A DNA stretch of 64,000 bases, from contig JAGWFT010000001.1 of the NCBI GenBank assembly GCA_028867755.1, positions 164,727 to 228,726 of the forward strand, read 5' to 3'. The position numbers and the translations under genes are program-made. Source of the stretch: Nitrososphaerota archaeon (GTDB taxonomy: Archaea; Thermoproteota; Nitrososphaeria; Nitrososphaerales; Nitrosopumilaceae). Below are positions 1 to 64,000 of the stretch, in pieces (the stretch's first letter is position 1; each line of letters starts with the position of its first letter). The notes under the pieces were generated by a model. That model ran no database searches and was not told the DNA's origin. It worked only from the letters and a program-made list of their open reading frames with translations.

Positions 1-147
1 GATACTGCGTCAGAGGAGGAGAGTGTTTCTTGGAGAGTCTTGGCTGGGATTCGTGATACTGCGTCAGAGGAGGAGAGTGTTTCTTTGAGAGTCTTGGCTG
101 GGATTCGTGATACTGCGTCAGAGGAGGAGAGTGTTTCTTGGAGAGTT
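1..147. repeat. 54-bp tandem repeat in the adhesin gene
   Basis: Copies start at 1, 55 and 109 (the last is partial). They are nearly identical at DNA level and each encodes 18 residues of the form KTLQETLSSSDAVSRIPA. The array continues past the window edge, so copy number is unknown. Near-identity suggests recent duplication or gene conversion. Confidence 0.9.
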
Positions 148-3100
148 ACAGTGTTAATCTGGTTTGCTGAATTTATTTCAAGTGCAACTTCAGCCCATTT
201 ATCACCAGTAGTACCAGCAGTCCACTGAAAAGTTGTTGAAGTGGACGCTGGCTGCGTGTTAAGGTGATAGCTTGATGCTCCTGCTGCAGTCGTACCCGCG
301 TTTGTTGAGTAACCAGATGTTTGTGTAGGTGAAGTTGGACTAACTGCAGTAGTTGTTACTTCGACGACTCCATCTACCACCATACTATTTAGATTAGTAT
401 TGGTAAGTGAGGTTGTAATTGTGCCCGATGTACCCGTAGCAGTATTTTTTGAAGCACCTACCGGAGTTGCTTGTAAAACGCCCGTTAAGGCATACGCACC
501 TGCTTGCATGACAACATTACCGCTTGCTGTAATTAGGAGCGTTTTTGCACCAGTGGTTGGAGCTTTCATGTACCACATTGAAACTTGGCCTGTGTTGGCA
601 AGGGCTGGTCCTGCAGTCATTGCTACAGCATTCCATTTTACACTTGATACAGTACCAGACGCAGTAGAGACAATGACTAACAATAGTGTATTTGAACCAC
701 TCGCTGGAACAGTAATTCCCGTACCACCGCTGCAAGAAAGTTGATGGGAGGGCCCACTTGCTGTTCCTTTACATGTGGTTTGTACAGCGCCGTTTAATGC
801 TATTGTTCCAGTAGAAGGATCAACAGCTACAAACCATGGCCTTGCTTCTTTGAAGACTTGACCTGAGCCATAGCTTATCTGAGCTGGGCCCAGTGCATAT
901 AGCTGCGGATACTGCAATGGTACAGAGTATGTGTATTGTACTGACGTTGAATTTCCAATCAAGTTCTTGTTCCATGTTATTGTAGTAGTATCTCCCACAG
1001 TCTGCACGACTCCATCAGTTGTAACGTTAAAGACAGAAGGCACTGTTTCTTGGATAGTAGCAGAGCTTGCATTGGTAAATGAAGTAATATCCAGTTTTAC
1101 GTTAAACGAGTTTGGATTGTCCACTGGGTCAATCTTGGAATCAGCTGTTCTGATTATATCAAATGGGTACGAGTTTTCAGCCAAAAATGAGGTGTTGAAA
1201 ACGGCAGTGCCTGATGGATTTGTAGCACTAATTCCTACAGTATAGTTTCCTTCTGATGTTGTGGCATAGCTTGCATCATAGAGACCACACTGACTCTCTG
1301 GTGTAACTCCATTTCCTGTGGAAAGAGTGGTAGGATTGCCTGATGGGTCTACAATATTCATTGAAATGTTAGAGTTGCATACAGAGTGGCCACCATTGTC
1401 TAGTACCACTATGATAAAGTTGGCAGTCTCCCCTGGCCTGTAGATGCTTTTCTCCGTGTTAAGGGATACAAGGCCCCAGAAGAACTGATTTTGCGTGGTA
1501 AATGTCTGACCATTTCGCGTTAACGTGACTATTACCTTGTAAAGACCTGGATTTGCGCCTTTTAGTGAGGATAGCTTGATGTCAAATTTACCATCTCTGA
1601 GTTTTTGGAATACAGATTTTAATGGAATTTTCTTGCCGTTTGGTCCTATTATATCGATCTTGATCTTTCCTTCCTTGCCTGCCCAAGCATTATTCTGTAC
1701 TGAACCTAATGATTCTTTGATGTCTTTTTTGAACTTCTTCAGGTCTGCCGCTGTAAAGTACTCGAACTTGAATTCAGGGTTTTCAGTTATCAGGTAGCTG
1801 TTCTTGGTATTTACTAGAGACGTAGTTACAGGTATGGCAGTATCGTTGGCAGAGGTGTCATTTAGGGATGTACCGTTTACAAGTGATGTACTGTTCAAAA
1901 TGGATGTGCCATTGAGAACAGATGTAGCATTTGAGAATTGGTTAAAGGAGAGAGAGTTAGTGCTGTTTTTTAGGTTCACATTTTGTACTATGGTTGAATT
2001 TATTGTTGGATTAAGATTAGTTAGTTTGGTAGAATTTGATATAATACTTGCATTGATTTGTGTATTCTGGGAAAGCGGGTTGTTTTGATATATCTGAGCG
2101 ATCTGCAATGGGCTCAAGAGTGAATCATATAGTTTAACATTCTCAATCAAACCTGAGAATAGATTACTTGCCGTATTTCTAGAACCAAGGTAAGCACCAA
2201 TGAGTACGTCGGCATTTGATGATAGGCTATCAACTGTCTTAGTTTCAAGTTGACCATTGAGTGCAATTGTAGGTACACCGCTTAGCTGCTGACTTGCTTC
2301 TTGTTTTCCGTTAACGTAAATTGTAATGGTAGTATCATTGAAGGTGGCAGCAATATGTGTCCAGTCTTGTGGAATAGCACTGTTCGATGTTACCGTATCC
2401 CATTTTATTCCATCAAATATTGAAAAGAAGACCTTCTTTACAGGAGGCATGTTGTTGTTGACTGCAAGTATGAAGGTGTTGCTTTTACTGATTACAGTAA
2501 ATTGTGATGAACCCTGGCTATAGTCTGGCTTTATCCATGCAGATAGAGTGAGGGCCGAGAGATTTGCAGTAGAGGTAACGTTCTGTTTTAGATATCCATT
2601 ACCATTGAGTTGTAATGAGGGTGTGCCTGTACTATTGTCTAGTTGGGTATCACCTACAGAATTAGAATTCAAACTAGATTGAGTAAACTGCCATGAGTTG
2701 GTAGGACTTGTTCCATTTGTAGAGTTTGGGTTGTTTATTGCAATAGAGTTTGAGAACTGATTGGAGAGAGCATTAGTGGCATTAGAGAAATGATTGAAGG
2801 AGAGTGTAGAGTTTGTAATGGATGCAGAGGTGACGTTTGAGAACTGATTGAAGGAAAGAGTGCCAGTGTTGTTTGGTACAGTGTTGTTTATTGCAGTAGA
2901 GTTTGAGAATTGGTTGAATGAAAGAGAGTTGGTGCTGTTGTTTGCTGTAGTAGAGTTTGAGAATTGGTTGAATGAAAGAGAGTTGGCACCGTTTGATACT
3001 CCAGATACAGTTTGATTTGATGATTGCTCTGCATATGCAGCTGCAATAAAACTTGGAGAGAGAGATATAGGAGTAGCAACAGATGATGAAATTAGAACGA

Positions 3101-3893
3101 TGATAAAGAAAAAGGATAAAATTTTTCTGGAATTAGAAATTCTAAGTTTTTCATTTTCAGATTTGACTAGAATATATCCCGAAATGGGTACTAACAACAA
3201 AAAGACAAGAGGATCATTTGGATTAATTGCATCGTGAACAAATTTTGAAATTCCATTGTCCAAGATTATACTTTCCGAAATTATTTTTGTACTGTCAGGA
3301 ATATGTATAGAAATATTCTTGCCAGCATTTCCAATTAATTCCATATATGTAAATTTCTTGAAATTGTTTTCTAGATTTACAATTGCTTGAGTAAAAACTA
3401 ATTCTTGATTTTCTATCAAGCTAACTGATTTGATTATAGATGTTTGATAATTCGATATAGGATTGTTTGTCATTTCTTTGCCATTAATTCTAATTCGATC
3501 AAAATTCCAAATTCTATCAAAGGTTGTTTGAAATTCGGAATTTCGTTTTACAATAGAGATCAAGTTTTGATTTTGACCATCATCAAGTGTAAGTGACATT
3601 TTCTCTGACAAGTTAACTTGAATTTCTGTTGATGGTATTTTTTTAATTGCTGAATTTTGATCAGGTGATGATTTGTCATCTGAAACTCCCATATTTTCAG
3701 CTAGATTAATCTTGAAAGTTTTTTTGTTATATGAGCTGTCTTGGTTATCAATCGTTTGAATTTTTTTTGATAATTCTTGTTGTCCAGATTGCATTGCAGT
3801 TATAGAATCAGCATTAGCAATACTCAAAGAAGTGGTCAATGCAAATATCAGAAAAATGGCGATACTTGATTTCCAGAGTCCTCTATTCATCAT
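1..3893 (-). CDS. Giant cell-surface adhesin, LamG-containing, 3' end beyond the window
   Basis: At least 1297 residues, open to the window edge. Reading from ATG at 3893: a signal peptide (residues ~1-28), an extracellular-looking N domain (~29-225), a membrane segment (~228-245), a short basic loop, and a second membrane segment ending in an Ala-rich stretch (~263-285). Then follow repeats of the motif SLSFNQFSN rich in N-x-S/T sites, a LamG/concanavalin-like domain (~400-605, with LSAWIKPD and IYVNGKQ), more FNQFSN repeats, a macroglobulin-MG2-like stretch with YRPGE (~805-865), and further beta domains. The visible end is an 18-residue repeat. Function is inferred: surface attachment or S-layer-associated glycoprotein. 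No enzyme motif was seen. A TTAAGA-type promoter lies about 30 bases upstream, suggesting a leaderless mRNA. The upstream neighbour is another surface protein on the same strand. Confidence 0.8.
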   Translation of the reverse strand, partial: MMNRGLWKSSIAIFLIFALTTSLSIANADSITAMQSGQQELSKKIQTIDNQDSSYNKKTFKINLAENMGVSDDKSSPDQNSAIKKIPSTEIQVNLSEKMSLTLDDGQNQNLISIVKRNSEFQTTFDRIWNFDRIRINGKEMTNNPISNYQTSIIKSVSLIENQELVFTQAIVNLENNFKKFTYMELIGNAGKNISIHIPDSTKIISESIILDNGISKFVHDAINPNDPLVFLLLVPISGYILVKSENEKLRISNSRKILSFFFIIVLISSSVATPISLSPSFIAAAYAEQSSNQTVSGVSNGANSLSFNQFSNSTTANNSTNSLSFNQFSNSTAINNTVPNNTGTLSFNQFSNVTSASITNSTLSFNHFSNATNALSNQFSNSIAINNPNSTNGTSPTNSWQFTQSSLNSNSVGDTQLDNSTGTPSLQLNGNGYLKQNVTSTANLSALTLSAWIKPDYSQGSSQFTVISKSNTFILAVNNNMPPVKKVFFSIFDGIKWDTVTSNSAIPQDWTHIAATFNDTTITIYVNGKQEASQQLSGVPTIALNGQLETKTVDSLSSNADVLIGAYLGSRNTASNLFSGLIENVKLYDSLLSPLQIAQIYQNNPLSQNTQINASIISNSTKLTNLNPTINSTIVQNVNLKNSTNSLSFNQFSNATSVLNGTSILNSTSLVNGTSLNDTSANDTAIPVTTSLVNTKNSYLITENPEFKFEYFTAADLKKFKKDIKESLGSVQNNAWAGKEGKIKIDIIGPNGKKIPLKSVFQKLRDGKFDIKLSSLKGANPGLYKVIVTLTRNGQTFTTQNQFFWGLVSLNTEKSIYRPGETANFIIVVLDNGGHSVCNSNISMNIVDPSGNPTTLSTGNGVTPESQCGLYDASYATTSEGNYTVGISATNPSGTAVFNTSFLAENSYPFDIIRTADSKIDPVDNPNSFNVKLDITSFTNASSATIQETVPSVFNVTTDGVVQTVGDTTTITWNKNLIGNSTSVQYTYSVPLQYPQLYALGPAQISYGSGQVFKEARPWFVAVDPSTGTIALNGAVQTTCKGTASGPSHQLSCSGGTGITVPASGSNTLLLVIVSTASGTVSSVKWNAVAMTAGPALANTGQVSMWYMKAPTTGAKTLLITASGNVVMQAGAYALTGVLQATPVGASKNTATGTSGTITTSLTNTNLNSMVVDGVVEVTTTAVSPTSPTQTSGYSTNAGTTAAGASSYHLNTQPASTSTTFQWTAGTTGDKWAEVALEINSANQINTVTLQETLSSSDAVSRIPAKTLKETLSSSDAVSRIPAKTLQETLSSSDAV

Positions 3894-4863
3894 TATTTAT
3901 TGTCCTAGTCTGATAATCTTAAGACGAATGGAATTTTGTAATATGTGCAGGATCCGAACTGGCAGAACAGCCCAGATGTAATGCCACTCTGGAATATCAT
4001 ATTTTTACCAAAAAATCCCGTATTACTAACAAGTGTTAAGACAAATTCCTAATTTTTAACAATTAATAGATATCTAGATTCTACTACAATTAAGATACAA
4101 GCGTTTCAAATACAGTTAGAAAGATTTTATTTTTTAAAATATTGAAAATGATCAGATATGTATTTTTGAAAAAATAATACAACACCTGAAGAATATTATT
4201 TTGAAATTGTGTCATAAACAGTGTCTTTACTGATTACAAATATGTAATTATTTGTAACAGTACTTTTGTATCGTAAGAAAATATTTTTAATCAAAATCAT
4301 AAATCTAATAATATTTATCTTCAGACTTAAAATTTCTCAGAAAGTTGCTTTTGTTTGTCTTGCAATACTTTTCATAATGAATATTTTCTAGTATTGACCA
4401 AATTCTCCAACTCCTAAATTATCTAGTACTTATCTCAAAAAGACAGTATCTTTCTCTAATATTGTACGCGTTATTATTTTTCTCTAAACTGTTAGCATTT
4501 CATCTCTATTCCGATCATCCTACTATTTCATTTATAGATCAGCAATTCCTAAAAAGAAAAAGATTTGTTCTATCTTTTATGTTGTTATAGTAATTTTGTT
4601 TTTGATATATATTACAACTGTGTTTACAAAGACGTTGACAGTAGCATACAGAGCAACGAAGAAAATTTTTTTCCAGAATTTTCTATACTGTGTCATGTGG
4701 TATATTTTTTCTTGCTGCATTAAATAATCCTATTACATACGAAAGCAAAAACAAAAATACCAAACTGTCAAATCTTAAATAATCACGATTCATTCATGTT
4801 TCTGATTCTTGGAATAGTTTTACTCGAGACAATCATAAAACATTACAGTGTTGATTTTGGAAA
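3894..4863. other. Long AT-rich intergenic region without a recognised gene
   Basis: About 970 bases between two surface-protein genes on the minus strand. Short open stretches exist on both strands but none has a convincing start, promoter and codon pattern. Near 3961-3992, on the adhesin's upstream side, a short hairpin (arms 3972-3976 and 3988-3992) could belong to a leader RNA. The rest is unexplained and may be decayed sequence. Confidence 0.6.
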
Positions 4864-5667
4864 TTAGTACTTGCAGTAAATCTCACTTTTCTTTAGTCTT
4901 ATAATGACTATTAGAGAAGAGATAGTTACAGATAGAATCAACAAAGGCCATGGAAATTCTGGAAGAGATTGGTCAGGAGATATTAGATCTCCCCATAATT
5001 TTGGAGGCGGAATCTCGAATGTGTTTTTAGACGATATATCTTTTGGATATGTGTAAATTTTACCAGTGTGTGACTCGAAAACAGCCATGTAGAACCCATA
5101 GTGGTCTAACCTTCCAAGCTTATCGAGCGGTATTCTAAATTCATAGCTTGAATGTGGATCTAAACTATATCGATCGTGTTTATCTGAAACATTACCTATA
5201 GCAACAAGCCCATCAAAATTGGTAATTTTTTTGAAATTACCATTAAACCCTAATGTAGATCCTCCCTGCAACGTATACGATTCGGTACCGTTTAAAACAT
5301 TAACAAAACAATAATCGTTAGAAGTAGATTCTTGTGGTTTTGCATCATTTTTATCAAAACAAATCATGGCATAATCTGATCTCTTTTGGTAATTGGTGTC
5401 GGTAAGATCATCTATCATAATATAAATAAAATTGTCTTGATGAGCACTTCTCAATTCAATTTCAGTTCCATCATCATAAAAAAAATTATTGAGACTTGAT
5501 GCCTTCCATTCTTCTGTAAACGACCATTTTCCATCAAATACAACATTATTCATGTGTGTTGAGAGTGTTATCATTATGGGTTCGTCCGCATAAGCACTTG
5601 AGGTACCCAACATAAAGATCAAGATCATTAAGACATAATACTTGACTTGCAAAATTGTAGACGCCAT
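4864..5667 (-). CDS. Exported, membrane-anchored CBM9/DOMON-like protein with PEFP C-terminal anchor
   Basis: 267 residues. The signal peptide (~1-27) ends at SSAYA. The core (~30-215) has the pattern of a CBM9/DOMON-type beta-sandwich: VVFDGKWSFTEEW near the start, IYIMIDDLTD, then paired beta strands and two cysteines (CFDK, DYCF). The C terminus has PEFP followed by a hydrophobic segment (~242-260) and a basic tail, which is the recurrent anchor or sorting tail of thaumarchaeal surface proteins. The likely role is ligand (sugar or haem) binding at the cell surface; the ligand is unknown. A later Met at residue 14 could also start the signal peptide. Confidence 0.65.
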   Translation of the reverse strand: MASTILQVKYYVLMILIFMLGTSSAYADEPIMITLSTHMNNVVFDGKWSFTEEWKASSLNNFFYDDGTEIELRSAHQDNFIYIMIDDLTDTNYQKRSDYAMICFDKNDAKPQESTSNDYCFVNVLNGTESYTLQGGSTLGFNGNFKKITNFDGLVAIGNVSDKHDRYSLDPHSSYEFRIPLDKLGRLDHYGFYMAVFESHTGKIYTYPKDISSKNTFEIPPPKLWGDLISPDQSLPEFPWPLLILSVTISSLIVIIRLKKSEIYCKY

Positions 5668-5748
5668 AATAAATTATTAATGAATAGATTTTAAACTTTG
5701 GTTATTTCGTTGGACAAGTTTATAGACCATGTTATCTTTTTGGTGATT

Positions 5749-5994
5749 ATGAAAAAACCTGTTGTTATAGGAATAATTGCCATAATAATTTCAATTGGAG
5801 TGATAGTAGCATTATCTTATGTTGTTCCTGCAGGTAGTAATAATCCTGCTAATGTTCCAACAAACTCACAAAATACCACTGTTACAGTTACACCTCAGAC
5901 TGTCAATAATGCGACAACTGTTACTGCTCAAAATACAACTGGTAAACATTTCAACATAACTCTGCAAGAACAAGTTGGTATAAAGACAAAATAA
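5749..5994 (+). CDS. Small exported or anchored protein, unknown function
   Basis: 81 residues from ATG at 5749. An upstream in-frame start at 5698 would add a hydrophobic 17-residue extension and is less likely. One N-terminal hydrophobic segment (KKPVVIGIIAIIISIGVIVALSYVV) is followed by a Thr/Asn-rich linker with several N-x-T sites and the tail NITLQEQVGIKTK. I do not recognise a family. The composition is that of a glycosylated surface or periplasm-like protein anchored by its N terminus. It sits divergently from the CBM9-like gene, within a surface-protein cluster. Confidence 0.55.
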   Translation: MKKPVVIGIIAIIISIGVIVALSYVVPAGSNNPANVPTNSQNTTVTVTPQTVNNATTVTAQNTTGKHFNITLQEQVGIKTK

Positions 5995-6071
5995 TCAAGT
6001 TCCAAATTGGAACGTATCATATGCAGTAATTTCCACAATGTCTAATAATGAGAGATTGATCCTAAGAGACA

Positions 6072-6692
6072 ATGAATCATCTAAAAACTATGGGACTGTT
6101 TGGCATTGTAGCTATAGCAGTTGGCATGGTTGGGATAAACGGAGTTAATGCAAGCACATTAGGAATTGCAGATACTCCTAAATCCGATTCAGGTGAAAAG
6201 ACATCCTTGCTTGGCCACATAATTGTGACCGTAACAGATTCGCAAGGACACATCAAGGCATATCGACAAACTGACAACATAGTGACAAACATAGGACATG
6301 ACTGTGCTGCTAACCTGCTCTTTGGAACAGGATTTGCAAACTGTTCTTCTCCAGCAGTATTCAAGTATATTGCAGTCACAGCAGCAACCAGTGTCGGAAC
6401 AGGTACAGCTACTGATACTACACTTTCTGGCGAACTTACCACAAACGGATTGGCAAGAACCTCAGGAACTGTCACAGCAAACCAAGTTGCAACAGGTACA
6501 ACAACAAGTGCTATTGCACAAGTAGCAAATACTTTCACATATTCAGGCACTACTGCGCAATCTGTAGCAGCTGCAGGATTGTTTGATGCAGCAAGTACTG
6601 GAAATATGTTTGCTGAAAGGGCCTTTGGAAGTGCAGTCACACTGAATCAAAACGACCAACTGACGGTACAATGGCAGATAACACTTAGTTAA
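6072..6692 (+). CDS. Secreted protein with phage-structural-like beta domain
   Basis: 206 residues with a signal peptide (~1-27, ending NGVNA). The mature part resembles a beta domain common in tailed-phage structural proteins: NIVTNIGHDCAANLLFGTG at the start, FKYIAV, DTTLSGELTTNGLAR in the middle, AAGLFDAAS and the ending NQNDQLTVQWQITLS. In phages this end normally reads like DTLTVTWTITL. The signal peptide indicates a cellular secreted protein here rather than a prophage gene, and no other phage genes are nearby. The function is unknown; a surface fibre or pilus-like role is only a guess. Confidence 0.6.
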   Translation: MNHLKTMGLFGIVAIAVGMVGINGVNASTLGIADTPKSDSGEKTSLLGHIIVTVTDSQGHIKAYRQTDNIVTNIGHDCAANLLFGTGFANCSSPAVFKYIAVTAATSVGTGTATDTTLSGELTTNGLARTSGTVTANQVATGTTTSAIAQVANTFTYSGTTAQSVAAAGLFDAASTGNMFAERAFGSAVTLNQNDQLTVQWQITLS

Positions 6693-6844
6693 TAATTGAC
6701 ATTTTTGTAAAATAATTATTAACTATTTGATTTTTCCATGTCTATCCCAAGACTATTTTTTTAATTATTCCATTTGATCTAATCAACTTCATTTTTGGTT
6801 TAACAGCCCAAACCTATAATCCAAGGCAATAACAAGTTCTTGAC

Positions 6845-7546
6845 ATGTCATTAAAAAACAAAAAATATGTAGGGTTTGAAAGATTAAACAGAAAAATAAT
6901 AACCTGTAAAAAATGTTCCAGACTTTCAACTTACATACGTAAAGTGTCACAAGAGAAAGTTTTAAGATTCAGAGATGAGAATTATTGGGGCAAGCCTCTT
7001 ACTGGCTTTGGAGACATTAATGCCCAAGTATTGATAATAGGATTGGCGCCTGCCGCACATGGCGGAAATAGAACTGGTAGGATGTTTACGGGAGATAGTT
7101 CAGGAGATTGGGTGGCAAAAGTTCTTTACGAATATGGTTTTGCAAATCAGCCCACTAGTGAGACTATTGATGACGGTTTTCAGCTAATTAGCGCCTATAT
7201 CACTGCCTCACTTAGGTGTGCCCCTCCACAAAACAAACCATTGAAGGAAGAGCTTGATAACTGTTCCACGTATTTGCAAAATGAGATCTTATTATTGAAA
7301 AATGTTAAAGTGGTTGTATGTCTAGGCAAGATAGCATTTGATTCCTGTTGTAAATTATTACATATCAAAGGTATTAAGTTCTCCCATGGAAACCAATTTA
7401 CTCATAAAAAATGGATTATCATATGTTCATATCATCCAAGCAGACAGAACACCCAGACAGGTCGCTTGACATGGAAGCAGTGGTCAATGGTATTTGCAAA
7501 GGCTAGAAAATTTCTTGATGATAAAGAGATCGCAGTAGATCTTTAA
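6845..7546 (+). CDS. Uracil-DNA glycosylase, family 5 (UDGb)
   Basis: 233 residues. Removes uracil, and in this family also some deaminated purines, from DNA as the first step of base excision repair. The family-5 motif GLAPAAHGGNRTGRMFTGD is present at ~75-93, where the family lacks the usual catalytic Asp/Asn. Motif 2 is SYHPSRQNTQTGRLT near residue 200. Four iron-sulfur cysteines are visible: CKKC near 21-24, then C in LRCAPPQ and C in DNCSTYL. Length is normal. It is followed convergently by cdvB; another glycosylase and Nth are elsewhere in the window. Confidence 0.9.
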   Translation: MSLKNKKYVGFERLNRKIITCKKCSRLSTYIRKVSQEKVLRFRDENYWGKPLTGFGDINAQVLIIGLAPAAHGGNRTGRMFTGDSSGDWVAKVLYEYGFANQPTSETIDDGFQLISAYITASLRCAPPQNKPLKEELDNCSTYLQNEILLLKNVKVVVCLGKIAFDSCCKLLHIKGIKFSHGNQFTHKKWIIICSYHPSRQNTQTGRLTWKQWSMVFAKARKFLDDKEIAVDL

Positions 7547-7616
7547 TAAAGAAAATCAGGATTTTTTGTAATATAAAAAGAAGACGTTCTCGCCAGTCTC
7601 CCCATCCGAGCTTCCC

Positions 7617-8258
7617 CTACTCGTATGTTGATTGTGACGATACGCCGGAGGGTGATGGAACTGATGGGAACCTGTCGCCAATTTGTTGTTCTGCAACTGC
7701 CGATGCCTCTTGGAGTATCTTCTCTGTTTCTTCGCTTGATACATCGGATTCTACATTGAAGTCTCCACCTGCTAGTGAGTCCATCATTAGTCCATTGAGT
7801 GTCTGGGTCATTGCATTTAGTTCGGAATCTGCTTCTGGCATGAATCTTCCAAGGGATGATTTTAGTCCCTTCATTGTTGACATTGCAGGAGCAATTGCTA
7901 CCATTGCATCGCCTAGGTCGTGTATTGTTGTTAGACGCAATTGTACTTGCTCTAGTGCCATTCTAGCATTTCCTAGCATCTTTGTGACCTTTCTTATCTC
8001 TGCCAATTCATTGGACAGAACTCTACTTGTGCTCGCATCGTGTTGCTGCATTGCGACTACGATTCGCTTGAAAAGCTGTTCATCTCTTTGTCTTAGCTTT
8101 GTCAGCATAGCATCCATCTTCGATATTTGACCCTGTAACTTGTTCACAGCGCCCTCAATTCTTGGTTTGAGTGCTCCCTGTGGTTTTACAGTTTCACGTA
8201 ATTTTTCGGTTAAACCTACAGACTCGGGACGAGTCCAGGTCTTATCGAAGCCGGTCAT
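7617..8258 (-). CDS. cdvB: ESCRT-III-family cell division protein CdvB (paralogue 1)
   Basis: 213 residues. Cdv proteins form the division machinery of Nitrososphaerota. The N-terminal half is basic and helical (the Snf7-like core: LKPRIEGAVNKLQ, LFKRIVVAMQQHD, LAEIRKVTKMLGNARMALEQ). The C-terminal part is acidic (SSEETEKILQEA) and ends near DRFPSVPSPSG, which resembles a MIM2-type Pro motif that could bind the CdvC MIT domain (inference). It is clearly paralogous to the protein at 40742-41380 with collinear alignment. No CdvA or CdvC gene is adjacent. The promoter contains a palindrome shared with the other paralogue. Confidence 0.9.
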   Translation of the reverse strand: MTGFDKTWTRPESVGLTEKLRETVKPQGALKPRIEGAVNKLQGQISKMDAMLTKLRQRDEQLFKRIVVAMQQHDASTSRVLSNELAEIRKVTKMLGNARMALEQVQLRLTTIHDLGDAMVAIAPAMSTMKGLKSSLGRFMPEADSELNAMTQTLNGLMMDSLAGGDFNVESDVSSEETEKILQEASAVAEQQIGDRFPSVPSPSGVSSQSTYE

Positions 8259-8282
8259 GGCTGCTAGTTTTAAAGTTAGTTC

Positions 8283-8327
8283 TTAATTGCCGGTGTATAT
8301 TATCATCAACTCTAGGCTAAATTTAGC
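8283..8327 (-). promoter_or_regulatory. Conserved cdvB promoter block: TATA-like element and palindrome
   Basis: On the plus strand TTAATT (8283-8288), GGTGTATAT (8292-8300) and the perfect palindrome GCTAAATTTAGC (8316-8327). Read on the minus strand, palindrome then ATATACACC (TATA-like) leads to the cdvB start at 8258. The same arrangement with the same spacing precedes the second cdvB. It probably binds a regulator of division genes, which is inference. Confidence 0.7.
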
Positions 8328-8362
8328 TCACAAAATAAATCTGCCATAATTAGTTTGAAAGT

Positions 8363-9118
8363 GTGGCAAGAATAGCAGTTTTTGATTCAGGTATTGGTTC
8401 GCTTTCCATAATAAAACCAATCCAAAAAAAAATCAAGTCAGAGATTATCTATTTTGCTGATCAGGATAATTTCCCATATGGCACAAAGTCACCTAGTGAA
8501 TTAAAAAAAATTATCAGGTTAACGATTAAGAAACTAGAGGAAAAATTTGAGCCAGATTTGATAGTGATGGCATCAAACACACCTTCACTTTTGCTAAATC
8601 ACAAAAAGCAATCAAAAATTTTGGGAGTATATCCACCATTAAATGATGCTGCAAAAAAAACAATTACAAATACAATAGCAATTCTTGCTACAAAATCAGT
8701 TGTTGAAAGTAAAGAATTACGTAACTATATCAAAAAACAAGTTCCTGCAGGGATCAAAGTTATTAAGATTAATGCGTTACCACTTGTAGATCTTGTAGAG
8801 TCTGGAGCCTTTCTAACAAAAAAGAAATTTTGCAAAAAAAAGATCAACTCAGTCCTACGTATTATTATAGACAAACAAATTGATGTTGTTACCTTATCCA
8901 GCACACATCTTCCATTTCTTCTACCAATGTTAAAGAAGATCTTTCCCAGTGTAGTATTTCTTGATCCAGCAGACTCTATAGCTAATAAGATTGCAATACT
9001 ATTAAATGAAAAAAAATCAAACACATGTAAATTAAAGATATTTGCATCAGGAGATACCAAGACATTTCAAAAAAAGCTGCGAAAACTAGGAATTAAAAAC
9101 AATGTACAACAGCTATGA
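8363..9118 (+). CDS. Aspartate/glutamate racemase-family protein lacking both catalytic cysteines
   Basis: 251 residues from GTG at 8363. The fold signature of MurI is present: VFDSGIGSL (~6-14), FADQDNFPYG (~31-40), and the C-terminal region DVVTLSSTHLPFL. In active glutamate racemases the two catalytic cysteines lie in ACNTAS and GCTHYP motifs. Here those positions read ASNTPS (Ser71) and SSTHLP (Ser180). Normal racemization is therefore unlikely, and archaea have no peptidoglycan to need D-glutamate. It may be a binding or regulatory homologue or an enzyme of altered chemistry. Its 3' end overlaps the convergent cbiF by 6 bases. Confidence 0.75.
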   Translation: MARIAVFDSGIGSLSIIKPIQKKIKSEIIYFADQDNFPYGTKSPSELKKIIRLTIKKLEEKFEPDLIVMASNTPSLLLNHKKQSKILGVYPPLNDAAKKTITNTIAILATKSVVESKELRNYIKKQVPAGIKVIKINALPLVDLVESGAFLTKKKFCKKKINSVLRIIIDKQIDVVTLSSTHLPFLLPMLKKIFPSVVFLDPADSIANKIAILLNEKKSNTCKLKIFASGDTKTFQKKLRKLGIKNNVQQL

Positions 9119-9880
9119 AATAACTTTGGCTTTTCTATATCCATGACTAAAAGTTTTGTCATATAGTCTAGAATATTCATAATGTTTCGGGTTTACAATT
9201 TCTCCGATTATTATGATTGCAGTCTTTGTGATTTTTTCATCTCTGATTTTTTTTGCAATGTTTTCCAGTGTACCTTTTATCACTTTTTCATCATTCCAGC
9301 TTGCTCTATACACAACTGCGACTGGAGTTGACTTTGAATAGCCTCCCTTGATGGTTTCTTTTACAATATCAGATATGAGATGAACGCTAAGATAGAATAT
9401 CATGGTGGCTTTGTGCTTTGCAAGTTCTGAGATCTTCTCTCTTGTTGGTACTTTTGTTCGTGATTCAGCCCTTGTTACAATAATAGTTTGAGTGACGCCA
9501 GGCAAAGTTAGCTCACAGCCTAACACTGCAGCAGATGCAAGAAATGAGGTTATTCCAGGTACAACCTCAAACTCTATTCCTTCTTTTTTGAGATTGTCAG
9601 TTTGTTCTCGTATTGCACCATAGATTGAAGGGTCACCATCATGCAATCTTACAACTAATTTTCCTTTTAGTGCATTATCGTGTAGAATCTTAAAAATATC
9701 TTCTCTTACTAGTTTTGCAGCATCATATAGTTCTGCTTTTTTACAAAGCTTGACTATCTCAGGCGGGATCAATGAACCCGAATATACAACAACATCGGCT
9801 TTTTGGATTAGTTTTTTGGCCTTGACAGTGATGAGTTCTGGGTCACCGGGACCGCAGCCTACAAAGTATACTTTATGCAC
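9113..9880 (-). CDS. cbiF: Precorrin-4/cobalt-precorrin-4 C11-methyltransferase
   Basis: 255 residues. SAM-dependent methylation of C11 in corrin-ring synthesis for vitamin B12. The tetrapyrrole methylase motifs are all present: VGCGPGDPELITVKA at the N terminus, VVYSGSLIP, VRLHDGDPSIYGA (~78-90), VVPGITSFLASAA, and TLPGVTQTII. Length is typical for CbiF/CobM. The start overlaps the end of cbiL by 8 bases, so the two are probably co-transcribed. Whether substrates carry cobalt cannot be read from the sequence; archaea usually use the early-cobalt route. Confidence 0.92.
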   Translation of the reverse strand: MHKVYFVGCGPGDPELITVKAKKLIQKADVVVYSGSLIPPEIVKLCKKAELYDAAKLVREDIFKILHDNALKGKLVVRLHDGDPSIYGAIREQTDNLKKEGIEFEVVPGITSFLASAAVLGCELTLPGVTQTIIVTRAESRTKVPTREKISELAKHKATMIFYLSVHLISDIVKETIKGGYSKSTPVAVVYRASWNDEKVIKGTLENIAKKIRDEKITKTAIIIIGEIVNPKHYEYSRLYDKTFSHGYRKAKVIS

Positions 9881-10595
9881 GTTTTACCACCATGATTGAA
9901 AAATACTTGCTAGTCAGAGTGTCCTTTGTGACATCGCCTAGTGTTAGTTTCTTTACAATCTCTTCGTTTGTTCCTACGTCTTGTGCTATTGCAAAAAGCG
10001 AGCTGTCAGGAAAGCCAGCTTCCTTGAGTAGTATAATGACTTGATCAAAATATCTGCCATCTTTTAGAAATATCATAGTGTCACAGTTCTTTGCTGTCTC
10101 TTTTACTCTAGAAAGATCATAACATGCAGGTATCACTGCAACTGTTTCATCCCCTTCTGCTATACTGATTCCTACTTTGGAAGCAAAAGCAAACATGGAT
10201 ACTATTCCAGGAATTACTGTTATCTTGATTTCTGGATATTTTGACTTGAGTTCGCGTTGCAAGTAAATCCACGTGCTATATAGCGACGGATCTCCTACTG
10301 TAAGATATACAACGTTTTTTCCATCCTTTACTTTACTAGCTATTATGCGTGCATTGGTTTCCCATGTGTTCTCTAAGGTCTCTCTGTCCTTTACCATAGG
10401 AAATACCAAGTTTATGATATCAGGTTTTTTGGATTTGTCAATCAGTGATGATATTATAGAATATGCAATACTTTCTTTGCCTTCCCTTGAGGTAGGACAC
10501 ATGATTACGTCAGCGCTTTGAATGGCTTTCACTGCCTTTACGGTAAGAAGATCTGGATCTCCAGGACCACAGCCAACACATGTCAATTCTGTCAT
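9873..10595 (-). CDS. cbiL: Precorrin-2/cobalt-factor II C20-methyltransferase
   Basis: 240 residues. SAM-dependent C20 methylation, the step that commits sirohydrochlorin/precorrin-2 to the corrin path. Motifs: CVGCGPGDPDLLTVKAVKA at the N terminus, the C20-type insert ADVIMCPTSREGKES, YLTVGDPSLYSTW (~98-110) and VIPGIVSMFAFAS. It lies directly upstream of cbiF with an 8-base overlap. cbiT, on the same strand further upstream, is now separated by a large surface-protein gene. Confidence 0.92.
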   Translation of the reverse strand: MTELTCVGCGPGDPDLLTVKAVKAIQSADVIMCPTSREGKESIAYSIISSLIDKSKKPDIINLVFPMVKDRETLENTWETNARIIASKVKDGKNVVYLTVGDPSLYSTWIYLQRELKSKYPEIKITVIPGIVSMFAFASKVGISIAEGDETVAVIPACYDLSRVKETAKNCDTMIFLKDGRYFDQVIILLKEAGFPDSSLFAIAQDVGTNEEIVKKLTLGDVTKDTLTSKYFSIMVVKRA

Positions 10596-10723
10596 TTATA
10601 GAAAAACCGCCCACAGTACCTAATTAAAAGTTAGATTTCGACACACATAGGGATGAAATGAAGTTATGATATTTTTTGGAATCGTTACTGGATATACAGA
10701 TTTTAATTTTTATGATGTTATGT

Positions 10724-12604
10724 TCAACTTAGATTGGCTGCATTTTCTGCATGTACCCACGCGTCTCTGTAGTCATATATCGCTCTATGTAATTGACCTC
10801 TATGTGTATCCATCTTTCCTTTTTCTAGACCGTTAACTGCAATGTGAATTTCTCCCTCGATCTTCTTTATTATTTTTTTATCTGCATGGTGCGACTTGAG
10901 ATCCATGTAATGTGTCATTGCTGCCTTAATCTCATTGTGAGCAAGTGATTTGTCTATTCCAACCAGTTTGTAGACAATTGTATTTGCTGCACTTGCAAAG
11001 GCGGATGATATTTGTTGTGTCTTGAGGTTAGCAAGATCAGCATCATTAACACTATCATCTGCATCCTTCATGTCATGGTCATGTGACGGAGGTGCTCCTA
11101 TCAGCTTTTCCAGTTCATCCACAGCACCAGCTTCTTCATTGAAAACTTTTCTTCCCGTATTACTATTTAATGTATTTCCGTCAGCATTCCACAGATTTTT
11201 TGAAATACTATTTTGTATATGTAATGCTGTGCTGTCAAGAATTTTTAGTGTAGATTTATCAGTTATTCCAGATTCTAGATTTGTAATATCATTTGCTAAA
11301 GAACCCTTCTTTGTCTGTAATGTATTTGGTATTGATACTGTAAGTTGTGATACGCCTGCACTTGCAAGGTGTGAGGAGTCACCGCTGTATGTAGCAGTAA
11401 TTGAGATTGGGCCTACGTTAGATGGAGTGTAAGAAGTAGCGCACGAACCTGTTGATAGAGTACATGTTGGAGGATTGAATGTTCCTAAAGCATCATTATC
11501 ACTGAATGTTATTGTTCCACCAAGCGTGGATGATGGTGAATTTGTATCCGTGACAGTAACAGTATATTTTATCGTTTGACCAAGTACAATAGAAGATGGA
11601 TTGGGTGATGCTGAGGTAGTTGTTGAATCTAGTGAATTTGATCCGTCGTTTATTACGGAAACTGTACCGTCATTTTGATTGGTAACAAAGACCTCGCCTT
11701 TTGCAGAATCATATGCTATATCAGTAGGATTATTTCCTACTGTGATTGTATTAGTTACTGAGTTTGATACGTCGTTTATTACGGAAACTGTACCGTCATT
11801 TGAATTGGCAACAAAGACCTCGCCTTTTGCAGAATCATATGCTATATCAGTAGGATTATTTCCTACTGTGATTGTATTAGTTACTGAGTTTGATACGTCG
11901 TTTATTACGGAAACTGTACCGTCACCTCCGTTTGGAACGAAAACCTCGCCTTTTGCAGAATCATATGCAATTTCACCAGGACTATTTCCTACTGTGATTG
12001 TATTAGTTACTGAGTTTGATACGTCGTTTATTACGGAAACTGTACCGTCACCTCCGTTTGTAACAAAGACCTCGCCTTTTGCAGAATCATATGCTATGCC
12101 AAAAGGCATGCTTCCTACTGTGATTGTATTAGTTACTGAGTTTGATACGTCGTTTATTACGGAAACTGTACCGTCATTTGAATTGACAACAAAGACCTCG
12201 CCTTTTGCAGAATCATATGCAATTTCACCAGGACTATTCCCTACTGTGATTGTATTAGTTACTGAGTTTGATACGTCGTTTATTACGGAAACTGTACCGT
12301 TACCTCCGTTTGGAACAAAGACCTCGCCTTTTGCAGAATCATATGCTATGCCAAAAGGAAAAGAGCCTACTGTGATTGTATTAGTTACTGAGTTTGATAC
12401 GTCGTTTATTACGGAAACTGTACCGTCATTTGAATTGGCAACAAAGACCTCGCCTTTTGCAGAATCATATACTGCACCAAAAGGCATACTTCCTACTGTG
12501 ATTGTAACAATAGGCGATGCCGCAAATGACTGATGTATGTCAATAAAAAGAAAACTAGATGCAACAAACAACACCAGAATAAAAATAGATTTAGAATGTA
12601 GCAT
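10724..12604 (-). CDS. Secreted seven-bladed YVTN beta-propeller protein with Ig-like and helical domains
   Basis: 626 residues. Signal peptide ~1-28 (ends SFA). Seven 42-residue YVTN-type repeats (~30-325) each read like ITVG-x-P-IAYDSAKGEVFV-xN-x-DGTVSVIND, giving one complete seven-bladed propeller. Next is a bacterial Ig-like domain (~330-420, with NPSSIVLGQTIKYTVTVTD), then a C-terminal helical region rich in His, Lys and Asp (~430-626) including MKDADDSVNDAD and a long amphipathic helix. It is probably an extracellular binding or scaffold protein. It sits between cbiL and cbiT, which suggests insertion into a former cobalamin cluster (inference). Confidence 0.85.
   Translation of the reverse strand: MLHSKSIFILVLFVASSFLFIDIHQSFAASPIVTITVGSMPFGAVYDSAKGEVFVANSNDGTVSVINDVSNSVTNTITVGSFPFGIAYDSAKGEVFVPNGGNGTVSVINDVSNSVTNTITVGNSPGEIAYDSAKGEVFVVNSNDGTVSVINDVSNSVTNTITVGSMPFGIAYDSAKGEVFVTNGGDGTVSVINDVSNSVTNTITVGNSPGEIAYDSAKGEVFVPNGGDGTVSVINDVSNSVTNTITVGNNPTDIAYDSAKGEVFVANSNDGTVSVINDVSNSVTNTITVGNNPTDIAYDSAKGEVFVTNQNDGTVSVINDGSNSLDSTTTSASPNPSSIVLGQTIKYTVTVTDTNSPSSTLGGTITFSDNDALGTFNPPTCTLSTGSCATSYTPSNVGPISITATYSGDSSHLASAGVSQLTVSIPNTLQTKKGSLANDITNLESGITDKSTLKILDSTALHIQNSISKNLWNADGNTLNSNTGRKVFNEEAGAVDELEKLIGAPPSHDHDMKDADDSVNDADLANLKTQQISSAFASAANTIVYKLVGIDKSLAHNEIKAAMTHYMDLKSHHADKKIIKKIEGEIHIAVNGLEKGKMDTHRGQLHRAIYDYRDAWVHAENAANLS
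11641..12511. repeat. Seven 126-bp near-identical tandem repeats (propeller blades)
   Basis: Period 126 bp, matching one 42-residue blade. Long stretches such as the one encoding DGTVSVINDVSNSVTNT are identical between most units, and variation is confined to a few codons per unit. DNA-level identity implies recent amplification or gene conversion, and the array could change length by slippage or recombination. Confidence 0.9.
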
Positions 12605-12898
12605 CTATGTCACAATTTTCCAATTAGCACAATGTGACAAACAATAATACGAAATGAAAAATGATCTGTTCATTGGTTTTCTAGGATCTGTTCCAGGCAT
12701 GAGATATAAAAACCTTGAAAAAGTTTTTTCTGTTACACAATTAAAAATCAAATTTTGATTATTTCAGAATTTAACAATACAGATTATGTGATTCAGTAAT
12801 TTGTTGCTACACAAATAAAAAAATAGATCTCCTTTTTCTTATATTGTTAATTCATATTTCCAGTATTTGGAGAATAGCAAATTATTTTAGATAAATCA

Positions 12899-13489
12899 CT
12901 ATATTTTTGTTGCAGATATTATGGTGACTGGATTTCTAGCAAGCATCATTGTACCAGTAGATGTCTTGCGACTTTTTGATATTGTAACCTGAGTAATGTC
13001 AACAGACGAAAACTTGAGTTTTTCCATAACTGAAAGCACGGAATAAAGAGTCTCAATCAATATAGTACCAATTACTATACGTCCTCCTTGTTTCAGCTTA
13101 CCTTCACAGAGTTTTAGTATTTCAGATGTCTCCCCACTTGTTCCTCCTATGAAAATGGTATCAGCTAAAGGGAGCTCTGAAATTTTTTCCAATGCATTTC
13201 CCAGAATTACTGTAACATTTGAGACCCCAAATTTATCCAAGTTCTTCTTTGTGAGTTCTACTGCTTTTGGATCAAAGTCAACTGCAAAAATTTTCCCTGA
13301 CAGACCTATTTGATAGGCTGCCTCTACAGATACAGATCCACTACCACATCCTATATCATAGACTGTTTGGCTTTCAGAGAGTCTGCCTTTACTAATTTGT
13401 ACTACACGTATCTCTTCTTTTGTAATTGGTACTTCTTCTATTCTCTCAAATAGCTCATCTGGAATACCAAAAGTTCGGTGTTTCCACAT
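12899..13489 (-). CDS. cbiT: Cobalt-precorrin-6B C15-methyltransferase (decarboxylating), CbiT
   Basis: 196 residues. Methylates C15 and decarboxylates the C12 acetate in corrin synthesis. The class I methyltransferase SAM motif is TVYDIGCGSGSVSVEAA (~42-58), with acidic AVDFDPKAVEL after strand 2 and IFIGGTSGE for motif IV. The N-terminal GIPDELFER is typical of CbiT. This is the stand-alone CbiT form, not the CbiET/CobL fusion. The partner CbiE is not in this window. The 294 bases downstream to the propeller gene hold no gene that I can see. Confidence 0.9.
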   Translation of the reverse strand: MWKHRTFGIPDELFERIEEVPITKEEIRVVQISKGRLSESQTVYDIGCGSGSVSVEAAYQIGLSGKIFAVDFDPKAVELTKKNLDKFGVSNVTVILGNALEKISELPLADTIFIGGTSGETSEILKLCEGKLKQGGRIVIGTILIETLYSVLSVMEKLKFSSVDITQVTISKSRKTSTGTMMLARNPVTIISATKI

Positions 13490-13532
13490 CCGACTTTATA
13501 AAATCCTATTTGATATTTAGTGGTACCTAATG

Positions 13533-13664
13533 GGTTCTGTCAGATCTACAGTTGATCATATCATATCGAGACTAACTTGTTTCCATAGGCTCCAAGGATT
13601 AATGGCTGTAAGTTCTCCACGTTCCTGTTCATCGCGGTTCTATTCCCGCAGATTGGGCAGAACC
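13533..13664. mobile_element. 132-bp MITE-like element with terminal inverted repeats and 8-bp target duplication
   Basis: The left end reads GGTTCTGTCAGATCTACAG (13533-13551). The reverse complement of the right end (13646-13664) reads GGTTCTGCCCAATCTGCGG: 14 of 19 positions match, and the first seven are identical. Directly outside lie ACCTAATG (13525-13532) and ACTTAATG (13665-13672), an 8-bp direct repeat with one mismatch. Inside, the minus strand has an open frame ending at 13561 with FCPICGNR, which may be the tail of a lost transposase. The right flank touches the stop codon of the neighbouring membrane-protein gene. Confidence 0.65.
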
Positions 13665-13671
13665 ACTTAAT
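13561..13671 (-). pseudogene. Possible transposase C-terminal remnant inside the MITE-like element
   Basis: An open frame with no start encodes IKWFCPICGNRTAMNRNVEN and further residues to a stop at 13561. The CPIC motif resembles half of a zinc ribbon. It is too short to assign to an IS family, and chance is possible. It is supported mainly by lying inside the inverted-repeat element. Confidence 0.3.
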
Positions 13672-14110
13672 GTACAGTCATGATACCGCTGATATCAGAG
13701 TGTATGAGTGTATTTATTAGAATCCAGCTGAATATGAACATCAGAAAATAGCTTCCAATACCAGTCATGATAAGTTTTCTCTTATCAGACAACGGCAATG
13801 GAACTCTTAGTGCCTTTGCTATTCCATATGATATAATAAATAACACAATTACAATTCCCAATCCTGTATATGCCCTTTCGTGAGCATGCAACATGGTATT
13901 TCCAATTATAGCAGAAATAGTTCCGGCTAGTATGCCCAAGCCTACACGTAACCAAAATACCTTGTCAAGGCCTCTCTTTATCTTGGATTCATCAGTATCT
14001 GTCTTAGGTACCTCTGGAGGCATGTCCTTTGCAGAATTGTCATTTGGCTCTGGTTTCTTATCGTTATCTTTGCCCTTTGGATGTCTTACCAAGTAAATTT
14101 TCAAACTCAC
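13667..14110 (-). CDS. Small multispanning membrane protein, possibly EMC6/Rab5IF-like
   Basis: 147 residues. The N-terminal ~50 residues are charged and cytoplasm-like (Lys/Asp/Pro rich). Then come GLDKVFWLRVGLGILAGTIS, a second hydrophobic segment (YTGLGIVIVLFIISYGIAKAL) and a third (~110-135, GIGSYFLMFIFSWILI). The spacing and the LRVGLGILAG motif resemble archaeal EMC6-like proteins, thought to be distant relatives of an ER membrane-insertase subunit; I hold this only moderately. A MITE-like element abuts its stop codon. Confidence 0.6.
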   Translation of the reverse strand: MSLKIYLVRHPKGKDNDKKPEPNDNSAKDMPPEVPKTDTDESKIKRGLDKVFWLRVGLGILAGTISAIIGNTMLHAHERAYTGLGIVIVLFIISYGIAKALRVPLPLSDKRKLIMTGIGSYFLMFIFSWILINTLIHSDISGIMTVH

Positions 14111-14188
14111 TCAGTTAGTTCCCGTTTAAAATGTTTGGCTAAAACCCCAAATAGGAAGAGTATAATTTTGGCGTGATAGCATCTCATT

Positions 14189-16117
14189 ATGACGCTTGCA
14201 GGAATTGAACTGTGTTATCTGGTAAACGAGATAGTCAGTAAGACAAAGGATTACTATGTTAGTAACATTTACGGTATAACTCGTAATAGTCTTCTGTTCA
14301 AACTACATCACCCTGAAAAACCAGATCTCTTGCTCATGTTTTCTACATTTGGACTTTGGATTACTAATGTAAAGATAAGTCAGATGGAGGAGAATAGACT
14401 AGTGAAGAGACTTAGAAATGATCTTCTTCGCGCCAGAATTATTAACGTTGAACAAATTGGCAGTGAAAGAATAGTCCAAGTTACATTTAGCGGTTTCAAC
14501 CAAGAATTTGTTCTGATTGGGGAGTTTTTTGGTGATGGTAACATACTTTTGTGCAATAAAGAGATGAAGATCTTGTCGCTTCTTCATTCAATTGATGTAA
14601 GACATAGAAGGTTGGGAGTCGGCCTAACATATGTTCCTCCACCGTCAAGTGGTCTTGATATTTTTAAAGTAACACAAAAAGATCTTGAAGAGATTAGATC
14701 TGCATCTACTGCAACGATCAGGTGGGTTGGCAGGACTCTTGGATTACCCTCCAAATATGCCGAGGAGATAACAAAGAGATCCAATGTAGATAGCCAGAGA
14801 TTGGGAAATACATTGTCTAGTGAAGAAGTTACCAAGATATATCAAGCAACAAGGGAGATAATTGAAAAAGTTGTCAATGGAAAACATGATCCATGCATTG
14901 TTCGCGATGACAAGGGAGCAGATGTGCATCCCATACCGCTTGGAGATGTTTCACAAAAAAATGTTAGTAAAGTATCTAGTTTTATGGAAGGATTGGATTC
15001 ATTGTTTTCTGAAAATCTTCTAGAACAGGGAAAGACATCACAAACTGATACCGTAAGCCAAAAGATAATTGAAATGGAGCATAAACTTGAGGAACAAAAC
15101 AAGGCAATATCATTAGTTAAACAAAGAGCCGAATCAATATCCAAGGTTGCCAAAGCTCTTTTTGGTTTGGCATCAGTTGGAGTTACATCTATTGAGGATT
15201 CAAGAGTTCCATCACTATTGCAAGAACACAATTCCTCTCTGATAAGAGAAAGTGGCATACTAATGATAAATGTCGAGGAAGATAAAGTGAAGATCAACCC
15301 AGAATCATCAATTCAAGCCATAGCCTCTATCTTGTTTAACGAATCAAAACGGCAATTAAAAGCAATTGAGACAATAGGGTCAGAAAAGATCAAGACAGAA
15401 AAAAACTTGGATGCATTCAGAAAACAGGCCATCATTACACAAAATTCTATTGTTTTTGCAATACAGAAAAAGAGAGAATGGTATGAAAGATACAGATGGT
15501 TTTTCACTTCAGATGGACTTTTAGCAATTGGGGGACGAGATGCATCTTCCAATTCTTCGGTAATAAGAAAACATCTAGGCAAAGATGACAGAGTCTTTCA
15601 CGCAGAAATAGTAGGATCACCATTTTTTATCCTAAAGGATAGTGAAGATAACATTGCATCAAGCATAACTGAAGTGGCACAAGCCACAGTCTGTTTTAGC
15701 AGGGCTTGGAGAGAAGGACTATACGGATTAAATGCCTACTGGGTAAAACCAGATCAGATAAAGATGGGAGCACCCACGGGTCAATTTCTTGCAAAGGGAG
15801 CATTTCCAATAGAAGGTACTAGAAACTTTGTTCAAGTTTCAAACTTGCAACTAGCCATAGGGTTGTATCAAAAAGATGACAGTTATACGATCATGTGCGG
15901 CCCACTACCAGCAGTGAAGATAAGATGCTTGTTTTATGTAATTATAGAACCATCAGGAACTGACATGACGGATCTTGCAAAAAAGATAAGATTAGAATTT
16001 CTAAAACTTGCAGAAAATCAAGATGTTGTTAAAGCATTTAATATTGATGATTTTATACGTGCACTTCCTGCTGGCGATAGCCACATAGTAGAATCAGGTA
16101 TTGGTCAAGGATATTGA
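14189..16117 (+). CDS. NFACT/Rqc2-family ribosome quality control protein
   Basis: 642 residues. Relatives (bacterial RqcH, yeast Rqc2, human NEMF) bind 60S/50S subunits carrying stalled peptidyl-tRNA and add C-terminal tails. The NFACT-N domain is residues ~1-190 (LAGIELCYLVNEI, FGDGNILL, LTYVPPPSSG). A coiled coil lies at ~280-460, and an NFACT-R/DUF814-type domain at ~455-560 (WYERYRWFFTSDGLLAIGGRDASSNS, FHAEIVGSPF, AWREGLYGLNAYWVKPDQI). The N-domain Asp-Arg pair used in tailing reads Glu93-Arg94 here. The next gene overlaps by 4 bases. Confidence 0.88.
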   Translation: MTLAGIELCYLVNEIVSKTKDYYVSNIYGITRNSLLFKLHHPEKPDLLLMFSTFGLWITNVKISQMEENRLVKRLRNDLLRARIINVEQIGSERIVQVTFSGFNQEFVLIGEFFGDGNILLCNKEMKILSLLHSIDVRHRRLGVGLTYVPPPSSGLDIFKVTQKDLEEIRSASTATIRWVGRTLGLPSKYAEEITKRSNVDSQRLGNTLSSEEVTKIYQATREIIEKVVNGKHDPCIVRDDKGADVHPIPLGDVSQKNVSKVSSFMEGLDSLFSENLLEQGKTSQTDTVSQKIIEMEHKLEEQNKAISLVKQRAESISKVAKALFGLASVGVTSIEDSRVPSLLQEHNSSLIRESGILMINVEEDKVKINPESSIQAIASILFNESKRQLKAIETIGSEKIKTEKNLDAFRKQAIITQNSIVFAIQKKREWYERYRWFFTSDGLLAIGGRDASSNSSVIRKHLGKDDRVFHAEIVGSPFFILKDSEDNIASSITEVAQATVCFSRAWREGLYGLNAYWVKPDQIKMGAPTGQFLAKGAFPIEGTRNFVQVSNLQLAIGLYQKDDSYTIMCGPLPAVKIRCLFYVIIEPSGTDMTDLAKKIRLEFLKLAENQDVVKAFNIDDFIRALPAGDSHIVESGIGQGY

Positions 16118-16602
16118 GTACACATAAACCTAGTTTTGTAGTTGATGCAATGCTTGGAAATTTGGCAAGAAAGTTGCGTATTCTTGGCTATGATTCTAAA
16201 TACGAGTCTTCAATTGAAGATTCAGATTTAATCAAGATTGCAGATAAACAAAGACGTATCATAGTTACAAAAGATGAGAATCTTTCTAAAAATGCCGAAA
16301 AAGTAAACGTTACGACAGTCCTCATTAGAGGAAATGATGAAATTGAACAGATCATCCAGATTGCAAAAAAAATCGGTCTTTCAAATTTTGTACTTGATAC
16401 CAACTCTTCAAGATGCGTCAATTGTAATGGAAAAATTGAAGCAATTGATAAAATAAGGATCATGGAAAAGGTTCCTCTTGGAATTTATGAAAGGCAAGAA
16501 AAATTTTGGGTTTGTAATGATTGCAAGAAAATTTATTGGGAAGGAACTCATCTTGAAAAACTACAAGAGTTTGTGCAGAGATTGAATCATAGATTGGAAT
16601 GA
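16114..16602 (+). CDS. Mut7-C RNase-domain protein (PIN-like) with zinc ribbon
   Basis: 162 residues from TTG at 16114, overlapping the NFACT stop by 4 bases. The TTG is chosen because the conserved FVVDAMLGNLARKLRILGYD begins only a few residues later. The N-terminal PIN-like fold has acidic residues (DAML, DSDLI, TKDENLS) and the C-terminal half a four-cysteine ribbon (CVNC, CNDC). Members are predicted endoribonucleases. The linkage with NFACT suggests a role in RNA or ribosome quality control (inference). Confidence 0.82.
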   Translation: MSTHKPSFVVDAMLGNLARKLRILGYDSKYESSIEDSDLIKIADKQRRIIVTKDENLSKNAEKVNVTTVLIRGNDEIEQIIQIAKKIGLSNFVLDTNSSRCVNCNGKIEAIDKIRIMEKVPLGIYERQEKFWVCNDCKKIYWEGTHLEKLQEFVQRLNHRLE

Positions 16603-17201
16603 ATCCCATATCTGATTATGATGGAGAAGTGCTTGTCAGAACAGCTAGAACAGCTGTTACAGAGTATCTCAAAACTGGGAAAAGGATGGAACTTTCAGGC
16701 GAGATCAAATCAAGATTTTCTTTCAACTCTGGAATATTTGTAACTCTTAACAAGGATAAAGATCTCAGAGGATGCATTGGATTTCCTACCCCCGATAGAA
16801 AGCTATACCAATCTCTCTTGGATGCAGCAATAGCATCAGCAACAGAAGATCCAAGATTCCCACCTGTAAAACATGACGAGTTGACCAAGATTTCCTTTGA
16901 GGTAACTGTTTTGACTCCGCCAGAGGTAATAAAAGTACAAAACCCTTCTGAATATCCAAAAGTGATCAAGGTTGGAAGAGACGGGCTTGTTGTAAGATGG
17001 GAGTTTGGTTCTGGGCTTTTACTTCCCCAAGTGCCTGTTGAATATAGATGGAATGAAGAGGAGTTTCTTTCTCACACTTGCCAGAAGGCAGGTGCACCTA
17101 AAGATTGCTGGAAACAAAAGAGCACCATGGTTTTACGATTTGAGGGAATTGTGTTCAAAGAAACAAATCCCAATGGTTCCGTAATACGAGTTAATCTATA
17201 G
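16599..17201 (+). CDS. AMMECR1-domain protein
   Basis: 200 residues. The family hallmark LRGCIGFP is at ~57-64, with ATEDPRFPPV and SFEVTVLTPPE following, then LLPQVPVEY and HTCQKAGAP. Length and layout match archaeal AMMECR1 proteins. The molecular activity is not established; other family members have been linked to radical-SAM and dioxygenase-like partners. The start overlaps the Mut7-C gene by 4 bases, so the three genes from 14189 look like one transcription unit. Confidence 0.88.
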   Translation: MNPISDYDGEVLVRTARTAVTEYLKTGKRMELSGEIKSRFSFNSGIFVTLNKDKDLRGCIGFPTPDRKLYQSLLDAAIASATEDPRFPPVKHDELTKISFEVTVLTPPEVIKVQNPSEYPKVIKVGRDGLVVRWEFGSGLLLPQVPVEYRWNEEEFLSHTCQKAGAPKDCWKQKSTMVLRFEGIVFKETNPNGSVIRVNL

Positions 17202-17579
17202 AATTTTTCCTTCTATTGCGTCAACAAGAATTTCTTGACCTTCTTTTAATGATTCGTAGTCTTTTTTTTCTGCAACAACCAGTGGAATGTTTGAGATTGC
17301 ACACCCCGATGCTGTCGTGATATCTGCCTTGAGGCATATTATTGCAAGTGGTGCACATTTGTTGTATTTCAGTGAGTAAATTGTGTATGCACCTACGCTA
17401 CTACCTATACCTTTTGGAAAGACAAGAATCTTGCCTCCTACAAATTTGTCAAAGAGATCATGATTTTCATCTCGTATCCTTCCTGTCAACTTGTCTACAC
17501 CCCCAAGGAAATTCACTGGGTTTTCTGCGCAAAGTACAGTACCTTTTGCTTTTCCCCTAACGATTATCTTGACATTCAT
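17196..17579 (-). CDS. Aconitase X swivel subunit (phosphomevalonate dehydratase small subunit)
   Basis: 127 residues. Swivelling domain (formerly DUF126) of aconitase X: VRGKAKGTVLCAENPVNFLGGVD near the N terminus, VFPKGIGSSVGAYTIY in the middle, and AISNIPLVV. In archaea the two-subunit enzyme dehydrates mevalonate 5-phosphate to trans-anhydromevalonate 5-phosphate in the modified mevalonate pathway to isoprenoid lipids. Its start overlaps the large-subunit stop by 4 bases. Confidence 0.88.
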   Translation of the reverse strand: MNVKIIVRGKAKGTVLCAENPVNFLGGVDKLTGRIRDENHDLFDKFVGGKILVFPKGIGSSVGAYTIYSLKYNKCAPLAIICLKADITTASGCAISNIPLVVAEKKDYESLKEGQEILVDAIEGKIL

Positions 17580-18733
17580 TTTGTTTCCTCTTGAATAATT
17601 TGATCAAGATTTTTTAGATTGACATCTACACCGTTTGATGTTCTCAGATAATATGCTCCCTTGACACTATTTGTAATAACAGAATCAACATCTTCTTTGT
17701 CTACAAGCGGAGTCAAACATATACAGCAATCATAGAGTATTTCTGCACCAACTCGGTTTAGCTCTTTGTCATGACCTAGATTTCTAATCTGTCCTTGTAT
17801 AGCGCGCGGGCAGAAAATCATGCAACGTTTTCTAAATGATCGTCCTTTTAGTTTAGTTGTCAGATCTGATATTTCCTCCAGTCCAAGTTGTGGACTTCCT
17901 AGTGCGATAACATCTCCTGATTCTGCCGTATTGAGTTCGTCTTTGACATTGTTCATTTCTTTATCATCAAAGTCTATCTTTTCTCCCTTTTTCCCTTCTC
18001 CAAAAGTAAACATGCCACAGCTTCCAGATGTTCCCATTCCTGCGCATAATGATTTACAGCTACGTCTGTCTAGTTCTTTTACACCAGATATGGCAACTGA
18101 GCTTCCTGCCTCCTTTCCCGCAAAATATCCCAACAAACCGTATGTCAATTCATCTTTCTGTTTGGCCTTCATTCGTATGGTAAGATTTGGTTTTCTACTT
18201 TCATCATCTCGCAAATCAGAATAGATACTCTTTCCAGTGAGTGCACTTGCTAGTGCACTGAATGCACTTTCTTTGTTAGTTTTTAGAGTAGAAATTGAAT
18301 TTGCATAAATGGCAGCGTTACTTTCTGCAAAAGATACTTGGGTGCCTTTTTTTGGGAGCTCAAAGATTTCATATGGTATGCAAGAAAAAGATGGTATTGC
18401 ACCCATCTTCTCATATGATTGTCTGATGCTCTGTTGTTTTTTGATAAATTCCTCATCAAGTTCAAACTTTGAAACACTATCAGAATCAAATCCCATTGGG
18501 TTTACAGTAGTTTTTATCTTAAATTTTGCATCTTTACTAAGATGTGAGAGAAATGCTTCACCTGCGTTTCCAATAGTATTATAATTAACTCCTGACAGAT
18601 GTGCCCATTCAACTGGAATAAGTTTGTCTGCTCCAGTAGCTTCTCCTATTGCCACAAGAATTCGATATGCTAGTGCAAGAGTTTCTCCATGTTTTCCATC
18701 AAGTGCTGCTGACTCTTCTTTTGTTAGCTCCAA
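17576..18733 (-). CDS. Aconitase X catalytic subunit (phosphomevalonate dehydratase large subunit)
   Basis: 385 residues. Formerly DUF521. Motifs: HGETLALAYRILVAIGEATGA, AHLSGVNYNTIGNAG, FSCIPYEIFELPKKG, and GLLGYFAGKEAGSS. Iron-sulfur cysteine candidates include FSCIPY, CGMFTF and DCCICLTPLVD near the C terminus. It forms one enzyme with the swivel subunit encoded directly downstream. Substrate assignment follows the archaeal pathway and is not directly visible. Confidence 0.88.
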   Translation of the reverse strand: MELTKEESAALDGKHGETLALAYRILVAIGEATGADKLIPVEWAHLSGVNYNTIGNAGEAFLSHLSKDAKFKIKTTVNPMGFDSDSVSKFELDEEFIKKQQSIRQSYEKMGAIPSFSCIPYEIFELPKKGTQVSFAESNAAIYANSISTLKTNKESAFSALASALTGKSIYSDLRDDESRKPNLTIRMKAKQKDELTYGLLGYFAGKEAGSSVAISGVKELDRRSCKSLCAGMGTSGSCGMFTFGEGKKGEKIDFDDKEMNNVKDELNTAESGDVIALGSPQLGLEEISDLTTKLKGRSFRKRCMIFCPRAIQGQIRNLGHDKELNRVGAEILYDCCICLTPLVDKEDVDSVITNSVKGAYYLRTSNGVDVNLKNLDQIIQEETK

Positions 18734-18766
18734 TATTACGATCTTGTTATAACAGATATAATACTT

Positions 18767-19447
18767 GTGTGGTCAATATTATATCAATTGGACAAGATAG
18801 AAAAAATTCTGGATGGAATGATAAAGACTATGGATACAGTAAAACCACCACGTATGACTGCATTACGACAATTACGTGAGGCTGAAAATGGAAGTCCTTT
18901 GAGCATACTTATTGGTACAATACTTTCAGCACGAACAAGAGACGAAAATACATCTATGGTAGTCAAAAAACTATTCTCCCAATACAAAACTGCACATGCT
19001 ATTGCCAAAGCAAGGGTCTCTGACATTGAAAAGATTATCAAATCTACAGGGTTTTATCATGTAAAGGCAAAGCGCATAATCGAAGTAGCTTCCATAATAG
19101 ATTCAAAATATTCTGGCAAGGTGCCACAAACATTGGACAAGCTAGTTGAGTTACCAGGTGTAGGGCGAAAGACTGCAAATTGTGTTTTGGTTTATGCATT
19201 TGACAAGCCAGCTATACCTGTAGATACACATGTGCACAGAATTTCAAATAGGCTTGGACTTGTCAAGACAAAAACCCCAGAGGATACAGAGATTGAGCTT
19301 ATGAAGAAAATTCCAAAAGAACACTGGCTCCGGATAAATGATACATTTGTTATGTATGGCCAAAACATATGCAAACCAATATCCCCAATGTGTTCAGTTT
19401 GTCAGATAAAAAAAGAATGCAATTTTTACAAGACTAACGCTTCTTAG
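18767..19447 (+). CDS. nth: Endonuclease III (HhH-GPD DNA glycosylase/AP lyase)
   Basis: 226 residues from GTG at 18767. A TTG at 18788 fits the TATA-like GATATAAT better and may be the true start. Repairs oxidised pyrimidines. The helix-hairpin-helix is VELPGVGRKTANCVLVYAF (~126-144) with the Lys of GVGRKTA as catalytic residue and Asp in VDTHVHRISNRLGL. The C-terminal 4Fe-4S cluster is C-x6-C-x2-C-x5-C (CKPISPMCSVCQIKKEC). Length is normal. The 3' end overlaps the next, convergent gene by 14 bases. Confidence 0.93.
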   Translation: MWSILYQLDKIEKILDGMIKTMDTVKPPRMTALRQLREAENGSPLSILIGTILSARTRDENTSMVVKKLFSQYKTAHAIAKARVSDIEKIIKSTGFYHVKAKRIIEVASIIDSKYSGKVPQTLDKLVELPGVGRKTANCVLVYAFDKPAIPVDTHVHRISNRLGLVKTKTPEDTEIELMKKIPKEHWLRINDTFVMYGQNICKPISPMCSVCQIKKECNFYKTNAS

Positions 19448-20120
19448 TCTTTATTAAAACACCAATCAAAACTCCAGTTACTCCAACTACAATAAATGGC
19501 ATATAGAAAATCGGATTTTGTGCAGGATCTCCTGAAACTATGCTTATAGCAACATTTCCTGAAGATACAGCTGGAGGATCAGAAGTTGAATCTAGCCCAG
19601 ATGCCGTAACGTCCCTTACTGTGAATCCTGCTATATCTAAATTATCAACAAGTACCTGCTGACCTATTGTTGCAGAGAGTCCACCATTACTAGAATGCTG
19701 TACTGTCACAATCTGACCTGGACTCCATCCTCCAGTTTTTTCCTCGTGAATCAAAAAGTACCCGTCTTCTGGAGTATTGACAGCTATCCATAATCTATAA
19801 TCTGGTGCTCCGCCCATCCCAACCTCGATGAATTTCTGTTCCTTGGGATCCTCGTAGAGTCTGATTATAGCATTACCATTTGGATTTGCATATGTCAGTT
19901 TATTTTCCATGGTAAGCTGCCAGTTAGTAACATGTTCATGTGGTAGCTTGAAAATAGTGGCGTTATCTCTTATAACATTAAATGCGTCAGAAGGTATCTC
20001 AACTGTGTCATAACGCACAGATTTGTTCATCGTAGATTCTTGAGCATATACAGGTAAAAGTGGTGTTACCAGTAAGAGTACAACAAGTATCAAGCTACGC
20101 ATGATATGAGATTGAATCAT
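19434..20120 (-). CDS. Exported protein with C-terminal membrane anchor, unknown function
   Basis: 228 residues. The probable start is the Met at 20102 (MRSLILVVLLLV), giving a compact signal peptide ending PVYAQ. The mature part (~30-195) looks like beta-rich domains with IVTVQHSSNGG and ends in a hydrophobic helix (FYMPFIVVGVTGVLIGVLI) plus KTKKR, typical of an anchored extracellular protein. I recognise no family. It lies 12 bases downstream of sat and could be co-transcribed with the sulfate genes. Confidence 0.6.
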   Translation of the reverse strand: MIQSHIMRSLILVVLLLVTPLLPVYAQESTMNKSVRYDTVEIPSDAFNVIRDNATIFKLPHEHVTNWQLTMENKLTYANPNGNAIIRLYEDPKEQKFIEVGMGGAPDYRLWIAVNTPEDGYFLIHEEKTGGWSPGQIVTVQHSSNGGLSATIGQQVLVDNLDIAGFTVRDVTASGLDSTSDPPAVSSGNVAISIVSGDPAQNPIFYMPFIVVGVTGVLIGVLIKTKKR

Positions 20121-20132
20121 TTCAATAAAAAT

Positions 20133-21263
20133 CTAGTCAACAAACGGATTATCCCAATTCATGAGGATCTTCGATACCTCTGGTCTAATCATATATTCTG
20201 ACGGGCTTTGTTTTTCAAGGATCATAGCTCTGAGTTTTGTACCACTAAGCTGCTCCTGAAATTCTGTCCCATGCGGACAATTTTTTTCACTTGCAAATGA
20301 CAAACATTTTTTGCAATAGAAAAAAGCAGGATAGAATATTGGCTCTATCCCAATATCAGTATAGTCATCAAATATTCTCTGTGAAGCAAATGGATCATAA
20401 TAATTTCCTACACCGGCATGATCCCTACCTATTATGATATGAGTACAACCGAAATTCTTTCTCATTATAGCATGATGAATTGCTTCTTTTGGACCAGCAT
20501 ATTGCATCTCGGTGTGTAGAGTAGCAAGATAGCATCGATTTTGTGGGTAGTAATATTTTATCAGAGTCTCATAGGCTGAGACTATCACTTCGTCCTTGTA
20601 ATCACCTGATTTTTTCTTTCCTATTAGAGGATTAACGAACAGTCCATCGTGAGTGTTCAATGATGTCTTTTGAAGCATCTCATGTGCAACATGTGGCACA
20701 TTTCTAGTCTGAAAACCGACTATTGTCTTCCATCCTGCCTTCTCAAATAACTCTCTTGTTTCTCTAGGGGTCTTTCTGTATCTACGAATTGTTGTTTCTA
20801 CTGGTCTTTTGATATAGTCAATTTTGCCCCCAACTAGAGATTCTTTCATTGACAGAGTTTTTGCTACTCCTGGGTGTTTTTCATCAATTGTGCCATAGAT
20901 TCCCTTTGCTGTTGTGTTTTTATCAAATGTATAGATCTCCTCTACATGTAATACAGCGAAATTTACACCGTTAACACTTAGGGCAGTATCTTTTGCATCT
21001 TTCATCTTAGTTGCAGTTTCTTTATCAACATCAAGTACTATTGGAATTGTCCAAGGAAGATCATTTGCCAATCTTCCCTTGGTAATTACTTTGTTAAAAT
21101 CCTCACGTAGAAGAAATCCCTCAAGTGGGCTGAAAATACCATCAGCGATATTTTCAATATCGCTTGCTAGATCAGCACTGACTGGTACTGAAAATAGATT
21201 GTCTTGGTTTTTACTTGTAGTTCTGTTTACTAGCTTACCGCCATGTGGTTGTGCAGTACCCAT
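20133..21263 (-). CDS. sat: Sulfate adenylyltransferase (ATP sulfurylase)
   Basis: 376 residues. Makes adenosine 5'-phosphosulfate from ATP and sulfate. Motifs: substrate loop [16 protein letters not shown] (~180-195, where many enzymes have QTRNPLHRAHE), [16 protein letters not shown] (~275-290), and a C-terminal region with cysteines [19 protein letters not shown] that may bind zinc, as in several archaeal and bacterial Sat proteins. It lies 17 bases downstream of cysH on the same strand, so the pair reduces sulfate through APS. Confidence 0.93.
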
Positions 21264-21280
21264 TCAAATTCACTAAAACA

Positions 21281-22000
21281 CTACTTTCCATGTTCCGCGT
21301 GCAATCCACATTCTTTTTGAGGATCTGTTTCCCACCACCAACGCCCTGCCCGTAATGGTTCCCCTGATTTGATTGCACGTGTACAAGGTTCACATCCTAT
21401 GCTAGGATATCCTTTGTCGTGAAGTTTGTTGTAAGGCACATTATTTTTCTTAATGTAATCCCAAGTTTGTTCCCATGTCCATTCGATTATAGGATTTATT
21501 TTGACAATATTGTCGTGTTGCGGGTCAATCTCAATGCTTTGGGCACTAGATCTGACTTCAGTTTGGTCAGCTCTGAGTCCAGTTATCCATCCATCTACAG
21601 TTGAGAGCATCTTCTTAAGTGGATGAACTTTTCTTATACCGCAGCAAAGTTTGCGATTTCCCATGCTTTGATAAAATAAATTCATGCCATTTACTTTAAC
21701 CATTTGTTCGACTTCATTAAAGTCTGGAAACATTACCTCGATATTTGTGTTATACTTGTTTCTTATCTCATCCATAACATCATACGTCTCTTGATTCAAT
21801 CTACCAGTATCAAGTGTAAAGATTCTAGATTTTGGGTTTATTTTCATCATCATATCAATTACTACAACATCTTCTGCTCCAAAACTTGATGCCATAGCCA
21901 ATCTAGGATGAAGGTTATCTAATGCCCATTTGAGGACTTCTTGTGGGGTCTTCAGTTTTTCGTTTAACTGCTGTATTTGGTCTGCAGTAAAACTATGCAT
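21281..22000 (-). CDS. cysH: Adenylyl-sulfate (APS) reductase, CysH family
   Basis: 239 residues from ATG at 22000. The upstream in-frame start at 22024 is disfavoured because a Shine-Dalgarno lies just before 22000. P-loop-like ASSFGAEDVVVI (~36-47). The paired CC in KLCCGIRKVHPL and CEPC in GCEPCTRAI are the 4Fe-4S cysteines that mark the plant/bacterial APS-reductase type. The catalytic tail is KECGLHAEHGK. Produces sulfite from APS. The partner sat is directly downstream. Confidence 0.93.
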   Translation of the reverse strand: MHSFTADQIQQLNEKLKTPQEVLKWALDNLHPRLAMASSFGAEDVVVIDMMMKINPKSRIFTLDTGRLNQETYDVMDEIRNKYNTNIEVMFPDFNEVEQMVKVNGMNLFYQSMGNRKLCCGIRKVHPLKKMLSTVDGWITGLRADQTEVRSSAQSIEIDPQHDNIVKINPIIEWTWEQTWDYIKKNNVPYNKLHDKGYPSIGCEPCTRAIKSGEPLRAGRWWWETDPQKECGLHAEHGK

Positions 22001-22007
22001 AAAAAAA

Positions 22008-22014
22008 CACCTCC
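22008..22014 (-). promoter_or_regulatory. Shine-Dalgarno of cysH
   Basis: GGAGGTG on the minus strand, seven bases before ATG at 22000. It decides the start in favour of the shorter protein and is unusual in a window dominated by leaderless-looking genes. Confidence 0.8.
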
Positions 22015-22086
22015 GTTTGGTCATATAATTATTTAGGTTGATCTTCTATTCTAGAATTATAAGTGAGCCAAGATATTGGAAAGAAA

Positions 22087-23211
22087 ATGAGTGAGAAAAC
22101 TGTACTGGTTGTTTTTCCGTCTGCTTTCTCACTAAATAAGATAGATGCCTTAGAGGTAAGTATCTCAAATATTCTCAAAATCAAAAAACAAAACTTCACT
22201 TGTATACGAAAGAATAGTTCAGTTATAGTGATAGAATCTAATGATCCGGTTCTTGCCTCCTCTGCAATTGGATCGCTTTTTGGTATTGATAAAATAGCTA
22301 TCGCAAAGGAAGTCAAGAACCAATTCAATGTAGTGCTTACTACAATTACAAATACAAGCATGAATTTGTTGTTGAAAGGAGAGAAATTTTACATCAAGAT
22401 TGAAGGAAAAACTACAGATTACTTGGCAAAAGATTTGGAAGTTGCAGCTACTACATCTTTAATTGAGAGATCAATTGATCTTCAAGTAAAACCTGGTTCG
22501 GAATCAGATCATACCAGATTACTTTACACATATCTTACAGAATCTCATGCGTATGTTTGCATTTTTGTAGATAAGGGATTAGGAGGTGCTCCATATAATT
22601 CTCAGAAGGAAACCATACTTTGCTGCATTTATGATGAATTATCTGCTATAACATGTCTGCAAAGTATCAAGATGGGTTTTGACCTAAAAATACTTGTGAG
22701 TTATTCTGATGATTCAGATCTTCTCAAGATATCTAAAATGATAAATAGAATATTACCGTCAATTGCTCAAGAAAAAATTATTCTTCAATTCTGTAAAATG
22801 CCAAAGATCCAAGATCTGTTAACAAAAATCTTGATAGTGACACATCTTATGACATCTATTGCGTCTTCTAGAAATATTAAACATATATCATTATCAATAC
22901 TGCCTTTTGCATTTCCAATATGGTTTATAGAAGACAATGCGAAGATTGTTTTACAGAAGAATTTGATGCCATGGCTCCCACTTGCTGGTATGGATTCTAG
23001 TATTATTGAAAATTCCAAGCAGATAGGATTAGAAAAATATCTTATAAATATAGAGAATCTATGTAAATCAAAATTTAACAAAAAAAACATTTCAAAGGAG
23101 AAAATTCAAAAAAATGTAAATGATGCATTAAAAAATCTTGAAATGGTATCACTAACTGTAGGACAAAAAAACGTGTATGATATAATCGATTCTTTGAGAA
23201 TGAATCATTGA
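22087..23211 (+). CDS. THUMP-domain, ThiI-like protein without the PP-loop motif
   Basis: 374 residues from ATG at 22087 (a GTG at 22063 would add 8). The N terminus and THUMP domain cover ~1-165, with FYIKIEGKTTDYLAKDLEVAATT. Then VDKGLGGAPYNSQKETILCCI follows the layout of ThiI, but the ATP-binding signature (SGGIDS-like) is replaced by YDELSA. The rest has the alpha/beta pattern of a degenerate PP-loop domain and a Lys-rich C terminus. tRNA binding is likely; 4-thiouridine synthesis is unlikely without the ATP motif. Family assignment is by layout and is moderate. Confidence 0.6.
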   Translation: MSEKTVLVVFPSAFSLNKIDALEVSISNILKIKKQNFTCIRKNSSVIVIESNDPVLASSAIGSLFGIDKIAIAKEVKNQFNVVLTTITNTSMNLLLKGEKFYIKIEGKTTDYLAKDLEVAATTSLIERSIDLQVKPGSESDHTRLLYTYLTESHAYVCIFVDKGLGGAPYNSQKETILCCIYDELSAITCLQSIKMGFDLKILVSYSDDSDLLKISKMINRILPSIAQEKIILQFCKMPKIQDLLTKILIVTHLMTSIASSRNIKHISLSILPFAFPIWFIEDNAKIVLQKNLMPWLPLAGMDSSIIENSKQIGLEKYLINIENLCKSKFNKKNISKEKIQKNVNDALKNLEMVSLTVGQKNVYDIIDSLRMNH

Positions 23212-23242
23212 GAATTTAAATGGGACTAATTTAGCTGCATGC

Positions 23243-24478
23243 ATGAAAAAGATAGGCGGGTTTATCAATCCGTGGGGTAATGGCCATTTCACCAGAATGA
23301 TGGCCCTTGACGATGCAATTCGTCAAAACATGAGAGAAGATGATCTTGACATTCATTATTCAAGTAGTGGAGAGATTTATCAAAAGCTTCTCAAGAAATT
23401 CTCTGCAAAAAAAGAAAATCTTCACAATATAACAATTCCTACACCCATTGATGGTAAATGTGGCCCAAGTATTACTTTATCTCTATTCAACATTCTCCTT
23501 CCTGTTGCAGGCAGACAACCTCTTGTTTCAGTGATGGCAAAATATCTAATCGCTGAAGGAAAATTGTATGATAAGCAAAAATTTGATCTTGTTGTTAATG
23601 ATGGTGATGTAGGTTCAAACATCATAGCAGAAAAGAGAAATGTCAAGTCCATCTTTATTACAAATCAATTCAGACCTAAACTTTGGGTATCACGATCCTT
23701 TTTTTATCCAGCAGTAATGTACATATCAAAGAAAATTGCAAAGGCTTCAAAGATAGTTGTTGCAGATTCCCCTCCTCCTTATACCATATGTGAGTACAAC
23801 CTCAACTTTCCTGAAAGATTAAAGAAAAAAATAGTGTATGCAGGCCATTTTTCAAACGGCACTACAATTAATCATGATACAAAGTCAGATCTGGAGAAAT
23901 TGATTGAAAATGTAGATAGTTTTGGATACTGGATGATAACTGGTAACAAGTCAACAAATAAGGCAACTTCCACCAAATATGAAAAGGTCTTTCATGCCAC
24001 TGAAATGAATAGTGAAAGGAGGGTTGTCTCACATGCAAAAAATGATTCTTCTTTGGATAAGGTACTTGGTAAGGACGGTAAGACGTACTCAATTTCTGAA
24101 GCTGTTGAGAAAAATATTGATTGGATTCAAATGGATGTAGGGTTTCTCTCTGAACAAGAAAAAGATACCGTTTTGAATTTGTGTAAATATGCTGTGATAA
24201 ATGGCTCTCATACTGCGATGGGAGAGATATTAGGTACAAAGGCAAAGCCAATCATAGGAATTCCTGTCTATGATGAACATACAAATCAGATAAAATGGGC
24301 TGAAGAGAGAAAACTTGGCATTCTTGCCACCAACATCAAGCAAACAGTGGGTGCGGTTTCTGAGATACACAACAACTACAACAAGTATCAGGAAAATCTG
24401 GTGGAATTTGCCAAAAACTATGATAGAAATGGAACTAGGAAAACTGTAGAGATAATTTCAGAAATGCTCGAAGACTAG
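23243..24478 (+). CDS. GT-B-fold glycosyltransferase, MurG/GT28-like
   Basis: 411 residues. The N terminus has the GxGH nucleotide-sugar transferase loop FINPWGNGHFTRMMALDDAI. The C-terminal domain ends with a donor-site-like stretch: CKYAVINGSHTAMGEILGTKAKPIIGIPVYDEHTNQIKWAEE, where a gate such as NGSHTAMGE precedes the nucleotide-sugar Glu. Related archaeal proteins are annotated as UDP-sugar transferases. The acceptor is unknown; lipid or surface glycan is plausible. It lies 31 bases after the THUMP gene. Confidence 0.75.
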   Translation: MKKIGGFINPWGNGHFTRMMALDDAIRQNMREDDLDIHYSSSGEIYQKLLKKFSAKKENLHNITIPTPIDGKCGPSITLSLFNILLPVAGRQPLVSVMAKYLIAEGKLYDKQKFDLVVNDGDVGSNIIAEKRNVKSIFITNQFRPKLWVSRSFFYPAVMYISKKIAKASKIVVADSPPPYTICEYNLNFPERLKKKIVYAGHFSNGTTINHDTKSDLEKLIENVDSFGYWMITGNKSTNKATSTKYEKVFHATEMNSERRVVSHAKNDSSLDKVLGKDGKTYSISEAVEKNIDWIQMDVGFLSEQEKDTVLNLCKYAVINGSHTAMGEILGTKAKPIIGIPVYDEHTNQIKWAEERKLGILATNIKQTVGAVSEIHNNYNKYQENLVEFAKNYDRNGTRKTVEIISEMLED

Positions 24479-24511
24479 AAAGGATTATAATTTTTAAAAT
24501 ATAATTTCAAA

Positions 24512-24582
24512 TTCTGGTACGCGGCATTTTTCGATGGGCGAACTGACCGAAGAGGGATGAAGACATAGACCGCGTACCAGAA
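24512..24582 (+). ncRNA. Small RNA or inverted-repeat element with 13-bp terminal stem
   Basis: Perfect inverted repeat TTCTGGTACGCGG (24512-24524) and CCGCGTACCAGAA (24570-24582) enclosing 45 bases that include CTGA and GGATGA, which resemble internal D'/C' boxes; no good outer C/D pair was found. A TATA-like ATTATAATTT lies about 25 bases upstream, so a plus-strand transcript starting near the left arm is plausible. It lies between the glycosyltransferase and a zinc-ribbon gene. It could instead be a leader of the downstream gene. Confidence 0.5.
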
Positions 24583-24611
24583 ACTAGCAAAAGCTTTTAT
24601 GGATAACTCTA

Positions 24612-24845
24612 GTGATCGCGTCATTGACTGAGTGTCCTGAGTGTGCATCCAGACAGATTCAAGTAGAAATGAAATTTGATCCTAACACAAAACACTTCAT
24701 TTGTAAAAAATGCGGATTGTTTGCAACCAGAGAACAAATAAGTGATATCAAATACAAATTAAATAAACGTGAAAAGACACGTGAAGATAAACACGATGAA
24801 TATCGCGACTGGTGGCAATCAAGTAAGAAAGAAAAGCAGAGTTAG
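24612..24845 (+). CDS. Small zinc-ribbon protein
   Basis: 77 residues from GTG at 24612 (TTG at 24624 is an alternative). A four-cysteine ribbon CPEC-x19-CKKC at ~8-35 resembles the RNA-polymerase/TFIIS-type fold, followed by a charged helical tail (Lys/Arg/Glu/Asp). A transcription or RNA-related role is likely by fold, but I do not recognise a named family. Eighteen bases separate it from the next gene. Confidence 0.7.
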   Translation: MIASLTECPECASRQIQVEMKFDPNTKHFICKKCGLFATREQISDIKYKLNKREKTREDKHDEYRDWWQSSKKEKQS

Positions 24846-24863
24846 TTAGAAAGGTGAGTAGAA

Positions 24864-25256
24864 ATGGTTAAAGAAATTCCAAAATGGGCACAAGATGAAA
24901 TAAAGAATGCCAAATTCGGTAAGCCGGAATCTCTTACAAGAACAGGCTACATACTTGAGATATATGATAAGGACATGAAAATAGACGCTCAGATTTACGA
25001 AGCTGTTGAGGATGGTAGAAAAATCATAGAAGGTATAAGTCTACCAAAGAAGACCAAGGCATCGGATCTTATGAAAGGAGTTGTCTATGAATTTACAATC
25101 AATGCTTACAAGGCGCCTTTAGGTAAAAAGCTCATAGAATTTCTCAAAAAAGAAATGGAGATTGACATGGATGCAATATACCAATTTGAACTTGCAGGTC
25201 TTGAGCTAATGGATGTTGATTCTGATTCAGCTAGCTCAGACGAATCAGAAGAATAA
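24864..25256 (+). CDS. Conserved small protein with acidic tail, unknown function
   Basis: 130 residues. A Shine-Dalgarno-like AAGGTGAG (24851-24858) precedes ATG at 24864. It is soluble, with mixed alpha/beta pattern (KPESLTRTGYILEIYD, YEFTINAYKAPLGKKLIEFLKKEME) and an acidic disordered end (DSDSASSDESEE). No signal peptide or membrane segment. It follows the zinc-ribbon gene and probably shares its transcript. No function can be assigned. Confidence 0.6.
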   Translation: MVKEIPKWAQDEIKNAKFGKPESLTRTGYILEIYDKDMKIDAQIYEAVEDGRKIIEGISLPKKTKASDLMKGVVYEFTINAYKAPLGKKLIEFLKKEMEIDMDAIYQFELAGLELMDVDSDSASSDESEE

Positions 25257-25266
25257 GGTATAGAAT

Positions 25267-26049
25267 TTAGTCTGCTTTTGATCTTCTAAAAATTGCACCA
25301 ATCATAGGATTTATCAGATATGGAAGTGTCTGTTTAAACCATATAGCAATTCTTACAAATTGAGGAACCACAATTTCAAGCCTAGGTGAAGAGGCAGCTC
25401 TTACAACTGCTTTTGCTACGGTATTTGCACTAAGAGCAGTGGTATATCTTGGCATCTTGCTAAATGAATTATTAAAAAAGTTAGTTCTTACCATTATAGG
25501 ACTTACGACTGTTATCCCAACGCCACTTCCTTTCAGCTCATGATATAGGGATTCTGAGAAACCCAGCATTGCAAACTTGGATGCACAATAACTAGCCATA
25601 CCAGGAATACCAAGACTTGCAGCTACAGAAGCTATGTTGACGATATGGCCAGATTTCTTTTCTAGCATTTTTGGCAAAAATACCTTTGTACAATATATCA
25701 TACCGAGATAGTTGGTTGACATTTGTGATTCTATTTCTTCTATTTTTAGGTCGTTAAAGTTACCATAAATTCCAAAACCTGCATTGTTGACAAGTATATC
25801 AATGGTACCAAACTTTTCCAAGATCTGTTTGCTCATTTGGATTACTTGATCCTTTTGAGATACATCACAAACGCATACAAGAATTTGAGTTTGATACTTG
25901 GTTAGTTCTCCTGCTACTTCCTCAAGCTTGTTCTTATCCCTTGAAACAAGTACAACAAAAGCATGCAACTTGGCAAATTTTGATGCAGATTCTCTTCCGA
26001 TTCCGCTTGATGCACCAGTTATTACAACTACTTTTCCTGAATAATTCAT
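25267..26049 (-). CDS. Short-chain dehydrogenase/reductase
   Basis: 260 residues. Rossmann nucleotide loop TGASSGIG (~11-18), structural NNAG (~89-92) and the catalytic Ser-Tyr-x3-Lys with YCASK (~157-161). SRDKNKL after strand 2 suggests NADP(H). The C-terminal region is long and hydrophobic near the end, like lipid or ketone reductases, but the substrate is not readable. It is downstream of the flippase-like membrane gene on the same strand. Confidence 0.88.
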   Translation of the reverse strand: MNYSGKVVVITGASSGIGRESASKFAKLHAFVVLVSRDKNKLEEVAGELTKYQTQILVCVCDVSQKDQVIQMSKQILEKFGTIDILVNNAGFGIYGNFNDLKIEEIESQMSTNYLGMIYCTKVFLPKMLEKKSGHIVNIASVAASLGIPGMASYCASKFAMLGFSESLYHELKGSGVGITVVSPIMVRTNFFNNSFSKMPRYTTALSANTVAKAVVRAASSPRLEIVVPQFVRIAIWFKQTLPYLINPMIGAIFRRSKAD

Positions 26050-26083
26050 AACAAAAAATAGGATTGTGAAAATAAAGTGCTTT

Positions 26084-27100
26084 CTATAGTGTTTTTTGAT
26101 TTTTAATACTTGGATATACGACCTTCATTAGAAATAGCCAACTTATCACAAGACCAACATGATAGGTTGCAATTCTCCAAGCTATAATGATATTCCACTG
26201 GAGGCTATCCTTTGTAGCCTCATACGTCAATGTATTCAGATGACCAAGATATGCCCATATAGCAAACTCGGTTAAACCAGAACCACCAATAGTTACCGGC
26301 AAGTTTCCTACTGCATTTGCAGCCATCGTAGCCATTAGAGAGTGAAGAAAATCTATGACATAACCTGCTCCATTAGCAATTATCATAAACGAAAGTCCGT
26401 AGAAAGACCAAGTTAATGCGGAGATCGCCATTGACACTACAAAGGCTTTTTTGATTTGTTGGTTATGTCGCGTTTCTCTACTCATATCACAAATTTCTTT
26501 CATCCAAAGATTGGTTTTTTCAATATACTGCAAAGAACGGCCTTTTCCTACTCTTGCAGCAACTTTTGAGATCCATTTTGGTACCTGAAATGTTCTTTTG
26601 GATGATAAGAAAAATAACGAAGCCCAAACTCCTGTTATGGGTAAACTGACTGCAAGTATTGCTATACCAACTACATACGCTCCATAAGCAAAGGAAAAGG
26701 CTGCTGCAGTAATAGCAAATATTCCAGATACCAAAACCTCTGTTACGATTTCTACAATTGTAACATAAGATGCCTTTCCAACTGGAATACCTTTCTTGCT
26801 TAACCACATGATTCTCACTAACTCACCACCTACAAAAGACGGGGTTGTTGATGTGACAAATTCACTTCCTATTCTTACCGAGATTGTTCTCCAGTTTACA
26901 TCTACTGGTCCCAAAAATTTCCTAACTAAATAATTAAATTTCAAACCTTGGGTAAACAGTTTACATGCCATAGCAAACGCGGCTCCAATGAATGGTATCA
27001 TTCCTACGGCAAGCAGATTTGCTAGACTAACGTTAAACGTGGCTGCAATAATCAGAAATGGTATTACACTTACAGGTATTGCTAATAACTTCCAATTCAT
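26084..27100 (-). CDS. LPG-synthase-TM/flippase-like integral membrane protein
   Basis: 338 residues from ATG at 27100. Longer starts (27139 and TTG 27214) would run into the promoter and coding region of the divergent GTPase gene. A TATA-like CTTATATTT sits about 25 bases upstream of 27100. Multiple membrane helices and the family motif SEFVTSTTPSFVGGELVR (~80-97), plus PVTIGGSGLTEFAIWAYLG near the C terminus, match the UPF0104/LPG_synthase_TM family. The substrate is unknown, probably a lipid. Confidence 0.78.
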   Translation of the reverse strand: MNWKLLAIPVSVIPFLIIAATFNVSLANLLAVGMIPFIGAAFAMACKLFTQGLKFNYLVRKFLGPVDVNWRTISVRIGSEFVTSTTPSFVGGELVRIMWLSKKGIPVGKASYVTIVEIVTEVLVSGIFAITAAAFSFAYGAYVVGIAILAVSLPITGVWASLFFLSSKRTFQVPKWISKVAARVGKGRSLQYIEKTNLWMKEICDMSRETRHNQQIKKAFVVSMAISALTWSFYGLSFMIIANGAGYVIDFLHSLMATMAANAVGNLPVTIGGSGLTEFAIWAYLGHLNTLTYEATKDSLQWNIIIAWRIATYHVGLVISWLFLMKVVYPSIKNQKTL

Positions 27101-27156
27101 AGCATGCTCTATCCATGGATGGAAATATAAGCTCAGCATAAAATAATTGATCAAAA

Positions 27157-27921
27157 ATGAAAGCAATTTTTCTTGTAGGAACTGCAGGATCTGGAAAAAC
27201 TTTACTGGCTTCAAAGATTTTAGATTATTACACTAGAAATGGTCATTTTGTAGGAATGCTAAATTTAGACCCTGGAGTAGAAAATCTCCCATACACATGC
27301 GATATAGATGTAAGGGACTTTGTAGATATTGTATCAATAATGAGGCAATATGACCTAGGTCCAAATGGATCTATGATCATGGCAAATGATCTCATCGCTT
27401 CTAAGATTGATGAACTACAACGTGAGGTTGATAACGTGAATCCAGATTATCTTATAGTGGATACTCCCGGTCAAATTGAATTATTTGCATACAGAGTTAG
27501 TGGTCCTTTTTTTGTACAGAACCTAAACGCAGAACAAAAGACATCAATATTTCTTCACGATGGTTCCTTCATTACAACAGCAATCAATTTTGTATCAGTT
27601 GCATTACTTGCAACATCTGTTAAGCTAAGGTTAGGTTTACCTCAGGTAAATGTGATAACAAAGGTAGATCTTATAGAAGACAAAATTAGAGACATAATGA
27701 AATGGTCTTCAAGTATGTCAAGTCTTGAAGATGCTATTGCAAGAGAATCAGATGGAGAAAGTTATACTCTAGCTACAAATCTTTTGCGAAGTTTGAATTT
27801 AGGTGGGTTTGCTCAAGGATTAATTCCAATTTCAAATGCTACAGGAAGTGGCATGATTAACCTTCAGACTGCACTGAGTAGAATTCTTAACATGGGAGAG
27901 GAGATGGAAGACTATGGTTGA
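27157..27921 (+). CDS. GPN-loop GTPase
   Basis: 254 residues. P-loop GTAGSGKT (~8-15), the diagnostic LGPNGSM loop (~67-73), switch II DTPGQIEL and the guanine motif TKVDL (~168-172). Eukaryotic relatives (GPN1-3) help assemble RNA polymerase II; archaeal ones form dimers with the GPN loop in the active site. It overlaps thrB by 8 bases. Confidence 0.92.
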   Translation: MKAIFLVGTAGSGKTLLASKILDYYTRNGHFVGMLNLDPGVENLPYTCDIDVRDFVDIVSIMRQYDLGPNGSMIMANDLIASKIDELQREVDNVNPDYLIVDTPGQIELFAYRVSGPFFVQNLNAEQKTSIFLHDGSFITTAINFVSVALLATSVKLRLGLPQVNVITKVDLIEDKIRDIMKWSSSMSSLEDAIARESDGESYTLATNLLRSLNLGGFAQGLIPISNATGSGMINLQTALSRILNMGEEMEDYG

Positions 27922-28831
27922 AAGCATAACTGTGAAAGCCCCTTGTTCTACTGCAAATCTAGGTCCAGGGTTTGACGTTTTTGGACTTGCATTAGATGCA
28001 TATTATGATCAAATCCAGTTAAAAAAAGAAGGTAGTGGAATCAAAATTCAAAGTCTTGACTCTGTTCCTATTGAACCAGAAAAAAATACTGCAGGTTTAG
28101 TAGTAAAAGAGATGGCCAAGAAATTTAAAATAAAAACTGGCCTAGTTTTAAAAATTAAGAAGGGTGTGCCAACAGGTTATGGAATGGGTAGTAGTGCGGC
28201 CTCAGCCGCTGCTGCAGCAGTTGCTTTTGATGCCTTGTTTAAATTGAAACTAGATGGAAATAGTCTGGTACAATATGCTGGAATGGGGGAGATGGCTAGT
28301 GCTGGATCAGTTCATTACGACAATGTTGCTGCGTCAGTTCTGGGTGGATTTGTTATAGTAAGAACATCTCCATTTAGTGTAATAACAGTCGATCCGCCCA
28401 AAGACTTGATCCTTTGTGTCGCTATTCCAAAAATTCATGTACCACAAAAAAAGACAGAGGTGTCAAGGAAGGTCCTTCCAAAACAAGTAAAGCTCTTAGA
28501 TCATGTCAAGAATCTCTCAAACGCAGCAGCACTAACAGCTGGATTTGTGAAAAAAGATGTTGATTTGATAGGTAATTCCATAAATGATATAATAGTAGAA
28601 CCAGCAAGAAAGCACTTGATTCCAGGTTTTGATAAGGTAAAGAATAATGCTCTTGATGCAGGAGCAATGGGAGTAACTATTAGCGGTGCTGGACCGTCAG
28701 TAATTGCTTTTACATCAATTCATGGTGATCCTAAAAAAATACTAAATTCCATGAAAAAGGGATTTGCAGCAGCTAATACAGAGTGTATAACAATAATATG
28801 CAAGCCAAGTATGGGAGCTGCTGTTATCTAG
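27914..28831 (+). CDS. thrB: Homoserine kinase
   Basis: 305 residues, GHMP kinase superfamily. Motif 1 APCSTANLGPGFDVFGLALD (~8-27), the ATP loop GVPTGYGMGSSAASAAAAA (~87-105) and C-terminal GVTISGAGPSVIAF. Phosphorylates homoserine for threonine synthesis. Length is standard. Co-transcription with the GPN GTPase is implied by the 8-base overlap. Confidence 0.9.
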   Translation: MVESITVKAPCSTANLGPGFDVFGLALDAYYDQIQLKKEGSGIKIQSLDSVPIEPEKNTAGLVVKEMAKKFKIKTGLVLKIKKGVPTGYGMGSSAASAAAAAVAFDALFKLKLDGNSLVQYAGMGEMASAGSVHYDNVAASVLGGFVIVRTSPFSVITVDPPKDLILCVAIPKIHVPQKKTEVSRKVLPKQVKLLDHVKNLSNAAALTAGFVKKDVDLIGNSINDIIVEPARKHLIPGFDKVKNNALDAGAMGVTISGAGPSVIAFTSIHGDPKKILNSMKKGFAAANTECITIICKPSMGAAVI

Positions 28832-29584
28832 TTATTTTCTATGTAGAAAAGATTTCATTCTGTCTTCTCTTTCTTTAGTTGAAAAACAAAGAGACCATGA
28901 GTAAATTTCAAGCTTGAGCCCAGTATCTAAACTTGCATCCATTCCCTTATTGACGAGTGTTTTTGATACACCAATTGCAAAGGTACTATTTTTTGCAACG
29001 CTTTCAGCGTAAGATTTAGTCTCGGAGAGTAGAGTTTCAGATGAAAAAACTTTATTGATCAAGCCCATTGACAGAGCCTCCTCTGCGTTAATTCTTCTAC
29101 CCGAAAAAATCATGTCTTTTGCTTTTGCAGGACCTATGATTCGCAATAGTCTTTGCGTACCACCCCAACCAGGACATATTCCTAACGTTACTTCTGGCTG
29201 ACCTAATTGTGCATTTGGCGATGCAAATCTAATATCACATGATAATGCCAGTTCACAGCCTCCTCCAAGTGCATAGCCATTTATTGCTGCTATCACTGGT
29301 TTTTCCAGTTTTTCTATCTTGTTTAGAACCTCATGACCTCTTAGTGCGTATTTTTCTGCTTCTGCGGGTCCAATCTTGCTCATATATTCAATATCTGCAC
29401 CCGCCGAGAACGCTTTTTGTCCAGCTCCTGTGATTATGATCACTTTTGATGAATCTTTCTCCAATTCATCTAGAACCGAAATAAATTCATTCATGACATC
29501 AAGACTCATTGCATTTAGCTTATCTGCTCTATCGATTGTAATCTGAACAATATCATTCTCTTTTTCTACCGCGAGGTATTGCAT
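28832..29584 (-). CDS. Enoyl-CoA hydratase/crotonase, candidate 3-hydroxypropionyl-CoA dehydratase
   Basis: 250 residues from ATG at 29584 (a start at 29608 adds 8). The oxyanion-hole motif AFSAGADI (~59-66) and both catalytic glutamates are present: GGGCELAL (~106-113) and LGQPEVTLGICPGWGGTQRL. Known biology: in Nitrosopumilus a single crotonase serves both 3-hydroxypropionyl-CoA and crotonyl-CoA steps of the HP/HB carbon-fixation cycle. This protein matches that type; equivalence to that exact orthologue is inferred. Confidence 0.85.
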   Translation of the reverse strand: MQYLAVEKENDIVQITIDRADKLNAMSLDVMNEFISVLDELEKDSSKVIIITGAGQKAFSAGADIEYMSKIGPAEAEKYALRGHEVLNKIEKLEKPVIAAINGYALGGGCELALSCDIRFASPNAQLGQPEVTLGICPGWGGTQRLLRIIGPAKAKDMIFSGRRINAEEALSMGLINKVFSSETLLSETKSYAESVAKNSTFAIGVSKTLVNKGMDASLDTGLKLEIYSWSLCFSTKEREDRMKSFLHRK

Positions 29585-29674
29585 AGCAAAAACATCACAA
29601 ATCTCCAAATTAAACTTTAGAGTTGAAAGAAAATAGAAACCGAGTTATACTGCACCTCGTACAATGGAACTGCT

Positions 29675-30502
29675 TTGAATTTGTTGGGTTTACTCTCTGC
29701 AGTTGGCGCGGCCACATGTTGGGGTACTTTTTTTGTTCCTGTTAGAAAGGTCAGGGTTGTAGATATTTGGCAGTTACAAGGCGCCACTGGTATAGGTGTA
29801 ATCCTATTTGCTATTCCAGTTGGTTTTTTGTGGGGATTTCAGATTTTACCATCTGGATTATTAAGTGGAGCAATATGGACAGCTGGAAACATACTTGCTC
29901 TTTATTCTGTTAGATTGATTGGACTTTCTAGAACATCTCCATTTCTTGCAGGTTTCAGTGTTCTCGTATCATTTTTGTGGGGAATTTTGTATTTTAATGA
30001 AAAATTCAACTACATATTTCTTGCAATTATTGCAGTAGGATTATTGCTTGGCGGACTAGTTTTTATTTCAAATACATCAAAGAACCAACCCGTACAAAAG
30101 AAAGGATATCTTATTGCAGTAGCATCAGGACTAGTGGGAGGTTCTTATGTCATACCTCTTCAAGCTGCACATTCACTTCAAGCTGGATTTTTTTCATCCA
30201 GTCTTTCTATCTTTGCAATTGGTATACCTTTACTATTGTTCTCAAGAAAATTTGCAAAGAAAGAAATGATAGCAGGAACTCTTTCCGGCTGTTTATTTAA
30301 CGTGGGAAGCTTGGCTGTTTTGATAGCAGTGGGACTGATAGGAATTACTGTAGCTTATCCCATATCACAAACAGCTACATTATTTGCAATTTCTTGGGGA
30401 GTTTTGTATTTTAGAGAAATTATTCATAGGCAGGGTATATTCAGAATCATTACTGGAGCTGTCCTAATATTGTGCGGAGCAGCATTAATCACAATTGCAT
30501 AG
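29675..30502 (+). CDS. GRP/TMEM144-type drug/metabolite-superfamily transporter
   Basis: 275 residues from TTG at 29675. Ten hydrophobic helices in two halves. The N-terminal GAATCWGTFFVPVRK and the C-terminal half GLVGGSYVIPLQAAH and TVAYPISQTATLFAISWG match the glucose/ribose-porter (GRP) branch of the DMT superfamily. Sugar uptake is the family expectation; the actual substrate in an autotrophic archaeon is uncertain. Confidence 0.75.
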   Translation: MNLLGLLSAVGAATCWGTFFVPVRKVRVVDIWQLQGATGIGVILFAIPVGFLWGFQILPSGLLSGAIWTAGNILALYSVRLIGLSRTSPFLAGFSVLVSFLWGILYFNEKFNYIFLAIIAVGLLLGGLVFISNTSKNQPVQKKGYLIAVASGLVGGSYVIPLQAAHSLQAGFFSSSLSIFAIGIPLLLFSRKFAKKEMIAGTLSGCLFNVGSLAVLIAVGLIGITVAYPISQTATLFAISWGVLYFREIIHRQGIFRIITGAVLILCGAALITIA

Positions 30503-30540
30503 TCAAACATTTTATTTGGTCAAAAGTTATTGAATTCAAA

Positions 30541-31215
30541 TTGAAGGCAGTAGTAGTATTTAGTGGCGGAATAGATTCTGTATGTACCGTGGCTTATTTA
30601 CAGAAATGTTATGATATTTATGGAATTACTTTTTCATATGGTCAGAAGGCCAATCAAGAACTAAATGTGGCAAAGCATTTTTCTGAAATATTAGAATTTC
30701 GCGAACACAAAGTAATTGATATAGGATTTATGAAAGAATTGTACGAAAAGACAAATGCACTGACATATTCAAAAATGAATATACCTTCCAAGTTTGACTA
30801 TTCGATAGTTGTGCCAATAAGAAATGCTGTATTTCTTTCCATAGCATCTGCTTGGGCATTTTCAAAAAATGCTAACCTGGTAGCATATGGAGCTCACAAA
30901 GACGATCAATCATACCCAGATTGCAGACCGAAATTCTCCAAATTACTTACAAATGCACTTAATGAAGGAGAGATTGACGGTATAAAAAAAGGCTTGAGAA
31001 AGAAGATTAGAATATGGAGCCCATTTATAGAAGGCCTTTCTAAAAGCAACCTGCTCAAAATCGGTTATGATTTGCTTGGAGATGACATATTCAAAACTTG
31101 GAGTTGTTATTCTCAGTCAAAAATACATTGTGGAAAATGTGAATCATGTAATAATAGGAAAATGGCTTTTCGTCAAGCAAACATGATGGACAAGACCAGA
31201 TACAGATTTAGCTAG
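30541..31215 (+). CDS. queC: 7-cyano-7-deazaguanine synthase
   Basis: 224 residues from TTG at 30541. Upstream in-frame sequence overlaps the transporter gene and lies before a TATA-like ATTTTATT, so the TTG is preferred. PP-loop VVFSGGIDSVCTVAYL (~5-20), AYGAHKDDQ, and the four-Cys zinc site CYSQSKIHCGKCESC near the C terminus. Converts 7-carboxy-7-deazaguanine to preQ0 for archaeosine in tRNA. folE and queE lie just downstream on the other strand. Confidence 0.92.
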   Translation: MKAVVVFSGGIDSVCTVAYLQKCYDIYGITFSYGQKANQELNVAKHFSEILEFREHKVIDIGFMKELYEKTNALTYSKMNIPSKFDYSIVVPIRNAVFLSIASAWAFSKNANLVAYGAHKDDQSYPDCRPKFSKLLTNALNEGEIDGIKKGLRKKIRIWSPFIEGLSKSNLLKIGYDLLGDDIFKTWSCYSQSKIHCGKCESCNNRKMAFRQANMMDKTRYRFS

Positions 31216-31216
31216 C

Positions 31217-31480
31217 CTAGATTTTTAGTGCTGGTCTTTTTAAAAGAAGTGGGCGCACGATAAGATAGTATAATGGATACGGTATACCAACAATTCCCCA
31301 GAAGATCCAATTGGTCATAGATTCATCAAAGCCTAATTTTTTGAAGTAATCCATTGAGGTTGCTGCAATTAATATCCCAACTGCCATTATAATGAAGAAT
31401 TCGATCGCATACCATGCAAAGGCTGGCCAGGAATCCTTTGGAACATGAACATTGTTATGTACACCCATGCCTGTCATCAA
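31217..31480 (-). CDS. Small two-helix membrane protein, unknown function
   Basis: 87 residues. Hydrophobic segments at ~24-42 (FAWYAIEFFIIMAVGILIA) and ~60-77 (IFWGIVGIPYPLYYLIV). The N terminus is His/Val rich. The 3' end touches queC. I recognise no family; it is presumably a conserved lineage-specific membrane protein. Confidence 0.6.
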   Translation of the reverse strand: MMTGMGVHNNVHVPKDSWPAFAWYAIEFFIIMAVGILIAATSMDYFKKLGFDESMTNWIFWGIVGIPYPLYYLIVRPLLLKRPALKI

Positions 31481-31507
31481 TTGGACGTTATTATTTAATT
31501 TTTCAGA

Positions 31508-32068
31508 TTAAACTATATTCGTCTTGGATCTTCCACTATAAATTAAACTTAGAACATCAGTTCTTGCTTCTTTTGTATCATAAATACCCCTTGAGGCAAT
31601 AGTTGTTACCATAGAATCATTTCTTACACCACGCATCTTCATGCAAAGATGTTCTCCTTCTGCTATCACTAATACTCCTTTTACTCCTTCAGAATGCAAT
31701 TCATCTGCAATGTTTTTTGTAATTCTTTCTTGGATTTGCAGTCTAGCTGAGTATTTTTCTACTAGTCTAACCAGCTTTGATATGCCAAACACTTTTCCGT
31801 TTGGAGAATATGCTATTGTTATCTTACCAAAAAATGGTAACATGTGATGTTCACACATAGAATAAAACTGGATCTCTTTTGCTATAACTACATCAGAATC
31901 TTCAGAGAATTTAACTGAGAGTTCTGATTCTGCATCATATCCCTTGAAGATCTCTTCATACATGTCTGCGATTCTGTTAGGGGTATCCACTAGGCCTTCT
32001 CTTGTAGGATCTTCACCTATCTCGGCAATTAATTCTCGAATTAATTTTTTTACTCTTTCTTTGTTCAT
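31508..32068 (-). CDS. folE: GTP cyclohydrolase I
   Basis: 186 residues. Opens GTP to dihydroneopterin triphosphate, the first step toward preQ0. Zinc and catalytic motifs: FYSMCEHHMLPFFGKITIAY (~68-87), KLVRLVEKYSARLQIQERIT and EGEHLCMKMRGV, with Cys and His ligands intact. The first base of its start overlaps the last base of queE's stop, so folE and queE form an operon. Confidence 0.93.
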   Translation of the reverse strand: MNKERVKKLIRELIAEIGEDPTREGLVDTPNRIADMYEEIFKGYDAESELSVKFSEDSDVVIAKEIQFYSMCEHHMLPFFGKITIAYSPNGKVFGISKLVRLVEKYSARLQIQERITKNIADELHSEGVKGVLVIAEGEHLCMKMRGVRNDSMVTTIASRGIYDTKEARTDVLSLIYSGRSKTNIV

Positions 32069-32781
32069 TATGGTGCTCCAATAAATTTATGCAACTGAGG
32101 TACAATCCGTACTTCTTCGTAATAAGTATAAACTGCATCATAAAATTCAAGAAGTTGTCTCAAATCTGGCTCTGCCATACCATACGTAGGCTGTATTATA
32201 AATCCTGCAACCTTGGATTTTGATGTTATGCTAAAAATACTATCTAGGAGCTGTTTGAATTGTTCAATCTTAGTTCTAGAGCTTACAACTATTTTGATAT
32301 AAGTTACTTTACCAGAATTGGCGGCAAGATTCAAACATTGTAATTCATTTTCCAAAAGTTTAGAATAATGATCTTCATCTACAAATTCAGAATCAATAGT
32401 CTTGAACTCGATTTTGATATAATCAAAATGCGGTAAAACTTGTGCAAATTTAGTAGAATCAAAACAAGACGATTCCAAGTAGGTTGGAATATTCTTTTGT
32501 TGTACAAACTTTGCCAATTCATATAACGCTTCAGATTGGACAAGCGGATCTCCACCAGTAAAATTTACTTTGTATGTATTTTTTGCCAAGCTATTTTCAA
32601 TTAGATTCTTTGCTTCATCTATTGAGTATTCTTTTCCTGATGTCATAGGTAATGCTTCTTTTGTATCGCAATAGAAACATTTGAAAGGACATCCAGCTAG
32701 CCTAACAAAAAGCGTCTTAGTACCATAGAGAATCCCTTCTCCTTCTACTGATGTAAATATTTCATATAGTCTTACCTTCAA
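32068..32781 (-). CDS. queE: 7-carboxy-7-deazaguanine synthase (radical SAM)
   Basis: 237 residues. Radical-SAM cluster C-x3-C-x2-C in AGCPFKCFYCDTKEALPM (~30-47), followed by FTGGDPLVQ. N-terminal IFTSVEGEGILYGTKTLFVRL is typical of QueE. Ring contraction of 6-carboxytetrahydropterin gives the deazaguanine. Together with folE (downstream) and queC this covers three of the preQ0 steps; queD was not seen in the window. Confidence 0.92.
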   Translation of the reverse strand: MKVRLYEIFTSVEGEGILYGTKTLFVRLAGCPFKCFYCDTKEALPMTSGKEYSIDEAKNLIENSLAKNTYKVNFTGGDPLVQSEALYELAKFVQQKNIPTYLESSCFDSTKFAQVLPHFDYIKIEFKTIDSEFVDEDHYSKLLENELQCLNLAANSGKVTYIKIVVSSRTKIEQFKQLLDSIFSITSKSKVAGFIIQPTYGMAEPDLRQLLEFYDAVYTYYEEVRIVPQLHKFIGAP

Positions 32782-32879
32782 GCATTCAATCTCTGTTTAT
32801 TCAATATTTATTTAATTGGATCCCATGATGAACAATTTTTACTAAAATGATTTATCTGATTAACGATAAGAATCACACG

Positions 32880-35243
32880 ATGAGAAAAGTAATTCTTCTG
32901 CTTGTATTTGCAGTTTCAACAATTTTTGTTACTTATCAACAGGCAAATGCCATAACCATAACTGCAACTCCCCAGACTCTTAATTTTGGACCAAATGACT
33001 GGATATCTGTAAGTCTTAAAATTCAAGGATATACTGGTGGTGTAATATCGTGGGTAGCACATAGACCAGATAATTCCACAATATCAGGCAACCTTACTCA
33101 AGTTAAAGGAGATGGATCTACTACACATCAAATAATAAGAAATGCATTTGATAATTATTTTGGCAATTGGTCAATTGATTACACATACAACGGTGTAAAA
33201 CAAATAGTTAATTTCAAAGTAACTCCAATTGTGTTAACTATCTTTACTGACAAGTATCTCTATTATGAGCCTGATATCATGAAAATCAATATCACTACTT
33301 CATATTATGTACCTGTTGCAGCTCATGCAGAATTTATTCATCTAAATTTTTATGATCAAAAAGGAAAACTTCTAAATGATATAATACCTATTGACATTAG
33401 AGCTTTTCAGCCCAATGTAATTTACAATTTTGCCATGGGGGGACTGGCACACTATCATCCACCAGGACTATACAAACTAAAGGTGCAATACTATAACACA
33501 GTAGTTGAAATACCATTTCTTTTAGGTGAATATTCAACACTTATGCAGGTGTCATCACAGACAGACAAAAATACTTACCAAGTTGGCGATGCAGTTAACA
33601 TGGAATTATTAATCACAAGAGTCACACAATCTAATGGTACACTGAAAATAACTGATCCTTTGGGAGATGTTACCGTTCATCAATTTCATGTAAATTCTGT
33701 ACACACTTCTTTAATCTTAGACGATATGACAAAGCATATTGGTACGTATAGTTATGTGGTTCAATATGCAGGCATCAGTAATTCAGGTTCGTTCAATGTT
33801 ATTGCAAATCCGACACCACTACCAAATATAGAACTTGATGTATCTCCGGACAAACTAAACTACAGGCCAGGAGAGATCATTCATGTAAAAATTCACATTT
33901 CACAGATAATTACAAATTCAACAAGCCTTTGGGTTGTTGATCCAAATGGGGTAGAATATCCAAGATTGTCTTTACCAATAACAACAACTGATACAATTCT
34001 ACCACACAAGATAAGTAAAAATTACATGACTGGACAGTGGACGCTCTACATAGATTATGATAGAATAATCAGGGATGTTCCATTCTATGTTAAAGGATCT
34101 CCAGTTAATGATAATGATATACTTAATATCAATCAGTTTAGTGTGCCTACTTTTGTTTCAAATTTTGGTGCAACGTCTTTTAATGCTCCAACTGGAATAG
34201 CTATAGACTCAGATAATGATGTTTATGTTGTAGATTCTGGTAATTCTCAAGTAAAAAAATTTGATTCTGAAGGAAAGTTATTGTTATCTTGGGGAACTGT
34301 CGGTTCGGAAAATGGTCAATTTATTCATCCAAACGGTATCTTTGTTGGAAAGAAGTATGTCTATGTAGCTGATACTGGAAATGCCAGAATTCAAATGTTC
34401 GACAAAGAAGGCAATTTCATTTATGGATGGGGAAGCTATGGTGATGCACATGGCATGTTACATACTCCAGTAGGATTGGCTACAGATAGTAGTGGAGATC
34501 TGTTTGTTGCAGATTCTGGAAGAAACACTATTCAGATATTTAATACACAGGATGTATATGCCAATGAGATAAAGTCGTTACTAACAGAAGGGGCAAATTT
34601 CACATCGCTTAATGGGATAGCCTTCGATTCAAATGATTATTTTTATGTATCTTCTTCTGATAACAAAATACTAAAGTTCTCAGACATTGGAGATTTCATA
34701 AACTTTTTTGGTTCCAATGGAACTGAAAATAGTAGATTTATCAATCCAACTGCGATAGCTATAGATTCTAAAGATAACTTTTACGTTGCTGATACTAACA
34801 ACCACAGAATTCAGAAATTTGATCCTTATGGAAATTTTATTCTAAGTTGGGGTTCTGAAGGAACCTCTACTGGTCAATTTGAGGAACCAGTAGGTCTTGC
34901 AACCGATTCTTTAGGAAATATCTACATAGTAGACAAGAAAAATGACAATATACAAAAATTTTCCTTATATGGAATAAGTAGTAAGACTGTACCAAATTGG
35001 GTTAGAGAGAGGGCATTATGGTGGTCTGAAGGTGCACTAGGTAAAGACGATTTTGCATTGGTTGTAAAGTTCATGATAAATCAAGGCTTGATAGATGCTA
35101 CTGCCATGAATGAAACATCATCAATACATGTTCCACAATGGGTGAAAAAAGAAGCTAATTGGTGGGCACTTGGTCAGATTGATGATGAATCTTTTGCCAA
35201 TAGCCTTCAATATCTTATTTCTATTGGAATCCTGAAAGTTTAG
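32880..35243 (+). CDS. Secreted NHL-propeller protein with C-terminal W-WW repeats
   Basis: 787 residues from ATG at 32880 (an upstream in-frame start at 32847 precedes a poorer signal). The signal peptide ends QQANA (~24). The N-terminal ~400 residues form several Ig/macroglobulin-like beta domains (repeated DKNTYQVGDAV and NYRPGEI patterns). An NHL propeller follows (~430-705), with repeats like GIAIDSDNDVYVVDSGNSQVKKFD and FYVADTNNHRIQKFD. The C terminus holds two W-x-K-x2-A-x-WW repeats (PNWVRERALWWSEG, PQWVKKEANWWALG), shared with the HNH protein at 49395. It is probably a large surface binding protein. Confidence 0.85.
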   Translation: MRKVILLLVFAVSTIFVTYQQANAITITATPQTLNFGPNDWISVSLKIQGYTGGVISWVAHRPDNSTISGNLTQVKGDGSTTHQIIRNAFDNYFGNWSIDYTYNGVKQIVNFKVTPIVLTIFTDKYLYYEPDIMKINITTSYYVPVAAHAEFIHLNFYDQKGKLLNDIIPIDIRAFQPNVIYNFAMGGLAHYHPPGLYKLKVQYYNTVVEIPFLLGEYSTLMQVSSQTDKNTYQVGDAVNMELLITRVTQSNGTLKITDPLGDVTVHQFHVNSVHTSLILDDMTKHIGTYSYVVQYAGISNSGSFNVIANPTPLPNIELDVSPDKLNYRPGEIIHVKIHISQIITNSTSLWVVDPNGVEYPRLSLPITTTDTILPHKISKNYMTGQWTLYIDYDRIIRDVPFYVKGSPVNDNDILNINQFSVPTFVSNFGATSFNAPTGIAIDSDNDVYVVDSGNSQVKKFDSEGKLLLSWGTVGSENGQFIHPNGIFVGKKYVYVADTGNARIQMFDKEGNFIYGWGSYGDAHGMLHTPVGLATDSSGDLFVADSGRNTIQIFNTQDVYANEIKSLLTEGANFTSLNGIAFDSNDYFYVSSSDNKILKFSDIGDFINFFGSNGTENSRFINPTAIAIDSKDNFYVADTNNHRIQKFDPYGNFILSWGSEGTSTGQFEEPVGLATDSLGNIYIVDKKNDNIQKFSLYGISSKTVPNWVRERALWWSEGALGKDDFALVVKFMINQGLIDATAMNETSSIHVPQWVKKEANWWALGQIDDESFANSLQYLISIGILKV

Positions 35244-35437
35244 GAAATAATTCGTGGCATCTTTCTGGCAAATAATCCTGCAATAAATATTAAAACTCCA
35301 AGAATTCCTATAAGGCTTCCAATAAACTGGACAGTATCACCTAGATCTGGTTGAGTGGGAGCATATAGTACAGCCAGTACCGCACCTATTACAATCATTG
35401 GAATACCAATACCTATTGAGATTTGTTTTGAAACCAT
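35240..35437 (-). CDS. Small two-helix membrane protein, unknown
   Basis: 65 residues with two hydrophobic segments (~6-24 and ~38-57), ending ARKMPRIIS. It overlaps the NHL gene by 4 bases convergently. Family not recognised. Good start and compact size suggest a real gene. Confidence 0.55.
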   Translation of the reverse strand: MVSKQISIGIGIPMIVIGAVLAVLYAPTQPDLGDTVQFIGSLIGILGVLIFIAGLFARKMPRIIS

Positions 35438-35537
35438 CTGTTATATCATCCCAGTAAAAATCTATATGAATTTTATGAAATCCTTGCTCATCTAGAGGAT
35501 GTAATTAGTCATCATCCCAATTGCAAATGATGTTCTG

Positions 35538-36716
35538 CTAGTTTTGGTGTTGGTGTCCTTTTTCAGGTTTTGTACGTTCATCATGACTTTTTCCATGATC
35601 ATTATGTCCTGTATTTTGTTCTAATGCTGTAGTATTTGCATGTGGAGTAAGAGGTGGAGGTGTTGGCTGGATAAATGGAATGGTGTTGGATGCAGTTGAG
35701 TTGGTAGTTGGTGGTGTAGTTGGTGGTGTAGTAGGTGGTGTAGTAGGTGGTGTAGTAGGTGGTGTAGTAGGTGGTGTAGTAGGTGGTGTAGTAGGTGGTG
35801 TAGTAGGTGATGGAGATACAACAGTGGAGTTGGTAGATGGAGATACCGTAGATTTCTCAGCTAACTGTGCTTTTTGATATGCTTGAATTTTCTTTATCAG
35901 ATTTATTGCCTGATCAATCTTACCTTCTGATGCTAATTGCTTGAGCTCCGTAACCATATCTTTAGGATTGCTTGCTACAGTAACATTAGAATTATTTGCA
36001 ATAGGTGAGATGGTAGACGAATTGATAGGCATAGTATTTTGAGTCACATTAAGTTTGACAGTATTATTGGATTGGCTTTCATTGTTGAGTTGTGCAATTT
36101 GTTTTTCAGTAAAATCTTTTGCTCTCTCAGAAATTCTTTCTTTTGCAATATTGGTAAGAGAATTATGTGTCTCAGCAACAAAGTCATTAGCACTCTGTAT
36201 TTGTTTTGAGGCATCATCAAGATTTCCAGAATTAAGATCTTGGTTTGTATTCTGGATCATTTCATCAAAGCTTGTAAAATTAATATTTGCGTTGTTTTGT
36301 AATGCAATGGATTTTAGAAGACTAATCATGTTTTCTAGCTTAACTATTTCTCCTCGTAGTTGCATTGTCTCCGTTTTTTGTTGATCATTTGGTGCTGTTG
36401 CATTAAGCGAGTTTATCTTATCATTTGTCTGCTTGAAGAACTTCATGGCAGCAAGGAAGTGTTGTTTAGCCGAATTAACATCCTGTTCAGATACTGCTTG
36501 GGCTAGCTGGTCGGTTTCATTGGAACCTTGATTATAGAGCTGGCTAATCTCATCAGGTACATTGCTGATTTGCGATATTGTTATGCTGAGGTTGTCTCTG
36601 GCTTGAGTAGCAATATTGAGTAAAGTATCTAATTGCGGATCAGCAAAGGACTGACTTGGGATACCAAATATCATGGTTCCAACCAGTATCAAAAGAAATG
36701 ATGATAGTGTCTTCAT
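35538..36716 (-). CDS. Secreted helical protein with TTPP repeats
   Basis: 392 residues. Signal peptide ~1-25 (ending SQSFA). Long helical, Asn/Gln-rich region (~28-215) typical of coiled or bundle-forming segments. A short linker is followed by eight TTPP repeats and a His/Lys-rich tail (NDHGKSHDERTKPEKGHQHQN) that might bind metal. It starts 4 bases inside the end of the membrane-bound regulator upstream, so the two are an operon, suggesting it is a partner or sensor component. Confidence 0.75.
   Translation of the reverse strand: MKTLSSFLLILVGTMIFGIPSQSFADPQLDTLLNIATQARDNLSITISQISNVPDEISQLYNQGSNETDQLAQAVSEQDVNSAKQHFLAAMKFFKQTNDKINSLNATAPNDQQKTETMQLRGEIVKLENMISLLKSIALQNNANINFTSFDEMIQNTNQDLNSGNLDDASKQIQSANDFVAETHNSLTNIAKERISERAKDFTEKQIAQLNNESQSNNTVKLNVTQNTMPINSSTISPIANNSNVTVASNPKDMVTELKQLASEGKIDQAINLIKKIQAYQKAQLAEKSTVSPSTNSTVVSPSPTTPPTTPPTTPPTTPPTTPPTTPPTTPPTTPPTTNSTASNTIPFIQPTPPPLTPHANTTALEQNTGHNDHGKSHDERTKPEKGHQHQN
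35705..35812. repeat. 12-bp tandem repeat encoding TTPP units
   Basis: About eight copies of a GGTGGTGTAGTA-like unit (minus strand gives Thr-Thr-Pro-Pro). Copies are nearly identical in DNA, so length may vary by slippage. Confidence 0.85.
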
Positions 36717-37939
36717 TCCTGACCCTCCTCAACTTTTTGCAATTTTATGAGATTTTGCTGGTCTACTTTTTCTATTTCAACAATTCCTTCTCGTTCTAAT
36801 CGCTTTACTGCTCTCCATGTTGTAGTACGTGGTAGAAGGAATTTCTTACGAAGTTCACTTTCAAAAACTCTTCCGCCCTTTTCAGAGATAAATATTACAA
36901 TGTCTTTGTCTTCCTGGCGTAGTTCTGGTTTGAGTCTAAATATTGTTTCTTTATCTGGAGGCACATAGTTACCCTGTGGAACCTGCGGTACAGATATCTC
37001 CTTTGTTGTTCTAGATCTTTTCAATATAATAAACATGGCAGTTATTGCTGCTGCAGAACCACCTGCAGCTAAAATTGGAATAGTATAATTATTATTTCCA
37101 GCTGTAATTATATCAGTATTATTGCTAGCTCCAGTTTGTTTTGTAGAAAGAGCTGTTTGTTGTTCCTGAATAGCTAAGTTCTTGGCATCATTAGCCAATG
37201 CTTCTGCATCAGAATATCTGCCTTCATTAAAAGCTGTATTTGCTTCATCAAGTTTTTCAGAAGCAAGAGGAGTCGTTATGCCTTCAGAGTTTACTGTACT
37301 TGTGAAATCTTTAGCATGTTGAATTGCTAAAGTTGCAGTCTGGCTTGTGCCTAATACACCAAATATGTAACTAATATCTACAGAACCACTTGGGAATGAA
37401 ATAAGTGATTGACCATTCACAACCTGCAAGTCTGATGGAGTTGTACTCATACCTACAATTACAGTATTTGCAGGCAAGAGTACAGAATAATCAACAAGGG
37501 AATTTACATGAAATGCCCAAGTCTTTCCACTTTTGGATACAAGATCAGGAGTGTCATAGTCAACTTTGATTGTAGAAGCCCCGAGAGTTTCGACATCCAC
37601 ATTATTTGTGTTCATTTTGCTTGAAAGTAATGTTCCATTCTGATCTTGTACAACAAAATTATCGGTAGTGTTACCATACAAGCCAAGCGTGAAATCAGGA
37701 GACTGTGAATCAACATCGGTTTGATAGAAGACATGTGTAGTACCATCAGTGTAAATAGTAAACTCAAGAACCTTAGACGAGCTTAATGCATATTGAATAC
37801 AGGAAGAAAAGGCAAGTAAGAAAAAACAGACAACAAATACTGGTGCCTTTAGCATAGATGTCAGAATATAGGTAATCCTTACAAAAAGCATTGCTTCTGC
37901 TTGCGCTTCTATTGGGATCGCCAGAGTTTTCTGGTACAT
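36713..37939 (-). CDS. Membrane-anchored winged-helix regulator with extracellular sensor domain
   Basis: 408 residues from ATG at 37939. Internal Met at 37855 would give a cleaner signal peptide beginning MLKAPVFVVCFFLLAF and may be the true start. An extracellular beta domain (~55-240) follows, then a helical stretch (~245-280), one transmembrane segment (~308-326, IPILAAGGSAAAITAMFII) and a cytoplasmic winged helix at the C terminus (DIVIFISEKGGRVFESELRKK, TTTWRAVKRLEREGIVEIE). This layout matches archaeal one-component membrane regulators. The target is unknown. It is located 3 bases downstream of a second wHTH gene. Confidence 0.75.
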   Translation of the reverse strand: MYQKTLAIPIEAQAEAMLFVRITYILTSMLKAPVFVVCFFLLAFSSCIQYALSSSKVLEFTIYTDGTTHVFYQTDVDSQSPDFTLGLYGNTTDNFVVQDQNGTLLSSKMNTNNVDVETLGASTIKVDYDTPDLVSKSGKTWAFHVNSLVDYSVLLPANTVIVGMSTTPSDLQVVNGQSLISFPSGSVDISYIFGVLGTSQTATLAIQHAKDFTSTVNSEGITTPLASEKLDEANTAFNEGRYSDAEALANDAKNLAIQEQQTALSTKQTGASNNTDIITAGNNNYTIPILAAGGSAAAITAMFIILKRSRTTKEISVPQVPQGNYVPPDKETIFRLKPELRQEDKDIVIFISEKGGRVFESELRKKFLLPRTTTWRAVKRLEREGIVEIEKVDQQNLIKLQKVEEGQE

Positions 37940-37942
37940 TCT

Positions 37943-38230
37943 TTAGTACCTTAGGTTAAGTCCTTGGACAACACCCTGAAATCTCTGAAATTCCTGAAAG
38001 AACCTGATCCCTTTCTCTGTAATCCTAAATAGTCGATTTCTGTCAGCCTTCATAGATTCTACCAGGCCTGCATCTATCAGCTTCTGGCATTTCTCCAAGA
38101 CTGCATAATGAGAGAGGTTTGCTCTTCTGGAAATAGCAGAGACTATTACTCCCTGCATCCCACCATCCATGGTGACACCCAAGATATCAGCAATGATGCC
38201 CATTTCGGATCTGTATTGTTGTTTTGACAT
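37943..38230 (-). CDS. Small winged-helix transcriptional regulator
   Basis: 95 residues. MADILGVTMDGG-like N terminus, then a recognition-helix pattern SAISRRANLSHYAVLEKCQKLIDAGLVE and a beta-wing ADRNRLFRITEKGIRFFQEF. This resembles the archaeal HTH_45-type family. It is the first gene of a three-gene minus-strand operon with the membrane-bound regulator and the secreted TTPP protein. Confidence 0.82.
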   Translation of the reverse strand: MSKQQYRSEMGIIADILGVTMDGGMQGVIVSAISRRANLSHYAVLEKCQKLIDAGLVESMKADRNRLFRITEKGIRFFQEFQRFQGVVQGLNLRY

Positions 38231-38412
38231 GGCATCTTATGGAGTGGATGTTTTATCAGGGACAGCATGAAACATCATAGCGGAACGCCTAGCGGAACAG
38301 GTATTTCATACCTTGAAATGGTCTAAAATGAGATATTTACGAAGCGGGAGAGAATATTGTCTTGACAATTATTTGAACAGATTTTATAGGGCACTATGAC
38401 AGGTCTAATAAC

Positions 38413-38421
38413 AAGGAGGTG
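38413..38421 (+). promoter_or_regulatory. Strong Shine-Dalgarno of the TRAM gene
   Basis: AAGGAGGTG, five bases before the GTG start at 38427. A TATA-like TTTTATAGGG lies about 35 bases upstream of it, so the gene has a leader with SD. Confidence 0.85.
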
Positions 38422-38426
38422 CAACG

Positions 38427-38759
38427 GTGAGCTTTAACGACTCTGGTTTTGGTGAAAGTCCAAGACAAGGATACAGTGGAAATAGAGGTTATGGTGGCGG
38501 AGGTCGAAGATTCGGCGGCGGTGGACGACGCTTTGATGATAATAGACCAAAGCCAGTAGAAACTGGTAAAGAGTACGATGTATCCGTAACAGAAATCAGT
38601 AGGAAAGGGGACGGTATTGCAAGAGTAGAAGGTTTTGTCATATTCGTCAAAGGTGGACAAGTAGGCCAGAACGCAAAAGTAAAGATTACGCAAGTTGGCG
38701 GACGCTTTGCTACTGCTGATGTAGTAGGCGAAGGAACCCCACAACCAGCAACAGAATAA
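38427..38759 (+). CDS. TRAM-domain RNA-binding protein with RG/GG-rich N terminus
   Basis: 110 residues from GTG, supported by the SD. The N-terminal ~40 residues are disordered and rich in Gly/Arg/Phe/Tyr (GYGGGGRRFGGGGRRFDDN), like RGG boxes. The TRAM domain is ~48-100 (GKEYDVSVTEISRKGDGIAR, GFVIFVKGGQVGQ, KITQVGGRFATADVV). Archaeal stand-alone TRAM proteins act as RNA chaperones, some induced by cold. High translation is suggested by the strong SD. Confidence 0.88.
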   Translation: MSFNDSGFGESPRQGYSGNRGYGGGGRRFGGGGRRFDDNRPKPVETGKEYDVSVTEISRKGDGIARVEGFVIFVKGGQVGQNAKVKITQVGGRFATADVVGEGTPQPATE

Positions 38760-38791
38760 AACTGGTTGCCTAAAAGGCGTTTTCTGATTTC

Positions 38792-39172
38792 TTACAAATT
38801 ACTCGTTTTCTTTTTTATCTTCTCTATAATTTCCAGCTTTCTTGTTATATCCATATTTGGCTCCATGGTAACATAGACTGTTTTGTGTTTTGGATAAACA
38901 ACAATTTGTGTAACCTTTTGTCGTTCTATATGCACATAATTGACTGGACCTAGACTCTTATCAAACTGCTTTCGGATTTTTCTTCTTATGGCTACCTGTT
39001 TACAAAAGTGCTCTTCCTCTTTTTGTGATTTAAGAGATGTTTTACCTTCTTTCATTATGGCTTCAGATATGTTACCTTTGAGATCTATAATAGCAGCAAA
39101 TCTCATCATTGGATCTAGTTCTAATATATCTTCCACAATTGGAATGAATTCTATCTTACGATTACTCTTCAA
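38792..39172 (-). CDS. Conserved thaumarchaeal small protein, roadblock-like pattern
   Basis: 126 residues. DILELDPMMRFAAIIDLKGNI at the start, then a basic helix (QVAIRRKIRKQFDKSLGPVNYVHIER) and a beta pair (TQIVVYPKHKTVYVTMEP). The first strand-helix-strand pattern resembles roadblock/LC7 sensors, but the family is lineage-specific and I am not certain. No enzyme motif. Function unknown. Confidence 0.55.
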   Translation of the reverse strand: MKSNRKIEFIPIVEDILELDPMMRFAAIIDLKGNISEAIMKEGKTSLKSQKEEEHFCKQVAIRRKIRKQFDKSLGPVNYVHIERQKVTQIVVYPKHKTVYVTMEPNMDITRKLEIIEKIKKKTSNL

Positions 39173-39327
39173 TTAATGAAAAGCAAACCTTGATTCTAAA
39201 TATATCTTGGTTTCAAGTAACTTTGATCGCTAAATATACCTAAAGGGAGTGTTCTGATAGAAAACACGGACACTTCTTTCATCTATTAACTTTTTATATA
39301 TTACACATTACAGTAGTCATAAGCAAT

Positions 39328-39915
39328 ATGTTTGAAAAGTTCAGAAAGAAAAAGGACGAATTTAAGCCGGATTCCACTGAAAAGGAGGAAGAAAGTGTTA
39401 CATCTGAAACCATACAATATCAGCCTCAAGAGATCAGACCGGAGGAAACTGATGTTATTGAGCAATCTAGAACCAAACCTACTGAACAAGTAAAAATATC
39501 AGAACCTATGCAACAAAGAGCAATGAGTGCATCTGGAGAAGATATAGGAATAAGAGCCCTAATGGACAAACGAACTAAGCTTGAGGAAGCAATTGATTAT
39601 GTAGGATTAATGATTAAGAATTTGAAAGATAAGAGAACGAATCTGGAAAAGAGCATAGAAGACGAATCTGTGGACATTAAGAATCTTAAGGAGAAACTGA
39701 TTAAGGTTGGTCAGTATCTTGAAGAGGAAAAACAGGGAATAAAGACATTACAACAAAAGAGAGGCGAGGTTGAAAGAGAAGCAGATGATGTAGCTGCAAT
39801 TATCAACAACCTGCGTGAAAAATTATTGAATATAGATAGGATAGTAAATGAAGAAGGCAGTAAGATAGAGAAATTTAAAGATACTAGACCCAAGTCTGAA
39901 TCTTCGTTCGGCTAG
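39328..39915 (+). CDS. Coiled-coil protein, unknown function
   Basis: 195 residues. Charged Lys/Glu-rich N terminus, then a heptad-like coiled coil (~85-185) with KLEEAIDYVGLMIKNLKDKR and EKSIEDESVDIKNLKEKL-type repeats. No signal peptide. A TATA-like TTTTTATATATT lies at about -25. Its 3' end overlaps the convergent next gene by 4 bases. Role unknown; structural or adaptor. Confidence 0.6.
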   Translation: MFEKFRKKKDEFKPDSTEKEEESVTSETIQYQPQEIRPEETDVIEQSRTKPTEQVKISEPMQQRAMSASGEDIGIRALMDKRTKLEEAIDYVGLMIKNLKDKRTNLEKSIEDESVDIKNLKEKLIKVGQYLEEEKQGIKTLQQKRGEVEREADDVAAIINNLREKLLNIDRIVNEEGSKIEKFKDTRPKSESSFG

Positions 39916-40289
39916 AAAGTAAAGCCTTCTTTTAGAATACTGTTAAGATTTTCCTTTATTTCCTCTTCGGATGACAGTGAGTCAAGATCTCTAATTAATA
40001 CCTCAGTTGCAAGACATTGATTCTTTGAGAATTGATAATAACAATCTAGTTTTTCTTGATAGGTTTTTGCATTGTAATAAATGCTCCAAAAGTTTTCTGT
40101 AGAGTGCTGTACGTAAAGTAAAAATTTTCTAATGGTCGTCTCAATTTTAGAGGAAGGATTGTCTTTCATTAGTCCAATTAGAATCTGCTCTAACTTACTG
40201 TCCAAGTTTGATTCATAAATCAATTGGTAAATGCCCCCGTCTTTTGTCACGCTTGCTTTATGTGGCTGTATCATAAAAGCTTTCATCAA
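39912..40289 (-). CDS. Small helical protein, unknown function
   Basis: 125 residues, soluble and mostly helical. SKIETTIRKFLLYVQHSTENF and YYNAKTYQEKLDCYYQFSKNQC are the most ordered segments. No motif recognised. Likely start at 40289; an internal Met at residue 2 makes no difference. Confidence 0.5.
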   Translation of the reverse strand: MMKAFMIQPHKASVTKDGGIYQLIYESNLDSKLEQILIGLMKDNPSSKIETTIRKFLLYVQHSTENFWSIYYNAKTYQEKLDCYYQFSKNQCLATEVLIRDLDSLSSEEEIKENLNSILKEGFTF

Positions 40290-40403
40290 TAATTTTCAAA
40301 AAATCATTCATTTACACATAATATATTTAGCTATCTTAAAAAAATTAAAATTTCAAATATGAAATTAGTCATAATGCTTAAATAATTTTCATGCGTATTA
40401 ATG

Positions 40404-40597
40404 GTCCCTGTCAGAGGACAACTCCTAAGACAGGAATCATGCAGCAAACATGCGTGATACGGTCAAGGGTAAATCCTGCCGTAGAAGATCCAGCGGAGAA
40501 ATCTCAAGGAAGTGGTGACAATGGTCATCATGTCTTGGAATGCATGTATTCCCCCGCATGACGTGTGTGAACCACACGTCTGCATGATAGAATTTTT
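40404..40597 (+). ncRNA. Candidate structured non-coding RNA, unknown class
   Basis: In a 450-base gap without a gene. A TATA-like CTTAAATAA near 40377-40385 predicts a start near 40404-40408, and the end has a T-run at 40592-40596. Perfect paired arms: CCTGTC (40407-40412) with GACAGG (40429-40434); ATCATGCA (40436-40443) with TGCATGAT (40581-40588); GACGTGTG (40560-40567) with CACACGTC (40573-40580). Other short hairpins are GGAAT/ATTCC and GGTGAC/GTCATC. I compared it in mind with RNase P, SRP, 5S and box C/D patterns and found no match. Confidence 0.6.
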
Positions 40598-40741
40598 CCA
40601 ATTACAATAAACTAAGCTATGTAAATTATTCAAATAGATTGTACAATAATAGCAGTTTAGTGATTGTCTGAAAGAATGTAGCCTCAGCGATCAGAGAAAT
40701 TGATGCGGTACATTCTTCCTAGTCAGATTATCCAGGACAGT

Positions 40742-41380
40742 CTAGATGTAGCGGGCAGAAGATGATTGACTGCTGGCTGGCATGGAAGGCAGTTTGTCGT
40801 TGACTGCTGCCTCTGCAACTGCTGCAGCTTCTTGCATAATCTTCTCTGATTCTTCGTCTGAAACTCCAGAATCAATTCCAAAGTCGCCACCATGGAATGT
40901 ATCTGTCATTAATCCACCTAGCATTTCAGTCATTCCTGACAACTCGCGATCTGCTTCTGGCATAAACTGTACCAGAGATGATCTTAGGCTCTTCATCAAG
41001 CCAATTGTTGGCATGATTGTGACAAGTGTATCTCCCAGATCGTGGAAGGTACTGAGTCTGAGCACTATTTGTTCTAGTGCAATTCTAGCATTTCCGAGAA
41101 GCTTGGTAACTTTCCTAACTTCGGCTAATTCTTTTGATAAAACCTTACTAGCGGTAGTATCATGTTGTTGAGTGGCAACTACAATTCTTTTGAATAACTT
41201 TTCATCTTTTTGTTTTAATTTTGTAAGCATTCCATCAAGTTTTCCAGTTTGGACCTGGAGTCTTTTTACTGCCTGTTCCATCCTTGGCTTCAGAGGACCT
41301 TTTGGTCTTATAGTGTCGTTAAATCTTTCACCAATGCTTGGTGTCTGTGGTTTTTGCCAATTGTTAGTAAAGTTTGTCAT
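40742..41380 (-). CDS. cdvB: ESCRT-III-family cell division protein CdvB (paralogue 2)
   Basis: 212 residues, collinear with paralogue 1 from LKPRMEQAVKRLQ through KLFKRIVVATQQHD and LAEVRKVTKLLGNARIALEQ. The acidic C-terminal region is SDEESEKIMQEAAAV and the end has DKLPSMPASS, matching an L-P-x-x-P MIM2-like core. Both copies appear functional. Thaumarchaea are known to carry several CdvB paralogues; their division of labour is unresolved. The promoter palindrome is shared with paralogue 1. Confidence 0.9.
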   Translation of the reverse strand: MTNFTNNWQKPQTPSIGERFNDTIRPKGPLKPRMEQAVKRLQVQTGKLDGMLTKLKQKDEKLFKRIVVATQQHDTTASKVLSKELAEVRKVTKLLGNARIALEQIVLRLSTFHDLGDTLVTIMPTIGLMKSLRSSLVQFMPEADRELSGMTEMLGGLMTDTFHGGDFGIDSGVSDEESEKIMQEAAAVAEAAVNDKLPSMPASSQSSSARYI

Positions 41381-41404
41381 GGATACGACTGATAAAATCT
41401 GTTA

Positions 41405-41449
41405 TTAATTTCAGGTGTAAAATGTGGTTCACCGTATGCTAAATTTAGC
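41405..41449 (-). promoter_or_regulatory. Conserved cdvB promoter block (second copy)
   Basis: TTAATT (41405-41410), GGTGTAAAA (41414-41422) and the perfect palindrome GCTAAATTTAGC (41438-41449). Spacing between blocks and from palindrome to start codon equals that at the first cdvB. The 3' extension CT-ACAAA is also shared. Confidence 0.7.
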
Positions 41450-41567
41450 TAACAAAGATGTGTGTGCAAGATAGGCAGGGCTCATTTTTTCATGATTAAA
41501 AAATCAAGATTTTTCGGATAACCTACATTGGATATATCCTACGTTCAATCCAACATCTACAGAAAAC

Positions 41568-41678
41568 CTATTGCACTACTTGAAGTGCTATGCTTCTCTG
41601 TGGATGGATCTTTTGTATGTGAATCGCAAGCGCACTGTTTGATGCCTGTGGTTCACAGCAAAGTGGACATTTTTCCAT
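41568..41678 (-). CDS. 36-residue C2H2 zinc-finger microprotein
   Basis: MEKCPLCCEPQASNSALAIH is the first half, and IHP with H follows, giving C-x2-C-x12-H-x4-H-like spacing for one zinc finger. ATG at 41678 is preceded by a TATA-like CTTAAATAC on the minus strand about 35 bases upstream. The frame ends at 41568. It lies between cdvB paralogue 2 and tfb, in a region otherwise free of genes. Archaeal single C2H2-finger microproteins are known; this one's partner is unknown. Confidence 0.6.
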   Translation of the reverse strand: MEKCPLCCEPQASNSALAIHIQKIHPQRSIALQVVQ

Positions 41679-42046
41679 TTTATTTATTGCCTGTCATTCC
41701 AAAACTAACGTATTTAAGGTTTTGCTTGAATCGTTTTGACAATTCAAAAGTTGTAAAATATTTTTAAAAAATATTTTTTATTTCTAGAGAATATATGAGA
41801 TGAAAAATATTTTAAAATTAACAAAACGAAAAAAGATTGTTCTCAAAAAGAGAAAATCATTTTCAAGTTTTAATCATTACAAGAAATTCAATAATATGTA
41901 AACTTGAATTAAATTCCCTTTACGATATTAGTACATACTAGTTAAAATTTTTACAATTAATCTCATATTAAGGTCGAAAATATATAACTTTAATAGAAAA
42001 TTCTGCCAATTTTACTAATTTAACTTATAGTTAAACCTTTTTATTT
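41679..42046. other. AT-rich intergenic region upstream of tfb
   Basis: Contains the promoter of the zinc-finger gene, an AT-rich inverted repeat near 41757-41780 and the tfb promoter at its right end. No gene seen on either strand. Confidence 0.6.
42019..42035. promoter_or_regulatory. Palindrome TTTAACT-TAT-AGTTAAA upstream of tfb
   Basis: Perfect 7-bp arms (42019-42025 and 42029-42035) directly upstream of a TATA-like TTTTTATTTA. Position fits an operator for tfb. Chance is possible in AT-rich DNA. Confidence 0.35.
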
Positions 42047-42076
42047 ATGTTAACCGAAATTCTTATAAGATATAAT

Positions 42077-42991
42077 ATGACACGCGAATCTTTCGGTTCT
42101 GGCGGACGTTGTCCTCGTTGTGGAAAAGGTCCAATGGTTACAGATAGCACCACAGGTGAAATGTTTTGTGGTGGATGCGGATTTGTTATGACAGAACGTG
42201 TTGAGGAATCTGGACCAGAATGGAGATCATTTTCTAAAGAGGAACATGAAGATCGAAGTAGGACAGGAACTCCAACATCACTTGCAATGCATGATATGGG
42301 ATTAGCAACAATAATTGGTCCTGCTGACAAAGATGCATCAGGAAAACCACTTTCTGCATCTATGAAAAGTACAATTGAGCGACTTAGAACTTGGGATAGC
42401 CGAAGTCAAGTTCATGAACCAGTAGATAGAAACTTTAGACAAGCTTTCAGTGAGCTTGATAGACTAAAAGACAAACTTGCATTATCAGATGCAGTAATCG
42501 AAAAGACTGCATACATCTATCGAAAAGCACTTGATAAAGGGCTTGTTAGAGGAAGATCAATTCCTGGACTCGTAGCTGCTGCACTTTATGCAGCATGTAG
42601 AGATACTGAAACTCCTAGAACTCTGACCGATGTTGCAAGTGGAATCAACATTAAAAGAAAAGATGTTGCACGATGCTATAGACTTTTACTCAGAGAACTT
42701 GATCTCAAGATGCCTGTAGTCGATCCAATAAAGTGTGTAGCAAGAATTGCAAGCAAAGCTGGATTAAGTGAAAAAACAAAACGAAAGGCCCTACAAATTC
42801 TAAAAGATGCCGCAGAGATTGAAATTTCTGCTGGCAAAGATCCAATGGGACTTGCAGCTGCTGCTCTGTATCTCTCTTGTGTAATGAATGGAGAGAATAA
42901 GACACAGAAAGATGTTGCACAAGCTGCTGGAGTAACCGAAGTAACAATTAGAAATAGATACAAGGGATTAAAAGAATCCCTCAAGCTCTAA
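42077..42991 (+). CDS. tfb: Transcription initiation factor TFB
   Basis: 304 residues from ATG at 42077 (an upstream in-frame ATG at 42047 overlaps the TATA region and is unlikely). Zinc ribbon CPRC-x15-CGGC (~12-33), B-finger region with GPEWRSF, and two cyclin-fold repeats (AYIYRKALDKGLVRGRSI, and QILKDAAEIEISAGKDPMG with VTEVTIRNRYKGLK). Recruits RNA polymerase to TBP-bound promoters. Several TFB genes occur in many thaumarchaea. Confidence 0.93.
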   Translation: MTRESFGSGGRCPRCGKGPMVTDSTTGEMFCGGCGFVMTERVEESGPEWRSFSKEEHEDRSRTGTPTSLAMHDMGLATIIGPADKDASGKPLSASMKSTIERLRTWDSRSQVHEPVDRNFRQAFSELDRLKDKLALSDAVIEKTAYIYRKALDKGLVRGRSIPGLVAAALYAACRDTETPRTLTDVASGINIKRKDVARCYRLLLRELDLKMPVVDPIKCVARIASKAGLSEKTKRKALQILKDAAEIEISAGKDPMGLAAAALYLSCVMNGENKTQKDVAQAAGVTEVTIRNRYKGLKESLKL

Positions 42992-43448
42992 ATTTTTTTG
43001 AAAATAATTTTATTTGGTTAAACGATCAATAACGATTGAAAATCATCGAGAGAAAAAATGTGGAGATGCAAAGGATGAAAATGTATCATTAAACTATTGT
43101 AAAACAATTTGGGCGTGGCCCTTATCGCAGACTTGCAGAGATTACCTCTTACGATCCACAAAGTGGATTCACATTAAGATCTGCGAAGCCACGCTCATTT
43201 GGCAGTAGATTTTATATCCTTCTGCATTAATTTTTATAGAAGATTAAAGTATTTATCATTTTATGCATATTTTTTGTCTTTAAATTAATAATTATTCAAA
43301 TTTTTTTAAAAAAGGAAATAGAGGGGTGTGACTACATATGTCATTTATACAATATTTACAAGAATTAAAAGTCAACAAAAAAACTCGATTACAATTTAGT
43401 CTAGAAAAACTTTAGCGTTTATTAAGACACATAATATTGAGGAGCTTA
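42992..43448. other. Intergenic region between tfb and gtrA
   Basis: No protein gene seen. It contains one strongly folding element at 43111-43196 (separate entry) and AT-rich spacer with the gtrA promoter at the end. Confidence 0.55.
43111..43196. ncRNA. Nested inverted-repeat element: structured RNA or MITE-like
   Basis: Outer arms GGGCGTGGC (43111-43119) and GCCACGCTC (43188-43196) with one G-T wobble. Second stem TCGCAGA (43125-43131) with TCTGCGA (43180-43186). Inside are two hairpins: AGAG-ATTAC-CTCT (43137-43149) and ATCCAC-AAA-GTGGAT (43154-43168). A TATA-like GGATATAAAATC sits to its right for minus-strand transcription, while the wobble favours plus. ATTTGG lies at both outer flanks. 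Confidence 0.5.
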
Positions 43449-43877
43449 ATGGCAGTAGGCGAACATGATAGGTCTAGTAGAGCTTCACTTTTTGCTAAAC
43501 ATGCGTTCAAGTATTATGCAGTAGGAGCATGTGGAATACTAGTAAATCTTGGGATCTTGTATGTTCTAAAAGAATATGTTGGATTATGGTATCTTGCATC
43601 TTCTGCAATTGCGATCTATGTCTCTATGACAACAAATTTCTTTTTGAATAAAGCTTGGACTTTTAATGATACAGTGGTAAAACAGTCAGTATTTTTTATG
43701 TATGTCAAGTTCATCGGAATAAGTATTATTGGTATGTTGATTCAACTTGGATTTAATTATCTGTTAGTGGATGAAACACATTTGTACTATCTGTTGGCAG
43801 CACTCATCTCGATAGTAATTGCATCAGGTGTAAATTTTATTCTTAATAGACATATAACATTTGGAATAAAACTCTAA
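43449..43877 (+). CDS. GtrA-family membrane protein
   Basis: 142 residues from ATG at 43449, preceded by GAGG with a six-base gap (TTG at 43437 would add four residues). Four hydrophobic helices with the GtrA signature FLNKAWTF and a repeat ending FILNRHITF. Family members act with glycosyltransferases in flipping or transferring polyprenyl-linked sugars for surface glycans. It is followed by an SDR gene 13 bases later. Confidence 0.82.
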   Translation: MAVGEHDRSSRASLFAKHAFKYYAVGACGILVNLGILYVLKEYVGLWYLASSAIAIYVSMTTNFFLNKAWTFNDTVVKQSVFFMYVKFIGISIIGMLIQLGFNYLLVDETHLYYLLAALISIVIASGVNFILNRHITFGIKL

Positions 43878-43890
43878 AGATGTAGAATAG

Positions 43891-44631
43891 ATGAAACTTT
43901 CTGGAAAGGTTGCAATTATTACAGGTGGCAGCAGGGGGATAGGAAAAGCTACAGCTAGTATTTTTGCAAAAGAAGGTGCAAGTGTTGTGATCACGGCAAA
44001 GGATAACACAAGACTCCAGTCAGCAGCCAGAGAGTTAGGAGTGGTTGGTTTTGCTGGGGATATCAGAAAAAATGATGATGTTGAAAATATTGTAAAAAGA
44101 ACTCTCGATAGATTTGGCAAGATAGACATACTGGTAAATAATGCAGGAATGCTTCCAAAAGTAAAGCCCTTACATGAAATTCCTGAAGAAGAATGGAATG
44201 AGGTGATTGACATAAATCTTACAGGACAGTTTCGTTTTACAAAAGCAGTCGTTCCACATATGATGAAAAATGGAGGATGTATCATAAACATCTCATCAGA
44301 TGCAGGACTCAAATCATTTGAGAATTTTGAGGTTGATTCGTATTCGGCAACAAAGGCTGCTTTAATACACCTGACAAAGACTTGGGCAATCGAATATGCC
44401 AAGCATAAGATTCGTGTAAATTGCATCTGCCCAGGTGTAATTGAAACGGACATGACAGAACCCTATCTTAGGACAGAGGCAGATAGGGCTATGATGGTTG
44501 CTGAGCATCCAATAGGAAGAATTGGTAATCCAGACGATGTTGCAAAAGCCATACTATATTTTGCATCAGAAGATTCGTCGTGGATTACAGGAGCAATTTT
44601 ACCTGTAGATGGCGGAGTAACAATAAAGTAA
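43891..44631 (+). CDS. Short-chain dehydrogenase/reductase, FabG-like
   Basis: 246 residues. TGGSRGIG (~11-18), NNAG (~87-90), YSATK (~150-154), and the late motif GRIGNPDDVAKAILYFASEDSSWITGAILPVDGG typical of FabG-type enzymes. NADP/NAD preference is unclear (AKDNTRLQ). The substrate is unknown; the neighbouring GtrA points to sugar metabolism (weak). Confidence 0.88.
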   Translation: MKLSGKVAIITGGSRGIGKATASIFAKEGASVVITAKDNTRLQSAARELGVVGFAGDIRKNDDVENIVKRTLDRFGKIDILVNNAGMLPKVKPLHEIPEEEWNEVIDINLTGQFRFTKAVVPHMMKNGGCIINISSDAGLKSFENFEVDSYSATKAALIHLTKTWAIEYAKHKIRVNCICPGVIETDMTEPYLRTEADRAMMVAEHPIGRIGNPDDVAKAILYFASEDSSWITGAILPVDGGVTIK

Positions 44632-44673
44632 ATCAGCCATATAAAATTAATAGAACTAGTCCCTACTTAGGGC

Positions 44674-44898
44674 ATGGACGAGAAGAGGAAGCGATCACTT
44701 AAGATAATCATCACTTTAGCGATAGTCTGGTTTGCTGCAGCCTTGCCAGTGCCGTTTATGGGAGCAAATCCCGATCCTCAACATCCAGAACAGTACAAAG
44801 TATACTTGGAGATTGCTGCATTAGTTTCGGTTCCCTTCATAGCGATGGGAGTTGTCTGGACACTAAAGCCTGAACTTGCAACAAGAGGCTCTAGTTAA
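44674..44898 (+). CDS. Small two-helix membrane protein, unknown
   Basis: 74 residues, two hydrophobic segments (~11-30 and ~46-63) joined by a Pro/Gln-rich loop. The TATA-like ATATAAAATTAATAG is upstream. The last 8 bases overlap the convergent CARF gene. Family not recognised. Confidence 0.55.
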   Translation: MDEKRKRSLKIIITLAIVWFAAALPVPFMGANPDPQHPEQYKVYLEIAALVSVPFIAMGVVWTLKPELATRGSS

Positions 44899-45634
44899 GA
44901 AATTCGACTGCACCGTTTCCTTCTGGCGTGATCTTTATCCAACGAGTTCTTCCTATTCTTTCAACTTCAACAAATTTCCACTCGTTTAAAAGCGGCTGGA
45001 TTATGTTTTTGTCCAGACTTGCAAACCTGGCTTGCTGAAAGTTTTCTTCTTTTGCATTTATCATAATTAGTTTTTTTTCCTCTGCCAGTATTGCCATTTC
45101 TTTTTTTGTTATTTTACCACCATGCTGTTTTATTATTTTCAATGCTTGAATCAAAGCTGGTTTTGGTGTATGAATTTCATATGCAGGTAATTTTACCACT
45201 GTCCTCAATCCTGAAGAAAGTTGTTCCCCTTTTACACTAGCATAATTTTCTGGTTCTGCATAGTATGGAGTAAGCTTTGTTTTACCTTGAAACATCATGC
45301 AGGCCATCATGCATGCAATTGCCTGAATTTTTGAACCAGAAGAACAATTTACAAAGATATCATTATCTTTCTCTTTTTCTACAATTTCTCTAACTGATTT
45401 TAATATCTTGAAGAGTTCAAATCTATCAGAATATACTACATGAACTTCGATCTTTTCCTTTTTTAGATGTGCTCTTATCTTTTCCATGTAGCCTTGTGCC
45501 CTATCCTTTGTCGGTTCACCATGCATCAAAAGCCATACCCTGTCTGCCTTCATCTGCTTTGCAGGTATTGCAATCCTGTCAATCTCAAAACCTACTGGGG
45601 CAATGTGCACTCTGAGATTGGCTATATGTGTCAT
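44891..45634 (-). CDS. CARF-domain winged-helix regulator (Csa3/DUF6293-like)
   Basis: 247 residues from ATG at 45634 (a start at 45655 lies within the palindrome and is less likely). Rossmann-like CARF domain ~1-140: LRVHIAPVGFEIDRI, VWLLMHGEPT, and the ligand-loop motif NCSSGSKIQAIACMMACMM. C-terminal winged helix ~155-245 (ALIQALKIIKQHGGKITKKEMAIL, RTRWIKITPEG). CARF domains bind cyclic oligonucleotides or related ligands in CRISPR and other systems. No CRISPR or cas gene is in the window. The gene has a palindrome over its start. Confidence 0.78.
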   Translation of the reverse strand: MTHIANLRVHIAPVGFEIDRIAIPAKQMKADRVWLLMHGEPTKDRAQGYMEKIRAHLKKEKIEVHVVYSDRFELFKILKSVREIVEKEKDNDIFVNCSSGSKIQAIACMMACMMFQGKTKLTPYYAEPENYASVKGEQLSSGLRTVVKLPAYEIHTPKPALIQALKIIKQHGGKITKKEMAILAEEKKLIMINAKEENFQQARFASLDKNIIQPLLNEWKFVEVERIGRTRWIKITPEGNGAVEFLN

Positions 45635-45635
45635 A

Positions 45636-45660
45636 ATAGTATGTATGGTTTGCATACTAT
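45636..45660. promoter_or_regulatory. Operator-like inverted repeat at the CARF regulator promoter
   Basis: ATAGTATG (45636-45643) and CATACTAT (45653-45660), perfect 8-bp arms with a 9-bp spacer, just upstream of the ATG at 45634 and near the start point predicted from a TATA-like element at about 45675. Autoregulation is a reasonable inference. Confidence 0.65.
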
Positions 45661-45773
45661 GGTGATGATATATAATAATTGTGGATTTGTATGTGATTCA
45701 TGCAACAAAAATACAAACTTGACAAAACTCAAGTCTTGTTCTATCCTAAAGTAAAGTCAGTCTTTGAAGAATC

Positions 45774-46316
45774 TTAGTTTTTCATCCAAGCTGTTTGTTC
45801 CAGATAATCTAATGATTTGATCACTTCATCAAGTTTTGCCACAACAGCATTAACTGCACGAAATTCTTCATACATCATTTTTTCCTCGTCAGGCGACAAG
45901 ACTTGTTTTTCTGCAGTGTCAAAAAACTTGTCTTCCTTTGTCATGTGTTCATTTAGGTAAACTGCATAAGTTTTAAGAAATCTTGCAACAGGTTCCCTTT
46001 CATTTTTCCCCTCTTTCCATTTCTGCAAATATCCTGAGATGTTACTTGCAATGCGACGACTAAATTCATGCTCAATCATAAACGCTCGTATCTCTTCTTT
46101 TAGAGATCCATAGCTCCCAACGCAGGCAAAGTATGTATCCTCTTCTCTGGAATAATGAATTGCATCAAGAAATTCAGACATTATTGTAACTATTTTTTCC
46201 AGATCTGAAAATGGAATGTCTAGTCCAGCATAGAGTTTAGTATAACATTGGATAACTATCTTTTCAAGGCGACGCATTTGTTTGTGGTCGTTTCTTAATG
46301 TCTCTGTGGCACTCAT
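45774..46316 (-). CDS. Hemerythrin-like (HHE) protein
   Basis: 180 residues from ATG at 46316 (an in-frame Met at 46331 adds 5). Four-helix bundle with di-iron ligands: RNDHKQM near the N terminus, IHYSREEDTYF (~50-60), MIEHEFSRR and LNEHMTKEDKFFD (~125-137). Binds O2 or NO or handles iron; members in ammonia oxidisers are often linked to NO or oxygen handling (inference). Start upstream of a short gap to the phosphoesterase gene. Confidence 0.85.
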   Translation of the reverse strand: MSATETLRNDHKQMRRLEKIVIQCYTKLYAGLDIPFSDLEKIVTIMSEFLDAIHYSREEDTYFACVGSYGSLKEEIRAFMIEHEFSRRIASNISGYLQKWKEGKNEREPVARFLKTYAVYLNEHMTKEDKFFDTAEKQVLSPDEEKMMYEEFRAVNAVVAKLDEVIKSLDYLEQTAWMKN

Positions 46317-46336
46317 GGTTAATTTCAACATTAATC

Positions 46337-47173
46337 TTAGGTATATACTGTAAACAAAATTACCCTTTTTGGGTCATATTGAACAATCGCAAAATGAGGA
46401 ACCTCAGAATCTTTTACATAGTGACCTTCAGGCCCGCCAATACCCAATCTGATAAGATAATTATTAGAAGAGTTAATTTCAATTTCCTTACTCTCAAGAA
46501 TGTGACCTGAGAGCTTTTCCTTTACTGATTTTAAGTTTGGATAAAGCCTGTGAATATCTCCATCTTGCATTATTGTTTCCTCTTTATGTTGATGACCACA
46601 CAAAATGATATGGTTTTTCACATGTTTGTTAGCTTCATCAAACGCAGAAGATGGCTTGTAATGATATCCAGAGTAAGTAAAGGATTCAAAGTCTTCTTCT
46701 GTTAGCCTCTGCCATGACCTTTTGTATAGCCATGCCTCATCTTGTGCAGTTTTTGGGGTTATTTTTTCTGGGTCAAGTGGCCCTCCATGCACACAGAAGA
46801 GACCATGTTTTTTATCTATGAACTCTTGACTGCCAAAAGTCCCGTCATTATTTTCTTTGAAAAATGAGGTATCTTCTGAATTTAGTTTTGCATGTGCGTC
46901 CATGCTCTCAATCGAGCTTCCACCTATCAACCTATTGTACAAAAATGCTTCATCATGATTTCCCATTACAGAGAAAATAGGATAATTTTTTTCAAGCAAT
47001 TTTAGTCTAGAAAGCACCTCTTTTGGATGTGTTCCCCTTTCAAGAAGATCGCCTAGATTTATTATTCTTGAGAAAGTGCCATACTTTTTTGTAAACTCTG
47101 GATTTGACGCTATGCCAAGTATAGTATCCAGGGCATCAATGTCTGCATGAATGTCAGAAAATACTAGATCCAA
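46337..47173 (-). CDS. Calcineurin-like metallophosphoesterase
   Basis: 278 residues from TTG at 47173, chosen because the fold begins at LVFSDIHADIDALD; longer in-frame extension overlaps the upstream gene. Metal motifs: SDIHADI, LGDLLERG, MGNHDEAF, CVHGG and CGHQHKE. Related to Ap4A/serine-threonine phosphatase-type enzymes. The substrate is not visible. It lies 20 bases after the preceding surface-protein gene. Confidence 0.82.
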   Translation of the reverse strand: MDLVFSDIHADIDALDTILGIASNPEFTKKYGTFSRIINLGDLLERGTHPKEVLSRLKLLEKNYPIFSVMGNHDEAFLYNRLIGGSSIESMDAHAKLNSEDTSFFKENNDGTFGSQEFIDKKHGLFCVHGGPLDPEKITPKTAQDEAWLYKRSWQRLTEEDFESFTYSGYHYKPSSAFDEANKHVKNHIILCGHQHKEETIMQDGDIHRLYPNLKSVKEKLSGHILESKEIEINSSNNYLIRLGIGGPEGHYVKDSEVPHFAIVQYDPKRVILFTVYT

Positions 47174-47193
47174 TAATTTAACCAGATATTTGC

Positions 47194-48204
47194 CTAATTT
47201 GTAATTTTTCGTGTACTCTTTATTACAAAAAGACCTGCGCCCATTGCTGTAGCAGCTAAACATGATGCAACCAGCACCATAGTCCACATGCCATTATTCA
47301 GAGCTTGACTTGAACCAGTTTGGATTTGGGAACTTGGTTGTGTTTGTATTGTTACAGGATTTGTCTGTGGTATTACTGGTTGTGTGGTCTGTTCTGTTGG
47401 TTGTGAGGTTTGCTCTGCAGCTTTTTGTACTCCTTGTTGAATTTGCTGCATTTCATCTGGGACTGGTGCACCCATCTGGTGTGGAAGCTTGCCTATGACT
47501 GCCATTGCTTGTCTTATTTCATCTTGGTTCCATCCAAGTGCAGAAAGTTTGCTGTAAAATTCAGACTGGCTAATCTGTCCGTTTTGGTATGCCTGGATGA
47601 TAGGATTGCCAATGTCTGCAACCTGGAGTGGGGGCGGTGGAGAACCTGGTGTGACAGTAAATTGTATTGTTTGTGTGATATCGTTTATTTGAGGTGCGTT
47701 CTCTTCACCCCAGCCAAATCTTATGTTATAGATACCTGTTGGCTGATCCTTGGCGTTACATAAAGTAGAATATCGCTCTACTGTTTTTCCATTTACTACA
47801 ACATCGCAGACTGAATTCTCAAGGCCGTTAAGATAAACAGGATTTGGATTGCTGGTACTAAATAACGTAAACGTAACTGTCCTGTCTGCAAAGTCGTGAT
47901 TTAGTGCGTCATAATGAGTATAGATTGGAAAGCAGTCCTGGCCTCCACATTGGCTTTGTGGCGTTGTTCCAAAAGAGTCTGAAAATGGAAGGTAGATGTA
48001 AAGATCTGGATAGGGATAGGACTCTTTGGATATATCTGGAATGTTGGATACCGTAATTGTTATTGGTGTCCCGGGGGGTCCTGATATTGGCGATATTGTA
48101 ACGTCTGGCTTGCCCAAAGTGCTAAGATCTGATGTTGCCCCGGCAGAATTGAGAAGTGGTAAAATTATCAATCCTATGGCACTTATCAAGAGTGATCTTC
48201 TCAA
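47194..48204 (-). CDS. Exported anchored protein, unknown function
   Basis: 336 residues. Signal peptide ~1-24 (ends SAGA). Ig-like N domain with PVTISPISGPPGTPITITVSNIPD (~33-55). Middle region with cysteine pairs (SQCGGQDC, SVCDVVV, TLCNAKD). A PPPP linker, then a helical segment (~205-250) with a UBA-like GQISQSEFYSKLSALGWNQDEIRQAM. A Gln/Thr/Pro-rich stalk and C-terminal membrane helix with KSTRK. Role unknown. Confidence 0.65.
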   Translation of the reverse strand: MRRSLLISAIGLIILPLLNSAGATSDLSTLGKPDVTISPISGPPGTPITITVSNIPDISKESYPYPDLYIYLPFSDSFGTTPQSQCGGQDCFPIYTHYDALNHDFADRTVTFTLFSTSNPNPVYLNGLENSVCDVVVNGKTVERYSTLCNAKDQPTGIYNIRFGWGEENAPQINDITQTIQFTVTPGSPPPPLQVADIGNPIIQAYQNGQISQSEFYSKLSALGWNQDEIRQAMAVIGKLPHQMGAPVPDEMQQIQQGVQKAAEQTSQPTEQTTQPVIPQTNPVTIQTQPSSQIQTGSSQALNNGMWTMVLVASCLAATAMGAGLFVIKSTRKITN

Positions 48205-48292
48205 TTCGTGTAAAATTATAAATAATAACTAATAAGACTTGGGACTCTATCATCAGTAAGAATCTTCTATGCAAATTGATGTCAGGGCATTT

Positions 48293-49228
48293 TTATAATT
48301 CAAATTCTATCTTCTGGATGGAATTTTTTGGAACCTGTAAATCTTTGAACGTATCAGGATTTATTATCTTTGCCAAGATCTCAAGTCCTGTTACGGTTCT
48401 TGGTCCTGGCTTGCTAAAGTATTCGTTTGCATTTACTGCATAAACTTGGCCTTGTTTTACTGCTTCAAGTGATCTCCATTTCTCCTTGTCTGCAAGTCTT
48501 TCATATTCTTGCATAGTTCGGTTTACATCAAAGCCGCATGGCATAAGCACAATTATTTCTGGGTTAAACTTGACAATCTCGTCTAGCTCCATTCTTCTTG
48601 ACTTGTCTCCTGTTGCACTAATTCCGTTTATTCCTCCTGCAAGTTCTACCATCTGTGGAACCCAGTGACCTGCAGTAAACAGCGGGTCAAGCCATTCAAT
48701 ACAGAGAACTTGGGGTCGTGCAATTTTCTGCCTGTATTGTATAATTTTGATTCTAGACCTCAGGCCATGAACAAAAGCTTGTGATTCACCGAGTTTTCCT
48801 ACCTTTTTGCCAATCTCAATTATATCATCAAGTATGTCACCGAGGTTTTTTGGGTCTAGGATTAGAACTTCGGGTTTGTCTTGCAGTATTGAGACTGCTC
48901 TGTTGATCTCTTTGGTATAAGGAGAGCAGACCTCGCAGATTCCTTGTGCAACAATTAGATCTGGATTTACTTTCTTTAGTACCTGCTCATCTAGCACATA
49001 GATGTCTTTTTTTGTTTGAACTAGCTCGACTACTTTACTGTCTATTTCTTTGCTTGTCATTTTTCCAGGATCAAACGAGGAGTGGATTACTTTGGGTTTT
49101 GATTTTGCTTCTGCTGGGTAATTGCATTCGTGTGTTACTGCAAGTACTTGATCGCCTACTCCTAATTCATACAGTATTTCTGTTGCACTAGGAAGAAAGG
49201 AAACAATACGGTTTGGCATGATTTTCAT
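48293..49228 (-). CDS. Cobalamin/corrinoid-type (BtuF-like) binding protein without signal peptide
   Basis: 311 residues from ATG at 49228 (a later Met at 49219 is also possible). The fold pattern of class III periplasmic binding proteins is clear: IVSFLPSATEILYELGVGDQVLAVTHECNYP, QKDIYVLDEQVL, and GPRTVTGLEILAKIINP. There is no signal peptide or lipobox, unlike normal BtuF, so it may be a cytoplasmic or non-classical binder. Corrinoid binding is inferred from the family; the window also holds cobalamin synthesis genes. Confidence 0.78.
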   Translation of the reverse strand: MKIMPNRIVSFLPSATEILYELGVGDQVLAVTHECNYPAEAKSKPKVIHSSFDPGKMTSKEIDSKVVELVQTKKDIYVLDEQVLKKVNPDLIVAQGICEVCSPYTKEINRAVSILQDKPEVLILDPKNLGDILDDIIEIGKKVGKLGESQAFVHGLRSRIKIIQYRQKIARPQVLCIEWLDPLFTAGHWVPQMVELAGGINGISATGDKSRRMELDEIVKFNPEIIVLMPCGFDVNRTMQEYERLADKEKWRSLEAVKQGQVYAVNANEYFSKPGPRTVTGLEILAKIINPDTFKDLQVPKNSIQKIEFEL

Positions 49229-49394
49229 TTTATTTTCCAACTAATAGTGTTAACTAGATTTTGGCTCGTATCGGTCTTTCCTACTTATATATGAGTTTCC
49301 AGTAGAAAATTTATCTAACTTAACATGCGTTGGATACGATAACTTAACTTTCGCTAAAACAAGTTTTATCCATGTTTGATTATTTACTTTACTA

Positions 49395-50282
49395 GTGAAT
49401 AATCAACACTTTTCACTAATTGTTCTAACTGTTACAATTTTTATGACTGGAATAACACAAACAGCGTTTGCTGATGATGCTCCTGCTCAAGTTTCTGATC
49501 CGGTGATTCCTCAGTGGATCAAAAATAATGCTGGTTGGTGGGCTAGCGGCCAAATAGGCGATTCCGACTTTATCAAAGGGATTCAATATATGGTCGAGAA
49601 TGAAATAATCAAGATTCCCATTACTCCAGGAGGAAACCTGCAAAACTCGAACCAAATTCCATCATGGATTAAGAACACTGCCAAGTGGTGGTCAGAAGAT
49701 CAAGTCAGTGATTCAGAGTTTGTAAAAGGTATGCAGTATCTTGTACAGGTTGGCATAATTCAGGTAGACCTTGTGAAACAAGTTAGTCCGGCTCAGGCTG
49801 CACAAATCCAACAAGCCAACCAAACAAATGAAATATCAACACAAGTTCCATCCTCATGCAACGTTCTTGACAATGATGTCTTACCTGATCCCACATGTAC
49901 CCCTGGAGTATCTGACCCGCAAGTAACACAAGATAACATTGATTCTACTATCTGCATTAGTGGATATGCATCATCAGTAAGACCACCAGTCTCCTATACT
50001 GAGCCATTGAAATTCAAGCTTATGGATGCCTATGGATATACAGATTCAGCAAGCGACTATGAACTGGATCATCTAATTCCTCTTGAGATTGGTGGTGCCC
50101 CGGCAGATGTAAGGAACCTTTGGCCTGAATCCCATTATACCACTCCAAGTTCCTATGACAAGGATGGATTTGAAAACTATCTGCATGATCAGGTATGCTC
50201 CGGAGCATTGGATCTTAAAACAGCACAGAATGAGATTGCCACTAACTGGGTCAAGTACTGGAATGAAGCTGGAAATCCATGA
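49395..50282 (+). CDS. Secreted protein with two W-WW repeats and HNH-nuclease-like domain
   Basis: 295 residues from GTG at 49395. Signal peptide ~1-26 (ends TAFA). Two repeats of the pattern IPQWIKNNAGWWASGQI-DSDFIKGIQYMV (~37-75 and ~85-130), shared with the NHL protein. C-terminal ~155-290: DPTCTPGVSDP, ICISGYASSVRPPVSYTEPLK, the ELDHLIPLEIGG motif with DH as HNH-type metal site, NLWPES, and KDGFENYLHDQVCSG-LDL-TAQNEIATNW. This matches an HNH-like exported bacterial domain; here it is fused to archaeal surface repeats. Confidence 0.75.
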   Translation: MNNQHFSLIVLTVTIFMTGITQTAFADDAPAQVSDPVIPQWIKNNAGWWASGQIGDSDFIKGIQYMVENEIIKIPITPGGNLQNSNQIPSWIKNTAKWWSEDQVSDSEFVKGMQYLVQVGIIQVDLVKQVSPAQAAQIQQANQTNEISTQVPSSCNVLDNDVLPDPTCTPGVSDPQVTQDNIDSTICISGYASSVRPPVSYTEPLKFKLMDAYGYTDSASDYELDHLIPLEIGGAPADVRNLWPESHYTTPSSYDKDGFENYLHDQVCSGALDLKTAQNEIATNWVKYWNEAGNP

Positions 50283-50390
50283 AGTTTTAGTTATTTTAAA
50301 TCTGAAAAGTGGGCCCAAAAATACGACTATGATGGTACTCTGGTCCCCTGACCTGAACCATCAGCTAAACATACCCCTCAAAACTTAAGA

Positions 50391-51290
50391 ATGACTCACG
50401 GCTCGATGAGTCTGATGGCTAAATTTACTGTTCTTGGAGGACCTTCATCAGAACAGCTTGCAAAAAAAATAGCATCAAGGCTAAAATCAAGATACATCCC
50501 ATCTGAGCTGCGAACTTTTCCAGACGGTGAGAGCAAGGTAACTCTGAAGGGAAGACCAAGCGGAAAGATAATCGTAGTCCAGTCCATCCATCCCCCCGTT
50601 GATTCAAATCTTGTTCGTGCCTTGGCTCTTGTCTCGCAGGCAAGAAAGTACTCATCTCAAGTATATGCAGTAATTCCCTACCTAGGATATGCAAGGCAAG
50701 ACAGGGAATTTCTCCCAGGCGAGATTGTCACAATATCACTTGTGGCAAAGATGTTCAAGTCAGTTGGAGCATCAAGAATAATCATAGTTGATATTCACAG
50801 TATGAAAGCGCTCAATCTATTTCAAATTCCTACAAAAAATGTATCTGCAGTAGAAGAGCTTGTAAGATATTTCAAGAGATTAAAGCTAAAAAGTCCACTC
50901 GTGGTCTCTCCAGATATTGGTGGAATAGAACGAGCAAGAAACTTTGCACGTTTGCTTGGAACAGACCATATCGCATTAGAGAAACAAAGAGACAGAAGGA
51001 CAGGAGAGGTTGCAATAAAACAAGGAGATCATCATGATGTAAAAGGAAGAGACCTAATTCTAGTTGATGACATGATAAGCACTGGAGGCAGTATAGTAAA
51101 GGCTGCAGAATATTTGAAGAAACAAAAGTGCGGAAAGATATACGCAACATGTACTCATGCTCTTTTGATGGGAGATGCAGAAAAGAAGATCAAGCAAGCA
51201 GGAGTAACAAAGATTGTCAGTACCAATACTATACCTGGCAAGACAGGCATTGTTGATGTCTCTCCTGTAATTGCAAAGGCAATTAGCTGA
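50391..51290 (+). CDS. prs: Ribose-phosphate pyrophosphokinase
   Basis: 299 residues from ATG at 50391; Met at 50406 or 50415 may be the true start, since the fold begins at KFTVLGGPSS. PRPP synthase motifs: SVQPVDS-like QSIHPPVDSNLVRALAL, the PRPP loop LILVDDMISTGGSIVKAA (~223-240) and Lys-Arg GKRS-like EKQRDRRTGEV. Makes PRPP for nucleotides and other pathways. The next gene starts directly at its stop. Confidence 0.92.
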   Translation: MTHGSMSLMAKFTVLGGPSSEQLAKKIASRLKSRYIPSELRTFPDGESKVTLKGRPSGKIIVVQSIHPPVDSNLVRALALVSQARKYSSQVYAVIPYLGYARQDREFLPGEIVTISLVAKMFKSVGASRIIIVDIHSMKALNLFQIPTKNVSAVEELVRYFKRLKLKSPLVVSPDIGGIERARNFARLLGTDHIALEKQRDRRTGEVAIKQGDHHDVKGRDLILVDDMISTGGSIVKAAEYLKKQKCGKIYATCTHALLMGDAEKKIKQAGVTKIVSTNTIPGKTGIVDVSPVIAKAIS

Positions 51291-52226
51291 ATGCCGCAAA
51301 GCTTTTTCATACTATCTGGTGAACAGCCAGAACTTGCAAAAGATGAGCTAGTTTCCATATCGAAGAGCTACGATCCCAAAGCAACATCGACTAAAGAATC
51401 AAGACTTGTAATAATCAAGTCTGCTGTACCGTGGGAAAAAATTGCCAAAAGAGCCACGTTTGTCAGAACTGGCGGCAGCATAGTAAGCACTTTGGATGAT
51501 ATATTAGAAACGAAATTGCATCTGTCAAAACCAAAGACATTTGCTTGCAGAGTCATCAACCTATCTTCAAAAAAAATCAACAAGGCAAAGATAGAAAGTG
51601 ATGCAGGTACAATACTCAAGGAAAAATGGGGCTCTAACGTATCCCTTTCAAATCCCATGGTTACTGTGTATTTTATCATTACCAATAACAAAAAGTATCT
51701 TGGCTATGCAGAAACCATGAGAGAACCAAAAAGGCCCAGAAAGACAATCAAGTACCCAACCGAGCTTGACTGGAAGCTTGCAAGATGCATGGTTAATTTG
51801 TCGCAGCTAAAGGAAGAAAAAACTATCTGCGATCCTTTTTGTGGAACTGGAACAATATTACTAGAAGCTGAATCTATGGGGATTCATTCCATAGGAATTG
51901 ATTTTGATGGAAAGATGTGCAATATTGCAGAAAAGAATCTTGTAGATAATGGATATGATTCCAAAGTAGTCAACTCAACCTATCACGATATACAAAAAAT
52001 CAAGGACAAGATAGATGCGGTGGTTACCGATGTACCATATGGAGTTGCATCAAGGACATCCATACCACCAAAAAGAGTACTACAGGATTTTCTATCTATA
52101 GTACCAAAGACAATGAAGCTTGTTATTGTATACAAGAAAGGTCTCGATGTTGATGAGCTAGGCAAAGCAAAAAAATACGAAATCTTTAGACACAAGAGCC
52201 TTACAAGAGTGATCGCTGTTACATGA
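51291..52226 (+). CDS. tRNA (guanine-N2) methyltransferase, Trm11/Trm-G10 family
   Basis: 311 residues. N-terminal THUMP domain (~40-150; [22 protein letters not shown]) and C-terminal class I MTase with [17 protein letters not shown] (~182-198), IDFDGKM and catalytic TDVPYGVAS (a variant of DPPYG). Predicted to methylate G10 of tRNA. Overlaps rnz by 4 bases, so prs, Trm-G10 and RNase Z are close to one operon. Confidence 0.88.
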
Positions 52227-53122
52227 AGCTAGTATTCTTGGGTACATCAGCTGCACAGCCAACAATGGAGCGCGGCATGACATGCATCTGCCTAGTTCTA
52301 GACAAAGAGATCCTGATGTTTGATGCAGGTGAAGGCGCCCAAGTTGCATTTCAAAAGGCCAAGCTTGGATGGAACAAAAAGATGAAGATCTTTGTTACTC
52401 ATTTACATGGAGACCATTGTGTTGGGATTCTTGGCCTGCTGCAGACAATGTCACTACAAAACAGAACAGAATCACTTGACATCTTTGGTCCGCCAGGAAT
52501 TGACGAATTTCTTGCAGCTAACCTGAAGATACTAAACTTTGGTCTTACTTTTCCTGTCAGAGTCATCAAAATAAAAGAAGGCCCTGTTTTTGATGATCCA
52601 GCATATACAATTCATGTTTGTGAGGCAGAACATTCCATTCCAGCCTATTCATACCTCTTTGCAGAGAAGGATAGACCAGGCAAGTTCTATCCTGAGAAGG
52701 CTAAACAACTAGGGGTTCCCGAAGGGGAGCTTTGGCATGAGCTTCAAAGCAGCAAGGAGGTAAAGATCGGTGAGAAGATAATCAGGCCATCTGATGTAAT
52801 GGGTGAGAAAAGATCTGGTAGAAAAATAGGCATATCAGGAGACACAAGACCTACAAAGAAGCTGGAGGAATTTTTCAAGGGCTGTGACTATATCACCTTT
52901 GATTCCACATATTCTGATACATTGCGTGACAAGGCAAAAGAGAATTATCATTCAACATCAGTTGAAGCTGCAGAGCTTGCAAAAAGAGCTGGAGTCTCAA
53001 ATCTTATCCTGACACACTTCTCAGCAAGATATGATGATGCGAAAGAGCTGGTAAAGGAGGCAGAGGCAGTTCATGGTTCTGTGATTGCAGCAAAAGATCT
53101 CATGGAAATTGAGATCAAGTAA
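52223..53122 (+). CDS. rnz: Ribonuclease Z
   Basis: 299 residues. Processes tRNA 3' ends. Metallo-beta-lactamase motif [10 protein letters not shown] (~59-68), GTSAAQPT start, exosite-like [19 protein letters not shown] (~148-166), GDTRPT (~206) and LTHFSARY (~270). Length and motifs are those of archaeal tRNase Z. It overlaps the methyltransferase by 4 bases. Confidence 0.93.
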
Positions 53123-53123
53123 C

Positions 53124-53843
53124 ATGTTGGAACAAATATCTAACAAGCTAAAGCAGGCAGAAAAAATAATCTTTGTTACCGGTGCGGGAATTTCCCAAGA
53201 ATCTGGCATTCCAACCTTTAGGGGTAAAGATGGATTATGGCGAAAATATGATCCCATGAAGCTTGCTACAATAGATGCCTTTTACGAAGATCCAAAGCTT
53301 GTCTGGGAATGGTACGAGGAAAGAAGAAGGAACATACTTGCTGCCAAACCAAACCCGGGACATCTTGCAATAGTGCAGCTTGAAAAGGAAAAACCAGTTC
53401 ATGTATTGACACAAAATATTGATGGCTTGCATCAGAGAGCCGGGAGCAAAAGTGTCTATGAGCTTCATGGAAGTATTATTACAATCAAATGTACAGTATG
53501 TGACTTTAAGGACAAGATATCAACAAGTTTTTCTGAACTTCCGCCTCTATGTAAATGCGGAAATATTCTAAGGCCAGATGTGGTGTGGTTTGGAGAATCT
53601 CTGCCGCAGGATGTTTGGCAGGCTGCTATTTCTCAAGCAAGCTCTTGTGATACCATGATAGTTGTTGGAACATCGCTTGCAGTATCACCTGCAAATCTAT
53701 TGCCAGTTTATGCCAAGCAAAATGGCGCGATATTAATTGAGGTCAATCCAGAAGAGACTCCTATGTCTGGGACCATGGATATTTCGATTCGCTCATCAGC
53801 TGCAAAGGCCTTGCCTGAGCTTCTCACTGTATTTCAGAGATAA
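53124..53843 (+). CDS. NAD-dependent protein deacylase, Sir2 family
   Basis: 239 residues from ATG at 53124, immediately after the rnz stop. Earlier in-frame starts lie inside rnz. NAD loop TGAGISQESGIPTFRG (~17-32), catalytic TQNIDGLHQRAG and YELHGS, zinc site CTVC and CKCG. Deacetylates lysines; archaeal members act on chromatin proteins such as Alba and on metabolic enzymes. Confidence 0.92.
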   Translation: MLEQISNKLKQAEKIIFVTGAGISQESGIPTFRGKDGLWRKYDPMKLATIDAFYEDPKLVWEWYEERRRNILAAKPNPGHLAIVQLEKEKPVHVLTQNIDGLHQRAGSKSVYELHGSIITIKCTVCDFKDKISTSFSELPPLCKCGNILRPDVVWFGESLPQDVWQAAISQASSCDTMIVVGTSLAVSPANLLPVYAKQNGAILIEVNPEETPMSGTMDISIRSSAAKALPELLTVFQR

Positions 53844-53988
53844 ACTGTAAAAAATTATTCAAAAAAAGCACTGTTCTCATTGAATTGTTATTATCAATAA
53901 AAGAATTATTGAAAATACAATTATTAGTTGTAATAATTATGATCAATTGTTAAATATCATGAAAACGTATAATGATTAATGAAGAAAG

Positions 53989-54098
53989 ACGCAAATTCTA
54001 ACGACTGAATTTGCGTGGTCCTGTGAAAAACAGTACATAGTAGGTGCACAAAGGTGCGCAAGTGGCAAGAGAATGCTTTTGCCTATACAGGACCACGC
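53989..54098 (+). ncRNA. Candidate switch-like RNA with two mutually exclusive stems
   Basis: Hairpin A: ACGCAAATTC (53989-53998) with GAATTTGCGT (54007-54016). Stem B: GCGTGGTCCTGT (54013-54024) with ACAGGACCACGC (54087-54098), both perfect. They share GCGT (54013-54016) and cannot form together. A TATA-like CGTATAATG (53966-53974) is about 25 bases upstream of the 5' arm. The interval has further hairpins (GGCAA/TTGCC). It sits in a 370-base gap after sir2, with no gene seen. Alternatively a small mobile element. Confidence 0.55.
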
Positions 54099-54217
54099 CT
54101 TTACATTTTCTAAGTTATTTTAAACAAAATTTCTGTACTGGTATCAACTGTTAGTTCAAAAACTGAAGACTCGTGAAAACAGATTTGACCAGATTGTAAG
54201 GTACAGCTAAAATAGCT

Positions 54218-54595
54218 TTAGTGTGCGGTTTCTAAGACTTGCTTGAAATGTCTCGGTTTTTTGTCTCTGAATACATTGATAGCACAATAACGGGTAGAAA
54301 ATTCTCCCATCTGTTCAAGTATTGGTTTTAGATTTTTACCCTTCTCGGTGAGAGCATATTCTACTCGAAGTGGCATTTCTGGATAAACGTGCCTTGTAAT
54401 CAATCCATCACGTTCCATTTCTCTTAACCTCAACGAAAGAGTTTTGGAATTTATTTCTTCAACAGAGTCTAATAGTTCATTGAACCTTGTGTGATGGTAT
54501 AGGATCATATTTCGTAAAATTAACACCGTAAATTTTTTTCCAATTAGATCAAACGTGTTGTATATTGGGCAAACTTTCAAATTATCTTTACTCAT
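54218..54595 (-). CDS. HxlR-type winged-helix regulator
   Basis: 125 residues from ATG at 54595 (Met at 54607 adds 4). HxlR pattern: VCPIYNTFDLIGKKFTVLILRNMI (conserved Cys near the N terminus), FNELLDSVEEINSKTLSLRLREMERDGLI and the wing VYPEMPLRVEYALTEKG. Such regulators often respond to redox or electrophiles via the Cys. It diverges from a DsrE-like gene over a region with repeated operator-like sites. Confidence 0.88.
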   Translation of the reverse strand: MSKDNLKVCPIYNTFDLIGKKFTVLILRNMILYHHTRFNELLDSVEEINSKTLSLRLREMERDGLITRHVYPEMPLRVEYALTEKGKNLKPILEQMGEFSTRYCAINVFRDKKPRHFKQVLETAH

Positions 54596-54607
54596 TAATT
54601 GAGCCAA

Positions 54608-54690
54608 GTTACTTTTTTCTCACCTGATTACAATTTTGTTACTTTCTGTTTAATATAGGTTACCTTTCTTTATCTAGTTATGAAAGGTAA
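54608..54690. promoter_or_regulatory. Operator array between hxlR-type gene and DsrE-like gene
   Basis: Three direct copies of a GTTAC-T/C-TTTC theme (54608-54619, 54638-54646, 54659-54668) and an inverted copy forming a perfect 9-bp pair TTACCTTTC (54660-54668) with GAAAGGTAA (54682-54690). A TATA-like TTTAATATA (about 54649-54657) for the plus gene lies between. Likely binding sites of the HxlR protein (inference). Confidence 0.6.
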
Positions 54691-54697
54691 GGAGGTG
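54689..54697 (+). promoter_or_regulatory. Strong Shine-Dalgarno of the DsrE-like gene
   Basis: AAGGAGGTG, five bases before ATG at 54703. It overlaps the right arm of the operator repeat. Confidence 0.85.
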
Positions 54698-54702
54698 AAA
54701 AA

Positions 54703-55059
54703 ATGACTAAAGTGGCAGTGTTTGTGTTTGCTGATGTAGGTACACATGAAGGTTTGGGACGTGTGGTAAATGCGTTAGAAGCTGTTAAGCAATTTAAAGA
54801 AGCAAGAGATGATGTCAGGCTTTACTTTGACGGTACAGGTCCAAAATGGATTCATGAATTATCCAAAAAGGATCACATAGCTCACGATTTATTTGAAACT
54901 GTGAAAGATAAACTCGAAGGAGCTTGTTTATTCTGTGCAAAAGCATTTGGTGCCAAAGATGCAGTACAAGAATGCAAAGTGGACCTCATTGATGAAAAAG
55001 ATCAACATATAGATGTAAGAAAGCTTGTCTCAAATGGCTTCCTAATAATGAATTTTTAG
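54703..55059 (+). CDS. DsrE/DsrF-like small protein
   Basis: 118 residues. N-terminal VAVFVFADVGTHEGLGRVVNALE, VRLYFDGTGPKWI and a conserved Cys in GACLFCAKAFGAKDAV (two Cys). This is the DsrE/YchN-like fold used in sulfur-carrier and related redox chemistry. The divergent HxlR gene suggests redox-controlled expression. The strong SD suggests high translation when on. Confidence 0.8.
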   Translation: MTKVAVFVFADVGTHEGLGRVVNALEAVKQFKEARDDVRLYFDGTGPKWIHELSKKDHIAHDLFETVKDKLEGACLFCAKAFGAKDAVQECKVDLIDEKDQHIDVRKLVSNGFLIMNF

Positions 55060-55216
55060 GGCTTGAAATATTGGAGTAATAAATTCCAAACAATTTCTTT
55101 TTTAATTTATTTTGTAGATTCTAGTTCTGTAAGGTTGGACTCACAGGTTTGAGCTCCTGAAGATTTGAGTTTTATCTGATGCAAACAATATCGGATAATC
55201 AAACAAATCTATTATG

Positions 55217-55305
55217 TTACAACCTCAGGGCCACGCTATCACACATTTTCTGATTCATTCTCTAAACAAGGTTTGAACGACAGAAGCATCTTTTTGAGGT
55301 TGTAA
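55217..55305. repeat. Inverted repeat with 11-bp arms in convergent intergenic region
   Basis: TTACAACCTCA (55217-55227) and TGAGGTTGTAA (55295-55305) enclose 67 bases. Inside the left side lies GGGCCACGC, echoing the GCCACGC and GACCACGC ends of the elements at 43111 and 53989. It may be a structured RNA, a terminator or an element relic. It lies between the DsrE-like gene and a convergent surface-protein gene. Confidence 0.4.
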
Positions 55306-55311
55306 GGAATT

Positions 55312-56307
55312 CTAGTTTGTAAATATTCCTGATATTGTTGAATTTTGAATATTAGACGGAGTATAGACAGAAGCATGCAATGTCCCATAGATTGCATTTT
55401 GAATTGTCATTTCTATTATGTGCGGAGTATTTGGGACATCGTATACTTCAGTATGAAATTGTGATGCATAAAAAGTGCCAGAGAACAAGATCTTCTCGTT
55501 GTTTTTCATAGTTACTATAACTTGTGTGGTCTGACCAGTTGTATCATCATATGAGAGTATGATGCCTGTTCCTTGGTTTACTGCATTTAACTGAATAGTT
55601 TGGAAGTAGGCAGGAGTTGATGGGTTTGAGTTTTGATCATTAGAACTTGCTTGACTAGTATTTGTGAGGGATGGATTGGAAGGTGTTGTAGTTGATGGAT
55701 TGGAAGGTGTTGTAGTTGATGGATTGGAAGGTGTTGTAGTTGATGGATTGGAAGGTGTTGTAGTTGATGGATTCGAGCTTCCACCATTATTTGAACCTAC
55801 ATATGGATTAATCTGAATATTACTTCCCTGATCAGGTGACTGCGTGTAGTTTTCTTTTGGCGTGGTTGTTGTCACCTGTACTGGCTTGTTTACTGGGAGC
55901 ATACAGTTTGGAACTTGAATTATGTGAGTTAGTTCTGTCTGCCCGTTAATAGTTTCCGCCATGCCTGGAACCGAGACTTGGCAAGTATCATTTGTGTTCT
56001 GAAAAACTTGTCCCGTATAGGTTTGCTTAACCACCTCTTGTGGTGAAAGCTGTGTTAAAGTCTGCCCTGCATTTTGATTATGGGTATTGCTTGATTGTTC
56101 GCTAGTGTTACCAGCGCTAGAATTTGTAAGTGTACTACCATATCCAATTGAACTTGTGTTGTTTCCTTGTAAATGATTTGTGGCATAGTCAATGTGTTCT
56201 TTGATTGTATCAAGTGCAGGAACGTGTGAGTTTCCCTTCACTAAATTAGGTACAATAACAATTACTGCTATGGCTATTATTCCAAATGCGACTAGTTTTC
56301 CTATCAA
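55312..56307 (-). CDS. Exported Thr/Ser-rich repeat protein, unknown function
   Basis: 331 residues. N-terminal hydrophobic signal or anchor (~2-24). A long Asn/Ser/Thr-rich stretch with two cysteines (DTCQVSVPG, VPNCMLPV) then five NPSTTTPS-type octads (~177-216) and a C-terminal beta domain (~225-331; GIILSYDDTTGQTTQVIVTMKNN). Surface-exposed and likely glycosylated by composition. No family recognised. Confidence 0.65.
   Translation of the reverse strand: MIGKLVAFGIIAIAVIVIVPNLVKGNSHVPALDTIKEHIDYATNHLQGNNTSSIGYGSTLTNSSAGNTSEQSSNTHNQNAGQTLTQLSPQEVVKQTYTGQVFQNTNDTCQVSVPGMAETINGQTELTHIIQVPNCMLPVNKPVQVTTTTPKENYTQSPDQGSNIQINPYVGSNNGGSSNPSTTTPSNPSTTTPSNPSTTTPSNPSTTTPSNPSLTNTSQASSNDQNSNPSTPAYFQTIQLNAVNQGTGIILSYDDTTGQTTQVIVTMKNNEKILFSGTFYASQFHTEVYDVPNTPHIIEMTIQNAIYGTLHASVYTPSNIQNSTISGIFTN
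55678..55775. repeat. 24-bp tandem repeat encoding NPSTTTPS octads
   Basis: Four nearly identical 24-bp units of GGAAGGTGTTGTAGTTGATG-type sequence, plus a degenerate one. They code for Asn-Pro-Ser-Thr-Thr-Thr-Pro-Ser on the minus strand. Confidence 0.85.
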
Positions 56308-56382
56308 CCAGTATCACATATTGGAGTTTTAATAAAAAATGTATAACGCATACAATTTGAGTAAATGTAGAAAAAATTCTAG

Positions 56383-56796
56383 TTATTCAACAAACTCAGG
56401 CGCAAGCCAGTCAACTACTTTTTCCAGATCGTTACAGTGTATGATTATCTTGATTGGTCCCATGGGAGACTCTTCTGCTTCATCACAGATAGCAATAACA
56501 TCAACATATGCTGCCTGCTTGTTAAGATAGAACCAAGTGGTATCGCCTTTTGTATTGTATCGCATCTGTCTTCTGTATACTTTGTTTACTCTACGTTTTT
56601 GTATTGTTTCTTGAATCTTTGACAGAGAATGTAGATCTCTAGAGATCGCCTTTATGCTTCCATCCTTGTATTCATAATCAGTATCCAAGATTACATTAGA
56701 CACAGCAGTTCTGATCTTTTCCGGATCTTCTGATGGATTGACTGCAGCGTATGTTTCTATCTTACATGCAATATTGGGGACTTTCACTTTGTCCAA
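56383..56796 (-). CDS. UPF0201-type RNA-binding-fold protein
   Basis: 137 residues. VPNIACKIETYAAVNPSEDPEKIRTAVSNVI and the pair LEKVVDWLAPEFVE are typical of the archaeal UPF0201 family (COG1931). The fold is exosome- or RNA-associated by earlier prediction, and biochemical function is not established. Its start overlaps the upstream UPF0200 kinase gene by 13 bases; this pairing is common in archaea. Confidence 0.82.
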   Translation of the reverse strand: MDKVKVPNIACKIETYAAVNPSEDPEKIRTAVSNVILDTDYEYKDGSIKAISRDLHSLSKIQETIQKRRVNKVYRRQMRYNTKGDTTWFYLNKQAAYVDVIAICDEAEESPMGPIKIIIHCNDLEKVVDWLAPEFVE

Positions 56797-57332
56797 CCTT
56801 TGATGATATCATATGCAGTGTTCACAAGATGTTCTATTGTTAGATTGTTATTAGAGATTGTTTCATCAGCAAGGGCAATCGATTCACTCATACCAACCCC
56901 AATTTCCCTAGAGTCCCTTTTTGTAAAATCTTCTCTGTCTGACGGAGCATCAGACCTGCCACGCCCTGTTAAGAACTTGAATCTGGTATCACCTGATGCA
57001 TGTATTGCAAGAACTTTTACGGTGCCGATTTTTTTTAATACCTCAACTTCTGCAAGCGACCTTACTCCGTCAACTAGCACAACATCTGAACTTGAATTTA
57101 ATATCTGATCTTTGATTAACTCAGCTACTGCACCAGGACCATTTTTTTCTCGAAGATCAAGCATGAGTTTGCCTAAATTTGCACCGGTAGGTTCAATTTT
57201 TCTTCTTGTCGCCTCTGCTCTTACAGCATCTCCCATTGTTATTTTATCAAATCCTTTTGAACTTAGGGCCTCAGCTATGGTAGTCTTGCCGGCACCAGGC
57301 ATTCCTGTTAAACAGACAATAAGCTTTGTCAC
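56784..57332 (-). CDS. UPF0200-type nucleotide kinase-like protein
   Basis: 182 residues. P-loop CLTGMPGAGKTTIAEAL (~7-23), DGVRSLAEVEVLKK, and RGRSDAPSDREDFTKRD. Resembles dephospho-CoA kinase/adenylate-kinase-like proteins of the archaeal UPF0200 family (COG0237-like), whose substrate is not settled. It is linked to UPF0201 downstream. Confidence 0.82.
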   Translation of the reverse strand: MTKLIVCLTGMPGAGKTTIAEALSSKGFDKITMGDAVRAEATRRKIEPTGANLGKLMLDLREKNGPGAVAELIKDQILNSSSDVVLVDGVRSLAEVEVLKKIGTVKVLAIHASGDTRFKFLTGRGRSDAPSDREDFTKRDSREIGVGMSESIALADETISNNNLTIEHLVNTAYDIIKGWTK

Positions 57333-57403
57333 ATTCGCAAATTCGACTCTCCAGTCTATGAAGCTACCGGAAAATCATTATAGACTCTGGGTTCTGAATT
57401 TCT

Positions 57404-57946
57404 ATGATGCGTACATTTGTAGCAGTAGAAGTTCACAGTGAAGATGTACTAGATGCAATAGCTAATCTACAGACAGATTTTGACATAAAGGCAAGTCCTG
57501 TTAACAGACAAAACATGCACTTCACGCTGCTTTTCTTGGGAGAGATAATGGATAATGTTGCAGAAGATGTAAAAAAATCACTTTCAGGTATTGCCTTTGA
57601 ACCAATTGAATTAAGTTTTACTCATCTTGGTGCATTTCCAAATCCAAAATTTCCTCGAGTAATTTGGATTGGTGTGGATGAGATCGCTTCTGAACAGCTT
57701 GTGGAACTTGCTACTCAAGTCGAGAAAAAACTAGCACCTCTGGGATTCAAGTCAGACAAGCCATTCAAACCACATCTCACCATATTTAGAGTGAAGAACA
57801 AGATGGATGATATTTCAAAAAAGATAGAAAAATACAGGCAGGTAAACCTTGGAAAAGATGTCATTTGTGAGCTAAAGTTCAAGAAAAGTATCTTAACTTC
57901 AAATGGGCCGATATATTCTGATTTACAGGTGATAAAGGCACAATGA
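57404..57946 (+). CDS. thpR: RNA 2',3'-cyclic phosphodiesterase/2'-5' RNA ligase
   Basis: 180 residues (start at 57404 or the Met at 57407). 2H-phosphoesterase superfamily with both His motifs: MHFTLLFLGEI (~44-54) and HLTIFRVK (~127-134). Enzymes of this type ligate or hydrolyse 2'-5' linkages; the physiological role in archaea is unclear. Overlaps cca by 4 bases. Confidence 0.9.
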   Translation: MMRTFVAVEVHSEDVLDAIANLQTDFDIKASPVNRQNMHFTLLFLGEIMDNVAEDVKKSLSGIAFEPIELSFTHLGAFPNPKFPRVIWIGVDEIASEQLVELATQVEKKLAPLGFKSDKPFKPHLTIFRVKNKMDDISKKIEKYRQVNLGKDVICELKFKKSILTSNGPIYSDLQVIKAQ

Positions 57947-59277
57947 CCCGTATCTTAGAGCAGGCAAGAAAGATTTCTGTTCCTACAAAAAAGGAAGAGG
58001 AAAAGATGAAGAAACTAGCTGATTCCCTAGTAAAGAAGGTAAGAGACGAGGCCTCCAAATATTCCCAGGTTGTAACAGTGGAACTTGGAGGTTCTTATGC
58101 AAAGGGAACTTGGCTCAAGGGACAGATGGACTTGGACATATTTGTCAAGCTAAAAACCGATACTGATGAGAAGACATTTGAGAATATTGGAAGAAAAATT
58201 GGCTTTGATTCCATGAAAAGATATGTGCCATTTGTAAGATATTCTGAGCATCCATATGTAGAGGCAAGAGCGGAAGGAACTCGAGTAAACGTAGTACCGT
58301 GCTATGATGTTGAGCGGGGACAATGGAAGAGTGCTGCTGACAGATCTTCATTTCATACAAGATTCATTTTGGAAACATTTGATGAAAATAAAAAGAATGA
58401 GGTACGTCTTTTAAAAAAATTCCTAAGAGGTGGAGGAATTTATGGTGCAGAAATTGCCATAGAGGGCTTTGGTGGATATGTTGCAGAGGTTCTGATATAT
58501 CACTATGGAACATTTATGGGAGTTTTAGAAGCTGCATCAAACTTTGTCCAGGGCCAGACAGTAGGAAACCCGGCAAAGAAATTTGAGACAGCACTTGTAC
58601 TAATTGACCCAGTTGACAGCAACCGAAATCTTGGTACAGCAATCTCTGGCCAAAATGTTGCAAAGTTTATTCTAGCTGCTAGATCATTTCTCAAAAAACC
58701 TTCAATTGCATTCTTTTCTGGCAAGAAAAGAAATCCTAATGCAAAGAATCTGAAAAATACAATAATTATAAAATTCAACTACAAAAGGCGAAGCCCTGAT
58801 ATAATTTGGGGACAGATAAAACGTAGCACAACAGCATTAGCAGGCCAGCTTGAGCTTGGAGGATTTGATGTTCTGCGCAAGAGTGCAGTAACTGATGAAG
58901 AATCAGAAGCAGCTATGGTCTTCCTTCTTGGTTCACCTGTAATTGAAAAATTCATGGTCAAAAATGGACCTGAGGTATACAGAAAGTCAGACTCGGAACA
59001 CTTTATTGCAAAAAATTCAAAGAATATCCTGACCTGGGTTGATGACAACGGAAAGGTCTTGTCTATGCAGGAAAGGGAGTTCCATGATGCCAAAAAGTTC
59101 TTGGAATCTCTCTTGAGAAAGGACTTGGCAAACTCTGGTGTGCCAAGCGGCATCATGCCAGACATCAAGCGTGGCTTTAGGATACTCTACGGTGACCAGC
59201 CCGTAAGCAAATCCATTAAAAAGGCATTGGCTGTGCTTACCTCTACCGATGGACTCGTCTTTAGTACCAACAAGTAA
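57943..59277 (+). CDS. cca: CCA-adding enzyme (archaeal class I)
   Basis: 444 residues. Adds CCA to tRNA 3' ends. Nucleotidyltransferase motif GGSYAKGTWLKGQMDLDIFV (~50-69, with D-x-D in DLD), then the catalytic VNVVPCYDVE (~107-116), followed by the central and C-terminal tRNA-binding domains (FGGYVAEVLIYHYG). Archaeal length is typical. Overlaps thpR by 4 bases and the following kinase gene by 29. Confidence 0.93.
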   Translation: MTRILEQARKISVPTKKEEEKMKKLADSLVKKVRDEASKYSQVVTVELGGSYAKGTWLKGQMDLDIFVKLKTDTDEKTFENIGRKIGFDSMKRYVPFVRYSEHPYVEARAEGTRVNVVPCYDVERGQWKSAADRSSFHTRFILETFDENKKNEVRLLKKFLRGGGIYGAEIAIEGFGGYVAEVLIYHYGTFMGVLEAASNFVQGQTVGNPAKKFETALVLIDPVDSNRNLGTAISGQNVAKFILAARSFLKKPSIAFFSGKKRNPNAKNLKNTIIIKFNYKRRSPDIIWGQIKRSTTALAGQLELGGFDVLRKSAVTDEESEAAMVFLLGSPVIEKFMVKNGPEVYRKSDSEHFIAKNSKNILTWVDDNGKVLSMQEREFHDAKKFLESLLRKDLANSGVPSGIMPDIKRGFRILYGDQPVSKSIKKALAVLTSTDGLVFSTNK

Positions 59278-60016
59278 GCTTGGAAGGGAACCGTATTCTC
59301 TTGTTTTAGGATACCCAAAAGCTACAAAAAAAGAACTTGGAAAAAGAATTGCAGAGCTTAAAAAACTTGGAATCAAGAGCATATCATTTGAGGGTCCTAC
59401 CATTCTAAATAATATCCCTGTCTTGGGCAAGGGCTACGTCGGTGTTGTGGTAATTGCCAAACAAGGCAAAAAAAAGGTAGCCCTGAAAATACGTCGGGTA
59501 GATTCAAGCAGAGAAGAGATGCAAAGCGAAGCAAGATTTCTAAAGATGGCAAACAAAGTAAGTGTAGGTCCAAGGGTAATAGATAGCAGTAAAAATTTCA
59601 TAGTAATGGAATATGTGGAAGGAAAAAAGATAATTGATTGGGTAAAGGAGCTAAAGGGTAAGGGCAGTGCTGCAAAACTCAAAACTACAATACGCAAAGT
59701 ATTGACGGATTGTCATAATTTAGACATGGCTCATCTTGATCATGGTGAGCTCAGTTACCTGCACAAGCATGTCATTGTAGGAAGATCTCCATGCATAATC
59801 GATTTTGAAAGTGCAAGTGTAAACAGAAGAACATCCAATGTAACTTCTGCAACTCAAGGCATCTTCATTGGATCGGGGCTTTCAAACATTGTTAAAAAAA
59901 TCATAAAAGTTCCGAGCACAAAGCGCATGATTGAATCTTTAAAAAAATACAAACATGTCCAGTCACGTGAAAACTTTGATGAAGTGCTAAGAGTATTGGG
60001 GTTGCATAAGGTTTGA
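59249..60016 (+). CDS. RIO/Bud32-like protein kinase-fold protein
   Basis: 255 residues. Kinase-like layout: GKGYVGVVVIAKQGKKKVALKIRR (glycine loop and ATP Lys, ~59-82), EARFLKMAN, FIVMEYVEGKKIIDWV hinge, DMAHLDHGELSYLHKHVIV catalytic loop (Asp in HLDHGE) and IIDFESAS metal Asp. This matches the archaeal COG2112-type predicted Ser/Thr kinases. It overlaps the cca end by 29 bases. The target is unknown. Confidence 0.75.
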   Translation: MDSSLVPTSKLGREPYSLVLGYPKATKKELGKRIAELKKLGIKSISFEGPTILNNIPVLGKGYVGVVVIAKQGKKKVALKIRRVDSSREEMQSEARFLKMANKVSVGPRVIDSSKNFIVMEYVEGKKIIDWVKELKGKGSAAKLKTTIRKVLTDCHNLDMAHLDHGELSYLHKHVIVGRSPCIIDFESASVNRRTSNVTSATQGIFIGSGLSNIVKKIIKVPSTKRMIESLKKYKHVQSRENFDEVLRVLGLHKV

Positions 60017-61371
60017 GTTTGCAAAATATCAAAATAAATGCTCTGAAGGTTTCTTTGGGAATAATACTGTCTGCATTTGCAGTAGAGATCTTAGTTGGAA
60101 TTTTCTCAAACAGTCTAGCATTGGTTACCGATAGCATTCATGCAGTGCTTGATTTTGTTGTTACTGCAATACTGCTTGTGGCAGCAAGGTGGGCTACAAA
60201 ACCGCCTGACAGGGAACACACGTATGGTCACGGTAAGATAGAGACCATGGGAAGTTTCGTTGGCGGTATAATCATACTCATCATAGCTTGTTTTTTCATC
60301 TTTGAGTCAATCTCTAGATTACAAGAGCCTCGTCCTGCAGTATTGCCTGGTATGCTTGCAATAGGTGCAGCAGTCTATACACTATTTTCAGATGTTGCAA
60401 GAATTGTTATTTTGGGAAATGCACTGAAGAAAACAGAAGGACAGGCACTAAGAGTTGATTTTTACCATGCCTTTATGGATATGGGTTCTACTTCTGTTGC
60501 CCTTGTAGGTATAGTGCTTGTCATTATGGGGTTCTACCAAGGAGACTTTGTTGCTGCATTGATACTTGGGGGCTTGCTTGCAGTATTGAGCCTAAAGCTC
60601 ATCTACAAAAATGCAATGGAGCTTACCGATGCTGTACCTGAGAGCATGGTAAGGACTGTTCATGATATAGTAAGTGGTACTGAGGGTGTTATGAAAACAG
60701 AGTCTGTGCAGATACGACGATCTGGTAGTGACATTTTTGCAGAAGTTAGAATATCTCTCAAAGGTACCTCAAGTTTCGAGGAAGCCCATAAGATAAGTGC
60801 AAACGTGGAGAAAAACATCATGAACAATATTACAAACAGTAAGGTCACTGTACATTTTGAACCCACTTGGAGTGACGTGCCAATTGATTATGTTGTAAAT
60901 AATGTAGCCTCCTCGGTACAAGGAGTGGCAGGGATTCACAACATAAGCTACTCCACCACAAAAGATGGAGTCTTTCTCAGTTTGCATGTTTTGGTAGATC
61001 GAAACATGTCACTTGAGGATGCCCACAAGGTGTCAGATGAGATAGAAGTTCAGATAAGAAAATCAGTTGAAAATATAAATCACATTACAATCCACCTTGA
61101 GCCATATGTATCAATTCCAAAAAGCATTCCTGTCGAGGACCTAACAATAGAGGAACAAGTTGCAAATATTATCAAGAAATATTCAAGTGTTAAAAAAATT
61201 GGACGTGTCATTACGTTCCAGCTTCAGGATATTTTCAAGGTAGATATTGACTGCTCCTTTGATGGCAAACTTACAATAGAACAAGTGCATGATATCATCT
61301 CTGAAATAGAGTATAAGATAAAGAATCAAATTAAAAATGCCATAGTGACTATACATCCTGAACCAAACTGA
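60013..61371 (+). CDS. Cation diffusion facilitator transporter with three C-terminal domains
   Basis: 452 residues from TTG at 60013. Six membrane helices (~10-205). Metal site helices: ALVTDSIHAVLD (~38-49) and RVDFYHAFMDMGS (~155-167). After the membrane part are three successive ~75-residue units of the cytoplasmic dimerisation type (~213-286, ~294-370, ~380-452), each with an alpha-beta pattern and a conserved AHKIS/AHKVS/VHDII-EI helix followed by a VTVHFEP/ITIHLEP/VTIHPEP strand. Typical CDFs have one. Divalent cation (Zn, Fe, Mn) efflux is likely. Confidence 0.85.
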   Translation: MSLQNIKINALKVSLGIILSAFAVEILVGIFSNSLALVTDSIHAVLDFVVTAILLVAARWATKPPDREHTYGHGKIETMGSFVGGIIILIIACFFIFESISRLQEPRPAVLPGMLAIGAAVYTLFSDVARIVILGNALKKTEGQALRVDFYHAFMDMGSTSVALVGIVLVIMGFYQGDFVAALILGGLLAVLSLKLIYKNAMELTDAVPESMVRTVHDIVSGTEGVMKTESVQIRRSGSDIFAEVRISLKGTSSFEEAHKISANVEKNIMNNITNSKVTVHFEPTWSDVPIDYVVNNVASSVQGVAGIHNISYSTTKDGVFLSLHVLVDRNMSLEDAHKVSDEIEVQIRKSVENINHITIHLEPYVSIPKSIPVEDLTIEEQVANIIKKYSSVKKIGRVITFQLQDIFKVDIDCSFDGKLTIEQVHDIISEIEYKIKNQIKNAIVTIHPEPN

Positions 61372-61372
61372 T

Positions 61373-61978
61373 ATGACACTACATGAAGGTGTGAGGTTTC
61401 TCAGAAAAGACCCCATATTAGGAAAAATCATTGATTCCGTGGGCGATTACTCACTGAAGAAACGAAATCACCACTTTGCAGTCTTGGTTGAATCCATAAT
61501 ATCACAGCAACTTGCAACAAGGGCTGCTGAGGTAATCTTTTCTAGGTTCAAGAACATCTATCCAAAGTTTCCAACTGCACATGAGATTCTTGCTACAAGA
61601 AAATCAAAACTTCGTTCAGCAGGACTTTCAGGTATGAAAATAGAATATCTCAAGGACTTGGCAAGAAAGATTGACCAAGGCCAGATCAAGATGAAGACAC
61701 TGTCAAAGATGAGCGATGAGGAAGTAATTTCACATTTAACACAGGTAAAAGGAATTGGTAGGTGGACTGCTGAGATGTTTCTCATATTTTCATTAGGAAG
61801 ACAAGATGTTCTGCCTGTTCACGATCTTGGATTGCGAAAAGGTGTACAGATGGCATTTTCACTCCCAGAACTCCCAAAACCAAGCGAGGTAGAAGAACTT
61901 GGAGATGGGTGGAAACCATACAGAAGTGTGGCTACGTGGTATCTCTGGAAAAGCCTGCAAAAATTTGACGGGATATAA
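61373..61978 (+). CDS. AlkA-like DNA-3-methyladenine glycosylase (HhH-GPD)
   Basis: 201 residues. HhH-GPD core: SIISQQLATRAAEVIFSRF (~44-62), LTQVKGIGRWTAEMFLIFSLGRQDVLPVHDLGLRKG (~122-157) with the catalytic Asp in VHDLG, and PYRSVATWYLWK (~184-195). No Fe-S cluster, as expected for AlkA-type rather than Nth-type enzymes. Removes alkylated purines. Two bases after the CDF gene. Confidence 0.9.
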   Translation: MTLHEGVRFLRKDPILGKIIDSVGDYSLKKRNHHFAVLVESIISQQLATRAAEVIFSRFKNIYPKFPTAHEILATRKSKLRSAGLSGMKIEYLKDLARKIDQGQIKMKTLSKMSDEEVISHLTQVKGIGRWTAEMFLIFSLGRQDVLPVHDLGLRKGVQMAFSLPELPKPSEVEELGDGWKPYRSVATWYLWKSLQKFDGI

Positions 61979-61997
61979 TGAGATCTTATTAGGAAGA

Positions 61998-62290
61998 ATG
62001 ACCAATACTAAGCCACGACGCCGATAAATCCTGATACAGAAGAGGCCATACAACAAAGAACAAAATTCTACAACAGTGATAGTGTAGATAATTTTATCAA
62101 AAAACACGGCGTGCCAAAGACTCGACAGTCATTGCGAAACTTGGTGGAATTAGAAATGGGCAAAAAAGATAGCGGTGAGATAAATAACGCAGTAGAATTG
62201 TTAGGACATGTCTATTTCCAAGTGCATTCACAGCAGATAAACATCCGGGACAGATCCAATGGAAAGTTGATTGTTTCCATTAGAAAATAA
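61998..62290 (+). pseudogene. Small gene with frameshift near its start
   Basis: ATG at 61998 (MTNTKPRRR) runs into a stop after nine codons. A different frame, from about 62020 to the TAA at 62290, stays open for some 88 codons with coding character: EEAIQQRTKFYNSDSVDNFI and a C-terminal ending RSNGKLIVSIRK. No ATG, GTG or TTG precedes that frame's body. One extra base (or two missing) in 62017-62024 would join them. Sequence error, true decay or recoding are open. Confidence 0.55.
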
Positions 62291-62355
62291 ATCAAGACCT
62301 ATTACAATGAATTAAGTATTGCCAGTCTAGCAAGATTTTATCAAACTGAAAAAAT

Positions 62356-64000
62356 ATGACAACAGTTCTAGAACATTTCCCAGAAGAATTTGAACCAAGA
62401 CAGATACAGAAGGATATACTATATGGAATAGAGCAGCAGCTCAATTCCGGCTACAAGATTGTAGTTCTTTCTGCACCTACTGGAGTTGGCAAGTCCCTAA
62501 TTGCTGCCACGCTTGCACGATATTATGGTAAGTCATTTGTAATTACTGCCTCAAAACAACTTCAGGACCAGTACTCAAAAGATCTCAAATTTCTCAATCC
62601 TGTCAAGGGAAAATCCAATTTTGCCTGCCTTAAGCTGATGGAGCATCAAGGAATAGAAAGATCAGATCTCAAACAAGCTATACAGAAAGGACTGACATGT
62701 GAGAAGGGATTATGCGAAGAGACGGTCAAGATAAAAGGAAAAGAGGTAAAGGAAAGTTGCAAATTCAAACCTAAAATTGGCGAATTGCAACCAAATTCCA
62801 AAAATCCCCAGTGTTTTTATTACGAACAAAAATATCTCGCCCTCCTTTCTGACCATTCCATCTGGAATTATGCAGCATATTTCCAGCTGATGAGATTTGG
62901 CCGCAAAGCATATGCAGATTATATCAAAAAACCGATTGCGATCTTTGACGAGGCCCACAAAATAGAAGATCAGATAATCCAGTTCATAGGTGTAGACATC
63001 TACAGTGGACACATAACAGAATGTGGGATTGATGTCAAGAGCTATTCCCTTGATGAACCAAAACTTGTCTTGGAACTGCTCGATGATCTTGCAAAATCAT
63101 ATTCACAGCAAATCAAGAATCTTCAAGAGAGTAAAAAATTTCAGCAAAATCCAGACTACATGCAACTTGCAAGACTCGAATCGCGATACGAAAAGATGGC
63201 AAATGCTCATGTTGAACTAGAATTAAACAAGGAAAACTTTGTCCTAAATGATCCTTACTTCGATGAGCGAGGCAACTTTAGATCGCTTTCAATAAAGCCA
63301 CTTGATATTTCAAAATATGTCAAGGCGTTCTTTGACATTGATATACAGATCTTCATGTCGGCTACCATAGACAAGGCAAGTTTTTGTGAAAATACTAGTC
63401 TTGATCCTTCCACAGTTGCGTTTGTTGACACTCCAAAATCACCTTTCTTGCCTGATAAAAGACGAATCAATTTTCTAAATGTAAGAAAGCTCAACTATTC
63501 ATCAAGCAGAGATGATGAGCTTGCAGTGATATCCAAGATTGATGACATACTAACACAACATGCAGATGAGAGAGGTCTCATACTTAGCTCCTCTGAGAAG
63601 AAATGCGTGGACATACGAGATCATCTCTCGGAGAAAAACAAGTGCAGAATCAGAATTTGTCATAGTAGAAATGAAAATGGCATGACCCAAGATGAGGTAA
63701 TTCAAGAACATGCCATGGATGAAAATGGTGTGCTGTTGTCATCTTCATTGTGGGAGGGGGTTGATTTGAAAGATGATCTTTCCAGATTCCAGATAATAGC
63801 AAAAGTACCATATCCAAACTTGAGTGAGAAAAGAACTAAAATTAAGATGCAAAAGTTTCCCTTGTGGTACAAATCCCAAACACTGGTGAAGTTACTACAG
63901 GGGTTTGGAAGGTCAATTAGAAGCGAGCAAGACTGGGCTGTGACATATGTGCTTGATACTGCAGCAGATGACTTGTTGCTTCAATGCAAATCAATGGTGC
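62356..64000 (+). CDS. XPD/DinG-like Fe-S DNA helicase, 3' end beyond the window
   Basis: At least 548 residues, incomplete at the right edge. Walker A SAPTGVGKS (~39-47), DEAH box FDEAHK (~198-203), late motifs SSLWEGVDLKDD and LLQGFGRSIRSEQD. Cysteines at about 91, 115, 120, 135 and 153 fit an XPD/DinG-type 4Fe-4S site between motifs I and II. Superfamily-2 helicase acting in repair or recombination. XPD versus DinG/other Rad3-like member is not decided from this part. Confidence 0.85.
   Translation, partial: MTTVLEHFPEEFEPRQIQKDILYGIEQQLNSGYKIVVLSAPTGVGKSLIAATLARYYGKSFVITASKQLQDQYSKDLKFLNPVKGKSNFACLKLMEHQGIERSDLKQAIQKGLTCEKGLCEETVKIKGKEVKESCKFKPKIGELQPNSKNPQCFYYEQKYLALLSDHSIWNYAAYFQLMRFGRKAYADYIKKPIAIFDEAHKIEDQIIQFIGVDIYSGHITECGIDVKSYSLDEPKLVLELLDDLAKSYSQQIKNLQESKKFQQNPDYMQLARLESRYEKMANAHVELELNKENFVLNDPYFDERGNFRSLSIKPLDISKYVKAFFDIDIQIFMSATIDKASFCENTSLDPSTVAFVDTPKSPFLPDKRRINFLNVRKLNYSSSRDDELAVISKIDDILTQHADERGLILSSSEKKCVDIRDHLSEKNKCRIRICHSRNENGMTQDEVIQEHAMDENGVLLSSSLWEGVDLKDDLSRFQIIAKVPYPNLSEKRTKIKMQKFPLWYKSQTLVKLLQGFGRSIRSEQDWAVTYVLDTAADDLLLQCKSMV

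Follow-up and report, generated by a model that had tools for sequence, protein, structure and literature searches.

The window, a 64-kb stretch of DNA from a species of Ca. Nitrosotalea (acid-soil ammonia-oxidising archaea), contains a gap of 452 nt (40290-40741) between two conserved genes of the reverse strand, which encode a protein of 125 aa and an ESCRT-III/CdvB-like protein. The gap carries, on the forward strand, a candidate gene of a structured non-coding RNA, preceded by promoter-like elements, ended by a T-run and followed by the scar of a deleted MFS transporter gene (Table 1). A preliminary description had placed a highly structured RNA here, in a gap given as 450 bases without genes, and the folding measurements agree with it: the segment 40404-40597 has a folding energy of -71.1 kcal/mol (z = -4.8 against dinucleotide shuffles, none of 200 being equally good) and ranks first in stability among the 639 tiles of 194 nt in the window, whether corrected for G+C content or not. 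The tile with the third-largest excess of folding stability is located at 53901-54094. The RNA is present in one copy in the window genome. No small ORF is common to the homologues compared, and a small-protein reading of the segment was dropped, as the reading frames are not consistent across copies.

Table 1. Features of the RNA locus in window coordinates; two-sided changes refer to the five-genus alignment, which was fitted to the structure model
Feature	Position	Strand	Remarks
Conserved divergent neighbour gene	39912-40289	-	125 aa, no Pfam family
Archaeal TATA box	40378-40388	+	TTAAATAATTT; preceded by BRE-like AATGC
Promoter-proximal element	40394-40401	+	CGTATTAA; sequence conservation
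Structured non-coding RNA gene (candidate transcript)	40404-40597	+	about 194 nt; model match 40402-40600, 167 bits
P1, 5' hairpin	40407-40434	+	CCTGTC 40407-40412 with GACAGG 40429-40434; inner stem AGGA/TCCT; two-sided change in 4 of 6 outer pairs
P2, long-range closing helix	40436-40588	+	ATCATGCAG 40436-40444 with CTGCATGAT 40580-40588; sequence almost invariant; 98% paired, 5 of 9 pairs never vary
P3, inner closing helix	40449-40560	+	CATGCG 40449-40454 with CGCATG 40555-40560; two-sided change in 7 of 7 pairs
P4 hairpin	40458-40483	+	TACGG..AGG / CCT..CCGTA; two-sided change in 8 of 9 pairs
P5	40485-40536	+	helix AAG/CTT around P5a and P5b
P5a	40490-40509	+	GAAA cap in the subgroup of the window copy
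P5b	40512-40531	+	GACAA[AU]GGUC (GACAAWGGUC), nearly invariant
P6 hairpin	40537-40552	+	two-sided change in 6 of 6 pairs
P7 hairpin	40561-40579	+	ACGTGTG/CACACGT
T-run, putative archaeal U-tract terminator	40593-40597	+	at the RNA end in 35 of 35 copies compared
Scar of deleted MFS transporter gene	40600-40741	+	gene present here in most relatives
ESCRT-III/CdvB-like (Snf7) protein gene	40742-41380	-	conserved neighbour

The predicted fold comprises 61 pairs and consists of a 5' hairpin, P1, and a closed multi-branch domain, in which P2 encloses P3 and the hairpin P7, and P3 in turn encloses P4, P5 (with P5a and P5b) and P6. The long-range pairing between 40436 and 40588, described earlier as 8 bp, is real, but the helix has 9 bp. 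The fold is borne out by covariation in two alignments of homologous copies. In a purely sequence-based MAFFT alignment of 29 Nitrosotalea copies, made with no fit to a model and tested with a structure drawn from one of its rows, 89.9% of the cells were paired and 26 pairs showed two-sided change, where shuffles gave 14.2 and sliding of the partners gave 12 at most. The alignment of five genera gave 92.4% of cells paired and two-sided compensating changes in 41 of the 61 pairs (20.9 in shuffles, at most 17 with partners slid), although these counts are inflated and lean towards the model, to which the alignment was fitted. Compensatory changes in relatives, proposed in the preliminary description as a check of its reading, are thus strongly in evidence. 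The pairs of P3, P4 and P6 vary freely, and P2 and P5b are near-invariant in sequence. Outside the model, the only extra helix was trivial, formed by GGAAA and the T-run.

Both the TATA-like box and the T-run, which had been noted on either side of the segment from its sequence, proved to be conserved in all 35 homologues compared, and the start of TTAAATA is found in every one of them 28-30 nt upstream of the first helix base. A similar box, AATACTAAAATA, is carried by the RNase P RNA genes of the genus. The CGTA of the promoter-proximal element is kept in nearly all copies of Nitrosotalea and of the genera designated g25, g41 and g42, though not in a divergent copy in genome G291. As far as sequence signals can indicate, the RNA has a promoter and a terminator of its own at fixed spacing, as expected of a stand-alone structured RNA gene.

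A pattern scan gave matches in Ca. Nitrosotalea genomes, among them N. devanaterra (LN890280.1, 39289-39482, - strand), the strains TS and FS, and MAGs from soil, and the window was assigned to this genus accordingly. With covariance models, the RNA was found as a single copy in 33 of 37 Nitrosotalea genomes, as well as in four further genera of the family (g25, g41, g42 and g38), the g38 copy being the divergent one of G291 (51 bits, E = 4.6e-16; 76 bits after it was itself added to the model). No credible match was found in the remaining genomes of the 250 of the family or in a sample of 398 genomes of the phylum, searched with strict filters that may lose weak matches. Weak model matches in several genomes (G120, G043, G034, G189, G105 and others) were partial or without most of the internal domain and were regarded as chance; a viral or plasmid origin was dropped, as viral, phage and plasmid records gave no convincing match. 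Among the four Nitrosotalea genomes without the RNA, two (G026 and G034) are incomplete and in one (G028) the gene neighbouring the RNA locus is cut off by a contig end. The fourth, G014, is near-complete (96%); its locus is rearranged, and the RNA, the MFS gene and the 125-aa neighbour are all absent. Since at least this one near-complete genome is without the RNA, it is not essential in every species. In G014, an EtfB-like gene lies beside the CdvB gene (G014:C9:159500-164480; L152, L172), with no RNA there.

The homology, fold, strand and boundaries of 40404-40597 are well supported by these comparisons, which point to a real and conserved RNA. On a joint reading of the evidence, the locus is probably a single-copy stand-alone gene with its own start and end signals, whose product is built of P1 and the closed domain and most likely works in trans as the RNA of a ribonucleoprotein. 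It is best read as an independent trans-acting gene because the RNA is intact where the MFS gene has been lost and is present without that gene in a fifth genus, g38.

Judging from the conserved signals, transcription would be driven by the TATA box at 40378, begin close to 40404 and end in the T-run at 40593-40597, and the transcript would fold into the P1 hairpin and then the closed domain (P2 around P3 and P7; P3 around P4, P5 and P6). P2 and P5b (GACAAWGGUC) are near-invariant in sequence and are therefore probably recognised by something, most simply a protein, for which they might be the binding sites; the conserved sequence in these two elements is what suggests that the RNA probably binds protein. 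No protein partner was found. That this is an unrecognised ribonucleoprotein RNA, confined to Nitrosotalea and related genera of its family and having a function new to archaea, for example as a protein-sequestering or a 6S-like regulator, is a tentative proposal, well short of probable.

An unlikely alternative is that the RNA is a stand-alone sRNA base-pairing with mRNAs, for example via the C-rich loop of P1 (AUCCUCC), which is complementary to the Shine-Dalgarno sequence GGAGG. C-rich loops are a familiar element of sRNAs, and the loop sequence AUCCUCCC, which resembles the anti-Shine-Dalgarno end of 16S rRNA, is kept in most copies. However, the loop varies, reading AUA in L016, AAAACUUCC in G291 and ACAACUCCU in the window copy, and as it is not conserved in every copy, the anti-Shine-Dalgarno idea is retained as no more than an alternative. 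The most invariant sequence, moreover, is found in helices (P2 and P5b) and not in loops, an unusual pattern in antisense regulators.

In most genomes the RNA is located just upstream of the same MFS gene, where a role in cis is conceivable. In that case it would be a 5' leader, an attenuator or riboswitch, the fold of which controls transcription past the T-run; as an account of the RNA in general this appears rather improbable. In all MFS-bearing relatives checked, the gene starts about 85-100 nt 3' of the T-run on the same strand, and transcriptional attenuators, too, are built as an RNA with a U-tract immediately after it. Archaeal ribosomal-protein leaders, such as the S15 leaders with poly-U stretches (PMC7247131), have the arrangement seen in most relatives, with a structured RNA, a U-run directly after it and then a protein gene, but here the protein gene encodes a transporter, and the RNA stays conserved without it. 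The window genome (G000) and G021 have lost the MFS gene; in G018 it is broken, and in G017, where the contig continues into the CdvB gene, remnants are all that is left. Yet in all four genomes the RNA, its promoter and the T-run are still under constraint. A tree of the two upstream proteins places G017, G018 and G021 in one clade, and the loss in the window genome may have been a separate event. Within this clade, identity of the RNA is 90-94% and gaps affect no more than 6 positions, against 73-78% and 55-153 gap positions in the stretch formerly occupied by the MFS gene. Over all four MFS-less genomes, compensating changes occur in four RNA pairs, with 12 of 244 cells broken.

The divergent copy of G291 also argues against a leader: it lies at another locus, downstream of an RNA 3'-phosphate cyclase gene, with TATA spacing and T-run as in other copies, and no MFS gene was found in its genome. 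In the loci examined in other genera, MFS homologues with about 50% identity had no such RNA upstream, and no alternative anti-terminator pairing stood out. A cis leader would be expected to stay linked to the gene it controls, but this RNA is intact where the MFS gene is lost and lies at a different locus in G291, and the reading as an independent trans-acting gene is preferred. Loss of the transporter with retention of the RNA amounts to a natural experiment, which makes the choice between independent gene and leader directly testable. In the residual stretch 40600-40741, a weak hairpin is seen at 40672-40717. Many Nitrosotalea copies share a conserved block at 40606-40650 (about CTATGNAAATTWTTCAAATNNATTRTACAATAATR), which lies between the RNA and the site of the lost MFS gene and is possibly the former promoter of that gene.

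It is very improbable that the segment yields no functional RNA and is a structured element of the DNA or a degenerate sequence. Stem-rich DNA would fold well too, and the reverse strand of 40404-40597 folds equally well, but G-U cells outnumber A-C cells 73:48 in the aligned copies, on account of which the forward strand is favoured; the TATA box and T-run keep their position and orientation, and covariation over a multi-branch fold with invariant loop residues is what RNA typically shows.

The preliminary description had seen no match to RNase P, SRP, 5S, tRNA or guide RNA and had named an Rfam match as grounds for rejecting its reading. None of the 4227 Rfam families matches the window copy, the best scores being far below threshold, and a search with two divergent copies brought no family near threshold; matches at relaxed thresholds, C/D snoRNAs among them, were regarded as chance. 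ARAGORN found no tRNA or tmRNA in the RNA. Together with the compensatory changes, these results support the original reading, in which a structured RNA outside the known classes has a promoter and a terminator of its own. A very divergent housekeeping RNA (RNase P, SRP, 5S, tRNA, tmRNA or guide sRNA) is already largely refuted and hardly credible: in size, single copy and TATA-driven promoter the locus is like the RNase P RNA genes in the same genomes, but RNase P RNA (RF00373; G000:C24:787396-787673) and archaeal SRP RNA (RF01857; G000:C24:483417-483729) are intact elsewhere in the window genome, and the Rfam and ARAGORN results given above also speak against this reading.

The RNA shares with RNase P RNA (RNaseP_arch), which is found elsewhere in 33 of the 37 genomes of the genus, the state of a single-copy archaeal non-coding RNA with a similar BRE/TATA promoter, and with archaeal SRP RNA that of a stand-alone multi-helix RNA of a few hundred nucleotides, but it matches neither family model. 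Closer in kind are the orphan structured RNA candidates known from comparative genomics (PMC2864571) and Tan1 of marine group II Euryarchaeota, a 229-nt RNA abundant in a metatranscriptome (PMC5069720), which are likewise clade-restricted, structured, intergenic and without known function; they belong to other lineages, and the Nitrosotalea RNA matches no Rfam family. A literature search that included few subscription journals yielded no paper describing the RNA. On these comparisons the family itself is new, while its kind, the clade-restricted structured non-coding RNA, is already known.

Ammonia-oxidising archaea are of great importance to nitrification in acid soils, and only a small number of structured non-coding RNAs have been defined in them apart from the universal ones. 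Strong covariation in a gene-sized RNA confined to an acid-soil genus and its close allies points to an RNA-based function missing from present annotation.

A second unannotated structured RNA candidate is located on the forward strand at 43109-43210, between a TFB gene (42047-42991) and a GtrA-like gene (43437), and has no Rfam match. Its predicted fold (z = -4.8) consists of a closing helix GGCGTGGC/GCCACGCU, a second long helix and two hairpins, one of them GAGATTACCTC. The sequence is conserved in nine other loci of the genus with 74-86% identity and an invariant core CAGAGATTACCTCTT, and two-sided changes occur in 4 of its 24 pairs.
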